Assembly: GCA_015067585.1 (NCBI GenBank)
Contig: SVMC01000003.1
Span: forward strand, 1-64,000
Length of the DNA: 64,000 bases
Source of the DNA: Oscillospiraceae bacterium
Lineage (GTDB): Bacteria; Bacillota; Clostridia; Oscillospirales; Oscillospiraceae
Reading direction: 5' to 3'
Shown: positions 1 to 64,000 of the stretch, piece after piece
Numbering within the stretch: position 1 is the stretch's first letter
How the letters are laid out: each line of letters begins with the position of its first letter
Notes under the pieces: model-generated
Database searches by the model: none
What the model saw: the letters and a program-made list of their open reading frames with translations, nothing else
What the model was told of the DNA's origin: nothing
Program-made: the position numbers and the translations under genes

Positions 1-54
1 AATGGGGAGCTTTTTTCTTGTCTACTTTACTCCTCGCTATAAGCTATTTTTTTG

Positions 55-73
55 CCACCGGCAAAGCCGGTGG
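55..73 (-). terminator. Intrinsic terminator-like hairpin (minus strand)
   Basis: CCACCGGC-aaa-GCCGGTGG; on the minus strand it is followed by a T run (plus strand tattttttt upstream). Confidence 0.55.
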
Positions 74-96
74 TTAACTTTGGTACAACCAATGTA

Positions 97-131
97 AAAA
101 TGCGCTGTTCCTTGAGAACGGCGCATTTTTT
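97..131. terminator. Bidirectional terminator-like hairpin
   Basis: aaaaATGCGCtGTTCcttgaGAACgGCGCATttttt; A run and T run on either side. Confidence 0.55.
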
Positions 132-183
132 GGCTCAAAACGATATGCTTAAAGCTTGGTGTATTACAGAGCGTTTGCATCTG

Positions 184-294
184 TGAATGTAGGGGCGACC
201 AGTGGTCGCCCGGCAGCAAATATTTCCTTTCTATCGAAACTACCGGCGAAATCGTAGCAGTTACCCGGGCACGCATTGCATGCCCCTACATTCA
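184..294. repeat. MITE-like folded element with 13-bp terminal inverted repeats
   Basis: TGAATGTAGGGGC (184-196) and GCCCCTACATTCA (282-294) are exact reverse complements; internal hairpin GGGCGACC-agt-GGTCGCCC (193-211). Confidence 0.6.
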
Positions 295-355
295 TAAGGA
301 TAGTTTCTGCGGTATAATCACATTTGAAAAAGCAGGCGACACATCAGGTTTTGTA

Positions 356-682
356 CTAAAGCAGGAAAAAAGCCGCCGCCGTGATCAGGATGGTCTGCAT
401 ATCCTCCTCATCGTCGATGAGCAGCAGCAAAAGGATCAGGAGCACCAGCACATCCCCCAAATCCAGGCCCTTTGGAAGAAGCTGCAACAGCCGTGATTTC
501 AGGGACAGCGGTGTTGGCTGTGGTCTTGTCTGGGGTACCGGCGGCGGTGGAGGCGGCGCGGGTGTTGGCGCAGGCCGTGGGGGTGGCGGAGGCGGCGTTG
601 GGCTGCGATGGGGCGGCTGGGGGCTGCTGACTTTCCTGCGCTGATAGGTGCCATCGGGGCCGGGGGTGAATCTGCTGTACAT
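356..682 (-). CDS. Proline-rich small protein with C-terminal hydrophobic segment
   Basis: 108-aa ORF; RBS AAGGAG upstream of ATG; poly-Pro N-half then LGDVLVLLILLLLLIDDEED. Confidence 0.65.
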   Translation of the reverse strand: MYSRFTPGPDGTYQRRKVSSPQPPHRSPTPPPPPPRPAPTPAPPPPPPVPQTRPQPTPLSLKSRLLQLLPKGLDLGDVLVLLILLLLLIDDEEDMQTILITAAAFFLL

Positions 683-697
683 GGTTTCACGCTCCTT

Positions 698-1018
698 CTA
701 TTCCTCACGATCGGTCTGCTGCAGCGCAAGGCTTGCCAATCCGGACAACCGCCCGATTTGTAGGGCCCGCTCCAATTTTTTTCGCCGCTTTGGCGACAGA
801 AACGGCCCAAGGGCCTGAAACAGCGCCGTATGCCGTCCGTTTCCCCCGGCACTTTGCATCAGCTTTTCAAGGCCCTGTATGGGGAAGGCTGTCTCCTGTG
901 TCTGGGAAGGCGTCTCCTGAGGCATCATTGCCCCAAGAGACTGGGCCAGCGACATCACCTGGGCCATGGCATTGGGATCGCTCAGAAGCTTGCCCAAGGC
1001 TTCATCCAGATTCTCCAT
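698..1018 (-). CDS. Conserved-looking hypothetical protein
   Basis: 106-aa ORF with upstream GGAGTAAGG; tightly spaced with neighbours. Confidence 0.65.
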   Translation of the reverse strand: MENLDEALGKLLSDPNAMAQVMSLAQSLGAMMPQETPSQTQETAFPIQGLEKLMQSAGGNGRHTALFQALGPFLSPKRRKKLERALQIGRLSGLASLALQQTDREE

Positions 1019-1021
1019 GCC

Positions 1022-1273
1022 TTACTCCGTCTTCTTTGTCAGCCTGCCCAGAAGCTCTGCGGCCTCCGGATTTTGCAGCATAGGGGAAAGCACAGCTTTA
1101 GCAGCTTCGTAGTCTCCCTTTTGCACCGCCTGCGCTGCCTCCTGTAGTGCACCGCCACCGTCCCGGCGAAGCAGCGCCAGAAGCTGACGGCCTTCCGCCG
1201 ATGCCAGAACGCGGGCAAGATCTGCCTGAGAAAAGGGGAGAGAACCTGAATTATTTGCAGCATTAGAAAACAT
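1022..1273 (-). CDS. Hypothetical protein, 83 aa
   Basis: AGGAGG RBS upstream of ATG; first gene of a three-gene run. Confidence 0.65.
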   Translation of the reverse strand: MFSNAANNSGSLPFSQADLARVLASAEGRQLLALLRRDGGGALQEAAQAVQKGDYEAAKAVLSPMLQNPEAAELLGRLTKKTE

Positions 1274-1370
1274 TTCGTTGCCTCCTGACCGTTCGTTTGC
1301 TATAATAATATAGTTCAGCGGCAGTGGCCGCTACCCCAATATATGCAGCGAAAAGCAAAAGGTGAACCGA

Positions 1371-1844
1371 ATGAAACTGCTGATTTTATCGGACTCTCAT
1401 AAGACAATGGAATATATGTATGCTGCGGTGGAGCGGGAAAAACCCGATTGCATCGTTCATTTGGGCGACCATGAGCACGATGCCATAGCGCTGGCAAAGC
1501 GTTATCCTCAGATTCCTCTGTGGAGTGTATGCGGCAACTGCGATTACGGCACAGCGCCTGTACGGCTGATAAAAGATGTGGAAGGTGTGCGCCTGTATAT
1601 GACTCACGGCCATACCCTGCATGTGAAATACGGCCTGTTGCGGGCAGAATATGCGGCCCGGGAGGAAAATGCCAATGTGCTGCTCTTTGGCCACACCCAT
1701 CAGAGCATGCTGGATTGGCACAACGGCCTTTGGATGTGCAACCCCGGAAGCTGCAGCGGTCGCGGTCTTGTGACCTATGGGGTGATGGAACTGTCGGACG
1801 GACAGGTGAAGGGTAAGATCTGCGATTTTGCACATCAGGACTGA
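1371..1844 (+). CDS. YfcE/MJ0936-family metallophosphoesterase
   Basis: Motifs SDSH, HLGDHEHD, GNCD, THGH, GHTH, NPGS in the translation. Confidence 0.9.
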   Translation: MKLLILSDSHKTMEYMYAAVEREKPDCIVHLGDHEHDAIALAKRYPQIPLWSVCGNCDYGTAPVRLIKDVEGVRLYMTHGHTLHVKYGLLRAEYAAREENANVLLFGHTHQSMLDWHNGLWMCNPGSCSGRGLVTYGVMELSDGQVKGKICDFAHQD

Positions 1845-1884
1845 GCCTCGATCACAAGAAAAGGAAGGAATGAGGTGACATTCC

Positions 1885-3132
1885 ATGGCCTATGGAAATC
1901 TCCATCGCCCGGACCGACTTTTCCTGCCCCAGCAGACGCTGCTTCACTTTGCTGCGCAGATACCTGCGCCTTTCTTTCTCTACGATGAGGATGGCATTCG
2001 CAAGGCCGCCCGTACCATTCAAGGCAGCTTCCTCTGGAACCGGGGACACAGGCCCTGGTTTCCGTTGATGGCGAACACCTCAACTGCGGTGCTGCAGATC
2101 CTGCGGGAGGAAGGCTTTGGCATTCTGGCACAAAGTGAGCAGGAACTGCGTCATGCCTGCCGCTGTGGTTTTGCCGGGGAGGAGCTCCTCTTCCATACCC
2201 CGGCTATGACGGATCAGGCGGTGTTGTTGGCAAAGCAGCTTGGCTGCGGTGTGATCTTTGATGCACCCGGTCAGATCGGGAAACTGGCCGATCAGCTGCC
2301 CAAACGCTGCCTGCTTCGGGTTTGCCCGGAGCGGTTCAGCTACGGGCCTGGCTTTGCGGAACATACCGACAAAGGGAAATCCGGCATGAACCACGCACAG
2401 CTTCTTGAGGCTGCTGCGCGGCTGTCCGCACTGGGAGCAAAGGAGATCGGACTGCACTGCCGGCTTGCTTCAAATGCCGGAAATGAAGCCTATTATCCTG
2501 CCGTGGCAGACTTTTTGTTCTCCTTGGCAGCGGAGCTGCGAAACCGGCTGGGTATCGAAGTCAGCTGCTGCGACATTGGCGGCGGCATTGGAAGGAATCA
2601 GAATCTGCCCCGGATCGGCACCTTGATCCGGGATCGCTTCCGGGCAGCATTTCCAAACAGGGAAGGCCCTGCGATCTACACGGAACTGGGACGATATGCT
2701 CTGCAGCGCCATGGCATTCTGGTCTGCCGTGTGGCAGAGGTGAGGGAGCGCTCCCGACCATACATGATTTTAGATGCCAGTGCATCGGCTCTGCCGTGGC
2801 TGACGGAGCATCGGGAACGGCCCCATATTTCCGTAGTGGGCAACTGCAGCCGCAGGGGAAGACAGGTTTGGACCGTCTACGGCTGCAGCGCCGATTCCCG
2901 CGACCGCTTCAGTGACAAAGCCATGCTTCCTGCGGTTTCCCCCGGTACCGTGGTGGCCATTCATAACGCGGGGGCATATTGTGCGTCGGCCCAAAATTGC
3001 CTGAATATGCTTCCTTTCTGGGATAGCTATCTCTATACCCGGCAGGGTGAGATCGTATCTGTCGATGCTCTCACAGCATCAGAAGAAATGCCGCGATGCC
3101 CACCAGTATGCTCACACCGATCACGGCAGTGA
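1885..3132 (+). CDS. Diaminopimelate/ornithine decarboxylase-like PLP enzyme (fold-III, LysA-like)
   Basis: N-terminal PFFLYDEDGIRKAARTIQ, FPLMANTSTAVLQIL (K of the usual K-A-N replaced), later CDIGGGIG, GNCSRRGRQVW, HNAGAYCAS. Confidence 0.75.
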   Translation: MAYGNLHRPDRLFLPQQTLLHFAAQIPAPFFLYDEDGIRKAARTIQGSFLWNRGHRPWFPLMANTSTAVLQILREEGFGILAQSEQELRHACRCGFAGEELLFHTPAMTDQAVLLAKQLGCGVIFDAPGQIGKLADQLPKRCLLRVCPERFSYGPGFAEHTDKGKSGMNHAQLLEAAARLSALGAKEIGLHCRLASNAGNEAYYPAVADFLFSLAAELRNRLGIEVSCCDIGGGIGRNQNLPRIGTLIRDRFRAAFPNREGPAIYTELGRYALQRHGILVCRVAEVRERSRPYMILDASASALPWLTEHRERPHISVVGNCSRRGRQVWTVYGCSADSRDRFSDKAMLPAVSPGTVVAIHNAGAYCASAQNCLNMLPFWDSYLYTRQGEIVSVDALTASEEMPRCPPVCSHRSRQ

Positions 3133-3250
3133 CGATGGCCTCCGCAGCCATCATGAGGGTCTGAAAACTGGTTCTGGGTTTTGTGTTTGCCTGCTCCATG
3201 GCAAGGCGCTCCGTGGGAAGATATGGACAAAGATCGATCATCTGATTCAT
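3071..3250 (-). CDS. Small single-TM protein, 59 aa (below the ORF-track cutoff)
   Basis: Reverse-strand translation MNQMIDLCPYLPTERLAMEQANTKPRTSFQTLMMAAEAIVTAVIGVSILVGIAAFLLML*; AAGGAG RBS 10 nt upstream of ATG. Confidence 0.55.
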   Translation of the reverse strand: MNQMIDLCPYLPTERLAMEQANTKPRTSFQTLMMAAEAIVTAVIGVSILVGIAAFLLML

Positions 3251-3434
3251 AATACCGGCTCCTTTCGTTTATCTGTATTCATAATAACGAAATTGCTGTC
3301 CCAAAAACCGGACAGAACCCTGCTTGGCATAGGGGATTGACTTTTTTTATAAAAAGGTTACAATATGGTATAACTACTTATAGTATTTTGACTTTATGAA
3401 ATGGCATATGAAGAATTAACAGGAGGACTACCCT

Positions 3435-4276
3435 ATGAGAATTAAGATCAGTGCCGACAGCACCTGCGATCTGACGAAGGAACTTGTGCAGCAGTATGAT
3501 ATTGAGATCATTCCCCTTTATGTGAATAAGGATGGCGTTTCTTATCAGGACGGTGTGGATATTACCGCGCAGGATATTTTCGCCCATGTGTCCGCCGGCG
3601 GCAGCATGTGCAGCACCGCTGCGGTGAATGTGGAGGACTATTCCCGGTTCTTCAGCCGCCTGCGTCAGGAGCATGAGAGTGTGATCCATTTTACCATCAG
3701 CGCATCCATGTCTTCCAGCTATCAGAATGCCTGCATTGCGGCAGAAGATGTGGGCGGTGTATATGTGGTGGATGCCGAGAATCTTTCCACCGGTATCGGT
3801 CAGCTGGTGCTGGAAGCTGCCATCATGGCAAAGGGCGATCAGGCTCCGAGGTTATTGTGGCAGAACTGAATGAGATGAAAAAGAAGCTGAATGTCAGCTT
3901 TATTCTCGATACGCTGGAATATCTTCGCAAGGGCGGCCGCTGCAGCGCGGTGGCGGCTCTGGGTGCTAACCTGCTGAGCCTCAAGCCCTGCATCGAAGTG
4001 CGTGACGGCAGCATGAAAGTGGGAAAGAAGTACCGCGGCAGTCTGGATAAGTGCCTTGAAAAGTACATCAAGGACCGCCTTGCGGAGGTGGACACCCTGG
4101 ATCTTCGCCGGATCTTCATCACCCATTCCGGCATGGATCAGGCAAGAGTGGATCGGGTACAGGCTTGGGTGCAGGAGTGCGCTCCCTTTGCCGAAGTTCT
4201 GCAGACCACCGCAGGCTGCACCATTTCCAGCCACTGCGGCCCCAACTGCCTTGGTGTTCTGTTCTTCAATAAGTAA
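3435..4276 (+). pseudogene. DegV family protein, interrupted by a frameshift
   Basis: ORFs 3435..3869 and 3857..4276 together make a full DegV (ISADSTCDLTKEL ... VSFILDTLEYLRKGGRCSAVAALGANLLSLKP); the frame changes near 3831-3850. Confidence 0.85.
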
Positions 4277-4306
4277 TTCATTTCCTTCCCGTCCGGAGGC
4301 ATATCA

Positions 4307-4918
4307 ATGACGGTATTTTACTTCCTTTCTGCGCTGATCGGTTATCTTTTGGGATCAGTCAGCATTTCTGTGATCCTGTCCACCTATGTTCTGCATGCGG
4401 ATGTGCGTCAGCATGGCAGTGGCAATGCCGGCGCCACCAATATTGCACGGGTTTTCGGTGCCCGGGCGGGGGTGCTGACCCTTCTGGGCGATATGCTCAA
4501 AACGGTGGCGGCAGGTGTGATCGGCCAGCTTCTGGCAGGTCGGATGGGGCTTGTTCTCGCCTGTGCGGGCTGTGTCATCGGGCATAGCTGGCCGGTGTTC
4601 TTTAAGTTCCGTGGCGGCAAGGGTGTGGCGGTTTCCGCCTGCATCGGGCTTTTGCTGGATTGGCGGTTCTTCCTGATCCTGTTTGCCGTGTTTTTCCTCG
4701 TCTTTTTCCTGACGAAACGGGTTTCTGCCTGCTCCGTGGTTTCAGCACTGGTATATCCCTGGGCTTACTGGCTGCTGCATCCTGCCTTTGGCGCAGAGCA
4801 TATCCTGTGCTTCTTCATCTGCGTACTGGTGGTATTCCTGCACCGCAGTAATATTCGCCGCCTTTTGCGGGGAGAGGAAGCAAAGTTCCGCTTCAAATCT
4901 GAGAAGAAAACCCAGTGA
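4307..4918 (+). CDS. plsY: Glycerol-3-phosphate acyltransferase PlsY
   Basis: GYLLGSVSISVIL, GSGNAGATNIARVFG, GHSWPVFFKFRGGKGVA motifs. Confidence 0.95.
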   Translation: MTVFYFLSALIGYLLGSVSISVILSTYVLHADVRQHGSGNAGATNIARVFGARAGVLTLLGDMLKTVAAGVIGQLLAGRMGLVLACAGCVIGHSWPVFFKFRGGKGVAVSACIGLLLDWRFFLILFAVFFLVFFLTKRVSACSVVSALVYPWAYWLLHPAFGAEHILCFFICVLVVFLHRSNIRRLLRGEEAKFRFKSEKKTQ

Positions 4919-4939
4919 CCGTCCGGTGGAGGGATAACT

Positions 4940-5632
4940 ATGAACAGCCTCTTTTCCCAATTTGAGACGGTGGTGGTGTTCGATACCGAGACCACCGGCC
5001 TTTCCATGCAGCGCGATGAGATCATCGAGCTGGGTGCGGTACGGTTGCGCCGGGATGGCATGGGGTATGCCCCGGATGGAGAACTGAGCTGCCTCATCTC
5101 TCTGCCACCGGACAAAGCCTTGCCGCCGCAGATCGAGCAGCTTACCGGCATCACCGATGCCATGCTGAAAGCGGAGGGCATTGACCGGGAACTGGCGGCA
5201 AAGCAGCTTCGTGATCTGCTCACAGGCCCGCAGATGCTGGTGGTCGCCTACAATGCTCAGTTTGACCTGAACTTTGTCTATTATCTTCTTGCCCGCTATG
5301 GCTGCACAGAGTGCCTGCGGCAGGCAAAGTATCTCGATGCTCTGACGGTGTACCGGGATCGCAGACCCTATCCCCACCGGCTGGAAAATGCCATTGAAGC
5401 CTACCAGCTGACGGAGGCGGTAAACAGCCACCGTGCGGTGGATGATGCCATGGCTACAGTACAGCTTCTGCGGGCGATGGAAAAGGAGAAAAATGACCTC
5501 CTGTCTTATGTAAACCTGTTTGGCTATCATCCCAAATACGGCGTCAGCGGCAAGAAGATCCGCTCCATCCATTATCTTCCCCAGCCATATAAGGAGCATC
5601 CGCCCCTTTATACCATGGCGGGCATTACATAA
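4940..5632 (+). CDS. DnaQ-type 3'-5' exonuclease
   Basis: VVFDTETTGLSMQRDEIIELGAV, YNAQFDLNF, HRAVDDAMAT (DEDDh motifs). Confidence 0.9.
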   Translation: MNSLFSQFETVVVFDTETTGLSMQRDEIIELGAVRLRRDGMGYAPDGELSCLISLPPDKALPPQIEQLTGITDAMLKAEGIDRELAAKQLRDLLTGPQMLVVAYNAQFDLNFVYYLLARYGCTECLRQAKYLDALTVYRDRRPYPHRLENAIEAYQLTEAVNSHRAVDDAMATVQLLRAMEKEKNDLLSYVNLFGYHPKYGVSGKKIRSIHYLPQPYKEHPPLYTMAGIT

Positions 5633-5640
5633 TGGAACAC

Positions 5641-5686
5641 AACGCAGCGAAGCGCTTCAAAAGGAAGCCGCATTCGCTGCGTTTTG
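5641..5686 (+). terminator. Terminator-like hairpin
   Basis: AACGCAGCGAA (5641-5651) pairs with TTCGCTGCGTT (5673-5683), followed by TTG. Confidence 0.45.
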
Positions 5687-5764
5687 TCATACAGGCTGGC
5701 TTTTTTTCATACAATGCCAGTGCCGCGGGATGTCGCGGCATTATGTGTTTGCGGAGGGATCTGG

Positions 5765-6304
5765 ATGCGAAGGGGACTATGGATGGGTGTGCTTTTGGCG
5801 ATGATCGCAGGCTGCGGGGCAGGGCAGCCTGTGGTCTATGAGACGGTGTCGGATGTTTTCCCGGTCTGCGCCGTGGAGGAAGCGCCCTATGACATTGCCC
5901 TGACACTTCCTTCAGATGCCCGAGAGTTGGCGAAGAATGCCGAAGGCTGCCTTTATGAGGCGGCAGACGGTGCCTATACCATCTGTACCCGTACGCTGGT
6001 GACGGACGGATTGGATGCTGCAGTGTATACACTGTCAGGCTTTGCCCAACCACAGATTCGTTTGAACGGAGAAGAAGGGGACAGAGAGGCCTGCCAGTTT
6101 GCATGGAGCTGCGCCGGGGAACAGGGGCAGATGGTCTGCCGTGCCAAGGTGTTGCGTGAAGGGGACTATTGCTATGCCCTGTGCTTCAGCCTGAAAGAGG
6201 GATTGGGCAGGGAATATAATGAATGCATCAACCGGGTGTTTTCCTCCTTTGAACTGCTGCCCCGGGAGCAGACGGTGTCAGGGGATGCGGAGGTACTCGC
6301 CTAA
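5765..6304 (+). CDS. Putative lipoprotein of unknown function
   Basis: Internal start MRRGLWMGVLLAMIAGCGAG (lipobox-like IAGC) with GGAGG upstream. Confidence 0.65.
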   Translation: MRRGLWMGVLLAMIAGCGAGQPVVYETVSDVFPVCAVEEAPYDIALTLPSDARELAKNAEGCLYEAADGAYTICTRTLVTDGLDAAVYTLSGFAQPQIRLNGEEGDREACQFAWSCAGEQGQMVCRAKVLREGDYCYALCFSLKEGLGREYNECINRVFSSFELLPREQTVSGDAEVLA

Positions 6305-7018
6305 GGCATAGCCCACCAGGTCACCGTAGCGCACCACATACCAGCCGTTGTAGCTGTTCAGCACATCCACGGCACTGGCATTGGGAATGCGGGCGATGAT
6401 TTGTCCTGCGGAGGATGGAGCACCTCTGAGATTCAGAGGGCCTGACACGGTCTGCACCGTGCCCTGACGGATTTCTCCGGGGGAGAGGAAGGGCAGGCCA
6501 AAATATTCCGTCACGCTCAGAGCCAGCGCCCGGGCGATGGCGGTCAGATTGTTCTGAAGCCATGTGGCATCCTCCACATTATCATGGTAGCCAAATTCTC
6601 CAAGTACCGCAGGAGCACGGGTGTTGCGAAGCTCGTAAAGGGCATTGGATGCCACGGTTCTCACCCGGTCGGGCAGGGGATAAATGGGCTTTATGTTGTC
6701 AACAATGATATTGGCCATGCGCAGCGCCTGTGTACTGCCGGGGAAATAGTAGATATCTACCCCACGAAGCTGACCGCTCAGGGATTCCGGAGCGGCATTG
6801 GAGTGCAGCGCCAGATGGAAGTCATAGTTTCCTGCATTGGATGCCCGGACGGATGCCCCAACCGTACCGCCCGGATCGTTCCTCGTCACATTGATGCCGC
6901 TGGCCTCCAGATAGGGGGTCATCTCATCCGCCAGCAGATTCATCCAGTATTCCTCGTTTCCCGTGGTGACATAGGGATTATACTCCTGTGTGGAGGGACT
7001 CAGAAACAAGAATGCCAT
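6278..7018 (-). CDS. N-acetylmuramoyl-L-alanine amidase with C-terminal SH3-type domain
   Basis: FLSPSTQEYNPYVTTGNEEYWMNLLAD, HLALHSNAAP, GEFGYHDN; C-term SGPLNLRGAPSSAGQIIARIP. Confidence 0.85.
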   Translation of the reverse strand: MAFLFLSPSTQEYNPYVTTGNEEYWMNLLADEMTPYLEASGINVTRNDPGGTVGASVRASNAGNYDFHLALHSNAAPESLSGQLRGVDIYYFPGSTQALRMANIIVDNIKPIYPLPDRVRTVASNALYELRNTRAPAVLGEFGYHDNVEDATWLQNNLTAIARALALSVTEYFGLPFLSPGEIRQGTVQTVSGPLNLRGAPSSAGQIIARIPNASAVDVLNSYNGWYVVRYGDLVGYALGEYLRIP

Positions 7019-7160
7019 TGCATCGCCGCCTTTCTTCGTTTCCCTAATCTATGCATCAGGAACGCCAAAGTTGCGCTTTTGGGGAAACTATTGTTGCACG
7101 ATGGCCGGTTGTGTGGTAACATAGCATAAAACGATGCAACAGATGGAAGGCCCAACACTT

Positions 7161-8147
7161 ATGCAATATATTATTCTTGACTTGGAATGGAATCAGCCCT
7201 GGCCGGGTTCTCCCTCGGCACAGAAGGTGCTCCCGGTGTCGATCCACGGGGAGATCATTCAGATCGGCGCGGTACGGATGGGAGAGGATCAGAGCCTGCA
7301 GGACGAGTTTCAGATTTTGATTCGTCCCAAGTATTACCGCAGACTCAATAAGCGGGTCAGCAGCCTGACGGGCATCAAGGAATCCCGCCTCAAGGCAGAG
7401 GGTGTTGGCTTTCCCGAGGCAATGGAAAAATTCCGCGCCTGGTGCGGGGAGGATTGCACCTTCCTGACATGGGGATTTGACGATCTCACCATTATGCGGG
7501 AAAATCTGATGCTTTTCGGCTTTGCGACGGATTGGATCTCCCGCTGGTATAATGCACAGATGATCTTCAATGCGCAGACCGACGGAAGCAATGCCCAGAA
7601 GGCCCTGAAGACAGCCATGGAGCTTTGCGGCATTGCCGCTACCCGCCCCGCCCATGATGCCCTGGGCGATGCCTACCATACCGCACAGGTTTGTGCTACA
7701 CTGGAGCTTGCCAGAGGCTGCAGGGAATACGAAACGGCACTGCGGCAGCATGAGAACGGCTTCCACGGCGCACAGCCGGAGGGATGCCTCGACCGCCGGG
7801 TGTTCCACGGCTATCCCGACAAGGACAAAGCCATCGGCGACATGGCGGGCAGAGAGAACCGTTGCCCGGAATGCGGCAAAGCCATGAAATCCAGCCGCTG
7901 GTATCCCCAGCAGGGCAGACGCTATATGACCATGGCCACCTGCCCGGAGCATGGAAAATATCTCATTCGCATCCGCCTGAGTGAGGAAGCGGACGGTACC
8001 CTGCGGGTCAGCCGTCTGATCTACGAGGGCGCTTCGGAAGCCGCGAAGGCATATGAAGCCCTCGCCCAAAAACCCAGACGCCACCACCGCCGCAGCTCCC
8101 GCAAGGCCAGCGTCAAGCAGCCGGATGGGGCAAAAAAAGAAGAATAA
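7161..8147 (+). CDS. 3'-5' exonuclease domain protein (ERI/KapD-like)
   Basis: YIILDLEWNQPW, IIQIGAVRM, LTGIKES, HDALGDAYHT; CxxC pair in C-terminal part. Confidence 0.85.
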   Translation: MQYIILDLEWNQPWPGSPSAQKVLPVSIHGEIIQIGAVRMGEDQSLQDEFQILIRPKYYRRLNKRVSSLTGIKESRLKAEGVGFPEAMEKFRAWCGEDCTFLTWGFDDLTIMRENLMLFGFATDWISRWYNAQMIFNAQTDGSNAQKALKTAMELCGIAATRPAHDALGDAYHTAQVCATLELARGCREYETALRQHENGFHGAQPEGCLDRRVFHGYPDKDKAIGDMAGRENRCPECGKAMKSSRWYPQQGRRYMTMATCPEHGKYLIRIRLSEEADGTLRVSRLIYEGASEAAKAYEALAQKPRRHHRRSSRKASVKQPDGAKKEE

Positions 8148-8153
8148 GCAATA

Positions 8154-8190
8154 AAAGGTTGCCTTACCAAAGGGTAAGACAACCTTTTTT
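8154..8190 (+). terminator. Intrinsic terminator
   Basis: AAAGGTTGCCTTACC-aaag-GGTAAGACAACCTTTTTT. Confidence 0.8.
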
Positions 8191-8229
8191 ATTAGAATAC
8201 ATTGGATTACGGATATTTGTACAGTGGAT

Positions 8230-8460
8230 TCAGATTTTATCTTCTTCGGAGAAAACAAGAAGATCATTTGGTGTGCAATTCAGCAGGAGGCACATGGTCT
8301 CGATGTTCTCATATTGAATGGATTTTGTTTGATTGTTGACCATTTTGTTGAAATTTTGATAACTCATGCCCAACTGTTTGTACAGCCAATACTTTGTTTT
8401 TCCCTGTTCCTGCAACAATTTTAGTACATTGAGTTTAATCATTAGATACTTCTCCATCAC
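8230..8460 (-). CDS. XRE/Cro-family HTH regulator
   Basis: MIKLNVLKLLQEQGKTKYWLYKQLGMSYQNFNKMVNNQTKSIQYENIETMCLLLNCTPNDLL. Confidence 0.9.
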   Translation of the reverse strand: MMEKYLMIKLNVLKLLQEQGKTKYWLYKQLGMSYQNFNKMVNNQTKSIQYENIETMCLLLNCTPNDLLVFSEEDKI

Positions 8461-8495
8461 ATATGTTTTGATGAGATAATATCTTAGTTTTGCTC

Positions 8496-8540
8496 TTTAC
8501 ATATAGACTATCACGATATATAATGTGAAAGTCTATATGT
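8496..8540 (+). promoter_or_regulatory. Sigma-A-type promoter embedded in an 11-bp inverted repeat (candidate repressor operator)
   Basis: TTTACA (8496-8501), 17-nt spacer, TATAAT (8519-8524); inverted repeat ACATATAGACT (8499-8509) / AGTCTATATGT (8530-8540). Confidence 0.65.
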
Positions 8541-8557
8541 GTGAATGGGGTGGGGGA

Positions 8558-8773
8558 ATGATTATTGATGTTTCAGGGGTTGTATTGATTCCTGGTAATG
8601 AAGGAAAAGACTGTCCGGGAAATGGTTTAGACGATCGTATTGAATGTTGTTGTGATGAGTGTGGATATATGATGTGCTGTTTTGAAATGGATTCTACTAA
8701 CAGCTGTATTCAATGTAACGATAAAAAATGTCCAAAATCTCCGAATTCTGAACCAAAAATAGATCACAAATAA
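8558..8773 (+). CDS. Cysteine-rich small protein (71 aa, 10 Cys)
   Basis: MIIDVSGVVLIPGNEGKDCPGNGLDDRIECCCDECGYMMCCFEMDSTNSCIQCNDKKCPKS...; start chosen at the ATG after a GGGGTGGGGG stretch. Confidence 0.7.
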   Translation: MIIDVSGVVLIPGNEGKDCPGNGLDDRIECCCDECGYMMCCFEMDSTNSCIQCNDKKCPKSPNSEPKIDHK

Positions 8774-8801
8774 AAAAACGGAGTATAAATGCTTTACGCT
8801 T

Positions 8802-9722
8802 TTAATTATCTGAAGCTGTTTCTTCTACCGGGGGGTGTTCCGCAGCAGAAATCTCATCGGCAGGAGCTTCCGGAGCTTGGAAGCTCTGTTCCTGCGGTGC
8901 GGTCGGCTGGAACTGGGCATAATAGGCAGCTTGCGCTGCTTCTCTGGCCTTCTTTTGGCGCAGCAGGCTGCCGCGCATACACCAGTACACAATGGCGCCG
9001 ACGGGCAGTCCGAGGGAAAAGATATTGGTGCCGTCCGGGTATTTGAGCCACCGGCTCCGGTTCAGAATGGCAATTACCCAGTTGAATCTCAGATTGGAGT
9101 CGGAAATCTGCAGGCTCACGGACAGGAACACCACAGCGGCGGCGATCCAAAGGCCATAAAGCCGGGGCTTTTTCCGAATGATATCCACGATGGTAAAGAC
9201 GGCAAAGCCGATGAAGATCAGCCAGAGGACAAGGAAGCACCACTGGAGGAAACTGTTTTCCGCTGCGGTCTGTAAGGTGCCGGTGGGGGTGGTTGCCGCA
9301 GCCAGATCTTCGCTCAGATTGGCATAGAGCATGGTGATACCTGCGCCGTTGTCATCCTCTACATAGGCGATGTCCACCACATAGCTTTCACCGGCGGACG
9401 CCACAAGATATTGACCCTGATAGATCTTTGCCTCGTTCCGGATGGTCACATGGAAGGACTGCCGGGTATAGGTATCCCCTGCCTTGGCAGGCCAATAGGC
9501 AGAAAGGTCATCAAATACATCCTTCAAATTATCGCCAAATTCCAGATTGTAGGCAAGCTCTGCCACGCCCTCTTTGTCGTTTGCCTCGATACAGGCCATA
9601 AACTGCTCCAATTTTTCATCCAGCACTGCCCCGCCTTCCTCAATGGAGGCGCAGCCGCACAACAGAAGCAGGGCAGCTGTCATCATGAGGGCAAGTATTT
9701 TCTTCAGGATGCTCTTTTTCAT
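8802..9722 (-). CDS. Putative lipoprotein with membrane segments
   Basis: MKKSILKKILALMMTAALLLLCGCASIEEGG lipoprotein signal; central TM helices. Confidence 0.7.
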   Translation of the reverse strand: MKKSILKKILALMMTAALLLLCGCASIEEGGAVLDEKLEQFMACIEANDKEGVAELAYNLEFGDNLKDVFDDLSAYWPAKAGDTYTRQSFHVTIRNEAKIYQGQYLVASAGESYVVDIAYVEDDNGAGITMLYANLSEDLAAATTPTGTLQTAAENSFLQWCFLVLWLIFIGFAVFTIVDIIRKKPRLYGLWIAAAVVFLSVSLQISDSNLRFNWVIAILNRSRWLKYPDGTNIFSLGLPVGAIVYWCMRGSLLRQKKAREAAQAAYYAQFQPTAPQEQSFQAPEAPADEISAAEHPPVEETASDN

Positions 9723-9799
9723 AGGGATGTTCCTTTCTCTTGTGTCATTTATAAGTTTACTATCCCACAAAAGCAGAATCGAGTCAAGGGGTGAATTTC

Positions 9800-10462
9800 T
9801 TACAGAAGCTGTGCCTTGTGACTTGTGATAAAATACGCATTGGCAAGCTCTGCTTTGGCCTGTCGGCTGATGCGTACCTTACTGCGGTGTGTTTTTTCTC
9901 CGATCTGAAGTTTCAATGGCTTTGTAATGCTCTTGATTTCTGAAAGGATATGCTGGTATGTATCATAATCATCCAGCGCTTCGCATGAAACGATACCCAA
10001 ACCATGTTTCTCGTTTTCTTGGGTATATTCTACTGTTTTTGGGAAGAATAGGCATAAGCCCATCACATTTTCAGGAAATTGGGTGGGCGAAAAGCTGACA
10101 GAAAGGGAGTCACGATACAAAAAGAAACAAAATGTGTCGATCATAACGCAAGGCTCCAGAAAATTAGGAAGGGATCTCCTTTGCGCTGCCTCATAGCGGC
10201 AGTTTTCCGGATGCTTCGTAATCCCGGTTGAAAATGCTGCGATCTGATGATCCTGCTGCCAAATCAGACGATCGCCGTTTCTCATTTTTTCGTACAGTTT
10301 TTCATATGTGCGAAAAAACTCATCAGGGTCACTTTCTGTATAAGTTCTTGCGACCCCGTTCGACGACACATGGTGGCAGCTTTGCAAAACCAAGCGGAGT
10401 TCTTCCGGAGTTATGATAAAGTGGTGCTTTTGCAAAGCATTGATGTAATAATAGGAAGACAT
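9800..10462 (-). CDS. Hypothetical protein
   Basis: 220-aa ORF, no overlap with a better candidate. Confidence 0.6.
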   Translation of the reverse strand: MSSYYYINALQKHHFIITPEELRLVLQSCHHVSSNGVARTYTESDPDEFFRTYEKLYEKMRNGDRLIWQQDHQIAAFSTGITKHPENCRYEAAQRRSLPNFLEPCVMIDTFCFFLYRDSLSVSFSPTQFPENVMGLCLFFPKTVEYTQENEKHGLGIVSCEALDDYDTYQHILSEIKSITKPLKLQIGEKTHRSKVRISRQAKAELANAYFITSHKAQLL

Positions 10463-10492
10463 ACTGACACCTCTGCCGTTGTATCAACTATA

Positions 10493-11845
10493 TCAGAACT
10501 TGAGCGACTTTTTAAACTGCACAGAAAACAGGATCGTTGTGAAAGTCACTGCAACAATGTCCGCCACCGGTTCTGCCAGGTAAACGCCCATGGTTTTATC
10601 CGGGACCAAATTGGGCATCAGGTAGATCAGAGGAAGAAGCAGGACGAACTTTCGCACAACAGCCACAATAATGGAGCAAGGCGCATTGCCGATGGAAACA
10701 AAGGTCATCTGGCAGGCGATCTGAATACCGAAAATGCACAGAACACCGCAATAGATGCGAAGGGCCTTTGCGGTGAATATGATAAGCTCTGTGTCAGGCG
10801 TGAAGATCCCGGCAAAGACCTCCGGGAACAGCATGATCGCGCCCCAAAGCACAAAAGAATAAATAAGGCAGGCTGTAAGCAGCAGCTTGAAGGTCTTTTT
10901 TACACGGTTTGCATTTCTTGCGCCGAAGTTGTAGCTGGCGATAGGCTGCGCACCCTGTGCGATCCCCTGCATGGGAAGCATTGCAAACTGCATCACACTG
11001 GTGAGGATGGTCATCGCGCCCACCGCGATATCGCCGCCGTATGCCAGAAGGGAAGCATTGAAGCAAACGGAGATCACACTTTCACTGCTCTGCATGATAA
11101 AGGTGGAAAGTCCAAGGGCAATGCAGGGGAATACCAGTTTGCCGTCTATCTTCATAGTTTCCTTTTGAAGCTTCAGAAAAGTCTTTTTTCCGCAGAGGAA
11201 GCAAAGGACCCATACGCAGGAGATCGCCTGAGAGAGAATGGTAGCAAGGGCAGCACCCTTTACCCCCATATCCAGGGCAAAGATAAAAATGGGATCCAGA
11301 ATGATATTGGTGATCGCACCGATGAGCACCGTCATCATACTTACATTGGTAAACCCCTGCGCGGTGATGAATGCGCCCATACCAAGGGTCAGCTGAACAA
11401 ACACCGTGCCAAGGGCGTAAATGTTCATATAGGCAGTGGCGTAGCCGATGGTATTTGTGCTGGCACCGAACAGCAGCAACAGATCTTCATTCCAAAGCAG
11501 CAGTACAGTCGTTAAAACGGCGGAGATAACAAGCTGCAGTGTAAAGCAGCCGCCCAGGATCTTTTCAGCAGATCGGTTGTCACCCTTACCCATAGAAATG
11601 GAGGCCCTTGGCGCACCGCCGGAACCGATCAGGGAAGCGAATGCGGAGATGATCATAATGATGGGCATGCATACACCCACGCCGGTCAGGGCAAGACTGC
11701 CATCCCCTGGGATATGGCCGATGTAGATCCGGTCCACAATGTTATACAGCATGTTGATCAACTGGGCAACCACCGTGGGTACCGCCAACTTGAACAGAAG
11801 TTTTCCGATCGGCGCAGTGCCGAGCATTTCTTTGTTGTCGTTCAC
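10493..11845 (-). CDS. MATE family efflux transporter
   Basis: 450 aa, multi-TM, LFKLAVPTVVAQLINMLYNIVDRIYIG, GQGAQPIASYNFGA-like (GIAQGAQPIASYNFGARN). Confidence 0.95.
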   Translation of the reverse strand: MNDNKEMLGTAPIGKLLFKLAVPTVVAQLINMLYNIVDRIYIGHIPGDGSLALTGVGVCMPIIMIISAFASLIGSGGAPRASISMGKGDNRSAEKILGGCFTLQLVISAVLTTVLLLWNEDLLLLFGASTNTIGYATAYMNIYALGTVFVQLTLGMGAFITAQGFTNVSMMTVLIGAITNIILDPIFIFALDMGVKGAALATILSQAISCVWVLCFLCGKKTFLKLQKETMKIDGKLVFPCIALGLSTFIMQSSESVISVCFNASLLAYGGDIAVGAMTILTSVMQFAMLPMQGIAQGAQPIASYNFGARNANRVKKTFKLLLTACLIYSFVLWGAIMLFPEVFAGIFTPDTELIIFTAKALRIYCGVLCIFGIQIACQMTFVSIGNAPCSIIVAVVRKFVLLLPLIYLMPNLVPDKTMGVYLAEPVADIVAVTFTTILFSVQFKKSLKF

Positions 11846-11957
11846 GAAGAGGATCCTTTCTGAATGGTGTTTTGTTTTGTATGAATTATAGCATAACCAT
11901 CATTTTCAGACAAGATGACAGGAAACGAAAACTCTCAGAAAAAATATTACAAAATGC

Positions 11958-11986
11958 TTGACAAATTGCCATTCCGCTGCTATAAT
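11958..11986 (+). promoter_or_regulatory. Sigma-A promoter of tRNA-Val
   Basis: TTGACA (11958-11963), 17 nt, TATAAT (11981-11986). Confidence 0.85.
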
Positions 11987-11997
11987 AATCTCGCTCT

Positions 11998-12073
11998 GGA
12001 CGGTTAGCTCAGCTGGTAGAGCATCTGCTTGACGTGCAGGAGGTCAGCGGTTCGAGTCCGTTACCGTCCACCA
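11998..12073 (+). tRNA. tRNA-Val(GAC)
   Basis: GGACGGT/ACCGTCC acceptor stem, TTGACGT anticodon loop, GGTTCGAGTCC T-arm, encoded CCA. Confidence 0.95.
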
Positions 12074-12077
12074 GAAA

Positions 12078-12115
12078 AAAACACCTTTTGTCTACCAGAC
12101 AAAAGGTGTTTTTTT
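12078..12115 (+). terminator. Intrinsic terminator after tRNA-Val
   Basis: ACACCTTTTGTCT-acc-AGACAAAAGGTGT, T7. Confidence 0.85.
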
Positions 12116-12118
12116 CAA

Positions 12119-12284
12119 TGATATCCGTTCCTGTCGGAACGGGTGATATATCTTCGATATGATATCGCACTTCGTGCGATGATATATGCCTGCGGCATAT
12201 GAAGGAACGGATATTATATCATATTTGCGGAGCAAATATATCATGCGGCAACGCCGTATATCATATCGCGCAGCGATATATCAT
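12119..12284. repeat. Array of short hairpins separated by TATATCAT/GATATAT linkers
   Basis: At least six short stem-loops with 3-4 nt loops, plus long-range ATATCCGTTCC (12121-12131) / GGAACGGATAT (12204-12214). Confidence 0.75.
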
Positions 12285-12361
12285 TGAAAAGTTTTATCTT
12301 ATTTGATATAGTAAACCACAAATAATAAAAACTACCTGATTTGTATTTGGGGAGGGATCCT

Positions 12362-13240
12362 ATGCTCTCATATTCTTCCTGCCGGCTGTGTCCGAGGCAG
12401 TGCGGCGTTGACAGAACTGCAGGGCAGCTTGGATATTGCCGGATGCCGGCGCGGTTATCCGCTGCCCGGGCCATGGTCCATTACTGGGAGGAGCCGGTGA
12501 TCTCCGGCAGCTTTGGCAGCGGGGCGGTGTTCTTCTCCGGCTGCACCCTTGGCTGCGCCTTTTGCCAGAACGAACCCATCAGCCACGGCGGTCTGGGCAA
12601 AGAGATCACAGCAGACCGTCTTCGGGAGATCTTTGAAACACTGATTGACGATGGCTGCCAAAATATCAATTTAGTGACCCCGACCCAGTTCCTGCCCACG
12701 ATTATCGAGGCACTGGAGCCGAAGCTGCCTGTGCCGGTGGTGTACAACTGCGGCGGCTATGAGCGGGTGGAGATCCTCCGGGAATTAGAGGGAAAGGTGG
12801 ATGTGTATCTGCCGGACTACAAGTATGCCGATGCTGCTTTGGCGGGAAAACTCAGCGCCGCGCCGAACTACCCGGAGATTGCCCGGGCCGCCATTCTTGA
12901 AATGCTGCGGCAGACCGGCCCCTGTGAGATCGTGGACGGCGAACTGCGGCGGGGCACACTGGTGCGCCATCTGGTTCTGCCGGGTTATGTGGAGAATTCT
13001 CTTGCTGCGGTGGAATGGCTGGCAGAGGTGGCGGTGAAGCATGGGGCAATGGTATCCATCATGGGGCAGTATGTGCCCATGCCGGGCCTTCAGCCGCCCC
13101 TTGACCGCCATGTGACGGAGGAGGAATATGCCGCCGTACTGAGCTGGGCGCAGCTGTGCGGCCTCAGAGATGGCTTCTTCCAGGACTTGGAGAGCGCCAG
13201 CACAACTTACATCCCGGATTTCTCGCTGCAGGGTCTGTGA
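12362..13240 (+). CDS. Radical SAM protein (PflA-like activating-enzyme family)
   Basis: CRLCPRQCGVDR N-term; CTLGCAFCQN (CxxxCxxC variant) ; INLVTPTQFLP, DVYLPDYKY. Confidence 0.9.
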   Translation: MLSYSSCRLCPRQCGVDRTAGQLGYCRMPARLSAARAMVHYWEEPVISGSFGSGAVFFSGCTLGCAFCQNEPISHGGLGKEITADRLREIFETLIDDGCQNINLVTPTQFLPTIIEALEPKLPVPVVYNCGGYERVEILRELEGKVDVYLPDYKYADAALAGKLSAAPNYPEIARAAILEMLRQTGPCEIVDGELRRGTLVRHLVLPGYVENSLAAVEWLAEVAVKHGAMVSIMGQYVPMPGLQPPLDRHVTEEEYAAVLSWAQLCGLRDGFFQDLESASTTYIPDFSLQGL

Positions 13241-13251
13241 TAGAAATACTT

Positions 13252-13284
13252 CAGGGCGGATCGCATAAGCGATCCGCCCTGTCT
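13252..13284. terminator. Intrinsic terminator-like hairpin
   Basis: CAGGGCGGATCGC-ataa-GCGATCCGCCCTG, perfect 13-bp stem. Confidence 0.75.
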
Positions 13285-13286
13285 GC

Positions 13287-14501
13287 TTATAATGGGAAGG
13301 TAATATCGATCTTAAATACTTTTTCCTCCGGGGACAGTGCCACGATCTTACCCTTGTGGGCATTGACGATGGCCTTGGCAATGGAAAGGCCGATGCCCGT
13401 ACCCTTGGGAGGATTGTCTTCCGGGATTTGGATGCGATAGAATCGATCAAATAACATCCCAAGACTTTCTTCAGGAATGAGGAAACTTGTCCGGTTGGTC
13501 ACAGAAAGATGGATCGACGTGCCTGTCTGCTCTAAAAGCAATACGATCTCACTTTCCTCGGGGGCATACTTCAGCGCGTTGTCCAGCAGGACGGCAACCA
13601 GCTGCGAAATATTCTTATCATTTCCCCGCATACAGATCATCGGCTGGATGCGAAGGTTCAGATCGATCAGATGCCTTGCCGCAGCCATCTGAAAGGAGGA
13701 AGCGGCCTCCGCAATCACATCCGACACGGGGATATCGATCATCTGTACAGGCTCATTGGCATTTTCCATCATCGCCAGCAAACCAAGATCGCTGGTCAGA
13801 TTGTCGAGCCGTTTGGCCTGCTTGCGGATATCTCTGACCCACTCATTGTTTTCCAACTCCATGTCCAGAACATCCACATCCGCAAGAATGATCGCAATGG
13901 GTGTCTTGAATTCATGGCCGGAATCAAGCAGATAGCGGCGATATTTCTGGTTATTTTCCTCCATTGTGGTAAGAACGCGATGGTAGGACTTAAGAATGAT
14001 GAACACTGCCACACTTACAGCGATGGTACCAAGCAAACCGGCCAAAAACAGAAAATTCCTGAATTCAACAAGCTTTTCACTGCAGTCCAAAAAGATGATG
14101 CAGACCGTATCTTCAGATTCGGAATTTTTGAGATAACGGTAACCTTCTACAAAATCACGCTTATCTTCATCCAATATAGCTAATTTTGCCATTCTTTCTG
14201 CTTTTTCTGCAAATTCCGCAGACATATTGGGGGTTGCCTGTAAAAGCTCCCCGGTCTGCTCATCCACGATCACAGAAAAGAAGAGAAAATATGAGTGTGT
14301 TTTTTCACTGTTGGAAATCTCGTCTTTATCCACATAGCGGAAAAAGCTTTTATTATTCCAGAAGTTTTTCAGCATTGTATCGGAATTGCTGATGATCTGA
14401 GAATAGTTTGCTATGGCCATACCCAAAAGAATTACAGCCAGAACAATGAAAACTGCAAGAAAGGAAGTGCGGACCAGTCTTTTTTGCAGTTTCTCGCTCA
14501 T
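13287..14501 (-). CDS. Sensor histidine kinase
   Basis: SGHEFKTPIAIILADVDVL (H-box), DNALKYAPEESEI (N-box), GTGIGLSIAKAIVNAHKG (G-box). Confidence 0.95.
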   Translation of the reverse strand: MSEKLQKRLVRTSFLAVFIVLAVILLGMAIANYSQIISNSDTMLKNFWNNKSFFRYVDKDEISNSEKTHSYFLFFSVIVDEQTGELLQATPNMSAEFAEKAERMAKLAILDEDKRDFVEGYRYLKNSESEDTVCIIFLDCSEKLVEFRNFLFLAGLLGTIAVSVAVFIILKSYHRVLTTMEENNQKYRRYLLDSGHEFKTPIAIILADVDVLDMELENNEWVRDIRKQAKRLDNLTSDLGLLAMMENANEPVQMIDIPVSDVIAEAASSFQMAAARHLIDLNLRIQPMICMRGNDKNISQLVAVLLDNALKYAPEESEIVLLLEQTGTSIHLSVTNRTSFLIPEESLGMLFDRFYRIQIPEDNPPKGTGIGLSIAKAIVNAHKGKIVALSPEEKVFKIDITFPL

Positions 14502-15181
14502 TTGATCTCCTCCAGAAGATAGCCGGCGTTTCTTGCCACCTTGATTGCAACATTGGCATCCAGTGCGGTGAGCTTCTTGCGCAGGTAGGAAATATAGACC
14601 CAGACCACATTGACCTCGGTATCGGAGTCAAAGCCCCAGATCTTTTCGATGAACCGCTCCGTGGAGATCAGCGTCTTGGGATTGAACATCAGAAGCTCCA
14701 TCATCTGGAATTCCTTCTTCGCCAGACGGAAGCTGCCGGTGGGGGAGGAAAGCTCAAAGTTTGCACGGTTCAGGGTAATGTTGCCGAACTGCAGCTTGGA
14801 GTCCTGAGAGATATAATTTCTGGTCATGGCACGGATTCTGGCCAGCAGCTCCTGCGTATCAAAAGGCTTGGTCAGATAATCGTTGGCACCGCTGTCCAGA
14901 CCAAGGACCTTATCATCAATTCCGGCCTTGGCGGTCAGGATCAGAACGGGAGTCTGCACACCTCTGGCACGGATGGTCTTGAGGACACTGATACCGTCTG
15001 CCTTGGGCATCATGATGTCGAGAATTGCACCGTCATAATCGCCGGACATGAGATAATGCAGGGCATCCTCGCCATTGTACACGGCATCGGTGGAGTAGTG
15101 ATTCTTTTCTAAGATTCGGACAATCGCTCTGGATAAGGAGCGTTCATCCTCTGCAAGCAATAACTTCATGGCATTCAACAT
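14498..15181 (-). CDS. OmpR/PhoB-type response regulator
   Basis: LLLAEDERSLSRAIVRIL, GAILDIMMPKADG, LTAKAGIDDKV, winged-helix C-term; 4-bp overlap with the kinase gene. Confidence 0.95.
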   Translation of the reverse strand: MLNAMKLLLAEDERSLSRAIVRILEKNHYSTDAVYNGEDALHYLMSGDYDGAILDIMMPKADGISVLKTIRARGVQTPVLILTAKAGIDDKVLGLDSGANDYLTKPFDTQELLARIRAMTRNYISQDSKLQFGNITLNRANFELSSPTGSFRLAKKEFQMMELLMFNPKTLISTERFIEKIWGFDSDTEVNVVWVYISYLRKKLTALDANVAIKVARNAGYLLEEIK

Positions 15182-15341
15182 CTCCTATTTTTTTAATGTG
15201 ATTCTATCATAGTACGCCTACATTAATTACAATTTAAATAAAACTGAATAAGCGGAAATTCTATTCTTATAGCAAATTTTAAGCAAAAATATACCTAAAA
15301 TAACATAGATTTCGCAGTTTTGCGATGATTTTCTATCGCAC

Positions 15342-16154
15342 TCAAAAACCCTGCGACGCCAGATCAGCGATGACCGAACGGTAGAACTCCACGATATCCC
15401 GGAGCCCTTCTCCCGCCTTTTTGCACAATGGTCTTCTTCGCAGATCGATCTCATCGCAGTGGGAGACGCCTCTTCGTCCGGCACCCCGAAGGATGCCGCG
15501 GAAATTACCCCATTTCACCGCCTCCGGCGTCAGCAGGCCGTCGTTTTCTCCTTCTATCCAACCGACTACCAAATTGGGCAGCCACAGGAAAAAGTCGCCG
15601 GTAGGGCTTTTCATCACGCAGGCATAGCTCTGGTAGACAACACCCTCCAGATCCGGCGTATTGGCGTTGAATTCCTCTGCCGCTGCGGTGGTGAAGCAGC
15701 GGAACACCGCATAGGAATTCGGCTTTTTGTCCCCCATGATGCGGAACATGATGTCCGTACACCAACCAACGAAGCGGATGATGGGGTCAGGGAACTTCAT
15801 CAGCAGATCCACGGTTTTGGAGCCGTGATGGGGCGTAGCCACGGTGGTGAGGGAAGCTACCATATCTCCCGCCCCGGCAATGGATATGGCGTAGCGGCTG
15901 TCCAGACCGCCCTTGGAATGGGCAATGATGTTTACCTTTTCGCTGCCTGTTTCCGCAAGAATTTCTGCGATCCGCCTTGCCAGATGCTTGCCGTTGGTCT
16001 CGATATCGGCATTGCTGTCCTGCCCGCCGAAGAACACCTGGCAGCCCATTTCCCGCAGGGCATTGGGAATGCGGCCCCAGTAGCCAAGATGCTTATAATC
16101 ACGGAAGCCCATGCCGTGTACCAGCAGCACAGGATATTTTAATTGTTCGGACAT
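15342..16154 (-). CDS. Alpha/beta hydrolase, triacylglycerol-lipase-like
   Basis: PVLLVHGMGFRD, VNIIAHSKGGLDSRYA (G-x-S-x-G-like AHSKGG), TVATPHHGS. Confidence 0.85.
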   Translation of the reverse strand: MSEQLKYPVLLVHGMGFRDYKHLGYWGRIPNALREMGCQVFFGGQDSNADIETNGKHLARRIAEILAETGSEKVNIIAHSKGGLDSRYAISIAGAGDMVASLTTVATPHHGSKTVDLLMKFPDPIIRFVGWCTDIMFRIMGDKKPNSYAVFRCFTTAAAEEFNANTPDLEGVVYQSYACVMKSPTGDFFLWLPNLVVGWIEGENDGLLTPEAVKWGNFRGILRGAGRRGVSHCDEIDLRRRPLCKKAGEGLRDIVEFYRSVIADLASQGF

Positions 16155-16173
16155 AGAGTTACCTCTTTTCTAT

Positions 16174-17214
16174 CTACTCGAGGAAGAACATACGAAAGGC
16201 GGTGGGCAGGGCGATCTCACTTTTCAGCATCTGTGCGCTTGCCCATGTGAATTCCGGCGTCATTTTTCTGCATTCGATATAATAGCAGCGCAGATTCCAC
16301 TGCACATGGGTGAAGATATGCACCCGGTCAAGCTGCATGGTAAGGCTTGCAGGCTCACAGCCCCATTGCTCTGCCAAGGTCAAGGCTTCGGCTGCGCTCA
16401 AAGTACCCTCCACATTGGGATATTCCCAGAGGTCTGCCAACAGCCCCTTTTTCGGGCGCTTTCGCACCGCCTGATGGCCGTCACAGCGAAGCACCAGTAC
16501 CGTGCGGTCTTCTATTCTGCGATCTTTCTTTCGCTCCTTCACAGGATACTGCTGCCATGTACCCTCCTGTCCTGCGCGGCACAGCGCTTTCAAGGGGCAT
16601 TCGCTGCACTTTGGTTCCCCATTGGGCAGGCATACCGTAGCGCCCAATTCCATAAGGCTCTGGGTAAACATCCCGGCCTCAGGGGGATAAATTTCCTTCA
16701 GGGCAGCTTCTGCCGCCCGCTTTGTCTTCTCCTGACTGATGGAGGCATCCCATGCCAGCAGACGGGTCAGTACCCGCAGCACATTGCCGTCCACCGCCGG
16801 GGTGGGGGCATCATAGGCGATGCTCATAATGGCTCCTGCGGTATAAGGACCGATGCCCGGCAGGGCACGCACAGCATCATAATCCTTGGGAAATTCGCCA
16901 TCATGCTCCGCCATGATCTTCTGCGCGGCGGCCTGCAGATTCCGCACTCTGGAATAGTAGCCAAGGCCCTCCCACAGCTTCTGTACAAGTTCGGGAGGAG
17001 CCTCTGCCAATGCCGCAATGGTGGGGCAGCTTTCTAAAAAGCGGGTATAATAGCCCTTCACCGCCTCCACTCGGGTCTGCTGCAGCATGATCTCCGAAAG
17101 CCAGATGTGGTAAGGCTCCCGGTCATGCCGCCAGGGCAGATCTCTGGCATTTTTCTCGTACCATTCTTTTAACAGCCGGGGCAGCGCCTCCGGCAAAGCG
17201 GGAATCGTCTTCAC
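16174..17214 (-). CDS. mutY: A/G-specific adenine glycosylase MutY
   Basis: WYEKNARDLPWRHDREPYHIWLSEIMLQQTRVEAV, LPGIGPYTAGAI, VDGNVLRVL, 4Cys Fe-S cluster CLPNGEPKCSECPLKALC. Confidence 0.95.
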   Translation of the reverse strand: MKTIPALPEALPRLLKEWYEKNARDLPWRHDREPYHIWLSEIMLQQTRVEAVKGYYTRFLESCPTIAALAEAPPELVQKLWEGLGYYSRVRNLQAAAQKIMAEHDGEFPKDYDAVRALPGIGPYTAGAIMSIAYDAPTPAVDGNVLRVLTRLLAWDASISQEKTKRAAEAALKEIYPPEAGMFTQSLMELGATVCLPNGEPKCSECPLKALCRAGQEGTWQQYPVKERKKDRRIEDRTVLVLRCDGHQAVRKRPKKGLLADLWEYPNVEGTLSAAEALTLAEQWGCEPASLTMQLDRVHIFTHVQWNLRCYYIECRKMTPEFTWASAQMLKSEIALPTAFRMFFLE

Positions 17215-17370
17215 GGCACACCCCTCCTTTTACTTTTCATTTTACAGGAAGGAAAAATAAAAGTCAAATCCGGTTGACTGTGAAAAATTGTCAGATTTTT
17301 GCAGTTACTCTTGAAACCTCCACCTCTCAGACTGTATACTAACAGAAAGAGAAGAAAGAGAGGAACGCTT

Positions 17371-18675
17371 ATGAAACTCAATAACAAGCGCACCGTGCTC
17401 ATCGGTCTGGCCTTTATGTCGATTTTGGCCTTCTGGCAGTTCTACGATCAGGTCATTCCCTACATCCTGGAAAATGTTTTTGGTCTTACCACCCTGACCG
17501 CCAACAGTGTCATGGCCATCGACAATGTGCTGGCAGTATTCATGCTGCCCCTGTTCGGCGCCCTGTCTGACCGCACCCATTCCCGCCTTGGAAAGCGCAC
17601 GCCTTACATCCTCTACGGCACTGTTGACGCCGTCATCCTGATGTGCTTCCTTGCTTATTTTGAAAATACCGTGAATTTTATCGGTTTCTTCGTCTGCCTG
17701 ATGCTGCTGCTGATCGCCATGAGCATCTACCGCTCTCCCGCGGTGGCCTATATGCCGGATGTGACCCCCAAGCCGCTGCGTTCCAAGGCCAATGCCATCA
17801 TCAATCTGGTGGGCTATCTGGGCGGCATTTTCGCCACCGTCATGATGATGATCCTGCTGCGCAGCGAGAAGGCTGCGGACGGCACCAAGGTCTATGCCAA
17901 GGATCAGAGCTTTGTGCCCATTTTCCTTGTGATCGCCGGATTCATGCTGGTGACGGTGCTGGTCATGGTCTTTGCCGTGAAGGAGAACAAGCTCCTTGCA
18001 ACCGTAAAGGATGAAATGGGTGAAGAAGAGGAGGAAGAAGCGCAGTCCTCCGGCGGAAAGCTGCCCCGGGATGTGCGCCGCAGCCTGATCCTGATCCTGC
18101 TTTCCGTGTTCCTGTGGTATACCGCCTACAATGCTGTCACCACCGCCTTCTCCCGCTACTGCGCCGCCATCTGGAATGTGGACCTTGGTGCCTCCTCCGG
18201 GTATCTTCTGGTGGCCACGGTGGCTGCCATTGCCGCCTTTGTGCCCCTGGGCATCCTCTCCGGCAGACTCGGCCGCAAGAAGGCCATCTTGTTCGGCATC
18301 CTTCTCATGGCCGCCTGCTATGCCATCGCCATCGCCATCCGCAAGCCCTCTGCTGTGATGTATGTGCTGTTCGCCCTTGTGGGCATCGGCTGGGCCTCCA
18401 TCAATGTCAACTCCTTCCCCATGGTGGTGGAGATGAGTAAATCGGGAGATGTGGGCAAATACACCGGCTATTACTATACCTTCTCCATGGCCGCGCAGAT
18501 CGTCACCCCCATCCTCTCCGGCTGGTTTATCACCAATATGGGCTATAATGTACTGTTCCCCTATGCGGTGATCTTCTCGCTGGCCTCCTTCGTCACCATG
18601 TTCTTTGTCCGCCATGGTGACAACCGTCCGGAAGTGAAAAAGGGTCTGGAATCCTTTGAAGCGCTGGATGTCTGA
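17371..18675 (+). CDS. MFS transporter (GPH/SLC45-like)
   Basis: QVIPYILENVFGLTTLTANSVMAIDNVLAVFMLPLFGALSDRTHSRLGKRTPYI. Confidence 0.9.
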   Translation: MKLNNKRTVLIGLAFMSILAFWQFYDQVIPYILENVFGLTTLTANSVMAIDNVLAVFMLPLFGALSDRTHSRLGKRTPYILYGTVDAVILMCFLAYFENTVNFIGFFVCLMLLLIAMSIYRSPAVAYMPDVTPKPLRSKANAIINLVGYLGGIFATVMMMILLRSEKAADGTKVYAKDQSFVPIFLVIAGFMLVTVLVMVFAVKENKLLATVKDEMGEEEEEEAQSSGGKLPRDVRRSLILILLSVFLWYTAYNAVTTAFSRYCAAIWNVDLGASSGYLLVATVAAIAAFVPLGILSGRLGRKKAILFGILLMAACYAIAIAIRKPSAVMYVLFALVGIGWASINVNSFPMVVEMSKSGDVGKYTGYYYTFSMAAQIVTPILSGWFITNMGYNVLFPYAVIFSLASFVTMFFVRHGDNRPEVKKGLESFEALDV

Positions 18676-18696
18676 TCAATAAAAGGAATCAATCAT

Positions 18697-19656
18697 ATGC
18701 AGTATTATTTCGCACCCATGGAGGGTGTTACAGGACCCATTTACCGCAGCACCTTTCACCGCTTTTTCACACCTTTGGATCGCTATTATACGCCCTTTCT
18801 CTCTCCCACCCAGGACCGCCGTCTGACCGCCCGTCAGTGGAGCGAGATCGATCCGGAGCGAAACACAGGGCTCAACCTCGTGCCCCAACTTTTGACCAAC
18901 AATGCGGAGCTGTTTGTCTGGGCAGCGAAAGAACTGTCTGCCGTAGGCTACCGGGAGGTGAATCTGAACCTGGGCTGTCCCTCCGGCACCGTGGTGAAAA
19001 AGAAGAAGGGCAGCGGCCTTCTGGGTCAGCGGGAGATCTTAGAGCCAATGCTGGACGAGATCTACTCCCACAGCCCCATTGCCGTGTCCATCAAGACCCG
19101 CATCGGTCTGCATGAGGAGGAAGAATTTGACGCCCTGCTGGAGCTTTATAACCGCTATCCCATCAGTGAGCTGATCATCCACCCGAGGATCCAAAAGGAT
19201 CTGTACCGGGGCGAGGTACGCATTGCCGCCTTTGAAAAGGCAGTGGCCCGGGCGAAAATGCCACTGTGCTACAACGGCGATGTTTTCACCCCGTCGGATG
19301 CCGCAAAGATCGCAAAGGACTATCCCAGTGTGGATGCCATCATGTTGGGCAGGGGCATCGTTGCAAACCCCGGTCTCGTCGGCTATATCAAAACCGGCCG
19401 GTGGGCCACCCTCTCTCAGGTGCAGGAATTCCATGACAGCCTCTATGCCCAATATCGGGATGCCATGCCCGGCCTGAAACCCACCCTCTTTAAAATGCGG
19501 GAGGTCTGGTGCTATCTTGCGTGTATGTTCGACCGCCCGGAAAAAGCCCTCAAGGCCATCCGTAAAGCCGGCAGCTTCCAGGAGTATGAGACGGCGACAA
19601 AGGCGCTGTTCACCACCTGCCCATTCATTCCCGACGGCATCTACCGCTGGAAATGA
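18697..19656 (+). CDS. dus: tRNA-dihydrouridine synthase
   Basis: YYFAPMEGVTG, VNLNLGCPSGTVVKKKKGSGLL, SIKTRIGLHEE, LIIHPR, CYNGDVF, MLGRGIVANPGL. Confidence 0.93.
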   Translation: MQYYFAPMEGVTGPIYRSTFHRFFTPLDRYYTPFLSPTQDRRLTARQWSEIDPERNTGLNLVPQLLTNNAELFVWAAKELSAVGYREVNLNLGCPSGTVVKKKKGSGLLGQREILEPMLDEIYSHSPIAVSIKTRIGLHEEEEFDALLELYNRYPISELIIHPRIQKDLYRGEVRIAAFEKAVARAKMPLCYNGDVFTPSDAAKIAKDYPSVDAIMLGRGIVANPGLVGYIKTGRWATLSQVQEFHDSLYAQYRDAMPGLKPTLFKMREVWCYLACMFDRPEKALKAIRKAGSFQEYETATKALFTTCPFIPDGIYRWK

Positions 19657-19685
19657 GAAAGAATGTAAAAACAAGAAAAAAACTG

Positions 19686-19714
19686 TTGACAATTCCGCTC
19701 CCTTGTGGTATCAT
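19686..19714 (+). promoter_or_regulatory. Sigma-A promoter of tRNA-Leu
   Basis: TTGACA (19686-19691), 17 nt, TATCAT (19709-19714). Confidence 0.75.
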
Positions 19715-19741
19715 ATTTTCGCAGTCGAGAGACGCAAAGCT

Positions 19742-19829
19742 GCGCGAGTGGTGGAATTGGTAGACTCGCTAGATTCAGGTTCTAGTGTCCACTCCGGACG
19801 TGCGGGTTCAAGTCCCGCCTCGCGCACCA
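19742..19829 (+). tRNA. tRNA-Leu(CAG)
   Basis: GCGCGAG/CTCGCGC acceptor, CTAGA-TTCAGGT-TCTAG anticodon arm, long variable arm, encoded CCA. Confidence 0.95.
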
Positions 19830-19874
19830 AAAGAAAAGGACAATTTCCAAAAGGAAATTGTCCTTTTCTTTTGG
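19829..19874 (+). terminator. Intrinsic terminator after tRNA-Leu
   Basis: AAAAGAAAAGGACAATTTCC-aaaa-GGAAATTGTCCTTTTCTTTT, 20-bp perfect stem. Confidence 0.8.
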
Positions 19875-20231
19875 CAGACCTTTTATGCGCTGATTTTTAC
19901 GGGGACAGAACCGGACAGCTGAATATGTGTTTGGGAGAGACGGGGGATTTCAGTAATGGAATCCTCCGTTTTTTGCAGGTGATTTTATAGTAGCTTTCGA
20001 CTGGGGTGACAGTGGTGCAGTAATTCTTGTGGGTATACAGAAGGCTGCGTTTCCGGGATGAAGCTTTGTGGAAAATTTTCCATCTTTCTGAATTCGTTAT
20101 TCTCTTTTTCGCCCAAATGTGTTATACTAATATATGTATATACTTTGCAGATTGCACCAAAACACATATTAAGACATAGCTGAAAGGCTGTTTTTATTTG
20201 AATTAAGCTTATACCAGTCAGGAGATCCCAA

Positions 20232-22307
20232 ATGAAAGCAAGAAAAACCGTAAAACCGAAAATCAACCTGTTTCAATCCATAGAGCTGTGGTTCTTTGTT
20301 GTAACTGTGTTTGCAATGGAACTGCTGCTTCATCTGCTCACAGAAACCACCATGACTTTTGCCAGATTTCTTATTATTTTGTGTTTTTCCGTTTGTTACG
20401 GTGGGATCCTGGCTGTCATTGCGGAGCTTACCAGCCCCTGGCGGGGCAAGCGGCCCTTGATGTGTGTTCTTCTTGCCGTCACAGGTGCTCTGTTTGCCAC
20501 GCAGTATTTTCTGAAGATCACCTTCCAGACCTATATGACCTTGGAGTCCATCCTGGCTGCCGGCGGCAATGTGGCGACTGAGTTCAGTGGTGCGGTATTC
20601 AGCCTCATTTTCCAGGAATTCTGGATCATTGCTCTGTTCCTTCTGCCGACGCTGCTGTATGCCCTGTTTGGCAAGACACACGGCGGTTTTGATCGGAATA
20701 CCATGCTGCGGGGCGGCCTTTGTTTCCTGCTTGCGGCTGTTTTCTTCGGACTTGGTACCTTCACGGTAAATGTCTCTGCCGACAAACCCCGCTACAAAGA
20801 GCAGTACAATTTTGACGCCGCCTGCCAGAGCTTTGGCCTGCTCACCGGCTTCCGTCTGGAGCTGACCAATTCAAGCAAGAGCAGCGATAACATCAGCTTC
20901 CAGATTCAGGATGTACCTGAAGAACCGGATGAGGAAGATGTGGAAGAACCTGACCCTGCCGAAACGCCTGAACCTTCCGAAGAACCTTCAACCGAAGAAC
21001 CTTCTTCCGAAGAAACTCCCAAAACCACCAACGAAATGGCCATTGACTTTGCTGCACTGGCAGAAGAGGAAGACAACGATACCGTTGCTCAGCTTCATTC
21101 CTATGTTGCTTCTCTGAAGGCAGACAAGGTAAACCAGTATACCGGTATGTTCAAGGACAAAAACCTGATTTTTATCACCGCGGAGGCATTCTCCAAGGAG
21201 ATCATTGACCCGGAACTGACCCCCACCCTCTATCGCCTTGCCAACAAGGGCATCGTCTTTGAGGAATACTATCAGCCGGCCTGGGGCGGCAGCACCTCCA
21301 CCGGCGAATATGCCAACATCACCGGCCTGATCCCCACCGACGGTGTCAGCAGCATTCAGGACACCATCGGTCACAATATGTATTTCACCCTTGGCAACCA
21401 GCTGCAGCGGCTTGGCTATCACTCCGCTGCCTACCACAACGGTACCCACACCTATTATGACCGTGACAAGACTCACTGCAATTTAGGCTATTCCACCTTC
21501 ATGGCTCTTGGCAACGGCATGGAAGAAGGCGTGCAGGAAGTCTGGCCGGAAAGCGATCTGGAAATGATCGATTTCACCGTACCTCAGTTCATCGACAAGC
21601 AGCCTTTCAGCATTTACTATATGACCGTTTCGGGTCATGGCAATTATGTGTCGGGTAATGCCATGGCTGACAAGAACTATGACGCAGTGGCCCATCTGGA
21701 AATGTCGGAAGTTCTCAAGCGCTATTACGCAGCAAATATGGAACTGGAATATGCTCTGACATCGCTTATCAAGCAGCTTGAGGATGCCGGCATTGCGGAC
21801 GATACCGTGATCGTGTTGGGCACTGACCATTACCCCTACGGTCTGGAACAGAGCGAAGCCTGGGGCAATGAAGTGAACTATCTTATCGAGCTTTACGGCT
21901 ATGAGCCTGTGCTCAATCCGGAACAGGATCATTCTGCGCTCATCATTTGGAGTGGCTGTCTGGAGGAGCAGGCTCCCATTGTGGTGGATACCCCTGTATA
22001 CAGCCTGGACATTGTCCCTACACTGTCCAACCTCTTTGGCCTTGAGTATGATTCCCGTCTCCTGGTGGGCCGCGATGTTTTCTCCAATCAGCAGCCCCTT
22101 GTCATATGGGCAGATTACAGCTGGCTGACGGAAAAGGGCTACTACAGCACCAGTTTTGGCACATTCACCCCCAACGAGGGTGTGGCGGTGAGTGATGACT
22201 ATGTGGACCGAATCAAAGCCGTCGTTGCCAATAAATTCTCTTTTTCCCGTGGTGTTCTGGATTACGATTACTATGGGATCCTGTTCGGAGAAGATGATGT
22301 GCAATAA
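20232..22307 (+). CDS. LTA synthase family sulfatase-fold membrane protein
   Basis: N-terminal TM segments; Glu/Pro/Ser-rich linker; NLIFITAEAFSKEIIDPELTPTLYRLANKGIVFEEYYQPAWGGSTSTGEYANITGL; VIVLGTDHYPYG. Confidence 0.93.
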   Translation: MKARKTVKPKINLFQSIELWFFVVTVFAMELLLHLLTETTMTFARFLIILCFSVCYGGILAVIAELTSPWRGKRPLMCVLLAVTGALFATQYFLKITFQTYMTLESILAAGGNVATEFSGAVFSLIFQEFWIIALFLLPTLLYALFGKTHGGFDRNTMLRGGLCFLLAAVFFGLGTFTVNVSADKPRYKEQYNFDAACQSFGLLTGFRLELTNSSKSSDNISFQIQDVPEEPDEEDVEEPDPAETPEPSEEPSTEEPSSEETPKTTNEMAIDFAALAEEEDNDTVAQLHSYVASLKADKVNQYTGMFKDKNLIFITAEAFSKEIIDPELTPTLYRLANKGIVFEEYYQPAWGGSTSTGEYANITGLIPTDGVSSIQDTIGHNMYFTLGNQLQRLGYHSAAYHNGTHTYYDRDKTHCNLGYSTFMALGNGMEEGVQEVWPESDLEMIDFTVPQFIDKQPFSIYYMTVSGHGNYVSGNAMADKNYDAVAHLEMSEVLKRYYAANMELEYALTSLIKQLEDAGIADDTVIVLGTDHYPYGLEQSEAWGNEVNYLIELYGYEPVLNPEQDHSALIIWSGCLEEQAPIVVDTPVYSLDIVPTLSNLFGLEYDSRLLVGRDVFSNQQPLVIWADYSWLTEKGYYSTSFGTFTPNEGVAVSDDYVDRIKAVVANKFSFSRGVLDYDYYGILFGEDDVQ

Positions 22308-22431
22308 ATAACAGACACAACGCCTTTCAGGCGATACAAGTCGATCACAGAGAAAAGGAGTGGTGTCAAATCATTTTTCAGCGCCTTTCTAACCCCCGCG
22401 AAAAAATATTTCAATAACAGGAGGATCGAAA

Positions 22432-25400
22432 ATGAAACACTCAACCGCAACGCGTCTTATGTGTCTGCTGCTGACGCTCTGTCTTGTGCTGTCAACAGTG
22501 GTTCTCCCTACCTCCGCAGCGGAAGCCGCAGCGGAAGTCGCGGATAATTATGACGGCTCTCAGCTCTGGCTGAACTACCGCCTTATCAGCGACGCAGCCA
22601 TGCTCAAGGAGTATCGCGAAGCCGCAACGGAAATCGTTGTGGAAAACTATGCCGCAAACCCCACCTATCGTCACTCCAGAAACGGTTCTGAATGGGTTCC
22701 CCAGCAGCCCTCCGGCGCAAAGGAAACCATTCCCGCAACCACGCTGGAAGCTGCCCGTCTGGAGCTCTCCCGTGCATTCAGCAGCTTGCTGGGTCAGGAA
22801 GTTCCCTATGCAGACACCGTCAGCAAGGACGGCGCTGTGGTGGTCGGTACCCCCGAAACCTCTCCTCTGATCGCTTCTCTGAACCTCGGCGCCGCACTGG
22901 AAGCCGTGGGTGACGAGGGCTACCTCATCAAGTCTGTTACTCTGAACGGCAAGAAGGCTACCGTGGTTGCCGCCAACACTGAAGTGGGCGCTCTGTACGG
23001 TACCTATACCTACCTGCGTCAGATGCAGACTCTGAAGAGCGTGAAGGATCTGGACATCTCCGAAATGCCCAAGGTCAATCATCGCCGTCTCAACAACTGG
23101 GATGTGGAACGCCTCTATGCCGGCACCAATGCCACCGGCGAAGGCAGCTCCACCGGCGGTGACGGCTCTATCTTCTGCTTCTCCTCCAACAGCAATAGCA
23201 ATCGTCTGCCCCTGATCCTGGACCGCTACATCATCTTTGCCAGAATGTGCGCCAGTGTGGGCATCAACGAGATCACCATCAATAATGTCAATGCCGACTA
23301 TAACTATCTGAGCGAATCCTACATCCTGATGGAAGCTGCTCTGGCGGATGCCCTGCGTCCCTACGGCGTGAAGATCGGCCTGTCTGTGCGCTATGTCTCT
23401 CCCACCCAGGACGGCTGCAACACCTCTGCCGATACCGCTGCAGGCGGTCCCTCCAAGATCTCTGGCAGCGATGCCAATAATCCCAAGGCTGCGATTTTCC
23501 AGAATTGGTGGACCCAGAAGACTGAGCAGATCCGATCCCGTATTCCCGATTTCATCGGCTACACCGTAAAGGCCAACTCCGAAGGCCAGCCCGGCCCGCA
23601 GGACTACGGCTATGACCATGGCGACGGCGCCTACGGCATGGGTCAGGCCCTTGCCAATGTGGACGACGGCATGGAAAACGAAATGACCCTCTTCTGGCGT
23701 ACCTTCGTTTACAATGCCAGCGTGGATACCGACCGTCTGAAGCGCGCTTACATGGAATTCAAGCCCATCAATGACGCCACCGACCGTGAGTTTGGTGACA
23801 ATGTGTTCGTCCAGACCAAGAACGGCCCGCTGGACTTCCAGGGCCGTGAGCCTGTGCATCCCATGTTCGGCGCAATGGACCAGACCAATCAGGCCATTGA
23901 GCTGCAGATCACTCAGGAATACACCGGTCACCATGTCTCCCTGTGCTACCTTGGCACGGAATGGGAAGAGGTCTTCAAGACCGATACCTATGCAGAGGGC
24001 GAAGGCACTCTGGTAGGCGAGATTCTGGACGGCAGCGCCCAGGGCCATGCTGACACCGCCATCGTCGGCGTCAACAACATCGGTAACTCCGCCAACATGA
24101 CCGGCAACCACTTCTCTCAGTCCAACTTCTTCTGCTTCGGCCGTCAGGCTTGGGACTGGACCCTCAGCGCAGAGGACATCGCAGAGGATTGGGTCCGCAT
24201 GACCTGGAGCAATGACGAAGAAGTGGTAGAGACCATCGTGAAGATGATGATGGGTTCCTACGAAGCTCTGGTCAGCTATCAGACTCCCTTCGGTGTCGGC
24301 CATCAGATGACCGGTACCGGCACCCACTACTTCCCCAACCCCGCCCAGATCATCTACAACGGCGGCCAGATCCGTGATGACTGGAGCCCCGCTTATTACA
24401 GCCGTGTGGACGGCGTCGGTGTTGGCTACAACAGAACCGGCCATACCGAGCAGGCTTCCACCGCTCTGCAGATGGGCAGCGACCTTGCCGGTCAGTATGC
24501 TCCCGAGCTTGAAGCCATTTACAACGATATGGATGCCACCCCCGAAAATCTGCTGCTCTGGTTCCATCATGTTCCCTGGGACTTTGAAATGGACAGTGGC
24601 CGCACCTTCTGGGAAGAGGTCGTCTATCTGATGCAGATGGGCGTTCAGTATGTCTCCTGGATGCGTGAAGCTTGGGCATCTCTGGAAGGCAAGATCGACA
24701 AGGCCCGCTATGACGATGTGGCCGAAAGACTGTGGCGACAGGAGATCGATGCCAGCGAATGGCGCGACTTCTACAGCGGCTACTGGCAGGCCAACAACGA
24801 TCTGGATAAGCCGGTAGATGACGGTCTGCTCTCCATCGCCATCACTCTGGGCGATGAGGAAACCTATCAGGGCTTTGACCTGTCCGTGGACGAATTCAAC
24901 AAGACCCGTCCCGGCAACCTGCCCAACGGCGACTCCCGCTATAACCGTTACATCGCTGCCGGCGGCAACATCAACGACGCATCCGGCGCTCCCTTCAGCA
25001 ACATGTTCTTCCCCGTGGACAAGACCTATGAGATCGCTGTTCCCGCCGGTGTTTCCACCGAGATCACCAAGGTCGAGTTCCTCAATGACGATGCCGCAGA
25101 AGGCAGCTATGAGATCATTTCCAACACCGAAGAGCAGGCTGTTGTGAAGGTCAACCGTGAAGGTCCCTTCGGCCCCCTCTCCAAGACCTATGTATTTGAC
25201 TTTGTGGCCGATGCCAAGCTGGCAGAGCTGAAGGTCAATGACCTTCCCGTGGAAGGTTTTGATCCCGAAACCAAGGAATATGCCGTCCTCGTGGGCGAAG
25301 ATGTGGTCAACGCTCCCTATGTCAAGGCTGTTGCAGAGGCTTCCGGCGCCACTGTCAAGGTCACGCAGGCCAAGGAACTTCCCGGCAAGGCTACCGTTTC

Positions 25401-28400
25401 CGTCAAGAACGGCTCCAGCCGTGAAACCTATACCATCAGCTTCGCAAAGGCTGCTGCCTTTGAAGAAAACTTCGACGGCACCGCTCCCTCCGAAGAATGG
25501 ACCTGGATCCGTGAAAATGCCAACAACTGGTCCATGAACAACGGCGCTCTGACCATCACCACCTCCAGCGGCGATATCAAGGGCACCGGCAACAACGCAA
25601 GCAACATCCTCGTCCGTGACGCAGGCAACGGCGCCTGGGAAGCTGTCACCAAGCTCACCTTCTCCGCCATTCCCTCTCAGGCAACCCAGCAGGGCGGCCT
25701 TGTAGTCTACCAGGACGACAACAACTTCATCAAGGTCAATGTGGAATTCTATAACTCCAACGGTCAGTCCTACCGCCGTGCTTCTGCCGGTATCGAACGC
25801 GGCGGCAGCTACAGCGATATGTTCTACGATGCCCTTGAGATCGAAGAAGCCATTGCGGCAGCCGACAATACCGTATGGCTGAAGCTGGTCAAGGAAGGCA
25901 CCACCTACCGTGCCTACTGGGCAACCGACGGAGATGCAGCCTTCAAGAGCCTCGGCTCCACCACCGCCAACCTGAAGGAACCCAAGATCGCTCCTCTCGC
26001 CGTGGGCGGCAACAGCTCCAGCGCACTGAAGGTCTCCTACGACTATCTGACCCTCACCGACAACTATGATATGGTCGTCACCGTGGACGGCGGCGAGCAT
26101 CCCATTGAACCCGATGAACCCAGCGTTCCCGGCGGCGGTCTGCCCGACATCGACTTCACCGATCCCGCCTGCGAATCCCTCTTCACCGTAGAAAACCAGG
26201 TCAGCGCTACCCTCACTGATGGCGGTCTGCGTCTGGTTTCCACCACCGAGGCATTTGAAGATTGCAACGGTCAGGTCACTGCATCCACACCTGCCGATGT
26301 GATCAAGATCCCCGTCAGCGGCGATTCCTGGTCCGCCACCATGAAGTTCAACTTCGACCAAGGCGGCTCTCAGGGCTACTACGAATTCTTCGGCTTCTAT
26401 GCCAAGGCCGGCGAGGACTACAATAACCTCGTTGGTATCCGCGGCGGCGATGGCGCCATGCAGGACTTCATCCGCAAGGATGGCACCATCACGGCAGAAA
26501 CCATGACCTCTGCCTCCGGCCTCAAGTCCTCCGGCGTACACTGGTTCCGCATGGAGAAGGAAGCTGACACCTACATCTGCTACTGGTCCGTGGACGGCGA
26601 AGAATTCACCGAACTCTTCACCTATGAAGCCACCGGCATCGAAGCAGAAGAACTCATCATCGACGCCTACTCCGGCATGGCCACCGGCTATACCTACACC
26701 ATCGAATCCATCGACTTTGAAGGCGGCGGCTCCGGTCTGGCAAGTATCGACTTCACCGACCCCGCTTCCGCAGCACAGTTCGAGATCATCAATCAGGAAG
26801 TCTCCGAGATCACGGCAGGCGAAGGTCTGTACATGATCACCACCAAGGAAGCCTTTGAAAACTGCAACGGTCAGCTTAGCGACCTCAACCCCAAGGATGT
26901 TGTCAGCATTCCCGTTGCCGGCGATTGGACCGCTACCCTGAACTTCGATTTCAGTCAGGCCGGTGCGGCCAACGGCTACTATCAGTTCTTCGGCTTCTAT
27001 GCAGCTGAAGGCGAAGACTATCAGAACCTCGCCGGTATCCGCGGCGGCAACAACGCCCTGCAGAACTTCCTGTGCGTGGATGGCTCCATCACTGCCGACA
27101 GCGAAGACCTGAACTCCGCTCCGGGCCTCGGCTCCAATGGCAATTACTGGTTCCGTATTGTGAAGGAAGGCGACAGCTACATCTGCTATCGCAGCGATGA
27201 CGGCGAAGAATTCACCGAAATGTTTGCTTATGAGGCCACCGGCATCGAAGCAGAATACATCCTCATCGACGCCTACACCGGCATGACCGAAGGCTACACC
27301 TTCATGCTGAAGTCCCTCGAATTCGAAGGCGGCAGCGCACCTGTTGTCTGCGAGCATACCTACGAAGCAGTTGTGACCGCTCCCACCTGCACCGAAAAGG
27401 GCTTCACCACCTATACCTGCTCCAAGTGCGGCGACAGCTATGTAGCTGACGAAACCGAACTGGCTGCCCACACCTACGAAGAAGGCTACTGCACCGCCTG
27501 CGGCGCAACCGATCCCGAATTCCACTTCTGCCCCAGCAAGGAATTCTCCGATGTTCCTCCCGAAGGCCACTGGGCACATGAAAGCATCGACTTCATGATC
27601 GAAGAAGGCTATATGAACGGCACCAGCGCTACGGGCAAGGTATTCAGCCCCGATGTTACCACCAGCCGTGCCATGATCGTCCAGATCCTCTATAAGATGG
27701 ACGGCCAGCCCGCCACCGAAGGCGACCTGGCATTCCAGGATGTCAAGCAGGGCGATTGGTTCTACAATGCTATCCTCTGGGCCTATGAGAACGGCGTTGC
27801 CAACGGCACCAGTGCCACCACCTTCAACCCCAACGGCGATGTCACCCGTGAACAGATCGCAAGCTTCCTCTACAAGCATTATAAGAGCGAAGAAGAAGTG
27901 GATCTCACCATCCTCGATGCCTTCCCCGATGGCGAGAAGGTCAGCTCCTGGGCAAGAGAAGCTCTGGCCTGGGCAGTAGATGCCGGCATCATCACCGGTA
28001 AGGGCAGATCCGATGGCACCTACCTCGATCCTCAGGGTCTTGCCACCCGTGCCGAAGTCGCTACCATGAACTACCGCTATGCCGTATACCGTATGCCCGC
28101 CATGAAGTGGGTCTCCACCTGGGCAACCTCCGAAGAGAAGAACGATATCAACTCCGACAGAATGCCCCAGATGGCACTGAACGGCTCCACCGTCCGCCAG
28201 ATCATCCGTGTTACCACCTCCGGTGAGAACATGAAGCTGAAGTTCTCCAACCAGTACGGCACATCCGATGTCACTGTGAAGTCCCTGCACATCGCAAAGC
28301 AGGTACAGGCTGACAAGTCCACCATCGACACCTCCACCGATACTGTGGTCACCGTGGGCGGCAGCGAAGAATTCGTGATCCCCGCAGGTCAGACCATCGA

Positions 28401-29262
28401 GACCGATCCCGTTTACTTCCCCGTAAACGCTCTGGAAAATGTGGCGGTTTCCATGTACTTCGGCCCCTCTCCCTCCAATAACATCACCGGTCACAGAGGC
28501 GCAAGAGCCACCACCTATCAGATCTCCGGCAACCAGGTTTCCACCGAGACCTTCGGTTCCGGCGTCAAGACCACTCTGAGCTGGTTCTTCCTGTGCGATG
28601 TGGCTCTGGAAATGACCGAAGATGCCCGCGCCATCGTCTGCTTCGGCGACTCCATCACCGACGGCTACGGTACCGATGCCAGCTACCTCGGCAAGAAGCC
28701 CGACTGCTACACCAGATGGGGTGACTACTTCGCAAAGCGTCTGCAGGCAGATGAAAACACCAAGAATGTCGCCGTTCTGAACGAAGGTATCGGCTCCAAC
28801 TCCATGCTGGGTTCCTACCCCACCGACGCAGGTAAGGACAGATATGCCCGCGATCTTCTGGAGCATGACAGTGTGGAATATGTCATCATCCTCTTCGGTG
28901 TCAACGACCTGCAGAAGCTGCAGAATACCAACAAGTATCAGCAGCTCATCACCGAGTACAAGAAGATGATCGATCTGGCCCACGAAAATGACATCAAGGT
29001 GTATGCTGCACCCATCCTGCCCTTCGGCAAGAACGCCGACTACTACAGCGCAGCCTCCGAGCAACTCAGAACCATGATCAACGAATGGTTCCGTTCTGAG
29101 GAAGCAGGAGTTGATGCCATCATCGACTTTGAGTCTGCCGTGGCAGATCCCAGCGATCCCAAGAGCCTGCTGCCCAAGTACACCAGCGATGGTCTGCATC
29201 CCGACAGCGGCTATGATGTGATGGCAGATGCCATTGACCTCACCCTGTTCTATAAGGATTAA
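22432..29262 (+). CDS. Multidomain surface enzyme: GH67-like alpha-glucuronidase, beta-sandwich and two 199-aa repeats, CxxC module, three SLH repeats, C-terminal SGNH/GDSL esterase
   Basis: GH67-like blocks (VNHRRLNNWDVERLYAG, ASVGINEITINNVNA, NVFVQTKNGPLDFQGREPVHPMFGAM, EIQITQEYTG-like LQITQEYTGHH); SLH (FSDVPPEGHWAHESIDFMIEEGYMNGTS ...); SGNH (VCFGDSITDGYG, FGVNDL, DGLHPDSGY). Confidence 0.9.
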   Translation: MKHSTATRLMCLLLTLCLVLSTVVLPTSAAEAAAEVADNYDGSQLWLNYRLISDAAMLKEYREAATEIVVENYAANPTYRHSRNGSEWVPQQPSGAKETIPATTLEAARLELSRAFSSLLGQEVPYADTVSKDGAVVVGTPETSPLIASLNLGAALEAVGDEGYLIKSVTLNGKKATVVAANTEVGALYGTYTYLRQMQTLKSVKDLDISEMPKVNHRRLNNWDVERLYAGTNATGEGSSTGGDGSIFCFSSNSNSNRLPLILDRYIIFARMCASVGINEITINNVNADYNYLSESYILMEAALADALRPYGVKIGLSVRYVSPTQDGCNTSADTAAGGPSKISGSDANNPKAAIFQNWWTQKTEQIRSRIPDFIGYTVKANSEGQPGPQDYGYDHGDGAYGMGQALANVDDGMENEMTLFWRTFVYNASVDTDRLKRAYMEFKPINDATDREFGDNVFVQTKNGPLDFQGREPVHPMFGAMDQTNQAIELQITQEYTGHHVSLCYLGTEWEEVFKTDTYAEGEGTLVGEILDGSAQGHADTAIVGVNNIGNSANMTGNHFSQSNFFCFGRQAWDWTLSAEDIAEDWVRMTWSNDEEVVETIVKMMMGSYEALVSYQTPFGVGHQMTGTGTHYFPNPAQIIYNGGQIRDDWSPAYYSRVDGVGVGYNRTGHTEQASTALQMGSDLAGQYAPELEAIYNDMDATPENLLLWFHHVPWDFEMDSGRTFWEEVVYLMQMGVQYVSWMREAWASLEGKIDKARYDDVAERLWRQEIDASEWRDFYSGYWQANNDLDKPVDDGLLSIAITLGDEETYQGFDLSVDEFNKTRPGNLPNGDSRYNRYIAAGGNINDASGAPFSNMFFPVDKTYEIAVPAGVSTEITKVEFLNDDAAEGSYEIISNTEEQAVVKVNREGPFGPLSKTYVFDFVADAKLAELKVNDLPVEGFDPETKEYAVLVGEDVVNAPYVKAVAEASGATVKVTQAKELPGKATVSVKNGSSRETYTISFAKAAAFEENFDGTAPSEEWTWIRENANNWSMNNGALTITTSSGDIKGTGNNASNILVRDAGNGAWEAVTKLTFSAIPSQATQQGGLVVYQDDNNFIKVNVEFYNSNGQSYRRASAGIERGGSYSDMFYDALEIEEAIAAADNTVWLKLVKEGTTYRAYWATDGDAAFKSLGSTTANLKEPKIAPLAVGGNSSSALKVSYDYLTLTDNYDMVVTVDGGEHPIEPDEPSVPGGGLPDIDFTDPACESLFTVENQVSATLTDGGLRLVSTTEAFEDCNGQVTASTPADVIKIPVSGDSWSATMKFNFDQGGSQGYYEFFGFYAKAGEDYNNLVGIRGGDGAMQDFIRKDGTITAETMTSASGLKSSGVHWFRMEKEADTYICYWSVDGEEFTELFTYEATGIEAEELIIDAYSGMATGYTYTIESIDFEGGGSGLASIDFTDPASAAQFEIINQEVSEITAGEGLYMITTKEAFENCNGQLSDLNPKDVVSIPVAGDWTATLNFDFSQAGAANGYYQFFGFYAAEGEDYQNLAGIRGGNNALQNFLCVDGSITADSEDLNSAPGLGSNGNYWFRIVKEGDSYICYRSDDGEEFTEMFAYEATGIEAEYILIDAYTGMTEGYTFMLKSLEFEGGSAPVVCEHTYEAVVTAPTCTEKGFTTYTCSKCGDSYVADETELAAHTYEEGYCTACGATDPEFHFCPSKEFSDVPPEGHWAHESIDFMIEEGYMNGTSATGKVFSPDVTTSRAMIVQILYKMDGQPATEGDLAFQDVKQGDWFYNAILWAYENGVANGTSATTFNPNGDVTREQIASFLYKHYKSEEEVDLTILDAFPDGEKVSSWAREALAWAVDAGIITGKGRSDGTYLDPQGLATRAEVATMNYRYAVYRMPAMKWVSTWATSEEKNDINSDRMPQMALNGSTVRQIIRVTTSGENMKLKFSNQYGTSDVTVKSLHIAKQVQADKSTIDTSTDTVVTVGGSEEFVIPAGQTIETDPVYFPVNALENVAVSMYFGPSPSNNITGHRGARATTYQISGNQVSTETFGSGVKTTLSWFFLCDVALEMTEDARAIVCFGDSITDGYGTDASYLGKKPDCYTRWGDYFAKRLQADENTKNVAVLNEGIGSNSMLGSYPTDAGKDRYARDLLEHDSVEYVIILFGVNDLQKLQNTNKYQQLITEYKKMIDLAHENDIKVYAAPILPFGKNADYYSAASEQLRTMINEWFRSEEAGVDAIIDFESAVADPSDPKSLLPKYTSDGLHPDSGYDVMADAIDLTLFYKD

Positions 29263-29281
29263 CTGAATCGCTAATAACCCC

Positions 29282-29316
29282 GCCGGGTCTGTGCAATCGC
29301 ACAGACCCGGCTTTTC
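29282..29316 (+). terminator. Intrinsic terminator
   Basis: GCCGGGTCTGTGC-aatc-GCACAGACCCGGC-TTTT. Confidence 0.85.
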
Positions 29317-29325
29317 CGCAAAAAA

Positions 29326-29355
29326 TACCCCTTCTGCCTGATCGCAGAAGGGGTA
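29326..29355 (-). terminator. Intrinsic terminator for the minus-strand gene
   Basis: TACCCCTTCTGC-ctgatc-GCAGAAGGGGTA; T run on the minus strand. Confidence 0.75.
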
Positions 29356-29359
29356 AAAA

Positions 29360-29977
29360 CTATTTCAAAGTATCGCAGTATGTCTTTACATCGAAATCAT
29401 CCAGACCGGAATCCTTTCTCAGGTACAGGGGATGATGGGGATGTCCGCCCTTTTTGGATTTCGCGCCGGCGGTGACCCATTTGGCTTCATAGGCTTCTCC
29501 AAGGCGGATCATGTCCAAAAGGCAATCGGCAAGGTATTTTCTCTTTTCAATGATGGTACCCCATGCGGCCCAGACTACAGGTCTGCCCTCTGACAGGCGC
29601 AGCACATATTCAAAGGCTTTCATATTTTCACCGTGGAGCGTACTGTTGCACTCCGCTTCCATGTCATCTGGGCGGGTGGCCCGCTGGGCATAGACATTGA
29701 ACATGATGAAGCTGTCAAAGCCGTTGCCAAGGGCGATGCGCTCCACGGATTTGAGGGTGTTATCAAGGTTTCCCGGCTCTGCTGTGGAGGGGTTGATGCC
29801 GATGCAGATCAGGGGATTTTTGCCCTTTGTTCCCAATATGTAGCGGTATTCCGAATAAAAATCCGGCACATAGAGCCATGTTTCCCGGTCGTAGCTGCCG
29901 TCTTCACTCACCTTTTCCAAGGCATCAGCAAAGCGCAGGACCTCTAATTCATTGGTTGTGCATTGCGGAATGTGCAT
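29360..29977 (-). CDS. DUF1643-like protein
   Basis: RYILGTKGKNPLICIGINPSTAEPGNLDNTLKSVERIALGNGFDSFIMFNVYAQRAT, VWAAWGTII. Confidence 0.8.
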   Translation of the reverse strand: MHIPQCTTNELEVLRFADALEKVSEDGSYDRETWLYVPDFYSEYRYILGTKGKNPLICIGINPSTAEPGNLDNTLKSVERIALGNGFDSFIMFNVYAQRATRPDDMEAECNSTLHGENMKAFEYVLRLSEGRPVVWAAWGTIIEKRKYLADCLLDMIRLGEAYEAKWVTAGAKSKKGGHPHHPLYLRKDSGLDDFDVKTYCDTLK

Positions 29978-29995
29978 GGTGTTCTCCTTATCAGC

Positions 29996-30679
29996 CTATC
30001 TGCGCCGGAGGCTTCGCAGATACTGCTTTCTCTCTTTTGGAATGCGAAGGCTTTCTGTTGCCTTCTGAATGGTCTTATTGTGTACCCAAAGGGGCAGTTG
30101 TTCTTCTTTTAGATAACAGATGACCCCATCCCACTGCTTTGCAAGGGCGGTGGCAAAATACCAGGCGATCATCATGTTGACATAATATTCCTCGCTTTGA
30201 ATCATTGACACCATTTTGGGGTAGTTTTCATCGAATCCATCATCTAAAAAATGCGCCATCAGCATCCCGATGCCAAAACGGACAGTATAAGTATATTCTG
30301 AGGCGATCCAAACCTCAATTTCCCGTAGGAGCCTGTCCGGCTCCTTTTTCAGGACTTTTGGTCGCATCATGTCGCAGGTTGCCCAGTTGTCCACGAAGGG
30401 AAGGAAGCGGTTCAGAGCGGTAATACACCCATCAAAATCCGCGATGCTCTCAATTAGGAAAGCATGAAGATTATTTTCCTCATAGTATTTGTGGGGCAGG
30501 CTTGAGAGAAAGGGTGAAATCTCCTTGTCCGCTTTCAGTTGCTTCGCCATTGCCCGCAGCGCCGGTGTCCGCACCCCGATCACCGTGGAGGGGTCCACCG
30601 TAGGCATCAGGGCGCACTGAAAGGACTTGTAGCCGGGGTCTTGCAAAGCAAATAGAGCCTGCCGAATTCGTTCATTCAT
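29996..30679 (-). CDS. AlkD-like DNA alkylation repair protein
   Basis: DPGYKSFQCALMPTVDPSTVIGVRTPALRAMAKQL, FVDNWATCDMMRPKVLKK, WIASEYTYTVRFGIGMLMAHFLDD. Confidence 0.88.
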   Translation of the reverse strand: MNERIRQALFALQDPGYKSFQCALMPTVDPSTVIGVRTPALRAMAKQLKADKEISPFLSSLPHKYYEENNLHAFLIESIADFDGCITALNRFLPFVDNWATCDMMRPKVLKKEPDRLLREIEVWIASEYTYTVRFGIGMLMAHFLDDGFDENYPKMVSMIQSEEYYVNMMIAWYFATALAKQWDGVICYLKEEQLPLWVHNKTIQKATESLRIPKERKQYLRSLRRR

Positions 30680-30711
30680 AATATCCCCTACCTTAGCAAA
30701 ACCCGCACCCA

Positions 30712-31773
30712 TCATACAGGCGACTGATTCATTTCATACGAAATCTGATATTTTCTTCGTTTATACTGATCATACACGCAAACGGTTGTATGATATGTCT
30801 GCAGCAGCGGTGAGCGATAGCGCAGATCTTTCAATACATGAGAAAGATCTGTAATCAGGCAGTAACACTTTCCCGGCATCTGCAGCAATGGAAAAATCCA
30901 GAAATGTTCCACAAGGGGGTTTAAAGATTTCCAAACAATATCCGAAGCAGCTTCATCATATTCCATAATTACCAGTGAAACACCGTACTTTTTGCATTCC
31001 TTTCGGAATGCCTCGTCATTTTCCTCAGACAATAAACCACTCAGCACAGACTCCGTACAATCAAAGGCATCGGAGAGTTGAATGTGATAAGTATCCGCCG
31101 ATATATGGTCAACATAGCGGGAAATTGCCACTGTCAACACAGGCGGCAGCAGTTCCTTTTTCCGGCAGGTTAAGCTAAGAACTTTTTTCTCCGATTCCTT
31201 CTGCAATACTGCATCCGCATAACGAAGATAGAACCGTTCTTTGATGCTGTCCTGCATTTCCTGCGCATTTTGACCGGCATAATCAAACATTTTAAAGAAG
31301 CCGCCAAATGAGAATAAATGGTCATGGAATATTCTGGGTGCCGGTCTGCTTTCCTGTCGAAAAACGCAGACACCATCCAGAGTCATTTCCTCGAAATGAC
31401 CGTTGAGGCTCTGTACCCGATTGGAAAGTGGCTTAAACCGCAGACACCCCGGACAAACCTGATTGATAACTTCTCTGAGCCTTGCATTATACTCCTGCTG
31501 ACTCAGGATCTCCACCTCAGCAGGATACAGTTTCTTTACATCCGTTATGGAGATCGGAACAGGGTCATCATGATAACCTGAAAGAAAATAAGGAGCCATG
31601 CTACAGCCTTTGATCACAGAAGTACGAATCAGATGATGATTCTCATAAAGAACTACCAAATCAAGCTGCGCAGGCAGTTCCATTTCCGAAACAGCTTCTA
31701 CAAATGCGTCATAGTCCGGATACTCCGCAGGAATCAAGAGGTACATATCCTCATAAAATACTGCGTTATGCAT
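30712..31773 (-). CDS. Hypothetical protein (DUF5688-like)
   Basis: 354-codon ORF with AGGGGG upstream of the internal ATG; family assignment from pattern only. Confidence 0.5.
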   Translation of the reverse strand: MHNAVFYEDMYLLIPAEYPDYDAFVEAVSEMELPAQLDLVVLYENHHLIRTSVIKGCSMAPYFLSGYHDDPVPISITDVKKLYPAEVEILSQQEYNARLREVINQVCPGCLRFKPLSNRVQSLNGHFEEMTLDGVCVFRQESRPAPRIFHDHLFSFGGFFKMFDYAGQNAQEMQDSIKERFYLRYADAVLQKESEKKVLSLTCRKKELLPPVLTVAISRYVDHISADTYHIQLSDAFDCTESVLSGLLSEENDEAFRKECKKYGVSLVIMEYDEAASDIVWKSLNPLVEHFWIFPLLQMPGKCYCLITDLSHVLKDLRYRSPLLQTYHTTVCVYDQYKRRKYQISYEMNQSPV

Positions 31774-31918
31774 CGTTTTGCCCCCTTCTGTAACCAATTT
31801 CGATTAATATTATATCACGAAAAAACATCTGCCGCAACTTTATCCCCACAATATACTTAACTTGTAGCAAATATTTCGGTCTGTGGAAGGCCGCTTAATT
31901 CATCAAACAGGCATATTC

Positions 31919-32224
31919 CTACCTGAGTACTCTCAAAAATGCCAGCCGTTCGTATTCATTGCATAAGGCCATCGTCAACGAAAAAATGGTATCACTTTCC
32001 TTATTGGTCAGATGCGGAATATGGTCATCCAGTTCTTTCGATCGGCATCGGATCAATGCGCTGTCGATGGGAGTATCCTGCGTGCAGTAATAAAACAGCA
32101 TTTCCAAAATGGAATTCGTGTCATCTAATCCAAAGGATGGGTGCTGCTCGGCAAGGAAGAATTTCAGGTTTTGAATATAACGGTTCAGTATGAAAGGTGC
32201 AGCGCCCTCGTTGAATGGCATCAC
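31919..32224 (-). CDS. Hypothetical protein (101 aa)
   Basis: DSALIRCRSKELDDHIPHLTNKESDTIFSLTMALCNEYERLAFLRVLR; ORF only. Confidence 0.5.
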   Translation of the reverse strand: MMPFNEGAAPFILNRYIQNLKFFLAEQHPSFGLDDTNSILEMLFYYCTQDTPIDSALIRCRSKELDDHIPHLTNKESDTIFSLTMALCNEYERLAFLRVLR

Positions 32225-32260
32225 ATTTTGTATGGAGGGGAGTATTGGGAAAAGGAAAAC

Positions 32261-32280
32261 GAGGCGGATTGCTCCGCCTC
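32261..32280 (-). terminator. Terminator-like hairpin of the GH3 gene
   Basis: GAGGCGGA-ttgc-TCCGCCTC; on the minus strand followed by GTTTTCCTTTT. Confidence 0.6.
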
Positions 32281-32321
32281 GCTTCCGAAATGGAAATATG
32301 AAAAAGGAGTGTGAGGAAAAC

Positions 32322-35300
32322 TTACTTCTTGAAGTAATTCATCATGATCTGTGCGGCAGCGGCACGCTGGCTGTCACCGGCGGGAGCGAACTTGTTGTCG
32401 CCAACGCCCTGAACAATGCCGTTCTCGTAAGCCCACAGCACTGCGGCGGATGCCCAATCACTGATCTCAGCGAAGTCAGCGAAGATGATCTCTTCAGCGG
32501 TGACTTCGGGGGCTCCTGCATAACGGTACAGGATGGTGACCATCTGCTCACGGGTGACATTTGCATCGGGAGCGAAGGTGCCATTGCCGGTGCCCAGAAC
32601 GATTTCGTTCTCAGCAGCCCACATGACAGCATCGTAGTACCATGCGCCTTCGGCAACATCGGAGAAGGACAGCTCGGTCTCATAAGCGGGACGGCCTTCA
32701 ATGTTGTAAAGGATCTGAACCAGCATAGCACGGGTCAGGGACTGGGTGGGTGCGAAGGTACCGTTGCCGGTGCCGTTCATGATGCCTTCCTTCAGAACGA
32801 AGTCAACAGCATCGTGATACCATGCGGTAACATCCACATCGGTGAATTCCTTGGAGGGGCAAAGAGCCTTGGTGAAGTCGGCCTCAGCCTTAGCCACAAC
32901 AGCGGCAACATCATCTGCAGAAGCAGCTTCCTTGATGGCAGCTCTTGCGGCACGGGTCAGCTCGACCAGTTCGGCAGCCTGCTGAGGAGTTGCGGTTGCC
33001 TGCAGTTCGTCGGACAGCTCGTTCAGTTCTACCAGAGCTTCATACTTGGCCAGGTTCAGTGCAGCCTCGGCAGCAGCCTTCTTGGCCTCTTCTTCAGCCT
33101 TCAGAGCTTCATCTCTGGCTCTTTCTGCATCTTCCTTATCGGCAGCGGCATCCTTGGCAGCTTCTTCGGCGTCCTTCTGAGCCTTTTCAGCGGCAGCCCG
33201 GGCATCCTGTGCAGCCTTGGCAGCATCTGCAGCTTCCTTGGCAGAGCCTGCAGCAGCGGAAGCACCTTCAGCGGATTCCTTCGCGGAAGCGGCAGCCTTT
33301 GCAGCTTCTTCAGCGGCTTCTACATTGGCTTCCTTGGCAGCAGCAGCGGCGATTTCAGCAGCATTCTGTGCGGTCTCGGCAGCGGTCTTAGCGGCAACAG
33401 CCTGAGCCTTTGCCAGTTCTGCGCTGGCCTGTGCAGCTTCGGCAGCAGTCTTGTCGTCAGCAGCGGATTCAGCAGCTTCTTCAGCGGCAGCCTGTGCAGA
33501 TTCGGCAGCTTCCTGAGCGCTCTGTGCGGTTTCGGCAGCTTCTGCGGCATCCTTTGCGGAGCCTGCGGCAGCAGTAGCGGAAGCAGCGGCCTTCTTAGCT
33601 TCGGCGGTAGCTACAGCGGCCTGTGCGGCAGCTTCGGCATTGGAGTTTGCAGCAGCTTCAGCGGAAGCAGCGGCAGCATCCTTTGCGGTTTCGGCAGCAG
33701 CCTTTGCAGCCTCAGCCTGAGCCTGTGCAAGTTCAGCAGCAGCCTGTGCGGCTTCGGCAGCGGACTTGTCTTCTGCAGCGGATTCAGCGGCTTCTTCAGC
33801 GGCAGCCTGTGCGGCTTCGGCAGCTTCCTGAGCAGTCTGTGCGTTTTCGGCAGCTTCCGCGGCATCAGCGGCGGAGCCTGCAGCGGTGGAAGCGGAAGCG
33901 GCAGCATTCTTGGCTTCTTCAGCAGCCTTGGCAGCTTCTTCAGCAGCAGCGGTATTGGAGGAGGCGGCGGCTTCTGCTGCAGTGTCAGCCTCAGTCTTTG
34001 CGGTTTCGGCAGCGGCCTTTGCGGCTTCAGCCTGAGCCTGTGCCAGTTCAGCGGCAGCCTGTGCAGCTTCGGCAGCGGCTTTGTCTTCCGCAGCGGAAGC
34101 AGCGGCTTCTTCAGCGGCTTCCTGTGCGTCCTCAGCGGCGGCCTGTGCGGTCTGTGCAGCTTCTGCAGCTTCTGCGGCGTCAGCGGCGGAGCCTGCGGCG
34201 GTGGAAGCGGAAGCGGCAGCATTCTTGGCTTCTTCAGCAGCCTTGGCAGCTTCGGCAGCGGCGGCAGCATTGGAGGCCTCGGCAGCTTCAGCAGCGACCT
34301 GAGCCTGAGTCTTTGCGATTTCGGCAGCAGCCTTTGCAGCGTCAGCCTGAGCTACAGCCAGTTCGGCAGCAGCCTTGGCAGCTTCGGCAGCGGCCTTGTC
34401 CTGTGCGGCAACAGCAGCGGCAGCTTCTGCAGCGGCCTGAGCTTCTTCAGCGGCAGCCTGTGCAGCTTCTGCTTCAGCCTGAGCGGCTTCGGCAGCAGCC
34501 TGTGCAGCTTCGGCAGCCTTAATGGCAGCGTTCAGATCTTCGTTGTCGATGTCGCCGCCTTCACCGGAGGCATCCTGGAGGTTGAAGAGGATCCAGTTCA
34601 GGTTGGAACCGCTTTCGGTCCACTCGAATCTCAGGGTATGACGGCCGGCAGCGATCTCCACAGGAGTGGTGTCGTTGGGCTGAATGGTGACCCAGTTCTG
34701 ATATGCGCCGGTGTTGGGCACATCGAAGGAAGCGACGACTTCGCCGTCGATCAGCATATTGAAGGCACCGTTGCCTGCGGAGGAAGCAACACGGGCGGTC
34801 AGGCTGTAGGTGCCGCCGGTGAGCACGTTGATCTCATACTGGGTGTAGGCGCCTGCGTCGCAGTAGCCCAGGTTCATGCCGCCGTCGGTATCGTCGGTTT
34901 CTTCACCGCGGGCGGTGGAGCTCCAGAGGATGTTTTCAGCAGCCTTGAAGTTGGTGGTAGCATCGATATCCACGATGGGGATATTGACATAACGATCCAG
35001 GAAGTAGTTGACCTTCATGATCAGCTCCAGAACATAGGTGGCGTTCTCTTCCAGCAGCTCGCGGGAGATGGTGCCATTGTTGTAAGCGCTCAGCAGAGCG
35101 TCACGCTGGGAGTTGGTCATCTTGATGTTGTTGCCGGCCAGCATTTCGCGGACATGGTTGGAGTTGTTGCCCCAGTCGGTTTCGAACACGCCGTCATAGC
35201 CCCATTCGCCACGGGCGATGCCCATGAGCAGATCGTGGTTTTCAGCGGTCTCAACGCCGTTGATGTAGTTGTAGGAGGACATGATGGTCCAGGGATCCGC

Positions 35301-38300
35301 TTCCTTGACAGCGATCTCGAAGCCCTTCAGATAGATCTCACGCAGGGCACGCTCGGACAGACGGGAGTCGGAGCTGGAACGGTTGGTTTCCTTGTTGTTG
35401 GCAGCGAAGTGCTTCAGGGAGATGGCAACGCCTTCTGCCTGGGTAGCACGGGTGATGGAAGCAGCCATCTTACCGGTGACCAGAGGATCTTCGGAGTAGT
35501 ACTCGAAGTTACGGCCGCAGAGAGGATCACGATGGATGTTCATGCCGGGAGCCAGCCAGATATCCATGTTGTTGTTGTGAGCTTCGGTGGCAGCAGCCTT
35601 ACCGACAGCAGCGACAACATCCACATCCCAGGAGGAGGCCAGGCAGGTGGAGATGGGCCATGCGGTGCAGGTGGTGCTGATACGGATGCCCTGAGGACCG
35701 TCGGCGGTCATGACCAGGGGGATGCCGTATTCCATGATGTTGCCCCAGCCCTGGGTGTTACCGGCGTCGCGGTTGCCCTGTGCGGAGGCCAGCTCGATCA
35801 GATCTTCTACGGACATCTGAGCCAGGAACTCATCCATCAGGATGTATTCGCCGTTTTCGTCCTTGCCGGCGTTGTAAACATCCACAAGCATGATGGGGCC
35901 GTCAGCCTGTGCTGCGGGAGCAGACTTGGCTACGGACTTCACCATAGCGAGCTTGGCGGGAGCCGCGGCGGGAGTCACTTCGATGGCGTAGAGGTTGGGG
36001 AATTGATCCTGCGTCTCGCAGGTCATGGTCAGGACATTGAGCCCCTCTTTCAGTTCTAAGGTGACGGGTTCCAGATCCACGAAGTTGTGCCAACGGTTGC
36101 CGGTAACCTGGGTGGAAGGAACAGTCAGGGTAGCATCCACACTCTTGCCATTAATGACGATGCCGGGATGGAAATCAAAGGCATCGCGGCCGTTGGCAGC
36201 AGACAGGCAGATGTCGTACTCGCCGGCAGTCTCTACATCCAGATAATAGGTAACAGCATTGCCCGGATAGTTCATGAAGCACAGGCAGTAGTCGCCGGTC
36301 AGGTCGCCGGCGGTGATCTTCTCAATGCGGACGGGGTAGTCGCCAGTACGGGAGGTAGCATTGAAGTCGATGGCGGGGATCACGGTCGCGCCGCTGACCT
36401 CATGGTAGGGAGCGACATAGTCTGCGACCTTCTCCAGATTGATGCGATCAACATTGGGATATGTGCCGTTGGTGCATTCCAGACGGAGAATGCACTTGCC
36501 CTCCGGCAATGCCAGAGTCAGGGGCTCCAGAGCCTCGAAGGTGTACCAGCCTGCGGGATAGCCGGGATAATCCTCTGCGGCGGCGTCGCCCAGACAGGTG
36601 CGCTTGCAGGTGATCATGGACCAGTTGGTATCAGGCGCTTCATCGTGAAGGATCTGGATCGCAGGCATGAAGGTGGTATCATTATAGCCGAAGGCGGTAA
36701 CCAGCGCGACATTGTAGATGCCGGGTTCCGTCACATTCAGCTCGTAGTCCACATATGCACCCTGGTAATTCATGTAAGCCAGGCACTTCTCGCCGTCACC
36801 GAACGACTGGATCACGACGGCATCGCTGACGGAAGTCGCAGTGTATTCTTCAGCTTCGACAATGGCAGAGCCGTCTACGATCACGGAACGGTCGATGCTC
36901 TCGTCGCTGACCTTCTTCAGCGTGAAGTAATCCACATTGGGATATCTGATGGTGGTGCCTGCAGTGTTGCCACTGAGCAGCGTCAGGGAGATCTCGCCGG
37001 CGGGCAGCTCAATGGTAGCTGCGGGCACATCCACAAAGGTAAACCAGCCGGTGGGAACATCGGGGTTGGCAGCGCCGCCGGAGCAGGTCTGAGGCATCTG
37101 CACAAACTGGGGATAAGCCTTGCCATTGACAATGATGCCGGGGTTCAGATCGTAAGCGGCATAGCCGTTGGAGCCGCGCAGTGCCAGCTCATAGATGCCG
37201 GCTTCTTCTACATACAGATCATAGGTGACATAGCGGCCACGGGATGCCATGCCGATGCTCTGACCGGCGTAATCACCGGCGGTGAAGCTCTCGGTCACGG
37301 CGGTGTTGGTGGTGGCGTAAGCCTCAGCCTCGATCTTGGTGAGGCCTTCGGCGTTGACGATGGGGTAGTCAGACAGCTTGGTGAAGGTCAGGCTGTTGAG
37401 GTTGGGGAACACATCAGCTTCCACACACTCCAGGGTGAAGATGTTCCGGCCTTCTTCCAGCTCTACGGTGAAGGAAGGAGCATCCATGAAGTTGTACCAG
37501 CGGTTACCGGTACCGCCTTCACCGTCATCACGGGTGCTGGGGATACTGATGGATACAGGGAATTCTTTGCCGTTGACGGTAGCCTTGGGAGCGAAGGTAT
37601 AAGCATCGTAGCCGTTGGCCACATTCAGGGTCACGGTATAGGTGCCGGCCTTCTCAGCATCCAGATACCAGCTCAGGTAGTTGCCCACATAGTTGACATG
37701 GGCGGTGCAGACAGTACCGGCAAAGGCACCGGCAGTTTCGGGAGCGGTCTCGGTCACGCAGGGATACTTGCTCTGGGGCCAGCCGGCATCGGTGAAGTCT
37801 TCAGCTTCGACAACGGTGGTCGCAGCGCTGACGGGGATGTCGGGCGCATTGTACTCGCCCACCTTCTCCAGAGTGAGGTAATCCACATTGACAAAGGATG
37901 CCGCCTGTGCGTTGATGGACAGAACCACATTGCCTTCGGGCAGGTCAATGTAGATGGGCTCCAGATCCGCGAAGCCATACCAGCCGTCGGGCAGGCCTTC
38001 TACGGTTGTATCGCCGCCGCAGGTACGCTCAGCGCTGATGCTCTGGCGGTACAGCACATTGGTGCCTGCCTCAGCCTGCACGCGGATCAGCGGGCTGAAG
38101 GTATATGCGGCGCGGCCGTTGGCAGCATTGAGGATCAAGGCATACTGACCGGCCTGCTCTACATTGATGCAGTATTCCACGCCGTTGCCGCGGTAGTTCA
38201 TGTAAGCCAGGCACTGGGCAGCGGAGCCGTCAGAATAAGTGAAGTTTTCAATGCGGACGGGATAGGTGTTACCTTCGCTGTTGGGACGGCCCACGATGGA

Positions 38301-40202
38301 AGCGTCAAAGGTTTCCGCTTCGATCTTGGTGACGCCTTCAGCGGCGACCTTGCGCTCATATGCGCCGTCGGTCTCGCCCACACGCTCAAAGATCATGTAG
38401 TCATAGTTGGGGTTGTTGGTGTTGCCGGTAAAGCGGACAACATTTTCGCCTTCATACAGGTTGATGTAGAAGGGTTCGCCCAGGGTGAAGTTGTACCATT
38501 CGCTGGCACCGTCGCCGTCACCGGTCTGGATGGCGTTGAACTTTACACCGGACTGGGGCAGGCCATTGACGCTGACACTCAGACAATTGGGCAGGTCGGC
38601 GTTGCCGTTGGCGTAGCACATGGTAACCTTATACTGACCGGCCAGCTCGGGAGTGATGGTATATTCCACCCAGGTGTCGGCTCTGAGGTAGGCCACGCAG
38701 AAGCCCCGGTTGAAATCGTCATCATAGAAGGATTCGATTCTGGGGGTGGCATGGGCGTTGGCAAATGCCTCGGACTGGAGGATCGTCTCGCCCTCTGCAG
38801 CCACGGTCAGGTCGGTGGTGATCACACTGCCAACGGTGACATCCACATACTCACCGGTTTCGATCATGCGCTTCTCCAGCTGTACGGGAGAGCAGTACTC
38901 AGTGAGCTGTTCCACCACGATATCCTCGGGCAGAGAGTAGACGGTATCCACATATTCGCCGTCACGGACGGAGTTACCCACGAAGAAGCGATAGTCGCCT
39001 GCTTCCATGACATAAGCGGATTTCTGGATCACACCGGTGTCATCATAGCTGGACATATCGGCAATGGGGAAACTCATAGTCAGGGTCTCGGAAGCGCCGG
39101 GAGCCAGAAGGTCGGTCTTGTCGAAGGCTGCCAGTTCCTTGGCGGGCTTGGTCAGATCGCCGCGGGGAGCGGAGAAGTAAACCTGGACCACCTGCTTGCC
39201 GGCCACTGCGCCGGTGTTGGTGACGGTAGCCTTGACCACGATCTCGTCTTCCACGATTTCAACGCTGTCCACCACGGTATCAAAGGTGGTGTAGCTCAGG
39301 CCGTAGCCGAATTCGTAGTTGACTCTCTCGGCTGCGCCGGGGATGGTCTCAAAGTAGCGGTAGCCAACGAAGATGTCTTCGGTGTAGTTGACATAGGAGT
39401 TGGATTCCTTGAAGGTATCGGAGGAGGGATAGTCGCTGTAGTCCTTGGCAAAGGTATCCACGAACTTACCGGAGGGGTTCACATGACCCAGAAGGACATC
39501 AGCAGTGGCCAGACCGCCTTCCATACCGGCCTGCCATGCCATCAGAACGGCATCAACGCCGGGGATGGCGTTGTCGCCCTTGATCCAGCTGGTGTCCAGC
39601 ACGGCGCCGACGTTCAGAACAACGATGGTGTTCTCGAACTCGGCGGCAACGCGGGTGATCAGAGCCACTTCGGCATCGGACAGGTAGTAGTCGCCCTTGG
39701 AGGCATTACGGTCAGAGCCTTCGGAGGAGTAGCGGCCGATGGTAACAACGGCGGTCTCCGTGGCGGCTGCTGCGGCATTCCAAACATCGTCAGTGATGGT
39801 GATGTTGGCGTCGTTGGTGATGCCGTTGGTGGTGACCTGCTGGGTGTAGAAGGAAGTCAGCTCGGGAACGAGGGAGATCTTACCTTCTTCTTCCCACCAC
39901 TGCATACCCTGCAGGATGTTTCTGGTGTACTGTACATTGGTGTTGCCGGAGCCGCCGCCGCCGCGAACATAGTCGATCATAGCGCGGCCAAACATGGCAA
40001 CGGTGGTGCCCTCGGGGATGGGCAGGACTTCATTGCGGTTCTCCATAAGAACCATGCCCTCTGCCGCGACTTCGCGGGCGAGGTCAATGTTGCCGGGGGC
40101 GGAAGCGGCCTGTACAGGTGCGCTCATGCCCGTTAGCATGGTGGTGAGAATCATGGCGACGGTGAGTGCCAGCGCCATCATTCTGCGAAAGTTTGCGTGC
40201 AT
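32322..40202 (-). CDS. Multidomain surface enzyme: permuted GH3 (C-domain, FnIII-like, six CBM6-like repeats, GH3 N-domain, CBM), Ala-rich coiled coil, three SLH repeats
   Basis: GH3-C ([43 protein letters not shown]) precedes GH3-N ([60 protein letters not shown]); C-term SLH ([29 protein letters not shown]). Confidence 0.9.
   Translation of the reverse strand: [2626 protein letters not shown]
32890..34550 (-). repeat. 315-bp tandem repeat coding for an Ala-rich coiled coil
   Basis: The gagcctg landmark recurs at 33244, 33559, 33874 and 34189 (exactly 315 bp apart = 105 codons = 15 heptads). Confidence 0.85.
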
Positions 40203-40377
40203 TTTCTTGTCCTCCTGTTATTTTTTTGAAGGGGTTTCCTGCCGGTCAGATCTTCCGCGGTATGGCAGGGACTGCCGCAGTTCTAAAAACACTGTAGCAC
40301 AGGAATAATTGGAAGTAAATAGAAAAAACACGGTAAATGTGTAGAAAAAACAGGGGTAAAAATTATGCAAAAAATAG

Positions 40378-40398
40378 ATGTCCTTGACGCGTGGACAT
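40378..40398. promoter_or_regulatory. Inverted repeat upstream of the GH3 gene, candidate operator
   Basis: ATGTCC-ttgacgcgt-GGACAT. Confidence 0.35.
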
Positions 40399-40919
40399 TC
40401 GTGCGCCAAAAAAGAGCAATTCCTTTACTAAACATTAAAAACAGGCGTATTTACAATAATTATAATTAAAATTCCGTTGCTTTCCTTAAAAATCATAAAT
40501 TTAACCAACAAAACATGTGATCCAAAATCATGTGAATTTCCCATACGCGCAAAGGGCGTATTGTAGAATCCACCTTATTTTAAACTACGCCGGGATTGGG
40601 CTGTTATGCGGATATGCTTGTCATACTTATGCCATGTCTGAAGCTTTTCTGCATCTGCACATTTTTCTTCGTTTCCAATCAAACTGACGATGTCCGCCTG
40701 TTACAGGCAGTAAAAGCACTCTTGTGAGCAGGCGAGCGCGCTGCTCAAGGCTGAGGCAGGGCCCGGACTTGCTCCGGGACTTCATCAGCTGATTGCAGCG
40801 AACCTGTGACTTGCTCTGATTGCTTGCGTTTATCGTTAAAATTATACGATAAATAGTATTAAAATATAACGATACGCAAAAGTATAATAAACGAAAAGCA
40901 CAAGCAAAGGACGAAGGTA

Positions 40920-41225
40920 ATGAAAAACATATTGGAGATTATTACAACCTGTCGGGAGCAGCGGGGTTGGAGTGAGTATCAGCTTGCTGAGCGTGCGGGT
41001 TTGCCGCAGTCCACGATCTCTTCGTGGTATCGGAAGAATATGGTACCCACGATCCCCTCGCTTGAAAAGATCTGCGATGCATTTGGAATTACCCTTTCTC
41101 AGTTGTTTGCCGGAGAGGACGCACCTGTGACCCTGACGGAGGCGCAGAAGCAATTGCTGGATCGGTGGACGAGATTGAGCAAGGAGCAACAGGATGTCAT
41201 TTTTGCTTTGATCGATAAGATGTGA
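40920..41225 (+). CDS. XRE-family HTH regulator
   Basis: WSEYQLAERAGLPQSTISSWYRKNMVPTIPSLEKICDAFGITLSQLF. Confidence 0.92.
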   Translation: MKNILEIITTCREQRGWSEYQLAERAGLPQSTISSWYRKNMVPTIPSLEKICDAFGITLSQLFAGEDAPVTLTEAQKQLLDRWTRLSKEQQDVIFALIDKM

Positions 41226-41295
41226 AGATGTGGGGGCCGTTGTTTCACTGCGGTTCCCATCTTTTTCAGGTAATATATCAGAGGTGGTAGGTTCA

Positions 41296-41829
41296 ATGAA
41301 GGAATGGGGCCCCGGGTGGTTTGATCAATTGTATCTGGAACAATATGAACTCTTGAAGAACTGTGCATTCAGATCTCTGGGGGATGAGATGCTTTGCGAT
41401 GAAATCGTGCAGGAGGCGTTTCTGGTTCTTCTGATCAAGGAGAAGGAATTGAAAAAGAAGCGTCATCCGAACCTTGCGGGATGGCTTATGCTGACGGTGC
41501 GGAATCTGGTGAAAAATGAGATTGCCAGAACAACCCGGCGCAATGAATGCTATTTGAACGATGAAGAAGTGATCGTGACGGAGGATCGGCACAGGCTATT
41601 GGAAGCTATACTGCCTGCCACCTTGTCCGATGAAGAACGGCAGATCCTGGTGTGGCTTTACGAAGATTGCCACGGAACGCAGGAGATTTCTCAGCTTCTG
41701 AGGGTGCCGGAGAACACTGCGAGGGTCAAAATCCACCGAGCCAGAGAAAAATATAAAAAAATTTCAGAAAATGAAGAAATGTTGAAACAAAATGGGCTTC
41801 TGATAACATATAGTAGTGAGGGGGTGTAA
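41296..41829 (+). CDS. ECF-type RNA polymerase sigma factor
   Basis: LCDEIVQEAFLVLLIKEKELKKKRHPNLAGWLMLTVRNLVKNEIAR; region 4 CHGTQEISQLLRVPENTARVKIHRAREKYKK. Confidence 0.88.
   Translation: MKEWGPGWFDQLYLEQYELLKNCAFRSLGDEMLCDEIVQEAFLVLLIKEKELKKKRHPNLAGWLMLTVRNLVKNEIARTTRRNECYLNDEEVIVTEDRHRLLEAILPATLSDEERQILVWLYEDCHGTQEISQLLRVPENTARVKIHRAREKYKKISENEEMLKQNGLLITYSSEGV
41783..41814 (+). promoter_or_regulatory. Copy 1 of a 32-bp element with ECF-like -35 (TGAAAC)
   Basis: TGAAACAAAATGGGCTTCTGATAACATATAGT; 27/32 identical to copy 2. Confidence 0.5.
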
Positions 41830-41832
41830 TTG

Positions 41833-42693
41833 ATGCCTGAGAAACAGCGTAATTTGGCCGTGGTACGCCAAACACGTCTGTCTCAAATCCAAAAGCATCT
41901 GGAAGAATTAACACCGGATGAATTGCAGACAGAATATGATTCGTTTTTCCTGAACGCAGCAGATGAAGATCTGGATTTGGAATTGCTTGATTTGTATTTG
42001 AAACAACTGGATAAGGTTTCGCCGATGGAGCCTGAGATCACAGCAGAGGAATCATTGAAGAATTTCCGCGATAAGCATGGTTTGCTGCTGGAGTCTCTGG
42101 AGCCTGTCCCCGAAGTGCCGAAGAAACGCAGAACCATCCGCATCATCACCATCGCGGTAGCCGCCGCCCTGGTCATGGGCCTGATGGCGATACAGGTCTC
42201 CGGCGTGAACTGGATGGGCAGCTTCGCCCGCTGGACCAGCGAACTCTTCGGCTTCTCCACCCGGGACTATGAGGTTACCAAAGAATGGAACCCGGAGTAT
42301 GACGGGCTGAGGGAAGCCATGGAGGAGTTGGGCATTACGGAGAAGATTGCACCTAAGTATCTTCCGGAAGGGTATCGAGAGGTAGATGTGAGTGTTGATT
42401 CCGTTGGGCGGACTGTCGTGGCAAAATATATCTCTGCCGATAACAGCATTATGATTTCTGTTGATATTGTACAAGGTTCAGAAGGGATCTTGGTAGAAAA
42501 GAACATCGAAGACCCGGAAGTCTATGTGGCGGGCAATATTAAACACTACATCATGACCAATTCAGATACAGATCAATTTGTTGCGGCATGGCAAAACGGA
42601 GATTATAACTGTGCGATTTACTGTGTTCCTACCAGAGATATCTTGATAAGAATGATAGATTCGATTTATACGGAGGAAGAAAATGAAACATAA
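41833..42693 (+). CDS. DUF4367-like membrane protein, probable anti-sigma factor
   Basis: TM segment IITIAVAAALVMGLMAIQVSG; PKYLPEGYREVDVSVDSVGRTVVAKYISADNSIMISV. Confidence 0.75.
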   Translation: MPEKQRNLAVVRQTRLSQIQKHLEELTPDELQTEYDSFFLNAADEDLDLELLDLYLKQLDKVSPMEPEITAEESLKNFRDKHGLLLESLEPVPEVPKKRRTIRIITIAVAAALVMGLMAIQVSGVNWMGSFARWTSELFGFSTRDYEVTKEWNPEYDGLREAMEELGITEKIAPKYLPEGYREVDVSVDSVGRTVVAKYISADNSIMISVDIVQGSEGILVEKNIEDPEVYVAGNIKHYIMTNSDTDQFVAAWQNGDYNCAIYCVPTRDILIRMIDSIYTEEENET

Positions 42694-43120
42694 CGCAATA
42701 CGCATCATTGCGATGATGCTGGTATTGATTTTAGCAATGAACCCATTAACGGTTTTTGCCACAGATTTTATCGAAGAAAGTTCCGTTGAAGATTCCAGAG
42801 CGAGCAATTATATCAGTTCTACCTATGCCACCGTCACAAATACCAATGGAAGAGTTGAAGTTTACTTTCGTATTATTGGTACGGGAACAATGAACAGCAT
42901 CGGTGCTGCACAGATCCAACTTATGGATTCTTCTGGCACAACAGTGAAAACATTCAACTATAAGACGACGTCTGGAATGATGTCTTATAGCACATATAGA
43001 CACTTTGGTTCTGTATTTTATAGTGGATCAGCATCTACCAGATATACTGCAATCGTTACCTTCCAGGCCAGCAACAATTCTGGTTCGGATAACCGGACTT
43101 TCCGTGCGACACAGCCCTAA
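42683..43120 (+). CDS. Small secreted protein of unknown function
   Basis: Signal peptide IIAMMLVLILAMNPLTVFA; GGAGG RBS; start overlaps the preceding gene. Confidence 0.75.
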   Translation: MKHNAIRIIAMMLVLILAMNPLTVFATDFIEESSVEDSRASNYISSTYATVTNTNGRVEVYFRIIGTGTMNSIGAAQIQLMDSSGTTVKTFNYKTTSGMMSYSTYRHFGSVFYSGSASTRYTAIVTFQASNNSGSDNRTFRATQP

Positions 43121-43130
43121 ATATGATAAA

Positions 43131-43165
43131 AATAACCGATCTCTTCGGAGGTCGGTTATTTTTTT
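43131..43165 (+). terminator. Intrinsic terminator
   Basis: AATAACCGATCTC-TTCG-GAGGTCGGTTATTTTTTT. Confidence 0.85.
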
Positions 43166-43193
43166 GAAAATATTTTACAAATTTTGAGATTTT

Positions 43194-43225
43194 TGAAACG
43201 AAATGGGCCTCTCAAAAAATATAGT
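43194..43225 (+). promoter_or_regulatory. Copy 2 of the 32-bp ECF-like element
   Basis: TGAAACGAAATGGGCCTCTCAAAAAATATAGT. Confidence 0.5.
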
Positions 43226-43390
43226 AAGGGGCGCAAAATTCATAAATGACAGATTTCAGCAATACATGAAGTATGCTCCGGAAATTGCAGATGTGGAAAT
43301 CATTGTAATTTCCTGGGGTATGCCACATGGTGAGCGTCTCCGACTATTGTTAGAATTTTGTCGAATTCTAAGGTAGAAGGAGATAAAACC

Positions 43391-43654
43391 ATGAGAAAAC
43401 AATATGAAGAAGTTCTAAAATCGCATTTTTACAGGAAACTATCCAAACGCCGGGGCGAGCTTGGGATCACTCAGGAGGAGATGGCAAGCCGCCTTGCTAT
43501 GGGCAGCCGCTCCTATGTGGAGCTGGACCATGGAAGAAGTGGCTGCAGCGGCCTGACACTGGCCCGATTTCTCATCTATGTCTGTGAAGATCCCCTGTCC
43601 TTTCTGGAGGAATTGCGCCATGCCTTTGACAGAAGAGATCAGGATGCGGCGTAA
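43391..43654 (+). CDS. XRE-family HTH protein
   Basis: LSKRRGELGITQEEMASRLAMGSRSYVELDHGRSGCSGLTLARFL; AGGAG RBS. Confidence 0.85.
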   Translation: MRKQYEEVLKSHFYRKLSKRRGELGITQEEMASRLAMGSRSYVELDHGRSGCSGLTLARFLIYVCEDPLSFLEELRHAFDRRDQDAA

Positions 43655-43865
43655 GGTCCGGCTTTCGTCTGTCCGTTACAGGCTTCCGCTGCAGGTGGCG
43701 AAGGTTCTGCGGCTGTGCCGGGGAGACAGTTATCCCATCTGTCCCCGCTGCGAGTGTACATTGGAAAGGGAGTATATGCATTTCTGCGACCGCTGCGGAC
43801 AGCATCTTGGATGGGCGCGGTTCGATTTTGCTCAGGTCATCGATGCACCCCGCAAGCATGGATAA
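43620..43865 (+). CDS. Zinc-ribbon small protein
   Basis: CPRCECTLEREYMHFCDRCGQHLGW; start codon overlaps the HTH gene. Confidence 0.65.
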   Translation: MPLTEEIRMRRKVRLSSVRYRLPLQVAKVLRLCRGDSYPICPRCECTLEREYMHFCDRCGQHLGWARFDFAQVIDAPRKHG

Positions 43866-44059
43866 GCAGCGGGTTGTCTCAAAATGAAATTGTGCGAAAG
43901 AGAAGCTTGCACTCCTGACGGGGATCGTGTGAAAGGGGCGGTCTTGGAGCCTCTTTCGCGTTCAATCAGAAATTTTGTTTCTGTCACGCTTGTCTACGCA
44001 GCATAGGTTGCCGGAAACCGGATTTCGTGGTATTCTCTCTGAGAAGGGAAGTGGCAGTG

Positions 44060-44644
44060 ATGAATACCTATGTGACCGGCAGCACCATCCGGCAGCTTCG
44101 GGAAGGCAGAAAAATGACCCAGGCGGAATTGGCCGGGCGGATTGGCGTCAGCAGTAAGACCATATCCAAATGGGAGACGGCAAAAGGTCTGCCGGATATC
44201 AGCCTGCTGCAGCCGTTGGCGGCGGCCCTTGGCATCTCAGTGATCGAACTGATGGCCGGGGAACCGGTTCAGAACAGGAATCTTTCTGCCAATATGCTCC
44301 GTTCCCTTTTTTATGTCTGTCCCATTTGCGGCAACGCCATCCATAGTCTTGGGAATGCGGTGATAAGCTGCTGCGGCGTATTGCTGCCTGCGCTGGAGGC
44401 GGAGGAACCGGACGAGGCGCATTTGGTCACCATCGAGGAGGTGGAGGATGAGCAGTTTATCACCATCCATCACCCCATGACGAAGCAGCATTTTATCTCT
44501 TTCGTGGCCTATGTTACCTGCGACCGGATCCGGATGGTGAAGCTGTATCCCGAGGGCAATGCCCAGACCCGGCTGCAGATGCGGGGAAGGGGATACCTCT
44601 ATTATTACTGCAATCACCACGGTTTGTTCAGAATGAAACGATAA
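44060..44644 (+). CDS. HTH regulator fused to a desulfoferrodoxin-like domain
   Basis: HTH IRQLREGRKMTQAELAGRIGVSSKTISKWETAKGLPDIS; then CPICGNAIHSLGNAVISCCG and HHPMTKQHFISFVAYV...YCNHHGLF. Confidence 0.85.
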   Translation: MNTYVTGSTIRQLREGRKMTQAELAGRIGVSSKTISKWETAKGLPDISLLQPLAAALGISVIELMAGEPVQNRNLSANMLRSLFYVCPICGNAIHSLGNAVISCCGVLLPALEAEEPDEAHLVTIEEVEDEQFITIHHPMTKQHFISFVAYVTCDRIRMVKLYPEGNAQTRLQMRGRGYLYYYCNHHGLFRMKR

Positions 44645-44709
44645 TTTACGAATTCTTAATGAATCGTCTCCTTCTTTGTGATATGATAAATAAAAAAGGA
44701 GGATCGGAT

Positions 44710-44946
44710 ATGGAAAAATTCATTCCCTACGAGAAGCTGTCCAAAAAAGAGCGCCGCAAACTGAACCTGGCCGCCCGCCGGACCTGGGGCATATGCAACC
44801 CCGTCACAAGAAAGCCCGCCAACAGCAGGGCCTACAACAGAAAAAAGTCACAGGACTGGAAGCGGGATCTGCCGCCAAAACATTCCTGTGACTTTTTGTT
44901 ATATTCCGCGAGATTTTGTGCATTACTTGACAGCTTGATTTGTTGA
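44710..44946 (+). CDS. Small very basic protein with intrinsic terminator inside the ORF; candidate ribosome-rescue-type factor
   Basis: AAGGAGG RBS; MEKFIPYEKLSKKERRKLNLAARRTWGICNPVTRKPANSRAYNRKKSQDWKRD...; hairpin at 44842..44897 lies within the coding region. Confidence 0.7.
   Translation: MEKFIPYEKLSKKERRKLNLAARRTWGICNPVTRKPANSRAYNRKKSQDWKRDLPPKHSCDFLLYSARFCALLDSLIC
44842..44897 (+). terminator. Intrinsic terminator located inside the 44710..44946 ORF
   Basis: AAAAAGTCACAGGA (44842-44855) / TCCTGTGACTTTTT (44884-44897), perfect 14 bp; inner GCGG/CCGC. Confidence 0.75.
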
Positions 44947-45134
44947 GTGTAGTATATTGTTGATCCCCGCGATAAGAAGGTGGAGCGGCCACAGAGGATC
45001 ACATTTACATCTTCCGTTTCCCGCAAAAAACCATTGTGCCACATGAGCTTCAATGGTGCTGATTGCGGGGGAAGGATACGATCCTGCTCTGATTAGAGAA
45101 GTCTTGTTGTGTGGAAAAAGGGAGGAACGGCGCA

Positions 45135-45527
45135 ATGAATAAAACAGAAGCGCAATGCTATGATTTTATCATAGCGCTTGCCCGGGAATTGGAGGCTGAT
45201 TTTGCGACACAGTACGAAACAATGGAAGCATTCGCAAGATGGAATCTCCCGGAAGAAATCGCACTTGAATGGCTTGATGCAGAGGGAATGCTGCAAACGA
45301 TTAAAATGCTCCAATACCGCTCGCAAGAGGAGATTGCGTTGATTGAATTGATTATGCGCAATTTTGATACTGCTTTTCAACAAACGCAAAACCCTGTATG
45401 GACTTATTCTGCGATGCAAAATGATGTGTTTTGGCATCAACAAAGGCATCTTGCCCGGAAATTGATTGATATGGCAGAGAATCGAAACCCGATTCTGCGT
45501 CTTGGAACTGGGCAGGAAATAGAATAG
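45135..45527 (+). CDS. Hypothetical protein
   Basis: 130-aa ORF with GGGAGG upstream of the internal ATG. Confidence 0.65.
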   Translation: MNKTEAQCYDFIIALARELEADFATQYETMEAFARWNLPEEIALEWLDAEGMLQTIKMLQYRSQEEIALIELIMRNFDTAFQQTQNPVWTYSAMQNDVFWHQQRHLARKLIDMAENRNPILRLGTGQEIE

Positions 45528-45559
45528 GCATATGAATATTTGTCGTTCACGCGAAAGAA

Positions 45560-45594
45560 GCCGCAATGCTCGCTTAATGAATGAGCATTGCGGC
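45560..45594. terminator. Terminator-like hairpin between convergent genes
   Basis: GCCGCAATGCTC-N11-GAGCATTGCGGC. Confidence 0.7.
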
Positions 45595-45607
45595 ATAGGT
45601 TTTTCTC

Positions 45608-46594
45608 TTACAGACCGCCCATGAGGACTGCCATGACGGCTTTGATGGTGTGCATTCTGTTTTCGGCTTCGTCGAAGACGATGGACTGCTTGCTTTCGAA
45701 GACCTCGTCGGTGACTTCCATTTCCTTGATGCCGAACTTTTCGCTCATCTGCAGGCCGATCTTGGTGTTCAGGTCATGGAAGGCGGGCAGGCAGTGCATG
45801 AACACGGCGCTTTCCTTTGCCTGTGCCATCAGCTTGGCATTGACCTGATAGGGGCTGAGGTCCGCAATGCGGCTTGCCCAGACTTCGTCGGGTTCGCCCA
45901 TGGAGACCCAGACATCGGTATAGATGACATCGGCATTCTCCGCTGCCTTCATGGGATCGGTGATGAATTCCAGCACAGCGCCGGTCTCGGCGGCGATGGC
46001 CTGGCAGGTTTCGATCAGCTCGGCGTTGGGGAAGTAGGCTTCCGGAGCGCAGGCCACGAAGTGCATACCCATCTTGGCGCAGCCCACCATCAGGGAGTTG
46101 CCCATGTTGTAGCGGGCATCGCCCATGTATACCAGTTTCACACCCTGCAGCTTGCCCAGATGCTCCTGAATGGTCAGGAAGTCGGCAAGGATCTGGGTGG
46201 GGTGGAACTCGTTGGTCAGACCGTTGAATACGGGAACGCCGGCATACTTTGCCAGCTCGTCCACGATCTCCTGACCAAAGCCACGGTATTCGATGCCGTC
46301 ATACATACGGCCAAGGACTCTTGCGGTATCGGCAATGGATTCCTTCTTGCCGATCTGGGAACCGGTGGGGTCGAGGTAGGTGCAGCCCATGCCAAGGTCA
46401 GACGCGGCAACTTCAAAGGCGCAGCGGGTGCGGGTGGAGGTTTTTTCGAAAATCAGGGCAACATTCTTGCCTCTGAGGATATCGTGGGGGACGCCTGCTT
46501 TCTTCTGGGTCTTCAGGCTTGCGGCAACATCGAGGAAGTGCTGAATTTCTGCCGGGGTATAGTCCAGCAGCTTGAGGAAATGCTTTTGATCCAT
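45608..46594 (-). CDS. argF: Ornithine carbamoyltransferase
   Basis: [31 protein letters not shown] (ARVLGRM), [22 protein letters not shown]. Confidence 0.97.
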
Positions 46595-46618
46595 TCTGTT
46601 TCTCCTTTGTTCTATGTA

Positions 46619-48004
46619 TCAGGCTTCGCTGTGGGCATCGATAAACTGCTGCAGAAGCTCGATCTGGCGGGTGGTCTCACTGGGGCTGGGGCCGCCGTAG
46701 CTGCAGCGCTGGCCCACGCAGGTCTCCATGGAAAGAGCGTCGTAAACATCCGGCCCGAAGAGGGGACTGATCTCCTGCAGTTCGCTGAGGGACATTTCTT
46801 CCAGGGTCTTGCCGCTTTCGGTGCAGCGGTAGACGAGCTGACCGGTGATCTTATAGGCATCCCGGAAGGGCATTCCCCGCTTGGCAAGATAGTCGGCGCA
46901 GTCGGTGGCGTTGATGAAACCCCGGTTTGCAGCGGCACGCATATTCTCCGGCAGCACCTTCATGGTATCGATCATGGCGGCAAATACCGGCAGGCACATC
47001 TTCACGGTGTCGATGGTGTCGAATACCGGCTCCTTGTCCTCCTGCATATCCTTGTTATAGGCCAGCGGCAGGGACTTCATGGTGGCCAGAAGGCCGATGA
47101 GAGCGCCGTAGACACGGCCGGTCTTGCCTCTTACCAGCTCGGCTACGTCCGGATTCTTCTTCTGGGGCATGATGGAGGAGCCGGTGGAATAAGCATCGTC
47201 CAGCTCGATGTACTTGAATTCCCAGCTGCACCAGAGAATAATTTCCTCCGCAAAGCGGGACAGGTGCATCATGAGAATGGACATACAGCTTAAAAATTCA
47301 ACGGCATAGTCACGGTCGGAAACACCGTCCAGGCTGTTGGCCATGGGAGCGCTGAAGCCTAAAAGCTCCGCGGTACGCAGGCGGTTGATGGGGTGGGTAG
47401 TGCCCGCCAGTGCGCCGCTGCCCAGAGGGCATTCGTTCATGCGCTCGGCGCAGTCCTCAAGACGGGTGACATCCCGCTTGAGCATGGAGCCGTAGGCTAA
47501 AAGATGCTGGGCCATGGTGATGGGCTGTGCCCGCTGCAGATGGGTGTAGCCGGGCATAACCGTATTCTGATTTTCCTTTGCCTGCTTCAGGATCACCCTC
47601 TGCAGGTTGAGGATCTGCTCCTTGATCTCGGCCATTTCCTTGCGGAGGTACAGGCGAAGATCCACGGCCACCTGATCGTTGCGGCTGCGTGCGGTGTGCA
47701 GGCGCTTGCCGGCATCACCAATGCGCTGGGTCAGCAGGGTCTCCACATTCATGTGGATGTCTTCATTGTCGGCGCTGAATTCCACCTTGCCCGCCTTGAT
47801 GTCGGCAAGCAGCTCTGTCAGGCCGTTTACGATGGCGTTCACATCTTCCGGGGAAATGATGCCGCATTCCCCAAGCATGGTGGCATGGGCGATGGAGCCG
47901 GTGATATCCTCCTCATACATTCTTGCGTCAAAGCTGATGGAGGAATTGAAGTCATTGACGAGGGCGTCGGTCTCTTTCTGGAACCGACCGGACCAAAGTT
48001 TCAT
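46619..48004 (-). CDS. argH: Argininosuccinate lyase
   Basis: MKLWSGRFQKETDALVNDFNSSI, TARSRNDQVAVDLRLYLR, GYTHLQRAQPI, STGSSIMPQKKNPD. Confidence 0.97.
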   Translation of the reverse strand: MKLWSGRFQKETDALVNDFNSSISFDARMYEEDITGSIAHATMLGECGIISPEDVNAIVNGLTELLADIKAGKVEFSADNEDIHMNVETLLTQRIGDAGKRLHTARSRNDQVAVDLRLYLRKEMAEIKEQILNLQRVILKQAKENQNTVMPGYTHLQRAQPITMAQHLLAYGSMLKRDVTRLEDCAERMNECPLGSGALAGTTHPINRLRTAELLGFSAPMANSLDGVSDRDYAVEFLSCMSILMMHLSRFAEEIILWCSWEFKYIELDDAYSTGSSIMPQKKNPDVAELVRGKTGRVYGALIGLLATMKSLPLAYNKDMQEDKEPVFDTIDTVKMCLPVFAAMIDTMKVLPENMRAAANRGFINATDCADYLAKRGMPFRDAYKITGQLVYRCTESGKTLEEMSLSELQEISPLFGPDVYDALSMETCVGQRCSYGGPSPSETTRQIELLQQFIDAHSEA

Positions 48005-48033
48005 ATGTATTCTCCTGATCTTTTCTTGATGCA

Positions 48034-48062
48034 AAGCAAGCCGGGGGTCTCCCGGCTTGCTT
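48034..48062 (-). terminator. Hairpin between argG and argH
   Basis: AAGCAAGCCGGG-ggtct-CCCGGCTTGCTT-type stem. Confidence 0.55.
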
Positions 48063-48073
48063 ATTGGCTTGTC

Positions 48074-49297
<1,224 letters not shown>

Positions 49298-49348
49298 AAT
49301 GAGTCCCTCCGTAGTGTTTCGTTTCAGTGGCATAATATTAGCACATTG

Positions 49349-49362
49349 TGAATAAATATGCA
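49349..49362. promoter_or_regulatory. Candidate ARG box (ArgR operator)
   Basis: TGAATAAATATGCA, close to the TGAATWWWWATTCA-type consensus. Confidence 0.45.
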
Positions 49363-49434
49363 ACATGCAAATTTCACAAAATAACTATATTATTTTATGC
49401 CTGTCCGTTCATATTCGACAAATTCAGGTCAGGA

Positions 49435-49448
49435 TGAATAATTATACT
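49435..49448. promoter_or_regulatory. Candidate ARG box (ArgR operator)
   Basis: TGAATAATTATACT in the argG/argC divergent region. Confidence 0.45.
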
Positions 49449-49578
49449 TGCTTTTTTATTATATATGGAGTAAAGTATAGCGTACATGAATGCAGCTTGC
49501 ATACAATATTCATTCATGTGTCCGTATTCACAAATATCTGTATATCGGACGAGATCATCAAGGAACGAGGCGATTGGG

Positions 49579-50511
49579 ATGAAAACTGTTTTTATCGACG
49601 GAAGCGCGGGAACCACAGGTCTGCGGATCTATGACCGTCTTTCCACCCGACCGGAGCTGAAGCTTGTCACGCTCCCTGACGCGGTGCGAAAGGATCCCGA
49701 AAAGCGAGCCGAGGCGCTGAACAGCTGCGATCTGGCCTTTTTGTGCCTGCCGGATGCGGCAGCCATGGAGGCAGCCGCTATGGTCACCAATCCCGATGTG
49801 GTGCTGCTGGATACCTCCACCGCCCACCGAACCAATCCCCAGTGGGCCTACGGCTTCCCGGAGCTGTCAAAGGAGTTTGCGGATAAGGTCCGGGCATCCA
49901 GGCGTATTGCCGTCCCCGGCTGCCATGCCAGCGGTTTTATCGCACTGGTGTACCCTCTGGTGGCAGCGGGTTATCTGGATGCCGATGTCCTTTTGACCTG
50001 CCATAGCCTGACGGGCTACAGCGGCGGCGGCAAAAAAATGATTGCCGATTACCGGGCAGAGGGAAGATCTTCCCTTTACGATGCACCCCGCCAGTATGGC
50101 CTTACCCAGCAGCACAAGCATCTGCGGGAGATGAAGGCGGTGACGGGTCTTGCGAACGAACCCATATTCTGCCCCATTGTGGCGGATTTCTATAGCGGCA
50201 TGGAGGTCACGGTGCCTCTGTTTGCCTCACAGCTGAAGAAGAAGGCAAGTATTTCCGAGCTGCAGACCTTCTATAATAATTGGTATCAGGGTATGCTGGT
50301 GCGCTGCGCCGCAGAACCGGATGAGGACGGCATGCTCAGTGCCAATGCTTTCTCCGGCAAGGATACCATGACGATTTTTGTTACCGGCAATGACGAGCGG
50401 CTGCTTCTGACCGCCCGATACGATAATCTTGGCAAGGGTGCTTCCGGCGCTGCCATAGAATGCATGAATCTGGTTCTTGGTCTTGACCCGGCCACGGGAC
50501 TGGAAACCTGA
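49579..50511 (+). CDS. argC: N-acetyl-gamma-glutamyl-phosphate reductase (short type)
   Basis: MKTVFIDGSAGTTGLRIYDRL, DTSTAHRTNPQWAYGFPEL, VPGCHASGFIALVYPLV. Confidence 0.95.
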   Translation: MKTVFIDGSAGTTGLRIYDRLSTRPELKLVTLPDAVRKDPEKRAEALNSCDLAFLCLPDAAAMEAAAMVTNPDVVLLDTSTAHRTNPQWAYGFPELSKEFADKVRASRRIAVPGCHASGFIALVYPLVAAGYLDADVLLTCHSLTGYSGGGKKMIADYRAEGRSSLYDAPRQYGLTQQHKHLREMKAVTGLANEPIFCPIVADFYSGMEVTVPLFASQLKKKASISELQTFYNNWYQGMLVRCAAEPDEDGMLSANAFSGKDTMTIFVTGNDERLLLTARYDNLGKGASGAAIECMNLVLGLDPATGLET

Positions 50512-50525
50512 TTGGAGGAAACGAG

Positions 50526-51740
50526 ATGAAACTGATTTCCGGCAGCGTCTGCGCTGCACAGGGCTTTACTGCCAACGGCGTACACTGCGGTGTGCGCGCC
50601 AATAAAAATAAAAAGGATCTTGCGATGATCTACAGCGCCGTTCCCGCAAATGCGGCAGCGGTTTATACCACGAATCTTGTCAAGGGTGCGCCCCTGACCG
50701 TGACGAAAGCACATCTGACCAACGGCAAAGCACAGGCAGTGATCTGCAACAGCGGCAATGCCAACACCTGCAATGCCAACGGCATTGAGGTGGCGGAAAA
50801 AATGAGCGAGCTGACCGCCGAAGTGTTGGGCATTTCTCCTTCTGATGTCATCGTGGCTTCCACCGGCGTCATTGGTCAGCCTCTTCCGCTGAAACCCATT
50901 GCCGCAGGTCTGGCACCTCTTGCACAGGGGCTGAGTGTGGAAGGCCAGGCAGAAGCCGCACAGGCCATTCTCACCACCGATACCTGCCCCAAGGAGATCG
51001 CGGTGGAATTCGAGCTTGGCGGAAAGACCTGCCGTCTTGGCGGTATCGCCAAGGGCTCCGGCATGATCCATCCCAACCTTGCCACCATGCTGGTGTTCAT
51101 TACCACCGATGCCGCCATCTCTCCCCGGATGCTCCATCAGGCACTGGTGACGGATGTGCAGAACTCCTTCAATATGGTCAGTGTGGACGGCGATACCTCC
51201 ACAAATGACATGGTGTCCATCATGGCCAACGGTCTGGCGGGCAATGAGGAGATCATCTGCGAGAATGAGGACTATGCCATCTTTATGAAGGCCCTCAATA
51301 CCGTAACGGTGCACCTGTGCCGCATGATCGCCGGAGATGGCGAGGGTGCTACGAAGCTTTTGCAGTGCAAGGTCACCGGATCCATGACGGAGGCACTGGC
51401 AAAGCTGGTTGCCAAGAGTGTGATCTGCTCTTCTCTCACCAAGGCTGCCATGTTTGGCGCGGATGCCAACTGGGGCCGGGTGCTGTGCGCCATCGGCTAC
51501 AGCGGCGCGGCAGTAAATGTTGCGAAGGTGGATGTGGCCTTCCGGTCTGCCAAGGGCACTATTGAAGTGTGCCGCATGGGTGCTGGCGTGGAGTTCTCCG
51601 AGGAACTGGCGAAGGAGATCCTTTTGGAGCCGGAGATCGACATTCTTGTGGAACTCAATGACGGCGATGCCGCTGCCACCGCATGGGGCTGCGACCTGAC
51701 CTATGACTATGTAAAGATCAACGGTGATTACCGTACCTGA
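50526..51740 (+). CDS. argJ: Bifunctional ornithine acetyltransferase/N-acetylglutamate synthase
   Basis: NSGNANTCNANG, ASTGVIGQPLPL, GSGMIHPNLATMLVFITTDAAI. Confidence 0.97.
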   Translation: MKLISGSVCAAQGFTANGVHCGVRANKNKKDLAMIYSAVPANAAAVYTTNLVKGAPLTVTKAHLTNGKAQAVICNSGNANTCNANGIEVAEKMSELTAEVLGISPSDVIVASTGVIGQPLPLKPIAAGLAPLAQGLSVEGQAEAAQAILTTDTCPKEIAVEFELGGKTCRLGGIAKGSGMIHPNLATMLVFITTDAAISPRMLHQALVTDVQNSFNMVSVDGDTSTNDMVSIMANGLAGNEEIICENEDYAIFMKALNTVTVHLCRMIAGDGEGATKLLQCKVTGSMTEALAKLVAKSVICSSLTKAAMFGADANWGRVLCAIGYSGAAVNVAKVDVAFRSAKGTIEVCRMGAGVEFSEELAKEILLEPEIDILVELNDGDAAATAWGCDLTYDYVKINGDYRT

Positions 51741-51748
51741 GGTAAGCT

Positions 51749-52636
51749 ATGGAACTGAAACTGAGCAATGCGCAGCGTGCTGAAGTCCTGACACAGGCGC
51801 TGCCTTACATAAAAAAGTATTATAATAAGATCGTCGTTGTGAAATATGGCGGCAATGCCATGATCGATGAGCAGCTCAAAGCACAGGTCATGGAGGACAT
51901 GGTCCTTCTGCATCTGATCGGTGTGAAGGTAGTTCTGGTACACGGCGGCGGCCCTGAGATCAGCCAGATGCTCAAGCGGGTGGGCAAGGAGACGGAATTC
52001 GTGGACGGTCTGCGTGTCACCGACAAGGAGAGCATGGACATCGTACAGATGGTGCTGACGGGCAAGGTCAACAAGACTCTTGTGAACCTCTTGGAAAAGA
52101 ACGGCGGCAAGGCTATGGGTCTTTCCGGCATTGACGGCCATATGATCGATGCGGTGGCAATGGATGAGCGCCTTGGCTATGTAGGGCGGATCACCGCTGT
52201 GAATGTGGAGCCGATCCTGGATCTTTTGGAGAAGGGCTATATCCCTGTCATTTCCACCGTGGGCTGTGACAATGAAGGCAATGCCTACAATATCAATGCG
52301 GATACGGCAGCCGCCAGAATCGCGGCAGGTCTGAAGGCAGAAAGCCTCATTTCCATGACGGATATCTGCGGTATTCTGCGGGATCGTGACGATCCCACCA
52401 CGCTGATCCCCAGAGTGACGGTTGCGGAAGCAACGCAGCTGTTCCGGGAAGGTATCATTTCCGGCGGCATGGTGCCGAAGGTGGATTGCTGCGTGGATGC
52501 TGTCATGAGCGGTGTAAAGAAAGTGTTTATTATGGATGGCCGGGTGCCCCACTCGATCCTCATCGAAATGCTGACAGAGGAAGGCGCGGGCACCATGGTG
52601 GTAGGAGATGATTACGATGAAAACGAAGGAGCTTGA
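51749..52636 (+). CDS. argB: Acetylglutamate kinase
   Basis: VVKYGGNAMIDEQLK, VLVHGGGPEISQML, NINADTAAARIAAGLKAESLI. Confidence 0.97.
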   Translation: MELKLSNAQRAEVLTQALPYIKKYYNKIVVVKYGGNAMIDEQLKAQVMEDMVLLHLIGVKVVLVHGGGPEISQMLKRVGKETEFVDGLRVTDKESMDIVQMVLTGKVNKTLVNLLEKNGGKAMGLSGIDGHMIDAVAMDERLGYVGRITAVNVEPILDLLEKGYIPVISTVGCDNEGNAYNINADTAAARIAAGLKAESLISMTDICGILRDRDDPTTLIPRVTVAEATQLFREGIISGGMVPKVDCCVDAVMSGVKKVFIMDGRVPHSILIEMLTEEGAGTMVVGDDYDENEGA

Positions 52637-53777
52637 CGCAAAATATGTGGCCCATACCTATGGCCGTTTTCCTGTTGAGATCGTAAGCGGTCACGGCGCT
52701 TTTCTGACGGACGATGAGGGAAAGACCTACATCGATATGGGCACCGGCATTGCGGTGAATATCTTTGGTGCCTGCGATGAGGAATGGATCAAGGCTGTGG
52801 AAGCACAGCTTCACAAATTCCAGCATACCTCCAATCTTTATTATACCAAGCCCTGTGCCGAGCTTGCGGAGATGCTCTGCGAGCGCACCGGCATGAAGAA
52901 GGTTTTCTTTGGCAATTCCGGCGCAGAGGCCAATGAATGCGCCATCAAGGTTGCCAGAAAATATGCAATGGAGAAAAAAGGTCCGGAATATTCCACTATC
53001 ATTACTCTGGAGAACAGCTTCCACGGCCGTACCCTCACCACACTGGCTGCCACCGGGCAGGATCACTATCACGAGCTGTTCCAGCCTCTGACCCCCGGCT
53101 TTGTTCACGCAAAGGCCAATGATCTCAACAGTGTAAAAGAGTTGGTCGCTCAGTATAAGGTAGCGGGCATTCTCTTTGAAGCGGTTCAGGGGGAAGGCGG
53201 TGTGCTGCCTCTGGATCAAGAGTTTGCGCAGGGCCTTGCGGAACTGGCCGCGAAGGAAGATATCATCCTGATGGCAGATGAGGTACAGATCGGCAACGGC
53301 CGTTCCGGTGCCCTCTATGGCTATATGAAGCTTGGGATCCAGCCGGATGTGGTCACCACGGCCAAGGGCCTTGCCGGCGGTCTGCCTCTTGGCTGCTGCA
53401 TGATGGGTGAAAAGGTATGCGATGTGCTGAACCCCGGCGATCACGGTTCCACCTTTGGCGGAAATCCTGTGGCCTGTGCGGGTGCAATCAGCATTGTCAA
53501 TCGCCTTGATGAGGAGCTTCTTTCTCAGGTAGAGGAAAAATCCCAATATATCTTTGATGCCTTTACCGGAGCCCCCGGTGTGGAGGATATCCGCGGCATG
53601 GGCCTGATGATCGGCATCAAGACGGTAAAACCCGCCGGTGAAGTAGTCGCAGCCTGCCGGGAGCAGGGCGTGCTGGTGTTGACGGCAAAGGACCGTGTCC
53701 GCCTGCTGCCGCCTTTGAACATTCCCATGGAGCTTCTTCAAAAGGCAGTGGAGATCATCAAGACTGCCTGTGAATAA
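52617..53777 (+). CDS. argD: Acetylornithine aminotransferase
   Basis: FFGNSGAEANECAIKVARKY, SFHGRTLTTLAATGQ, LMADEVQIGNGRSG, TTAKGLAGGLPLG. Confidence 0.95.
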   Translation: MKTKELDAKYVAHTYGRFPVEIVSGHGAFLTDDEGKTYIDMGTGIAVNIFGACDEEWIKAVEAQLHKFQHTSNLYYTKPCAELAEMLCERTGMKKVFFGNSGAEANECAIKVARKYAMEKKGPEYSTIITLENSFHGRTLTTLAATGQDHYHELFQPLTPGFVHAKANDLNSVKELVAQYKVAGILFEAVQGEGGVLPLDQEFAQGLAELAAKEDIILMADEVQIGNGRSGALYGYMKLGIQPDVVTTAKGLAGGLPLGCCMMGEKVCDVLNPGDHGSTFGGNPVACAGAISIVNRLDEELLSQVEEKSQYIFDAFTGAPGVEDIRGMGLMIGIKTVKPAGEVVAACREQGVLVLTAKDRVRLLPPLNIPMELLQKAVEIIKTACE

Positions 53778-53785
53778 GTATTTTC

Positions 53786-53820
53786 GATGCTGTCGCAGAA
53801 AAATGCGGCAGCATCTTTTA
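53786..53820 (+). terminator. Intrinsic terminator after argD
   Basis: GATGCTGTCGCA-N6-TGCGGCAGCATC-TTTTA. Confidence 0.75.
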
Positions 53821-53885
53821 TTGTAAAATTCAGGTTGACGAACTGCAGTTCTGTCGCTATCATAGACCCGGAAGGAGGGAGAACT

Positions 53886-54413
53886 GTGGCAAAAACGAAA
53901 AATCTTGCAAGAGTTGCCTTAGGTGCGGCGGCATTGACGCTTTGCGCATGGATCGCAGTCCCCACACCTGTGCCCTTTACCATGCAGAGCATGGCGGTGC
54001 TCACTGTGGCAGCCCTCCTTGGCCCGAAGGCTGGCTGTGCTTCTGTGGGAGTTTACCTCCTTTTGGGGGCTGTGGGATTGCCGGTGTTCTCCGGCTTCCG
54101 GGGCGGTGTGCAGGCGCTCCTTGGACCCACCGGGGGATATCTCATTGGTTTCCTTTTTTGCGCCTTTATTACCGGCCTGGCTTCGAAAAGAGGCAGGTCC
54201 CGCCATATTTTGGCGGCAGGAATGGCCTTGGGAATGCTTGCCTGCTATGGATTTGGTACCCTTTGGTATGCCGTTGGGTATGGAGCGGGAAATGTGTCTG
54301 CCATTGCAATGACTTGTGTTGTGCCTTTTTTGCTCCCGGATGCGGTAAAGCTGGCACTTTCACTGCTTTTGTCTGAGCGGATCCGAAAGAGTGGAATTAT
54401 GAACAATATGTAA
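53886..54413 (+). CDS. bioY: Biotin transporter BioY (ECF S-component)
   Basis: GTG start; AVPTPVPFTMQSMAVLTVAALLGPKAGCASVGVYLLLGAVGLPVFSGFRGGVQALLGPTGGYLIGF. Confidence 0.93.
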   Translation: MAKTKNLARVALGAAALTLCAWIAVPTPVPFTMQSMAVLTVAALLGPKAGCASVGVYLLLGAVGLPVFSGFRGGVQALLGPTGGYLIGFLFCAFITGLASKRGRSRHILAAGMALGMLACYGFGTLWYAVGYGAGNVSAIAMTCVVPFLLPDAVKLALSLLLSERIRKSGIMNNM

Positions 54414-54450
54414 AAACAGTACCGTTTGCTTGGGATGGTACTGTTTTTTG
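54414..54450 (+). terminator. Intrinsic terminator after bioY
   Basis: AAAACAGTACC-N12-GGTACTGTTTTTT-type hairpin. Confidence 0.75.
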
Positions 54451-54568
54451 CTTTTTGTTTCAGGGTAACAGATTGACAAAAATGTAAGGATTCGATAAAA
54501 TGATACAAGCTATTCGCTTAATTGTACTTTATTGTTGTGATCCGTTTAATTCAAAAAGGTGTAAAACC

Positions 54569-56014
54569 ATGAAAAAGAAAACTGTATTGATTTTGGCGCT
54601 CTGTTTGCTGCTTGTTTTTTTGGCGGCTGCCGTTTTGATGATCCGCCCTATGCAGCGCGGCTTTTGGAAAGCACAGATCCTGTCTGAACGGACGATCGAT
54701 GGTGCGGCGGTACGGGAAGAAGAAAGCAATTCTATCCTCGGCGGATTGACACGCCTTGAGCGCACCTATGATCTTTCCAATGGTGATCAGGTGGTATTTG
54801 GAAGAATGGCCCCAGGGGACAAAGACTCTGCCTATCACATGGTGCATAGCGACATTCTTGATTGCCGTGAAGGTACTGTATGGTACTATGATCATGAAAC
54901 AAACTTCTGGAAAACCACACCCCTTGCCGAAATGGAGCTGGGTACGACCTGCGTCTATATTGACGGTGATGCACAGGATTACTTTATCTATGTTCCGATT
55001 GGTTACCAGGTGCTGGAAAACAACAGCTTGCGGGAGAATGGCAGCAAAGGATACCTGTCTGTAATCAAAGAAGGCAGCCATTGGAGACTTCGTCTTTACG
55101 GTAGCTTCCTGCAGGCTGGTACGGTTTGCGATTATTCCATCCTGCGTTCCTCCGGCGATGAGCCGCTTTTGAATATTGCGGCTGAGAATGTCAAGAAGCT
55201 GTGGTCCACCTATTGTAATAATGGTGATGGCCGTTGGTGCTATGATGGCTACTATTTCCCTGCGGCGGACACCTATATCCCGACGGGTGATGGCTGCCTG
55301 TTCCGTTGTGTTGCGGCTTATTTTGCCAAGAGTATGGAATGGCAGGCAGGTTCTTCCCGCTGTGCCGCGGATCTGAGTATTGCGATTCTCGACACCATTG
55401 CCCTCCAGCAAACGGAAGAAGGATATTTCCCGACCATGTCCGGCAGCACATGGCTTCAGGCGGATTATGGAATTGAACCCGGTTTTTATGATACCCGCTT
55501 CAATTCCGATCTTCTGCTGATCTATGAGCATTTCATGACCAGAACAGAGGGGTTTACGGAAGTGATTTCCCGCTATTTTGACTTTTATCTTGATTTTGCT
55601 GAGCAGCACCACTACGAAACGGAAAATGGCGGGTATTTGATTTGGGACTATAATAATGCCACACAGCCGGTCCATTGTTCTCTCAACCATCAGCTTGCTG
55701 AAATGCTGATCCTTTACCGTTTTGCGGCACTGCTGGATCGTCCTGAACTGGAGGAAATGGCAGACCTTATGCTCCTTGGCATCGAGGATACCTGGGAAGG
55801 CTGGATCATGGAGGACAACAATCTGCACTACTGCTATATGGATGGCGGTGTTTTCGGCAAAGATGATTATCCCTACCTGACATACAATGATCTCTATACC
55901 ATGCAGCAGGAATTCGAGAAGATGGGTCGTGGGCGCAATGAAGCGCTGGACCGTCTGATGGAAGCGAAGCTTCACTGGATGCAGGCCAATGGTGTGACGG
56001 GATACCATAGCTGA
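54569..56014 (+). CDS. Membrane-anchored/secreted protein, possible alpha/alpha-toroid (C5-epimerase-like) fold
   Basis: N-terminal TM VLILALCLLLVFLAAAVLMI; C-terminal helical repeats; family guess only. Confidence 0.5.
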   Translation: MKKKTVLILALCLLLVFLAAAVLMIRPMQRGFWKAQILSERTIDGAAVREEESNSILGGLTRLERTYDLSNGDQVVFGRMAPGDKDSAYHMVHSDILDCREGTVWYYDHETNFWKTTPLAEMELGTTCVYIDGDAQDYFIYVPIGYQVLENNSLRENGSKGYLSVIKEGSHWRLRLYGSFLQAGTVCDYSILRSSGDEPLLNIAAENVKKLWSTYCNNGDGRWCYDGYYFPAADTYIPTGDGCLFRCVAAYFAKSMEWQAGSSRCAADLSIAILDTIALQQTEEGYFPTMSGSTWLQADYGIEPGFYDTRFNSDLLLIYEHFMTRTEGFTEVISRYFDFYLDFAEQHHYETENGGYLIWDYNNATQPVHCSLNHQLAEMLILYRFAALLDRPELEEMADLMLLGIEDTWEGWIMEDNNLHYCYMDGGVFGKDDYPYLTYNDLYTMQQEFEKMGRGRNEALDRLMEAKLHWMQANGVTGYHS

Positions 56015-56052
56015 CCTGTGATCACTTCTGAATACTGACCCGGAGGAATCCT

Positions 56053-57492
56053 ATGAAAAAACGAATTCTGTCATTGCTGCTTGCCTTTTCACTATGTATT
56101 GGAACCTTTGGCTACATAACAAATGAGGTTCAGGCGGGCACAGTGACTGACAATGATATCATCAATGCGGTATTGGTGGTCTTTAATTATAATGAAGGAA
56201 CCTACGACTCTGTCAACCGCAATGACAACGGCGCTTTGTCCATCGGCAAGCTGCAGTGGCACGGGCAGCGGGCGCTGGAGCTTATGAAGGATATCGCGGC
56301 AGCGGATCCTGCAACAGCGCAGCGGCTTTTAGGCGAGAGCCTGTATTATGAAGTCACCGGGGCTTACAGTGGTGCGTGGAATTACCGCACCCTGAGCCAG
56401 AGTGAGGGAGCCTGTTTCAGTGCGCTTCTGGCTACCAACGCATCCCGAAGCATTCAGGATGCCCTCGCCAGAAAGGACATCAGCACCTACATTTCTCACG
56501 GCAGAGCTGTCGGCATCAATACGGCACAGGCAATGGTATACTACTGCGATTTAGAGAACCAGTATGGCCCCGGCGGTGCGGGCAATCTTGTATCGAAGAT
56601 CAAAAACCGTACCGGAAAATTGACCGTCGATTCTCTGGAAGAGCTGCATAACAACCTCCTGCAGGTGACCGGCAATTATCACAGCCGCCGCAACTGGGTC
56701 TACGGCTATTGCAGCAGCATTGACTGGAGCAATCTGAGCTACAATCCGGGCAGCAGCGGCAATACAGGATATACGCCGCCTCCTGTTCCGAAAAATTTAG
56801 ATGTGCAGCCGCCGGAGATTAAAAATGCGTCTATCCAGTGCCTGAATCCGGAAGTTTTCCGGGTAGAGGTGGAAGCTTCTGACAATGTGCGTGTTTCCGA
56901 TTGCCGCGTGGAGATCGCAACCAAACAAAACAGCAAGGCGGATTGGGCAGGCTATGCCAGCCTTTCCGGAAAGACATGGAGCCTGGACTTTTCCACAGGC
57001 GGCAGCTATGCTGACGCGGAGCATTTTTACATCACCGTCACCGTATCCGACCCTTCCGGCAACGGCAGCAGCGCGGATCTTGAGGTGACCCGGCGGGAAC
57101 TGCGCATTGCCCAGGGTGATGTGAATAATGCCTGCCTTCGGGATGGTCATCATTACACTTTCCTCCACACCACGGAAGCAGGCTGCATTTCTCCCGGCTT
57201 CCGTGTGGAGCAGTGCAGCGAATGCCTGAAGCTGCACTATGTCAAGATGGAGCCTGCCAAACGCCATCGATTCCTGATCGTATCTGTACCTGCAACCTGC
57301 AGCCATGGCGGCTATATCCACTATACCTGCAAGGATTGTGATGTGGAGACCAAGGAACCCACGACATCAAGCAAAGATCATAACTGGGGAGAGTGGTATC
57401 CCAATAAATCCACAGGTATGATGGAGCGGAGCTGCATTGACTGCGCAATAGTGCAGAATGCTGCGGAATATGCTTATTTGCAGCCGAATTAA
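56053..57492 (+). CDS. Secreted putative lysozyme/chitosanase-like hydrolase with C-terminal Cys-rich modules
   Basis: Signal peptide; FNYNEGTYDSVNRNDNGALSIGKLQWHG; C-terminal CSECLKLHY ... YTCKDCDVETKE. Confidence 0.5.
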   Translation: MKKRILSLLLAFSLCIGTFGYITNEVQAGTVTDNDIINAVLVVFNYNEGTYDSVNRNDNGALSIGKLQWHGQRALELMKDIAAADPATAQRLLGESLYYEVTGAYSGAWNYRTLSQSEGACFSALLATNASRSIQDALARKDISTYISHGRAVGINTAQAMVYYCDLENQYGPGGAGNLVSKIKNRTGKLTVDSLEELHNNLLQVTGNYHSRRNWVYGYCSSIDWSNLSYNPGSSGNTGYTPPPVPKNLDVQPPEIKNASIQCLNPEVFRVEVEASDNVRVSDCRVEIATKQNSKADWAGYASLSGKTWSLDFSTGGSYADAEHFYITVTVSDPSGNGSSADLEVTRRELRIAQGDVNNACLRDGHHYTFLHTTEAGCISPGFRVEQCSECLKLHYVKMEPAKRHRFLIVSVPATCSHGGYIHYTCKDCDVETKEPTTSSKDHNWGEWYPNKSTGMMERSCIDCAIVQNAAEYAYLQPN

Positions 57493-57498
57493 ACAGAT

Positions 57499-57536
57499 AA
57501 CATCCGCTTTCCTGCAGGGAGAGCGGATGTTTTTTA
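57499..57536 (+). terminator. Intrinsic terminator
   Basis: AACATCCGCT-N13-AGCGGATGTTTTTT. Confidence 0.8.
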
Positions 57537-57538
57537 TG

Positions 57539-57934
57539 TCAACGGCAGCCGTGGCGTATGAGATTTTTCCCGAAGGTGCTTTTTGGGGGGTTCTTTTTCT
57601 TGACCCGCTGAGAGATCAGGAACAGTTGCCGGCAAATGATGATGAGACAGAAGAGCATCCCAAACAAGGAGCCGAACAGCTTATCCTGATATTCTTCCAC
57701 GCTATCTTCATAATCGACAAATACATAGCCGTCCTTTTCCATGGATTTGATATGGTTATGGGGCACATTGCCGCAGATGACCCGGAAGCGGTCTCCCGGC
57801 TGGATCTTAGAGAGGACGATCTGGGAATTGATGCCTTTCAGCGAATAAAAATCACCCCGAGTATCCACGATTTCCGGTGATGCTTCATGGGGCAGGTGCT
57901 GAACATATGTTGTATTTGGGCGCTTTTTCGCCAT
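57539..57934 (-). CDS. Hypothetical protein with C-terminal TM segment
   Basis: 131-aa ORF. Confidence 0.5.
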   Translation of the reverse strand: MAKKRPNTTYVQHLPHEASPEIVDTRGDFYSLKGINSQIVLSKIQPGDRFRVICGNVPHNHIKSMEKDGYVFVDYEDSVEEYQDKLFGSLFGMLFCLIIICRQLFLISQRVKKKNPPKSTFGKNLIRHGCR

Positions 57935-57957
57935 AGCATCACCTCAGATAAGAAATA

Positions 57958-58374
57958 TTACAACTTAGAAAGATCAACGCTTGTCAGGTAACGCCTTGCG
58001 GCAGGGGTGCATTGTCCGGACAGCCGTCCTTCGATTGCACAGATTCTGAGTTTTTGCAGATCGCCATACATAGCTTCCCATTTCCGAATCAGGTGCAGAA
58101 GATTTTCGTATGTGATCGGCTTTTTGTTTTCTGTCTGGTCTACACGGTAGGTGATCTGGCATTTTCCAATCGTTCTGATTGGGGATGATGCGAGTTCTTG
58201 CAGGCCAATGCCAAAATAGTAATACCATACATCTGCACCATACTGCGACTTCTGGATGGAGAAGACCAGTGAGAGGGAGCCAAGTGTCTTATACCAGGTC
58301 AGTTTGACCTTTTTGTAGCCCATCTTTTTGAGATGAGGGGCAAGTGCCAAAGCAAATTCTTCCGGTGTTTGCAT
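57958..58374 (-). CDS. DUF4304-like protein
   Basis: KKMGYKKVKLTWYKTLGSLSLVFSIQKSQYGADVWYYYFGIGL. Confidence 0.55.
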   Translation of the reverse strand: MQTPEEFALALAPHLKKMGYKKVKLTWYKTLGSLSLVFSIQKSQYGADVWYYYFGIGLQELASSPIRTIGKCQITYRVDQTENKKPITYENLLHLIRKWEAMYGDLQKLRICAIEGRLSGQCTPAARRYLTSVDLSKL

Positions 58375-58460
58375 GGTATCACATCCTTTCTGATTTATCA
58401 TACCATAAATTGCAGAACAGAACAAGGTTGGGTGGGTACTACAGACAATGGATGAAAAAT

Positions 58461-58487
58461 GCCGGGCAGAGGTTTTCTCTGCCCGGC
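58461..58487 (-). terminator. Intrinsic terminator of the NhaC-family gene
   Basis: GCCGGGCAGAG-N5-CTCTGCCCGGC; minus strand followed by ATTTTTC. Confidence 0.8.
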
Positions 58488-58510
58488 GGGGTTGATGTAG
58501 ATGTGATTGA

Positions 58511-60262
58511 TTATGCCTTGGACTTCTGCAGCTTCTTGATCACGAACAGGGTGCCGATGGTCAGCACGATGCCGAGGGGCAGTACCACCCAGATGTTGGG
58601 CAGGAAGCCGGAGATGACGAAGCAGACGAAGGAGATGGCAGCTACGGTGATGGCGTAGGGCAGCTGAGTGGCAACATGGTCCACATGGTTGCACTGTGCG
58701 CCGGCGGAAGCCATGATGGTGGTGTCGGAGATGGGGGAGCAGTGGTCACCGCAAACAGCACCGGCCAGGCAGGCGGACACGCCAACGAACAGCAGGGGGC
58801 TGGTTTCGGGGAAGATGCTGGTAACGATGGGGATGAGGATGCCGAAGGTACCCCAGGAGGTGCCGGTAGCGAAGGACAGGAAGCAGGCCACAACGAAGAT
58901 GATTGCGGGCAGGAAGGAGAACAGACCTGCAGCAGCGGAGGACATGATGCCTGCAACGAAGAACTTGGCACCCAGCAGACCGGTCATGTTCTTCAGGCTG
59001 GTGGCCAGGGTCAGGATCAGGATGGGGGGAACCATGGCGATGAAGCCCTGGGGAACGCACTTCATAGCATCCTTGAAGCTGATGACCCGGCGGAGCAGCA
59101 TATAAACAACGATGATGATCAGGGAGATGATACCGCCCCAGGGAAGGCCGATGTAAGCGTCGGTGTTGCCAAAGGCTGCGATGAAGTCGCCTGCGCACTC
59201 GGTGCCGCCCCATGCGTCAACGCCGAAGAAGCCGCCCACATGGATCAGGCCGAATACGCTGGAGATGATCAGAACGATGACGGGGAAGATCAGGTCGAAG
59301 ACGCGACCGCGGTCAGTGACAGGGGCTTCGTCATTGATGGCAATGTCGTCAGTGTTGCCGATGACATCGCCCTGCACGGCCTTGAATTCAAAGCCTGCCA
59401 TCTTGCCATAGTCAAAGCCCATGATAGAGATGGCAATGATGAACACGAAGGTCAGCAGAGAGTAGAAGTTGAAGGGGATGGCTTTGATAAAGAGCTCCAG
59501 ACCGGAGTAGGTCTCGCTCTCAACGCAGCCGGAAACTGCTGCGGCCCAGGAGGAGATGGGAGCGATCATGCAGACGGGAGCTGCGGTGGCATCGATGAGG
59601 TATGCCAGCTTGACGCGGGAGATCTTCTTGGCATCGGTGACAGGACGCATAACGGAACCGACAGTCAGGCAGTTGAAGTAGTCGTCGATGAAGATCAGAA
59701 CACCCAGAGCAAAGGTAGCCAGTGCAGCGCCGATCTTGGTCTTGACATGGGTAGCTGCCCAGCGGCCGAAGGCCTGGGAGCCGCCTGCACGGTTCACCAG
59801 AGCAACGATGATGCCCAGGATGACCAGGAAGGCGAAGATGCCGGCGCCGTCAGCGATGGAAGCCATCAGACCGTCGGTAACAACGGCATCAACGGTACCT
59901 GCAAAGTTGAAGTTGGTGTACATCAGGCCGCCGAGGACGACACCGACGAACAGGGAGGAATAAACTTCCTTGGTGATCAGGGCCAGAGCGATGGCCACAA
60001 TGGGGGGAACGAGTGCCCAGAAGGTGCCGTACATGGAACTGCCGGCTTCTTCCTGACCGGAACCACCACAGGTGGAACAGGTATATTCGGTTTCGTCGCC
60101 GGTTTCATAATCGGCAACGGCAACAACACCGGCGCCTTCGCATTCGCTGCAATCCTGCATACGAACCGCGCCGTTGGTGGTGACTGCACCGACGATGACT
60201 GCCGCGATGATCACGAAGACGACGATCAGTGCAATGATGGATGAACGTTTCATTCTTTTCAC
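58511..60262 (-). CDS. NhaC-family transporter, predicted lysine transporter (LysW-type) from its riboswitch; N-terminal DnaJ-type CxxCxGxG module
   Basis: NhaC-like TM pattern; CSECEGAG...CSTCGGSG between first TM and next TM; L-box upstream. Confidence 0.88.
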   Translation of the reverse strand: MKRMKRSSIIALIVVFVIIAAVIVGAVTTNGAVRMQDCSECEGAGVVAVADYETGDETEYTCSTCGGSGQEEAGSSMYGTFWALVPPIVAIALALITKEVYSSLFVGVVLGGLMYTNFNFAGTVDAVVTDGLMASIADGAGIFAFLVILGIIVALVNRAGGSQAFGRWAATHVKTKIGAALATFALGVLIFIDDYFNCLTVGSVMRPVTDAKKISRVKLAYLIDATAAPVCMIAPISSWAAAVSGCVESETYSGLELFIKAIPFNFYSLLTFVFIIAISIMGFDYGKMAGFEFKAVQGDVIGNTDDIAINDEAPVTDRGRVFDLIFPVIVLIISSVFGLIHVGGFFGVDAWGGTECAGDFIAAFGNTDAYIGLPWGGIISLIIIVVYMLLRRVISFKDAMKCVPQGFIAMVPPILILTLATSLKNMTGLLGAKFFVAGIMSSAAAGLFSFLPAIIFVVACFLSFATGTSWGTFGILIPIVTSIFPETSPLLFVGVSACLAGAVCGDHCSPISDTTIMASAGAQCNHVDHVATQLPYAITVAAISFVCFVISGFLPNIWVVLPLGIVLTIGTLFVIKKLQKSKA

Positions 60263-60278
60263 TCCTATAAAAATAAAA

Positions 60279-60307
60279 ATTGCGTCATGATAGGGTCATG
60301 ACGCAAT
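60279..60307 (-). terminator. Riboswitch expression-platform terminator
   Basis: ATTGCGTCATGA-N5-TCATGACGCAAT, then T-rich on the minus strand. Confidence 0.75.
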
Positions 60308-60322
60308 ACAAGTAACTGCATT

Positions 60323-60486
60323 AGACATGACAGCGCTCCACAGATGTGACAGTCTGACGGATCTTCTCCGCCAGCCCGGCGATTCCCGCGGCAGGCACCG
60401 CGAAAACACCTCGGCGAATTCCCCTTTCAGCGCCCGGCTGCCTGACCGGCATTCACGCCTACTGATGTCATTCGCACCTCTATCAT
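60323..60486 (-). ncRNA. Lysine riboswitch (L-box)
   Basis: Minus strand: AGAGGTGCGAATGACATCAGTAGG...GAAAGGGGAATTCGCCGAGGTG...GACTGTCACATCTGTGGAGCGCTGTC, the recognisable L-box conserved blocks. Confidence 0.93.
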
Positions 60487-60500
60487 AACTTTATACATAT

Positions 60501-60527
60501 ATTATAATGAAAGCCCCTGTTTGTCAA
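60501..60527 (-). promoter_or_regulatory. Promoter upstream of the lysine riboswitch
   Basis: Minus strand TTGACA with TATAAT about 15 nt downstream (or TAATAT at 17 nt). Confidence 0.55.
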
Positions 60528-60633
60528 CAGAATTCTATGTTTTACATGGTTTTTTTCTATTTTTGGCAGATCAGTGCTTTTTGTCGAACGATGCCGGGGC
60601 GGGACGCATATGCTAATGGCAGGAGGGATGAGG

Positions 60634-60888
60634 ATGAATGGATTTTATTTTACCTTTCGATCCGTAACGGCGGCACAGAAAGGCCACAGAGCGCTGTCGC
60701 TGGCAGGGGTTCCGTCCACGATGCTGCGCACTCCGGCGACCCTTTCGGTGCATGGCTGCGGTCATTGTCTGCGGGTATCCTCCCGCTGGGCAGCGCAGGC
60801 GGCAAAGGTACTGCAGGGCAGTGGGGTACAGCGCTGTTATGTACGCAGCGGAGACAGATTTGAGGAGGCCCAAGGTGATCTACTTTGA
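60634..60888 (+). CDS. DUF3343 (putative Se/S carrier-like) protein
   Basis: YFTFRSVTAAQKGHRALSLAGVPSTMLRTPATLSVHGCGHCLRV. Confidence 0.8.
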   Translation: MNGFYFTFRSVTAAQKGHRALSLAGVPSTMLRTPATLSVHGCGHCLRVSSRWAAQAAKVLQGSGVQRCYVRSGDRFEEAQGDLL

Positions 60889-62005
60889 TGCGGCAGCCAC
60901 CACGCTGCAGAAACCTCCTTCTGTCCGCCGTGCGGTAAACCGTGCCATGGAGCAGCTTGCCAGCCCCGGAAGGGGTGGGTATTGGGCTGCGCAGTCTGCG
61001 GAGCGAGCCATGTTTGAATGCCGCCTTGAGGCGGCAAAATTGTTTTCCTGTGAGCCGGAGCAGGCGGTGTTCACCATGAATGCCACCCATGGCCTGAATC
61101 TTGCCATCAAAAGCCTGGTATCAACGGGAGACCGGGTAGTGATCTCCGGCTTTGAACACAATGCGGTGCGCCGTCCCCTGCATGCGGTGGGAGCAAAGAT
61201 TGTAGTGGCAGGCAGAAAGCTCTTTGACCGGGAGGAACTGCTGAATGCCTTTGATAAGGAAATTACCAGGAATACAGCGGCGGTGGTCTGTACCCATGTG
61301 TCCAATGTGTTCGGCTATATTCTGCCTCTTGAAGAGCTTGCGGCGCTTTGCCGGGAGAGGGGAGTGCCGCTGATCGTGGATGCGTCTCAGTCCGCAGGGA
61401 GTCTGGCGGTGTCCATGAAATCTTTGGGGGCGCAGTTTATTGCCATGCCCGGGCATAAGGGCCTTTTTGGTCCCCAGGGTACGGGGCTTCTTCTGTGCGC
61501 CCAGCCGGGAAGACCCTTGATGGAGGGTGGTACCGGCACGCAATCCAGGCTTCCGGCAATGCCGGAGGAACTTCCCGAGCGGTTGGAGGCAGGTACGCCA
61601 AATGTGTGCGGTATTGCGGGCCTTTTGGCGGGATTGCAGTTTTTGGGGGATTGCGGCGGTGGAGAGATCCTTCGTCATGAAACCGCCCTTCGCTGCCGCC
61701 TGCAGGCAAAGCTTCGGAAATACCGCGCAGTACAATGCTTTTCCGCACTGCCTGAACTGCAAAGCGGTGTGCTCTCTATGCGGATCGACGGTGTGGACTG
61801 TGAGGACGCGGCGCAGATGCTGGCACAGAAGGGGATCGCCGTGCGTGCGGGTCTTCATTGCGCCCCGCTGGCCCACGAGAGTGCGGGGACATTGGATGGG
61901 GGGACACTGCGCATCAGCTTTAGTCCCTTTAATACTACCCGTGAGGTGGAGCAACTTGCATGCGCTATGGCGGAGATCCTTTATTTAACCGAAAGAAACA
62001 GGTAA
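60875..62005 (+). CDS. Class V aminotransferase / cysteine desulfurase family protein
   Basis: VIYFDAAATTLQKPPSV, MNATHGLNLAIKSL, VDASQSAGSLAV, MPGHKGLFGPQGTGLL, RAGLHCAPLAHE; GTG start with GAGGAG upstream. Confidence 0.9.
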   Translation: MIYFDAAATTLQKPPSVRRAVNRAMEQLASPGRGGYWAAQSAERAMFECRLEAAKLFSCEPEQAVFTMNATHGLNLAIKSLVSTGDRVVISGFEHNAVRRPLHAVGAKIVVAGRKLFDREELLNAFDKEITRNTAAVVCTHVSNVFGYILPLEELAALCRERGVPLIVDASQSAGSLAVSMKSLGAQFIAMPGHKGLFGPQGTGLLLCAQPGRPLMEGGTGTQSRLPAMPEELPERLEAGTPNVCGIAGLLAGLQFLGDCGGGEILRHETALRCRLQAKLRKYRAVQCFSALPELQSGVLSMRIDGVDCEDAAQMLAQKGIAVRAGLHCAPLAHESAGTLDGGTLRISFSPFNTTREVEQLACAMAEILYLTERNR

Positions 62006-62123
62006 TACCGAAAAAATACGGATTCCCACTTGCCAATGGGCGGAATTTGCACTATAATAAATTGATGATTATAAGTGCAACTATGCCCTTTTTTAGAAGA
62101 ACGCAATGTGGGGTGAATCACGA

Positions 62124-62993
62124 ATGATAGGACTAATGAATTCACTGCGGGAGTATGGCAGCCTGATCCCGAAACCAACGGTTATGGATATTCTGGATAT
62201 CCTGTTGGTTGCCTGCCTGTTTTACTGGATCTTTATGCTGATCCGGCAGACGCCTGCGTTCAGGATCCTGAAGAGCATTGGACTGATCCTGGTCGTGTTT
62301 GCTCTGACCCGGATCCTGCAGATGCATGCCCTAAACTTTGTGCTGAACTTTGTGTTGGAATTGGGTGCTTTTGCGCTGATCATTATTTTCCAGCCGGAGT
62401 TGCGTCGAGGTCTTGAGCATATCGGGGCCAGACGATTTATGGAGTATTTTTCCGGGCGGGACACCTCCAAACAGAGTGAGTATGTGGTGGAGCAGCTGGT
62501 TCTGGCCTGTGAAAAGTTTTCCCAAAGCCGTACCGGCGCTCTGATCGTTCTGGAACGAACCACCCCACTGGAGCATTATTTCACCAATGGCACCATCATC
62601 GATGCCAAGGTTTCCGAGGAGCTTCTGGCCAATATCTTCTTTCCCAAGGCGGCGCTGCATGACGGTGCGCTGATCATTCAGGGAGAGCGGGCGGCTGCAG
62701 CTGCCTGTGTGCTGCCTCTGACGGAGAATTCCCGACTCAGCTCCGATCTTGGTACCCGTCACCGTGCGGGCATCGGCATGAGCGAAGCAACGGATGCTGT
62801 GGTGGTGATCGTCTCGGAAGAGACCGGAATCATTTCCGTGGCTGTGGGCGGTCATCTCAAGCGGCATCTGGAACCGGAGACCCTGCAGAAGCTCCTGATT
62901 CAGGAACTGGGACTGCGGGAGGAGAATCAGCCGAACCTTTTGGATCGTTTGAAGCGGCATTTTACTGGGGAGGAAAAAGATCATGAGAAATAA
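62124..62993 (+). CDS. cdaA: Diadenylate cyclase CdaA
   Basis: DILLVACLFYWIFMLIRQT, FQPELRRGLEHIG, LHDGALII, GTRHRAGIGMSEATDAVVVIVSEETG. Confidence 0.95.
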   Translation: MIGLMNSLREYGSLIPKPTVMDILDILLVACLFYWIFMLIRQTPAFRILKSIGLILVVFALTRILQMHALNFVLNFVLELGAFALIIIFQPELRRGLEHIGARRFMEYFSGRDTSKQSEYVVEQLVLACEKFSQSRTGALIVLERTTPLEHYFTNGTIIDAKVSEELLANIFFPKAALHDGALIIQGERAAAAACVLPLTENSRLSSDLGTRHRAGIGMSEATDAVVVIVSEETGIISVAVGGHLKRHLEPETLQKLLIQELGLREENQPNLLDRLKRHFTGEEKDHEK

Positions 62994-64000
62994 ACTCCTT
63001 GCAATGCTGCTGGCCCTGCTTGCGGCGATCTCTGTCTGGCTTTATGATGTGACGGTGGTGAATCCAAATGACACGGATACCTTCTCTTCCATTCCCGTTG
63101 TATTTGAGAATGAAGACGCGATCAGGGAGCAGGATCTGATGATGACATCGGAACGCGATGTCACTGTGTCCCTGCGCATTTCCGGCAGACGGTCAGAACT
63201 GAAGAAGCTATCCAGAAACAATATTCAGATCACGGTAGATCTGTCTCAGGTCGATGAAGTGGGCACCCATGAGCTTCTCTACAATATCAGATATCCTGCC
63301 AATGTTTCCAGCGGAGAGCTTTCTGTTGAGACCCGTACACCCTCCTATGTTTCCGTAACGGTGGAGCATTATATCCGCCGGGCAGTGGAGGTCCGCACGG
63401 TCTTTGAGGGCGAAGGGACGGCGGAAAACGATGGCGAATCTCTGGCGATCGATACCGATGCTATGACCGTTTCCCCCATGGAAGTGATGGTCACCGGCCC
63501 TGCGGCACTGGTGGAAACCATCGACTACGCCAGAATCGTGATCAACAAAACTGCCATTACCCAGACGACAGTGGCGGATTACAGCTATGAACTGATGGAT
63601 CAGGATGGAGAAGTGATCCCACGGGATGAACTGGTGACGGATGTGGAAAAAGTTTCCGTGTCTATTCCGGTGCTGAAATACAAGGAAGTTCCGCTGACAC
63701 TCAAAACAGTGGCAGGCGGCGGCGCCACCGTCGATAATATCAGCTATACCCTTTCTGAGGAAAGCATCATGATCTCCGGCGATGCTGCCGCTGTGGATAA
63801 GATCAATCAGATCGAGCTGGGCACACTGGACTTTGCCACGGTGACCGGCCCCACCAATAAAACCTATCCCATCACCCTGCCGGAGGGCATCAACAATGCC
63901 TCCGGTGTGGCAGAGGTGCAGGCAGCGGTGCGGGTCACCGGTCTGAATGTTGTAACTATGACCATTTCTGATTTTGAGCTTATCAATGTGCCGGAGGATA
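62983..64000 (+). CDS. cdaR: YbbR-domain protein CdaR (3' end beyond window)
   Basis: ATG at 62983 overlapping cdaA; MRNKLLAMLLALLAAISVWLYDVTVVNPNDTDTFSSIPVVFENEDAI; runs off the window. Confidence 0.85.
   Translation, partial: MRNKLLAMLLALLAAISVWLYDVTVVNPNDTDTFSSIPVVFENEDAIREQDLMMTSERDVTVSLRISGRRSELKKLSRNNIQITVDLSQVDEVGTHELLYNIRYPANVSSGELSVETRTPSYVSVTVEHYIRRAVEVRTVFEGEGTAENDGESLAIDTDAMTVSPMEVMVTGPAALVETIDYARIVINKTAITQTTVADYSYELMDQDGEVIPRDELVTDVEKVSVSIPVLKYKEVPLTLKTVAGGGATVDNISYTLSEESIMISGDAAAVDKINQIELGTLDFATVTGPTNKTYPITLPEGINNASGVAEVQAAVRVTGLNVVTMTISDFELINVPED

What the first reader, a model, noticed from the sequence alone, without database searches (positions are those of the whole stretch)
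44710..44946. Small basic ORF with a terminator inside its coding sequence: candidate ArfA/BrfA-like ribosome-rescue factor
Seen: a well-placed AAGGAGG RBS drives a 78-aa ORF. It has a strongly basic N-terminal ~55 aa (MEKFIPYEKLSKKERRKLNLAARRTWGICNPVTRKPANSRAYNRKKSQDWKRD) and a hydrophobic tail (SCDFLLYSARFCALLDSLIC). A perfect 14-bp stem (AAAAAGTCACAGGA / TCCTGTGACTTTTT, 44842-44897) ending in a T run lies inside the ORF, upstream of the stop at 44944. Termination there would give a non-stop mRNA truncated within the codons after SCDF. Established: E. coli ArfA and B. subtilis BrfA use this arrangement (intrinsic terminator inside a basic ORF), so that functional protein accumulates only when trans-translation fails. 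Inference: this gene may be an unrecognised lineage-specific rescue factor regulated the same way. I cannot show sequence homology to ArfA or BrfA.
Basis: partly seen in the sequence, partly recalled or inferred. Interest (0 to 1): 0.85.

Follow-up and report, generated by a model that had tools for sequence, protein, structure and literature searches.

The report
Self-truncating backup ribosome-rescue gene in Clostridia
A short gene found across gut and rumen Clostridia ends its own messenger RNA before the stop codon, the wiring that E. coli and Bacillus use for their backup 'unjam the ribosome' proteins, and it appears to be an unrelated, unrecognised protein of that kind in a lineage with no known backup.

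Summary
The 78-aa ORF (44710-44946) contains a strong terminator hairpin (44842-44897) 46 nt before its stop codon. About 130 distinct homologs were found, mainly in Oscillospirales-type Clostridia. In 105 of 126 a hairpin plus T-run lies at codons ~44-60, against 0.25 expected by chance. It covaries (14 of 16 pairs with double changes), and the stop codon lies past the T-run in 96 of 105, anywhere up to >1 kb on. The first 43 codons evolve at dN/dS 0.12; the tail after the hairpin is usually unalignable. The same scan finds the same geometry in E. coli arfA; only 1 of 97 neighbouring genes has it. The family has no detectable similarity to ArfA, to the PDB entry holding BrfA, or to any Pfam/NCBIfam family. 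The genome has tmRNA, SmpB and RF2. A sister subfamily (26 ORFs) mostly lacks the hairpin and keeps a normal stop. Best reading: a further, independently evolved alternative rescue factor made from non-stop mRNA and so kept low by trans-translation. The non-stop mRNA is well supported by comparative evidence; rescue activity and use of RF2 are inferred. No experiment was possible.

The parts
44679..44687 (+). extended -10 promoter element (TGaTATGAT), 22 nt before the ATG
   Evidence: read directly; a -10-like hexamer in this stretch is commoner than in shuffles across the family (71 of 126 vs 32.6 shuffled); no good -35
44696..44702 (+). Shine-Dalgarno AAGGAGG
   Evidence: SD-like sequence before 106 of 126 homologs
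44710..44946 (+). ORF, 78 codons, TGA stop at 44944-44946; small basic protein
   Evidence: homologs with dN/dS 0.12 over codons 1-43
44710..44868 (+). conserved core coding region, codons 1-53 (FIPYEKLSKK...R-x2-W...NPVTRKP-x-NS-x-AYNRKK)
   Evidence: alignments A1 and A6: invariant M1 K9 R23 W26 P31 R34 Y42 R44; AF2 helices 12-22 and 44-48, mean pLDDT 78
44842..44897 (+). intrinsic-terminator hairpin inside the ORF; arms 44842-44855 and 44884-44897
   Evidence: position conserved in 105 of 126 homologs with compensatory changes in 14 of 16 pairs of the family stem
44893..44900 (+). T tract and predicted RNA 3' end, about codon 62-64; predicted non-stop product ends near ...HSCDF
   Evidence: sequence; predicted 3' ends across the family fall at codons 58.7-63.3 (5-95%); no RNA data
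44898..44943 (+). tail codons after the terminator (ending ...LLYSARFCALLDSLIC), predicted to be made only on read-through
   Evidence: the corresponding 60 nt is at background identity in most homolog pairs; mean hydropathy of family tails +0.67 against core -1.54

Best explanation
This is a monocistronic gene for a small basic, ribosome-directed protein whose transcription ends at an intrinsic terminator inside the coding sequence, so that most of its mRNA has no stop codon. Ribosomes run to the 3' end at about codon 61-63 and stall. While trans-translation works, tmRNA-SmpB tags the ~62-aa product for destruction and little accumulates. When trans-translation is overloaded or lost, the truncated protein survives, enters the empty mRNA channel of non-stop ribosomes and recruits a release factor (most likely RF2, since the protein has no GGQ motif) to free the peptide. 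It would be a backup rescue factor working like ArfA and BrfA but evolved independently. Supported by comparison of homologs: the conserved protein, the conserved in-ORF terminator, no conserved tail. Inferred: termination in vivo, tagging, ribosome binding, rescue activity, use of RF2.
For: Homologs in 24 of 99 relatives and 114 of 401 genomes of its GTDB family, 174 hits in GTDB species genomes. In-ORF hairpin+T in 105 of 126 distinct ORFs vs 0.25 expected; predicted RNA end confined to codons 58.7-63.3 while the stop lies beyond it in 96 of 105, with ORFs up to 478 aa. Covariation: 92.4% of cells paired, 14 of 16 pairs with double changes, 112 double-change cells vs 23 shuffled and 15-26 when slid; RNAalifold finds the stem on its own. 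Core dN/dS 0.12; tail at background identity in most pairs whose cores are 78-91% identical. Paralogs in one genome align from -72 to +178 only, the promoter-to-terminator unit. Convergent neighbours often end within a few nt of codon 60, as mscL does at arfA. The same scan on E. coli arfA finds a hairpin at codons 51-66, before the stop. tmRNA, SmpB and GGQ-bearing RF2 are present in the genome. Net charge of the first 58 aa is +7 to +15, median +11. Published ArfA and BrfA work this way (PMC6881298, PMC8012679).
Against: No RNA 3'-end, protein or genetic data. In-frame stops come sooner after the hairpin (median 9 codons) than stops in the other frames (20.5 and 23), so the read-through stop is under some selection, and 9 of 105 have the stop at or before the predicted RNA end. 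A sister subfamily (26 ORFs, 23 with no hairpin at all) and 7 members of the main subfamily lack the hairpin. A ribosome close behind RNA polymerase could weaken termination. The protein shows no similarity to a known rescue factor by sequence or by Foldseek, so the function rests on regulation, size and charge.
Confidence: 0.75

Rival explanations
1. The gene is made from non-stop mRNA and so senses failing trans-translation, but the protein does something else in that stress, for example ribosome protection, hibernation or RNA binding, rather than releasing peptides.
For: All evidence for the non-stop design applies equally; the protein has no detectable homology to a proven rescue factor.
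Against: The two published genes with this wiring, ArfA and BrfA, are both RF2-recruiting rescue factors of about 55-62 aa (PMC8012679, PMC6881298). The order N-terminal helix, extended stretch, short C-terminal helix in the AF2 model resembles the described BrfA layout, though Foldseek finds no match.
Confidence: 0.15
2. An ordinary gene whose terminator happens to overlap its 3' end; most transcripts carry the stop codon and there is no non-stop regulation.
For: In-frame stops are enriched soon after the hairpin and 7 of 105 have their stop inside the T tract.
Against: In 96 of 105 the stop lies more than 8 nt past the T-tract start, in 22 of them more than 80 nt; the tail is not conserved; 1 of 97 neighbouring genes has such an arrangement.
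Confidence: 0.07
3. The hairpin is a pausing or frameshift element that moves ribosomes into another frame with a nearby stop, giving a normally terminated protein.
For: Some members carry A-AAA-AAG just before the stem; 61 of 126 have a stop in the +2 frame within codons 44-60.
Against: Only 10 of 126 have a slippery heptamer in the right register; the T-run after the stem is the conserved feature, which fits termination.
Confidence: 0.02
4. The terminator is an attenuator that controls a downstream gene in response to translation of this ORF as a leader peptide.
For: Terminators inside or after short ORFs are used this way in other systems (general knowledge).
Against: Downstream genes differ from locus to locus, and many are convergent and end at the hairpin; core dN/dS of 0.12 over 43 codons shows the protein itself is selected.
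Confidence: 0.01

Closest known systems
ArfA (E. coli YhdL; Pfam PF03889)
   Same: Small basic protein; terminator hairpin inside the ORF before the stop, found at codons 51-66 by the same scan; hydrophobic tail after the hairpin; convergent neighbour ending at the gene's end
   Different: No sequence similarity (no member hits PF03889; genome negative; hhalign probability 0.5%); lacks the KGKGSYMRKGKH region; different phylum
BrfA (Bacillus subtilis YqkK)
   Same: Gram-positive host; ~71-codon ORF with a terminator at about codon 62; order of helix, strand/extended region and short helix resembles the AF2 model; cell has tmRNA and RF2
   Different: The PDB copy holds entry 6szs, the BrfA-RF2 complex (its RF2 chain is hit), yet family profiles match no chain at E up to 10 and Foldseek finds nothing. 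BrfA is reported only in the B. subtilis group (PMC11633108). Direct alignment to BrfA was not done because its sequence could not be obtained here
ArfT (Francisella)
   Same: Possible parallel for the sister subfamily: an RF-dependent rescue factor without an internal terminator (PMC6299226)
   Different: Different lineage; sequence not compared here; ArfT can use RF1 or RF2, untested for this family
ArfB (YaeJ)
   Same: Same proposed role, backup rescue of non-stop ribosomes
   Different: ArfB carries its own GGQ catalytic domain; this protein has no GGQ. Firmicutes mostly lack ArfB (PMC11633108)

Membership tests
ArfA family | sequence match to Pfam ArfA PF03889 | tested here: not met
   no member of A1 hits it at E up to 1; genome search negative; hhalign against E. 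coli ArfA 0.5%
ArfA family | terminator hairpin inside the ORF giving non-stop mRNA | tested here: met
   by sequence and comparative evidence, same scan as positive control; RNA ends not mapped
BrfA family | sequence or fold homology to B. subtilis BrfA | tested here: not met
   no hit to any PDB chain at E up to 10 though entry 6szs is in the copy; no Foldseek hit; no direct pairwise comparison
Non-stop-encoded alternative rescue factor (functional class) | small basic protein with the internal terminator conserved and the tail dispensable | tested here: met
Non-stop-encoded alternative rescue factor (functional class) | trans-translation (tmRNA, SmpB) and RF2 present in the same cell | tested here: met
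   own genome; RF2 shows GGQ and SPF
Non-stop-encoded alternative rescue factor (functional class) | accumulates only when trans-translation fails; releases peptides from non-stop ribosomes; synthetic sick or lethal with ssrA | not testable with these tools
   needs bench work
ArfB family | GGQ release-factor domain | tested here: not met
   no GGQ in the sequences listed; no Pfam hit for the window protein

The most novel reading that the evidence does not exclude
A previously undescribed, independently evolved class of alternative ribosome-rescue factor, to my knowledge the first in Clostridia, existing in two forms: a self-terminating form that tmRNA keeps silent, and a sister form that lacks the internal terminator and is made constitutively. 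It spreads between unrelated chromosomal sites, sometimes in up to five copies per genome, as a ~250-bp unit of promoter, ORF and terminator, and in some cases sits on virus-like or recombinase-bearing contigs.
Probability: 0.5. Interest if true: 0.85.

Novelty: new variant of a known kind. Interest (0 to 1): 0.76.

Why it matters
A survey of more than 15,000 genomes reports ArfA/BrfA in Firmicutes only in the B. subtilis group and ArfB as mostly absent from the phylum (PMC11633108), and the BrfA authors predicted further unidentified rescue systems (PMC6881298). This family would fill that gap for a large group of gut and rumen bacteria. It would be a further non-homologous protein to converge on the same circuit, hiding a terminator in one's own coding sequence to read out tmRNA capacity. 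It also shows that the circuit leaves a comparative signature (conserved core, covarying hairpin, unconserved tail) that can be searched for in any genome. The sister subfamily without the hairpin offers a natural experiment on gain or loss of that control.

Tried and rejected
Known families: Pfam, NCBIfam, PHROGs, PDB sequence and PDB fold searches gave nothing convincing. Rfam found no RNA family at 44400-45200. Conserved operon: neighbours are diverse, 124 Pfam families over 97 neighbours. Plasmid origin: no hit in PLSDB; phage records: two weak hits. Several IMG/VR contigs carry the gene, one beside a serine recombinase, but a phage origin was not established. Loss of trans-translation as the reason for the hairpin-less subfamily: rejected, since 23 of 24 of those genomes have SmpB. 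Programmed frameshift: rejected. Complete neutrality of the stop codon: tested and not met. Scanning genome contigs with the full alignment A1 failed for lack of a conserved stretch, so A2 was used; that sample is biased towards the main subfamily, and the less biased figures are those. The B. subtilis BrfA sequence could not be retrieved for a pairwise test.

Full report
WHAT IS THERE. The window holds an extended -10 element (44679-44687), a perfect AAGGAGG (44696-44702), an ATG at 44710 and a 78-codon ORF ending in TGA at 44944-44946. A 14-bp perfect stem (44842-44855 with 44884-44897) ending in TTTTT lies inside the ORF. The region folds at -32.5 kcal/mol against -18.0 +/- 2.9 for shuffles. 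Termination in the T tract would end the RNA at about 44900, near codon 62-64, before the stop codon. The generic scanner misses it because of its loop limit.

THE FAMILY. The protein has no Pfam, NCBIfam or PDB match. It does have clear homologs: 24 of 99 relatives, 114 of 401 genomes of the same GTDB family, some with several copies, only 7 of 391 in the class at large, and 174 hits among GTDB species genomes, titled Oscillospiraceae, Ruminococcaceae, Clostridiales or Clostridia. The conserved part is about 50 aa: MxKFIPYEKLSKKxxRxxxxxxRGxWGxxNPVTRKPxNPKAYNRKK, with M1, K9, R23, W26, P31, R34, Y42 and R44 invariant among 89 sequences. The first 58 aa carry a net charge of +7 to +15. AlphaFold gives a helix at 12-22 and a short helix at 44-48 (mean pLDDT 78, pTM 0.36).

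THE HAIRPIN IS CONSERVED IN THE ORF. Among 126 distinct homologous ORFs, 105 have a hairpin plus T-run at codons ~44-60; 0.25 are expected from dinucleotide shuffles, and 28 of 1260 random positions score as high. Among 97 neighbouring genes scanned in the same way, 1 has one in its last 150 nt, while 30 have one after the stop. As a positive control the same code finds E. coli arfA's hairpin at codons 51-66. Predicted RNA ends fall within codons 58.7-63.3 (5-95%), yet the stop lies more than 8 nt beyond the T-tract start in 96 of 105 and more than 80 nt beyond in 22; three ORFs run on to 353-478 aa. The stem covaries: 92.4% of cells paired, 14 of 16 pairs with changes on both sides, 112 double-change cells against 23 in shuffles and 15-26 when the partner is slid. 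RNAalifold recovers the stem without being told. The sequences in that alignment were chosen for having a hairpin, but they come from the 105 of 126 that do.

THE PROTEIN IS SELECTED, THE TAIL IS NOT. In 22 independent pairs, codons 1-43 give pN 0.080, pS 0.452 and dN/dS 0.12. The 60 nt after codon 62 are at about background identity in nearly all pairs even when cores are 78-91% identical; the exceptions are L029/L030, L044/L073 and L015/L016. Two paralogs in one genome (L036 and L043) align from -72 to +178 and nowhere else in the 1-kb stretches compared, that is from promoter to terminator. Convergent downstream genes often end within a few bases of codon 60.

WHAT DOES NOT FIT SMOOTHLY. 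In-frame stops come sooner after the hairpin (median 9 codons) than stops in the other two frames (20.5 and 23; p about 6e-6 and 2e-7), so a read-through stop is favoured, as arfA and brfA also keep one. In a less biased sample of 118 ORFs the main subfamily has 65 with the stop beyond, 8 with the stop within the T tract, 7 with a hairpin but no T-run, 3 with the hairpin after the stop, 7 with no hairpin and 2 cut by contig ends. A second subfamily (VPLxKxSKKAQREYHAKQRGSWxGxxPVTRTVPSxKAYDRxRxK; 26 ORFs) has no hairpin in 23 and a stop at about codon 52-63 in nearly all. It forms one region of the tree with modest support (85/98). Its genomes still have SmpB (23 of 24).

MECHANISM. The genome carries tmRNA, SmpB and RF2 with GGQ and SPF motifs. 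From the published behaviour of ArfA and BrfA (PMC8012679, PMC6881298), the expected chain is: internal termination, non-stop mRNA, tagging and degradation while trans-translation works, accumulation when it does not, then RF-dependent release on non-stop ribosomes. The first two steps are supported by comparative evidence. The rest are inferred; the protein lacks a GGQ motif, so it would need a release factor. The invariant R23 and W26 and the VTR stretch 32-34 are candidates for the roles that R25, F31 and the 35-38 strand play in BrfA, but this is analogy only.

MEMBERSHIP. It is not an ArfA by sequence. It is not a detectable BrfA: family profiles hit no PDB chain although the BrfA complex 6szs is in the copy, and Foldseek finds nothing; a direct comparison with BrfA homologs was not possible. 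It works like them in wiring. A survey places ArfA/BrfA in Firmicutes only in the B. subtilis group, with ArfB mostly absent (PMC11633108). Literature searches for a clostridial factor of this kind found none in the held library; most subscription journals are not covered.

VERDICT. Observation confirmed; interpretation supported as the most likely one (0.75), with non-stop expression more secure than the rescue function.

Noticed in passing
L036, L043 (one genome); L171, L174, L195 (genome G807); L056: Several genomes carry two to five copies; paralogs share only about -75 to +178 around the ATG, as if promoter-ORF-terminator moves or is copied as a ~250-bp unit.
   Followed up: partly
L023, L210, L213, L220-L224, L227-L244 (sister subfamily): Sister subfamily mostly lacking the internal hairpin, with a normal stop at about codon 52-63; some genomes (G521, G718) hold both forms.
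   Followed up: partly
L113-L131 (IMG/VR contigs): Homologs sit on contigs classed as viral; in L118 the gene starts 85 nt after a large serine recombinase, suggesting carriage by or insertion of mobile elements next to it.
   Followed up: partly
L133:4992-5165: A divergent homolog of 57 aa without a hairpin lies on a 319-kb viral contig, possibly a large phage encoding its own version.
   Followed up: no
L012 / L081 (genome G003, contig C104): In this genome the gene lies about 2.4 kb from smpB and 3.6 kb from the tmRNA gene.
   Followed up: no
window 44027-44644: The upstream gene joins a Cro/C1-type HTH to a C-terminal stretch matching desulfoferrodoxin.
   Followed up: no
window 41230-43120: Sigma-70-like factor, DUF4367 protein and a small secreted-looking protein in a row, a possible sigma/anti-sigma operon.
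   Followed up: no
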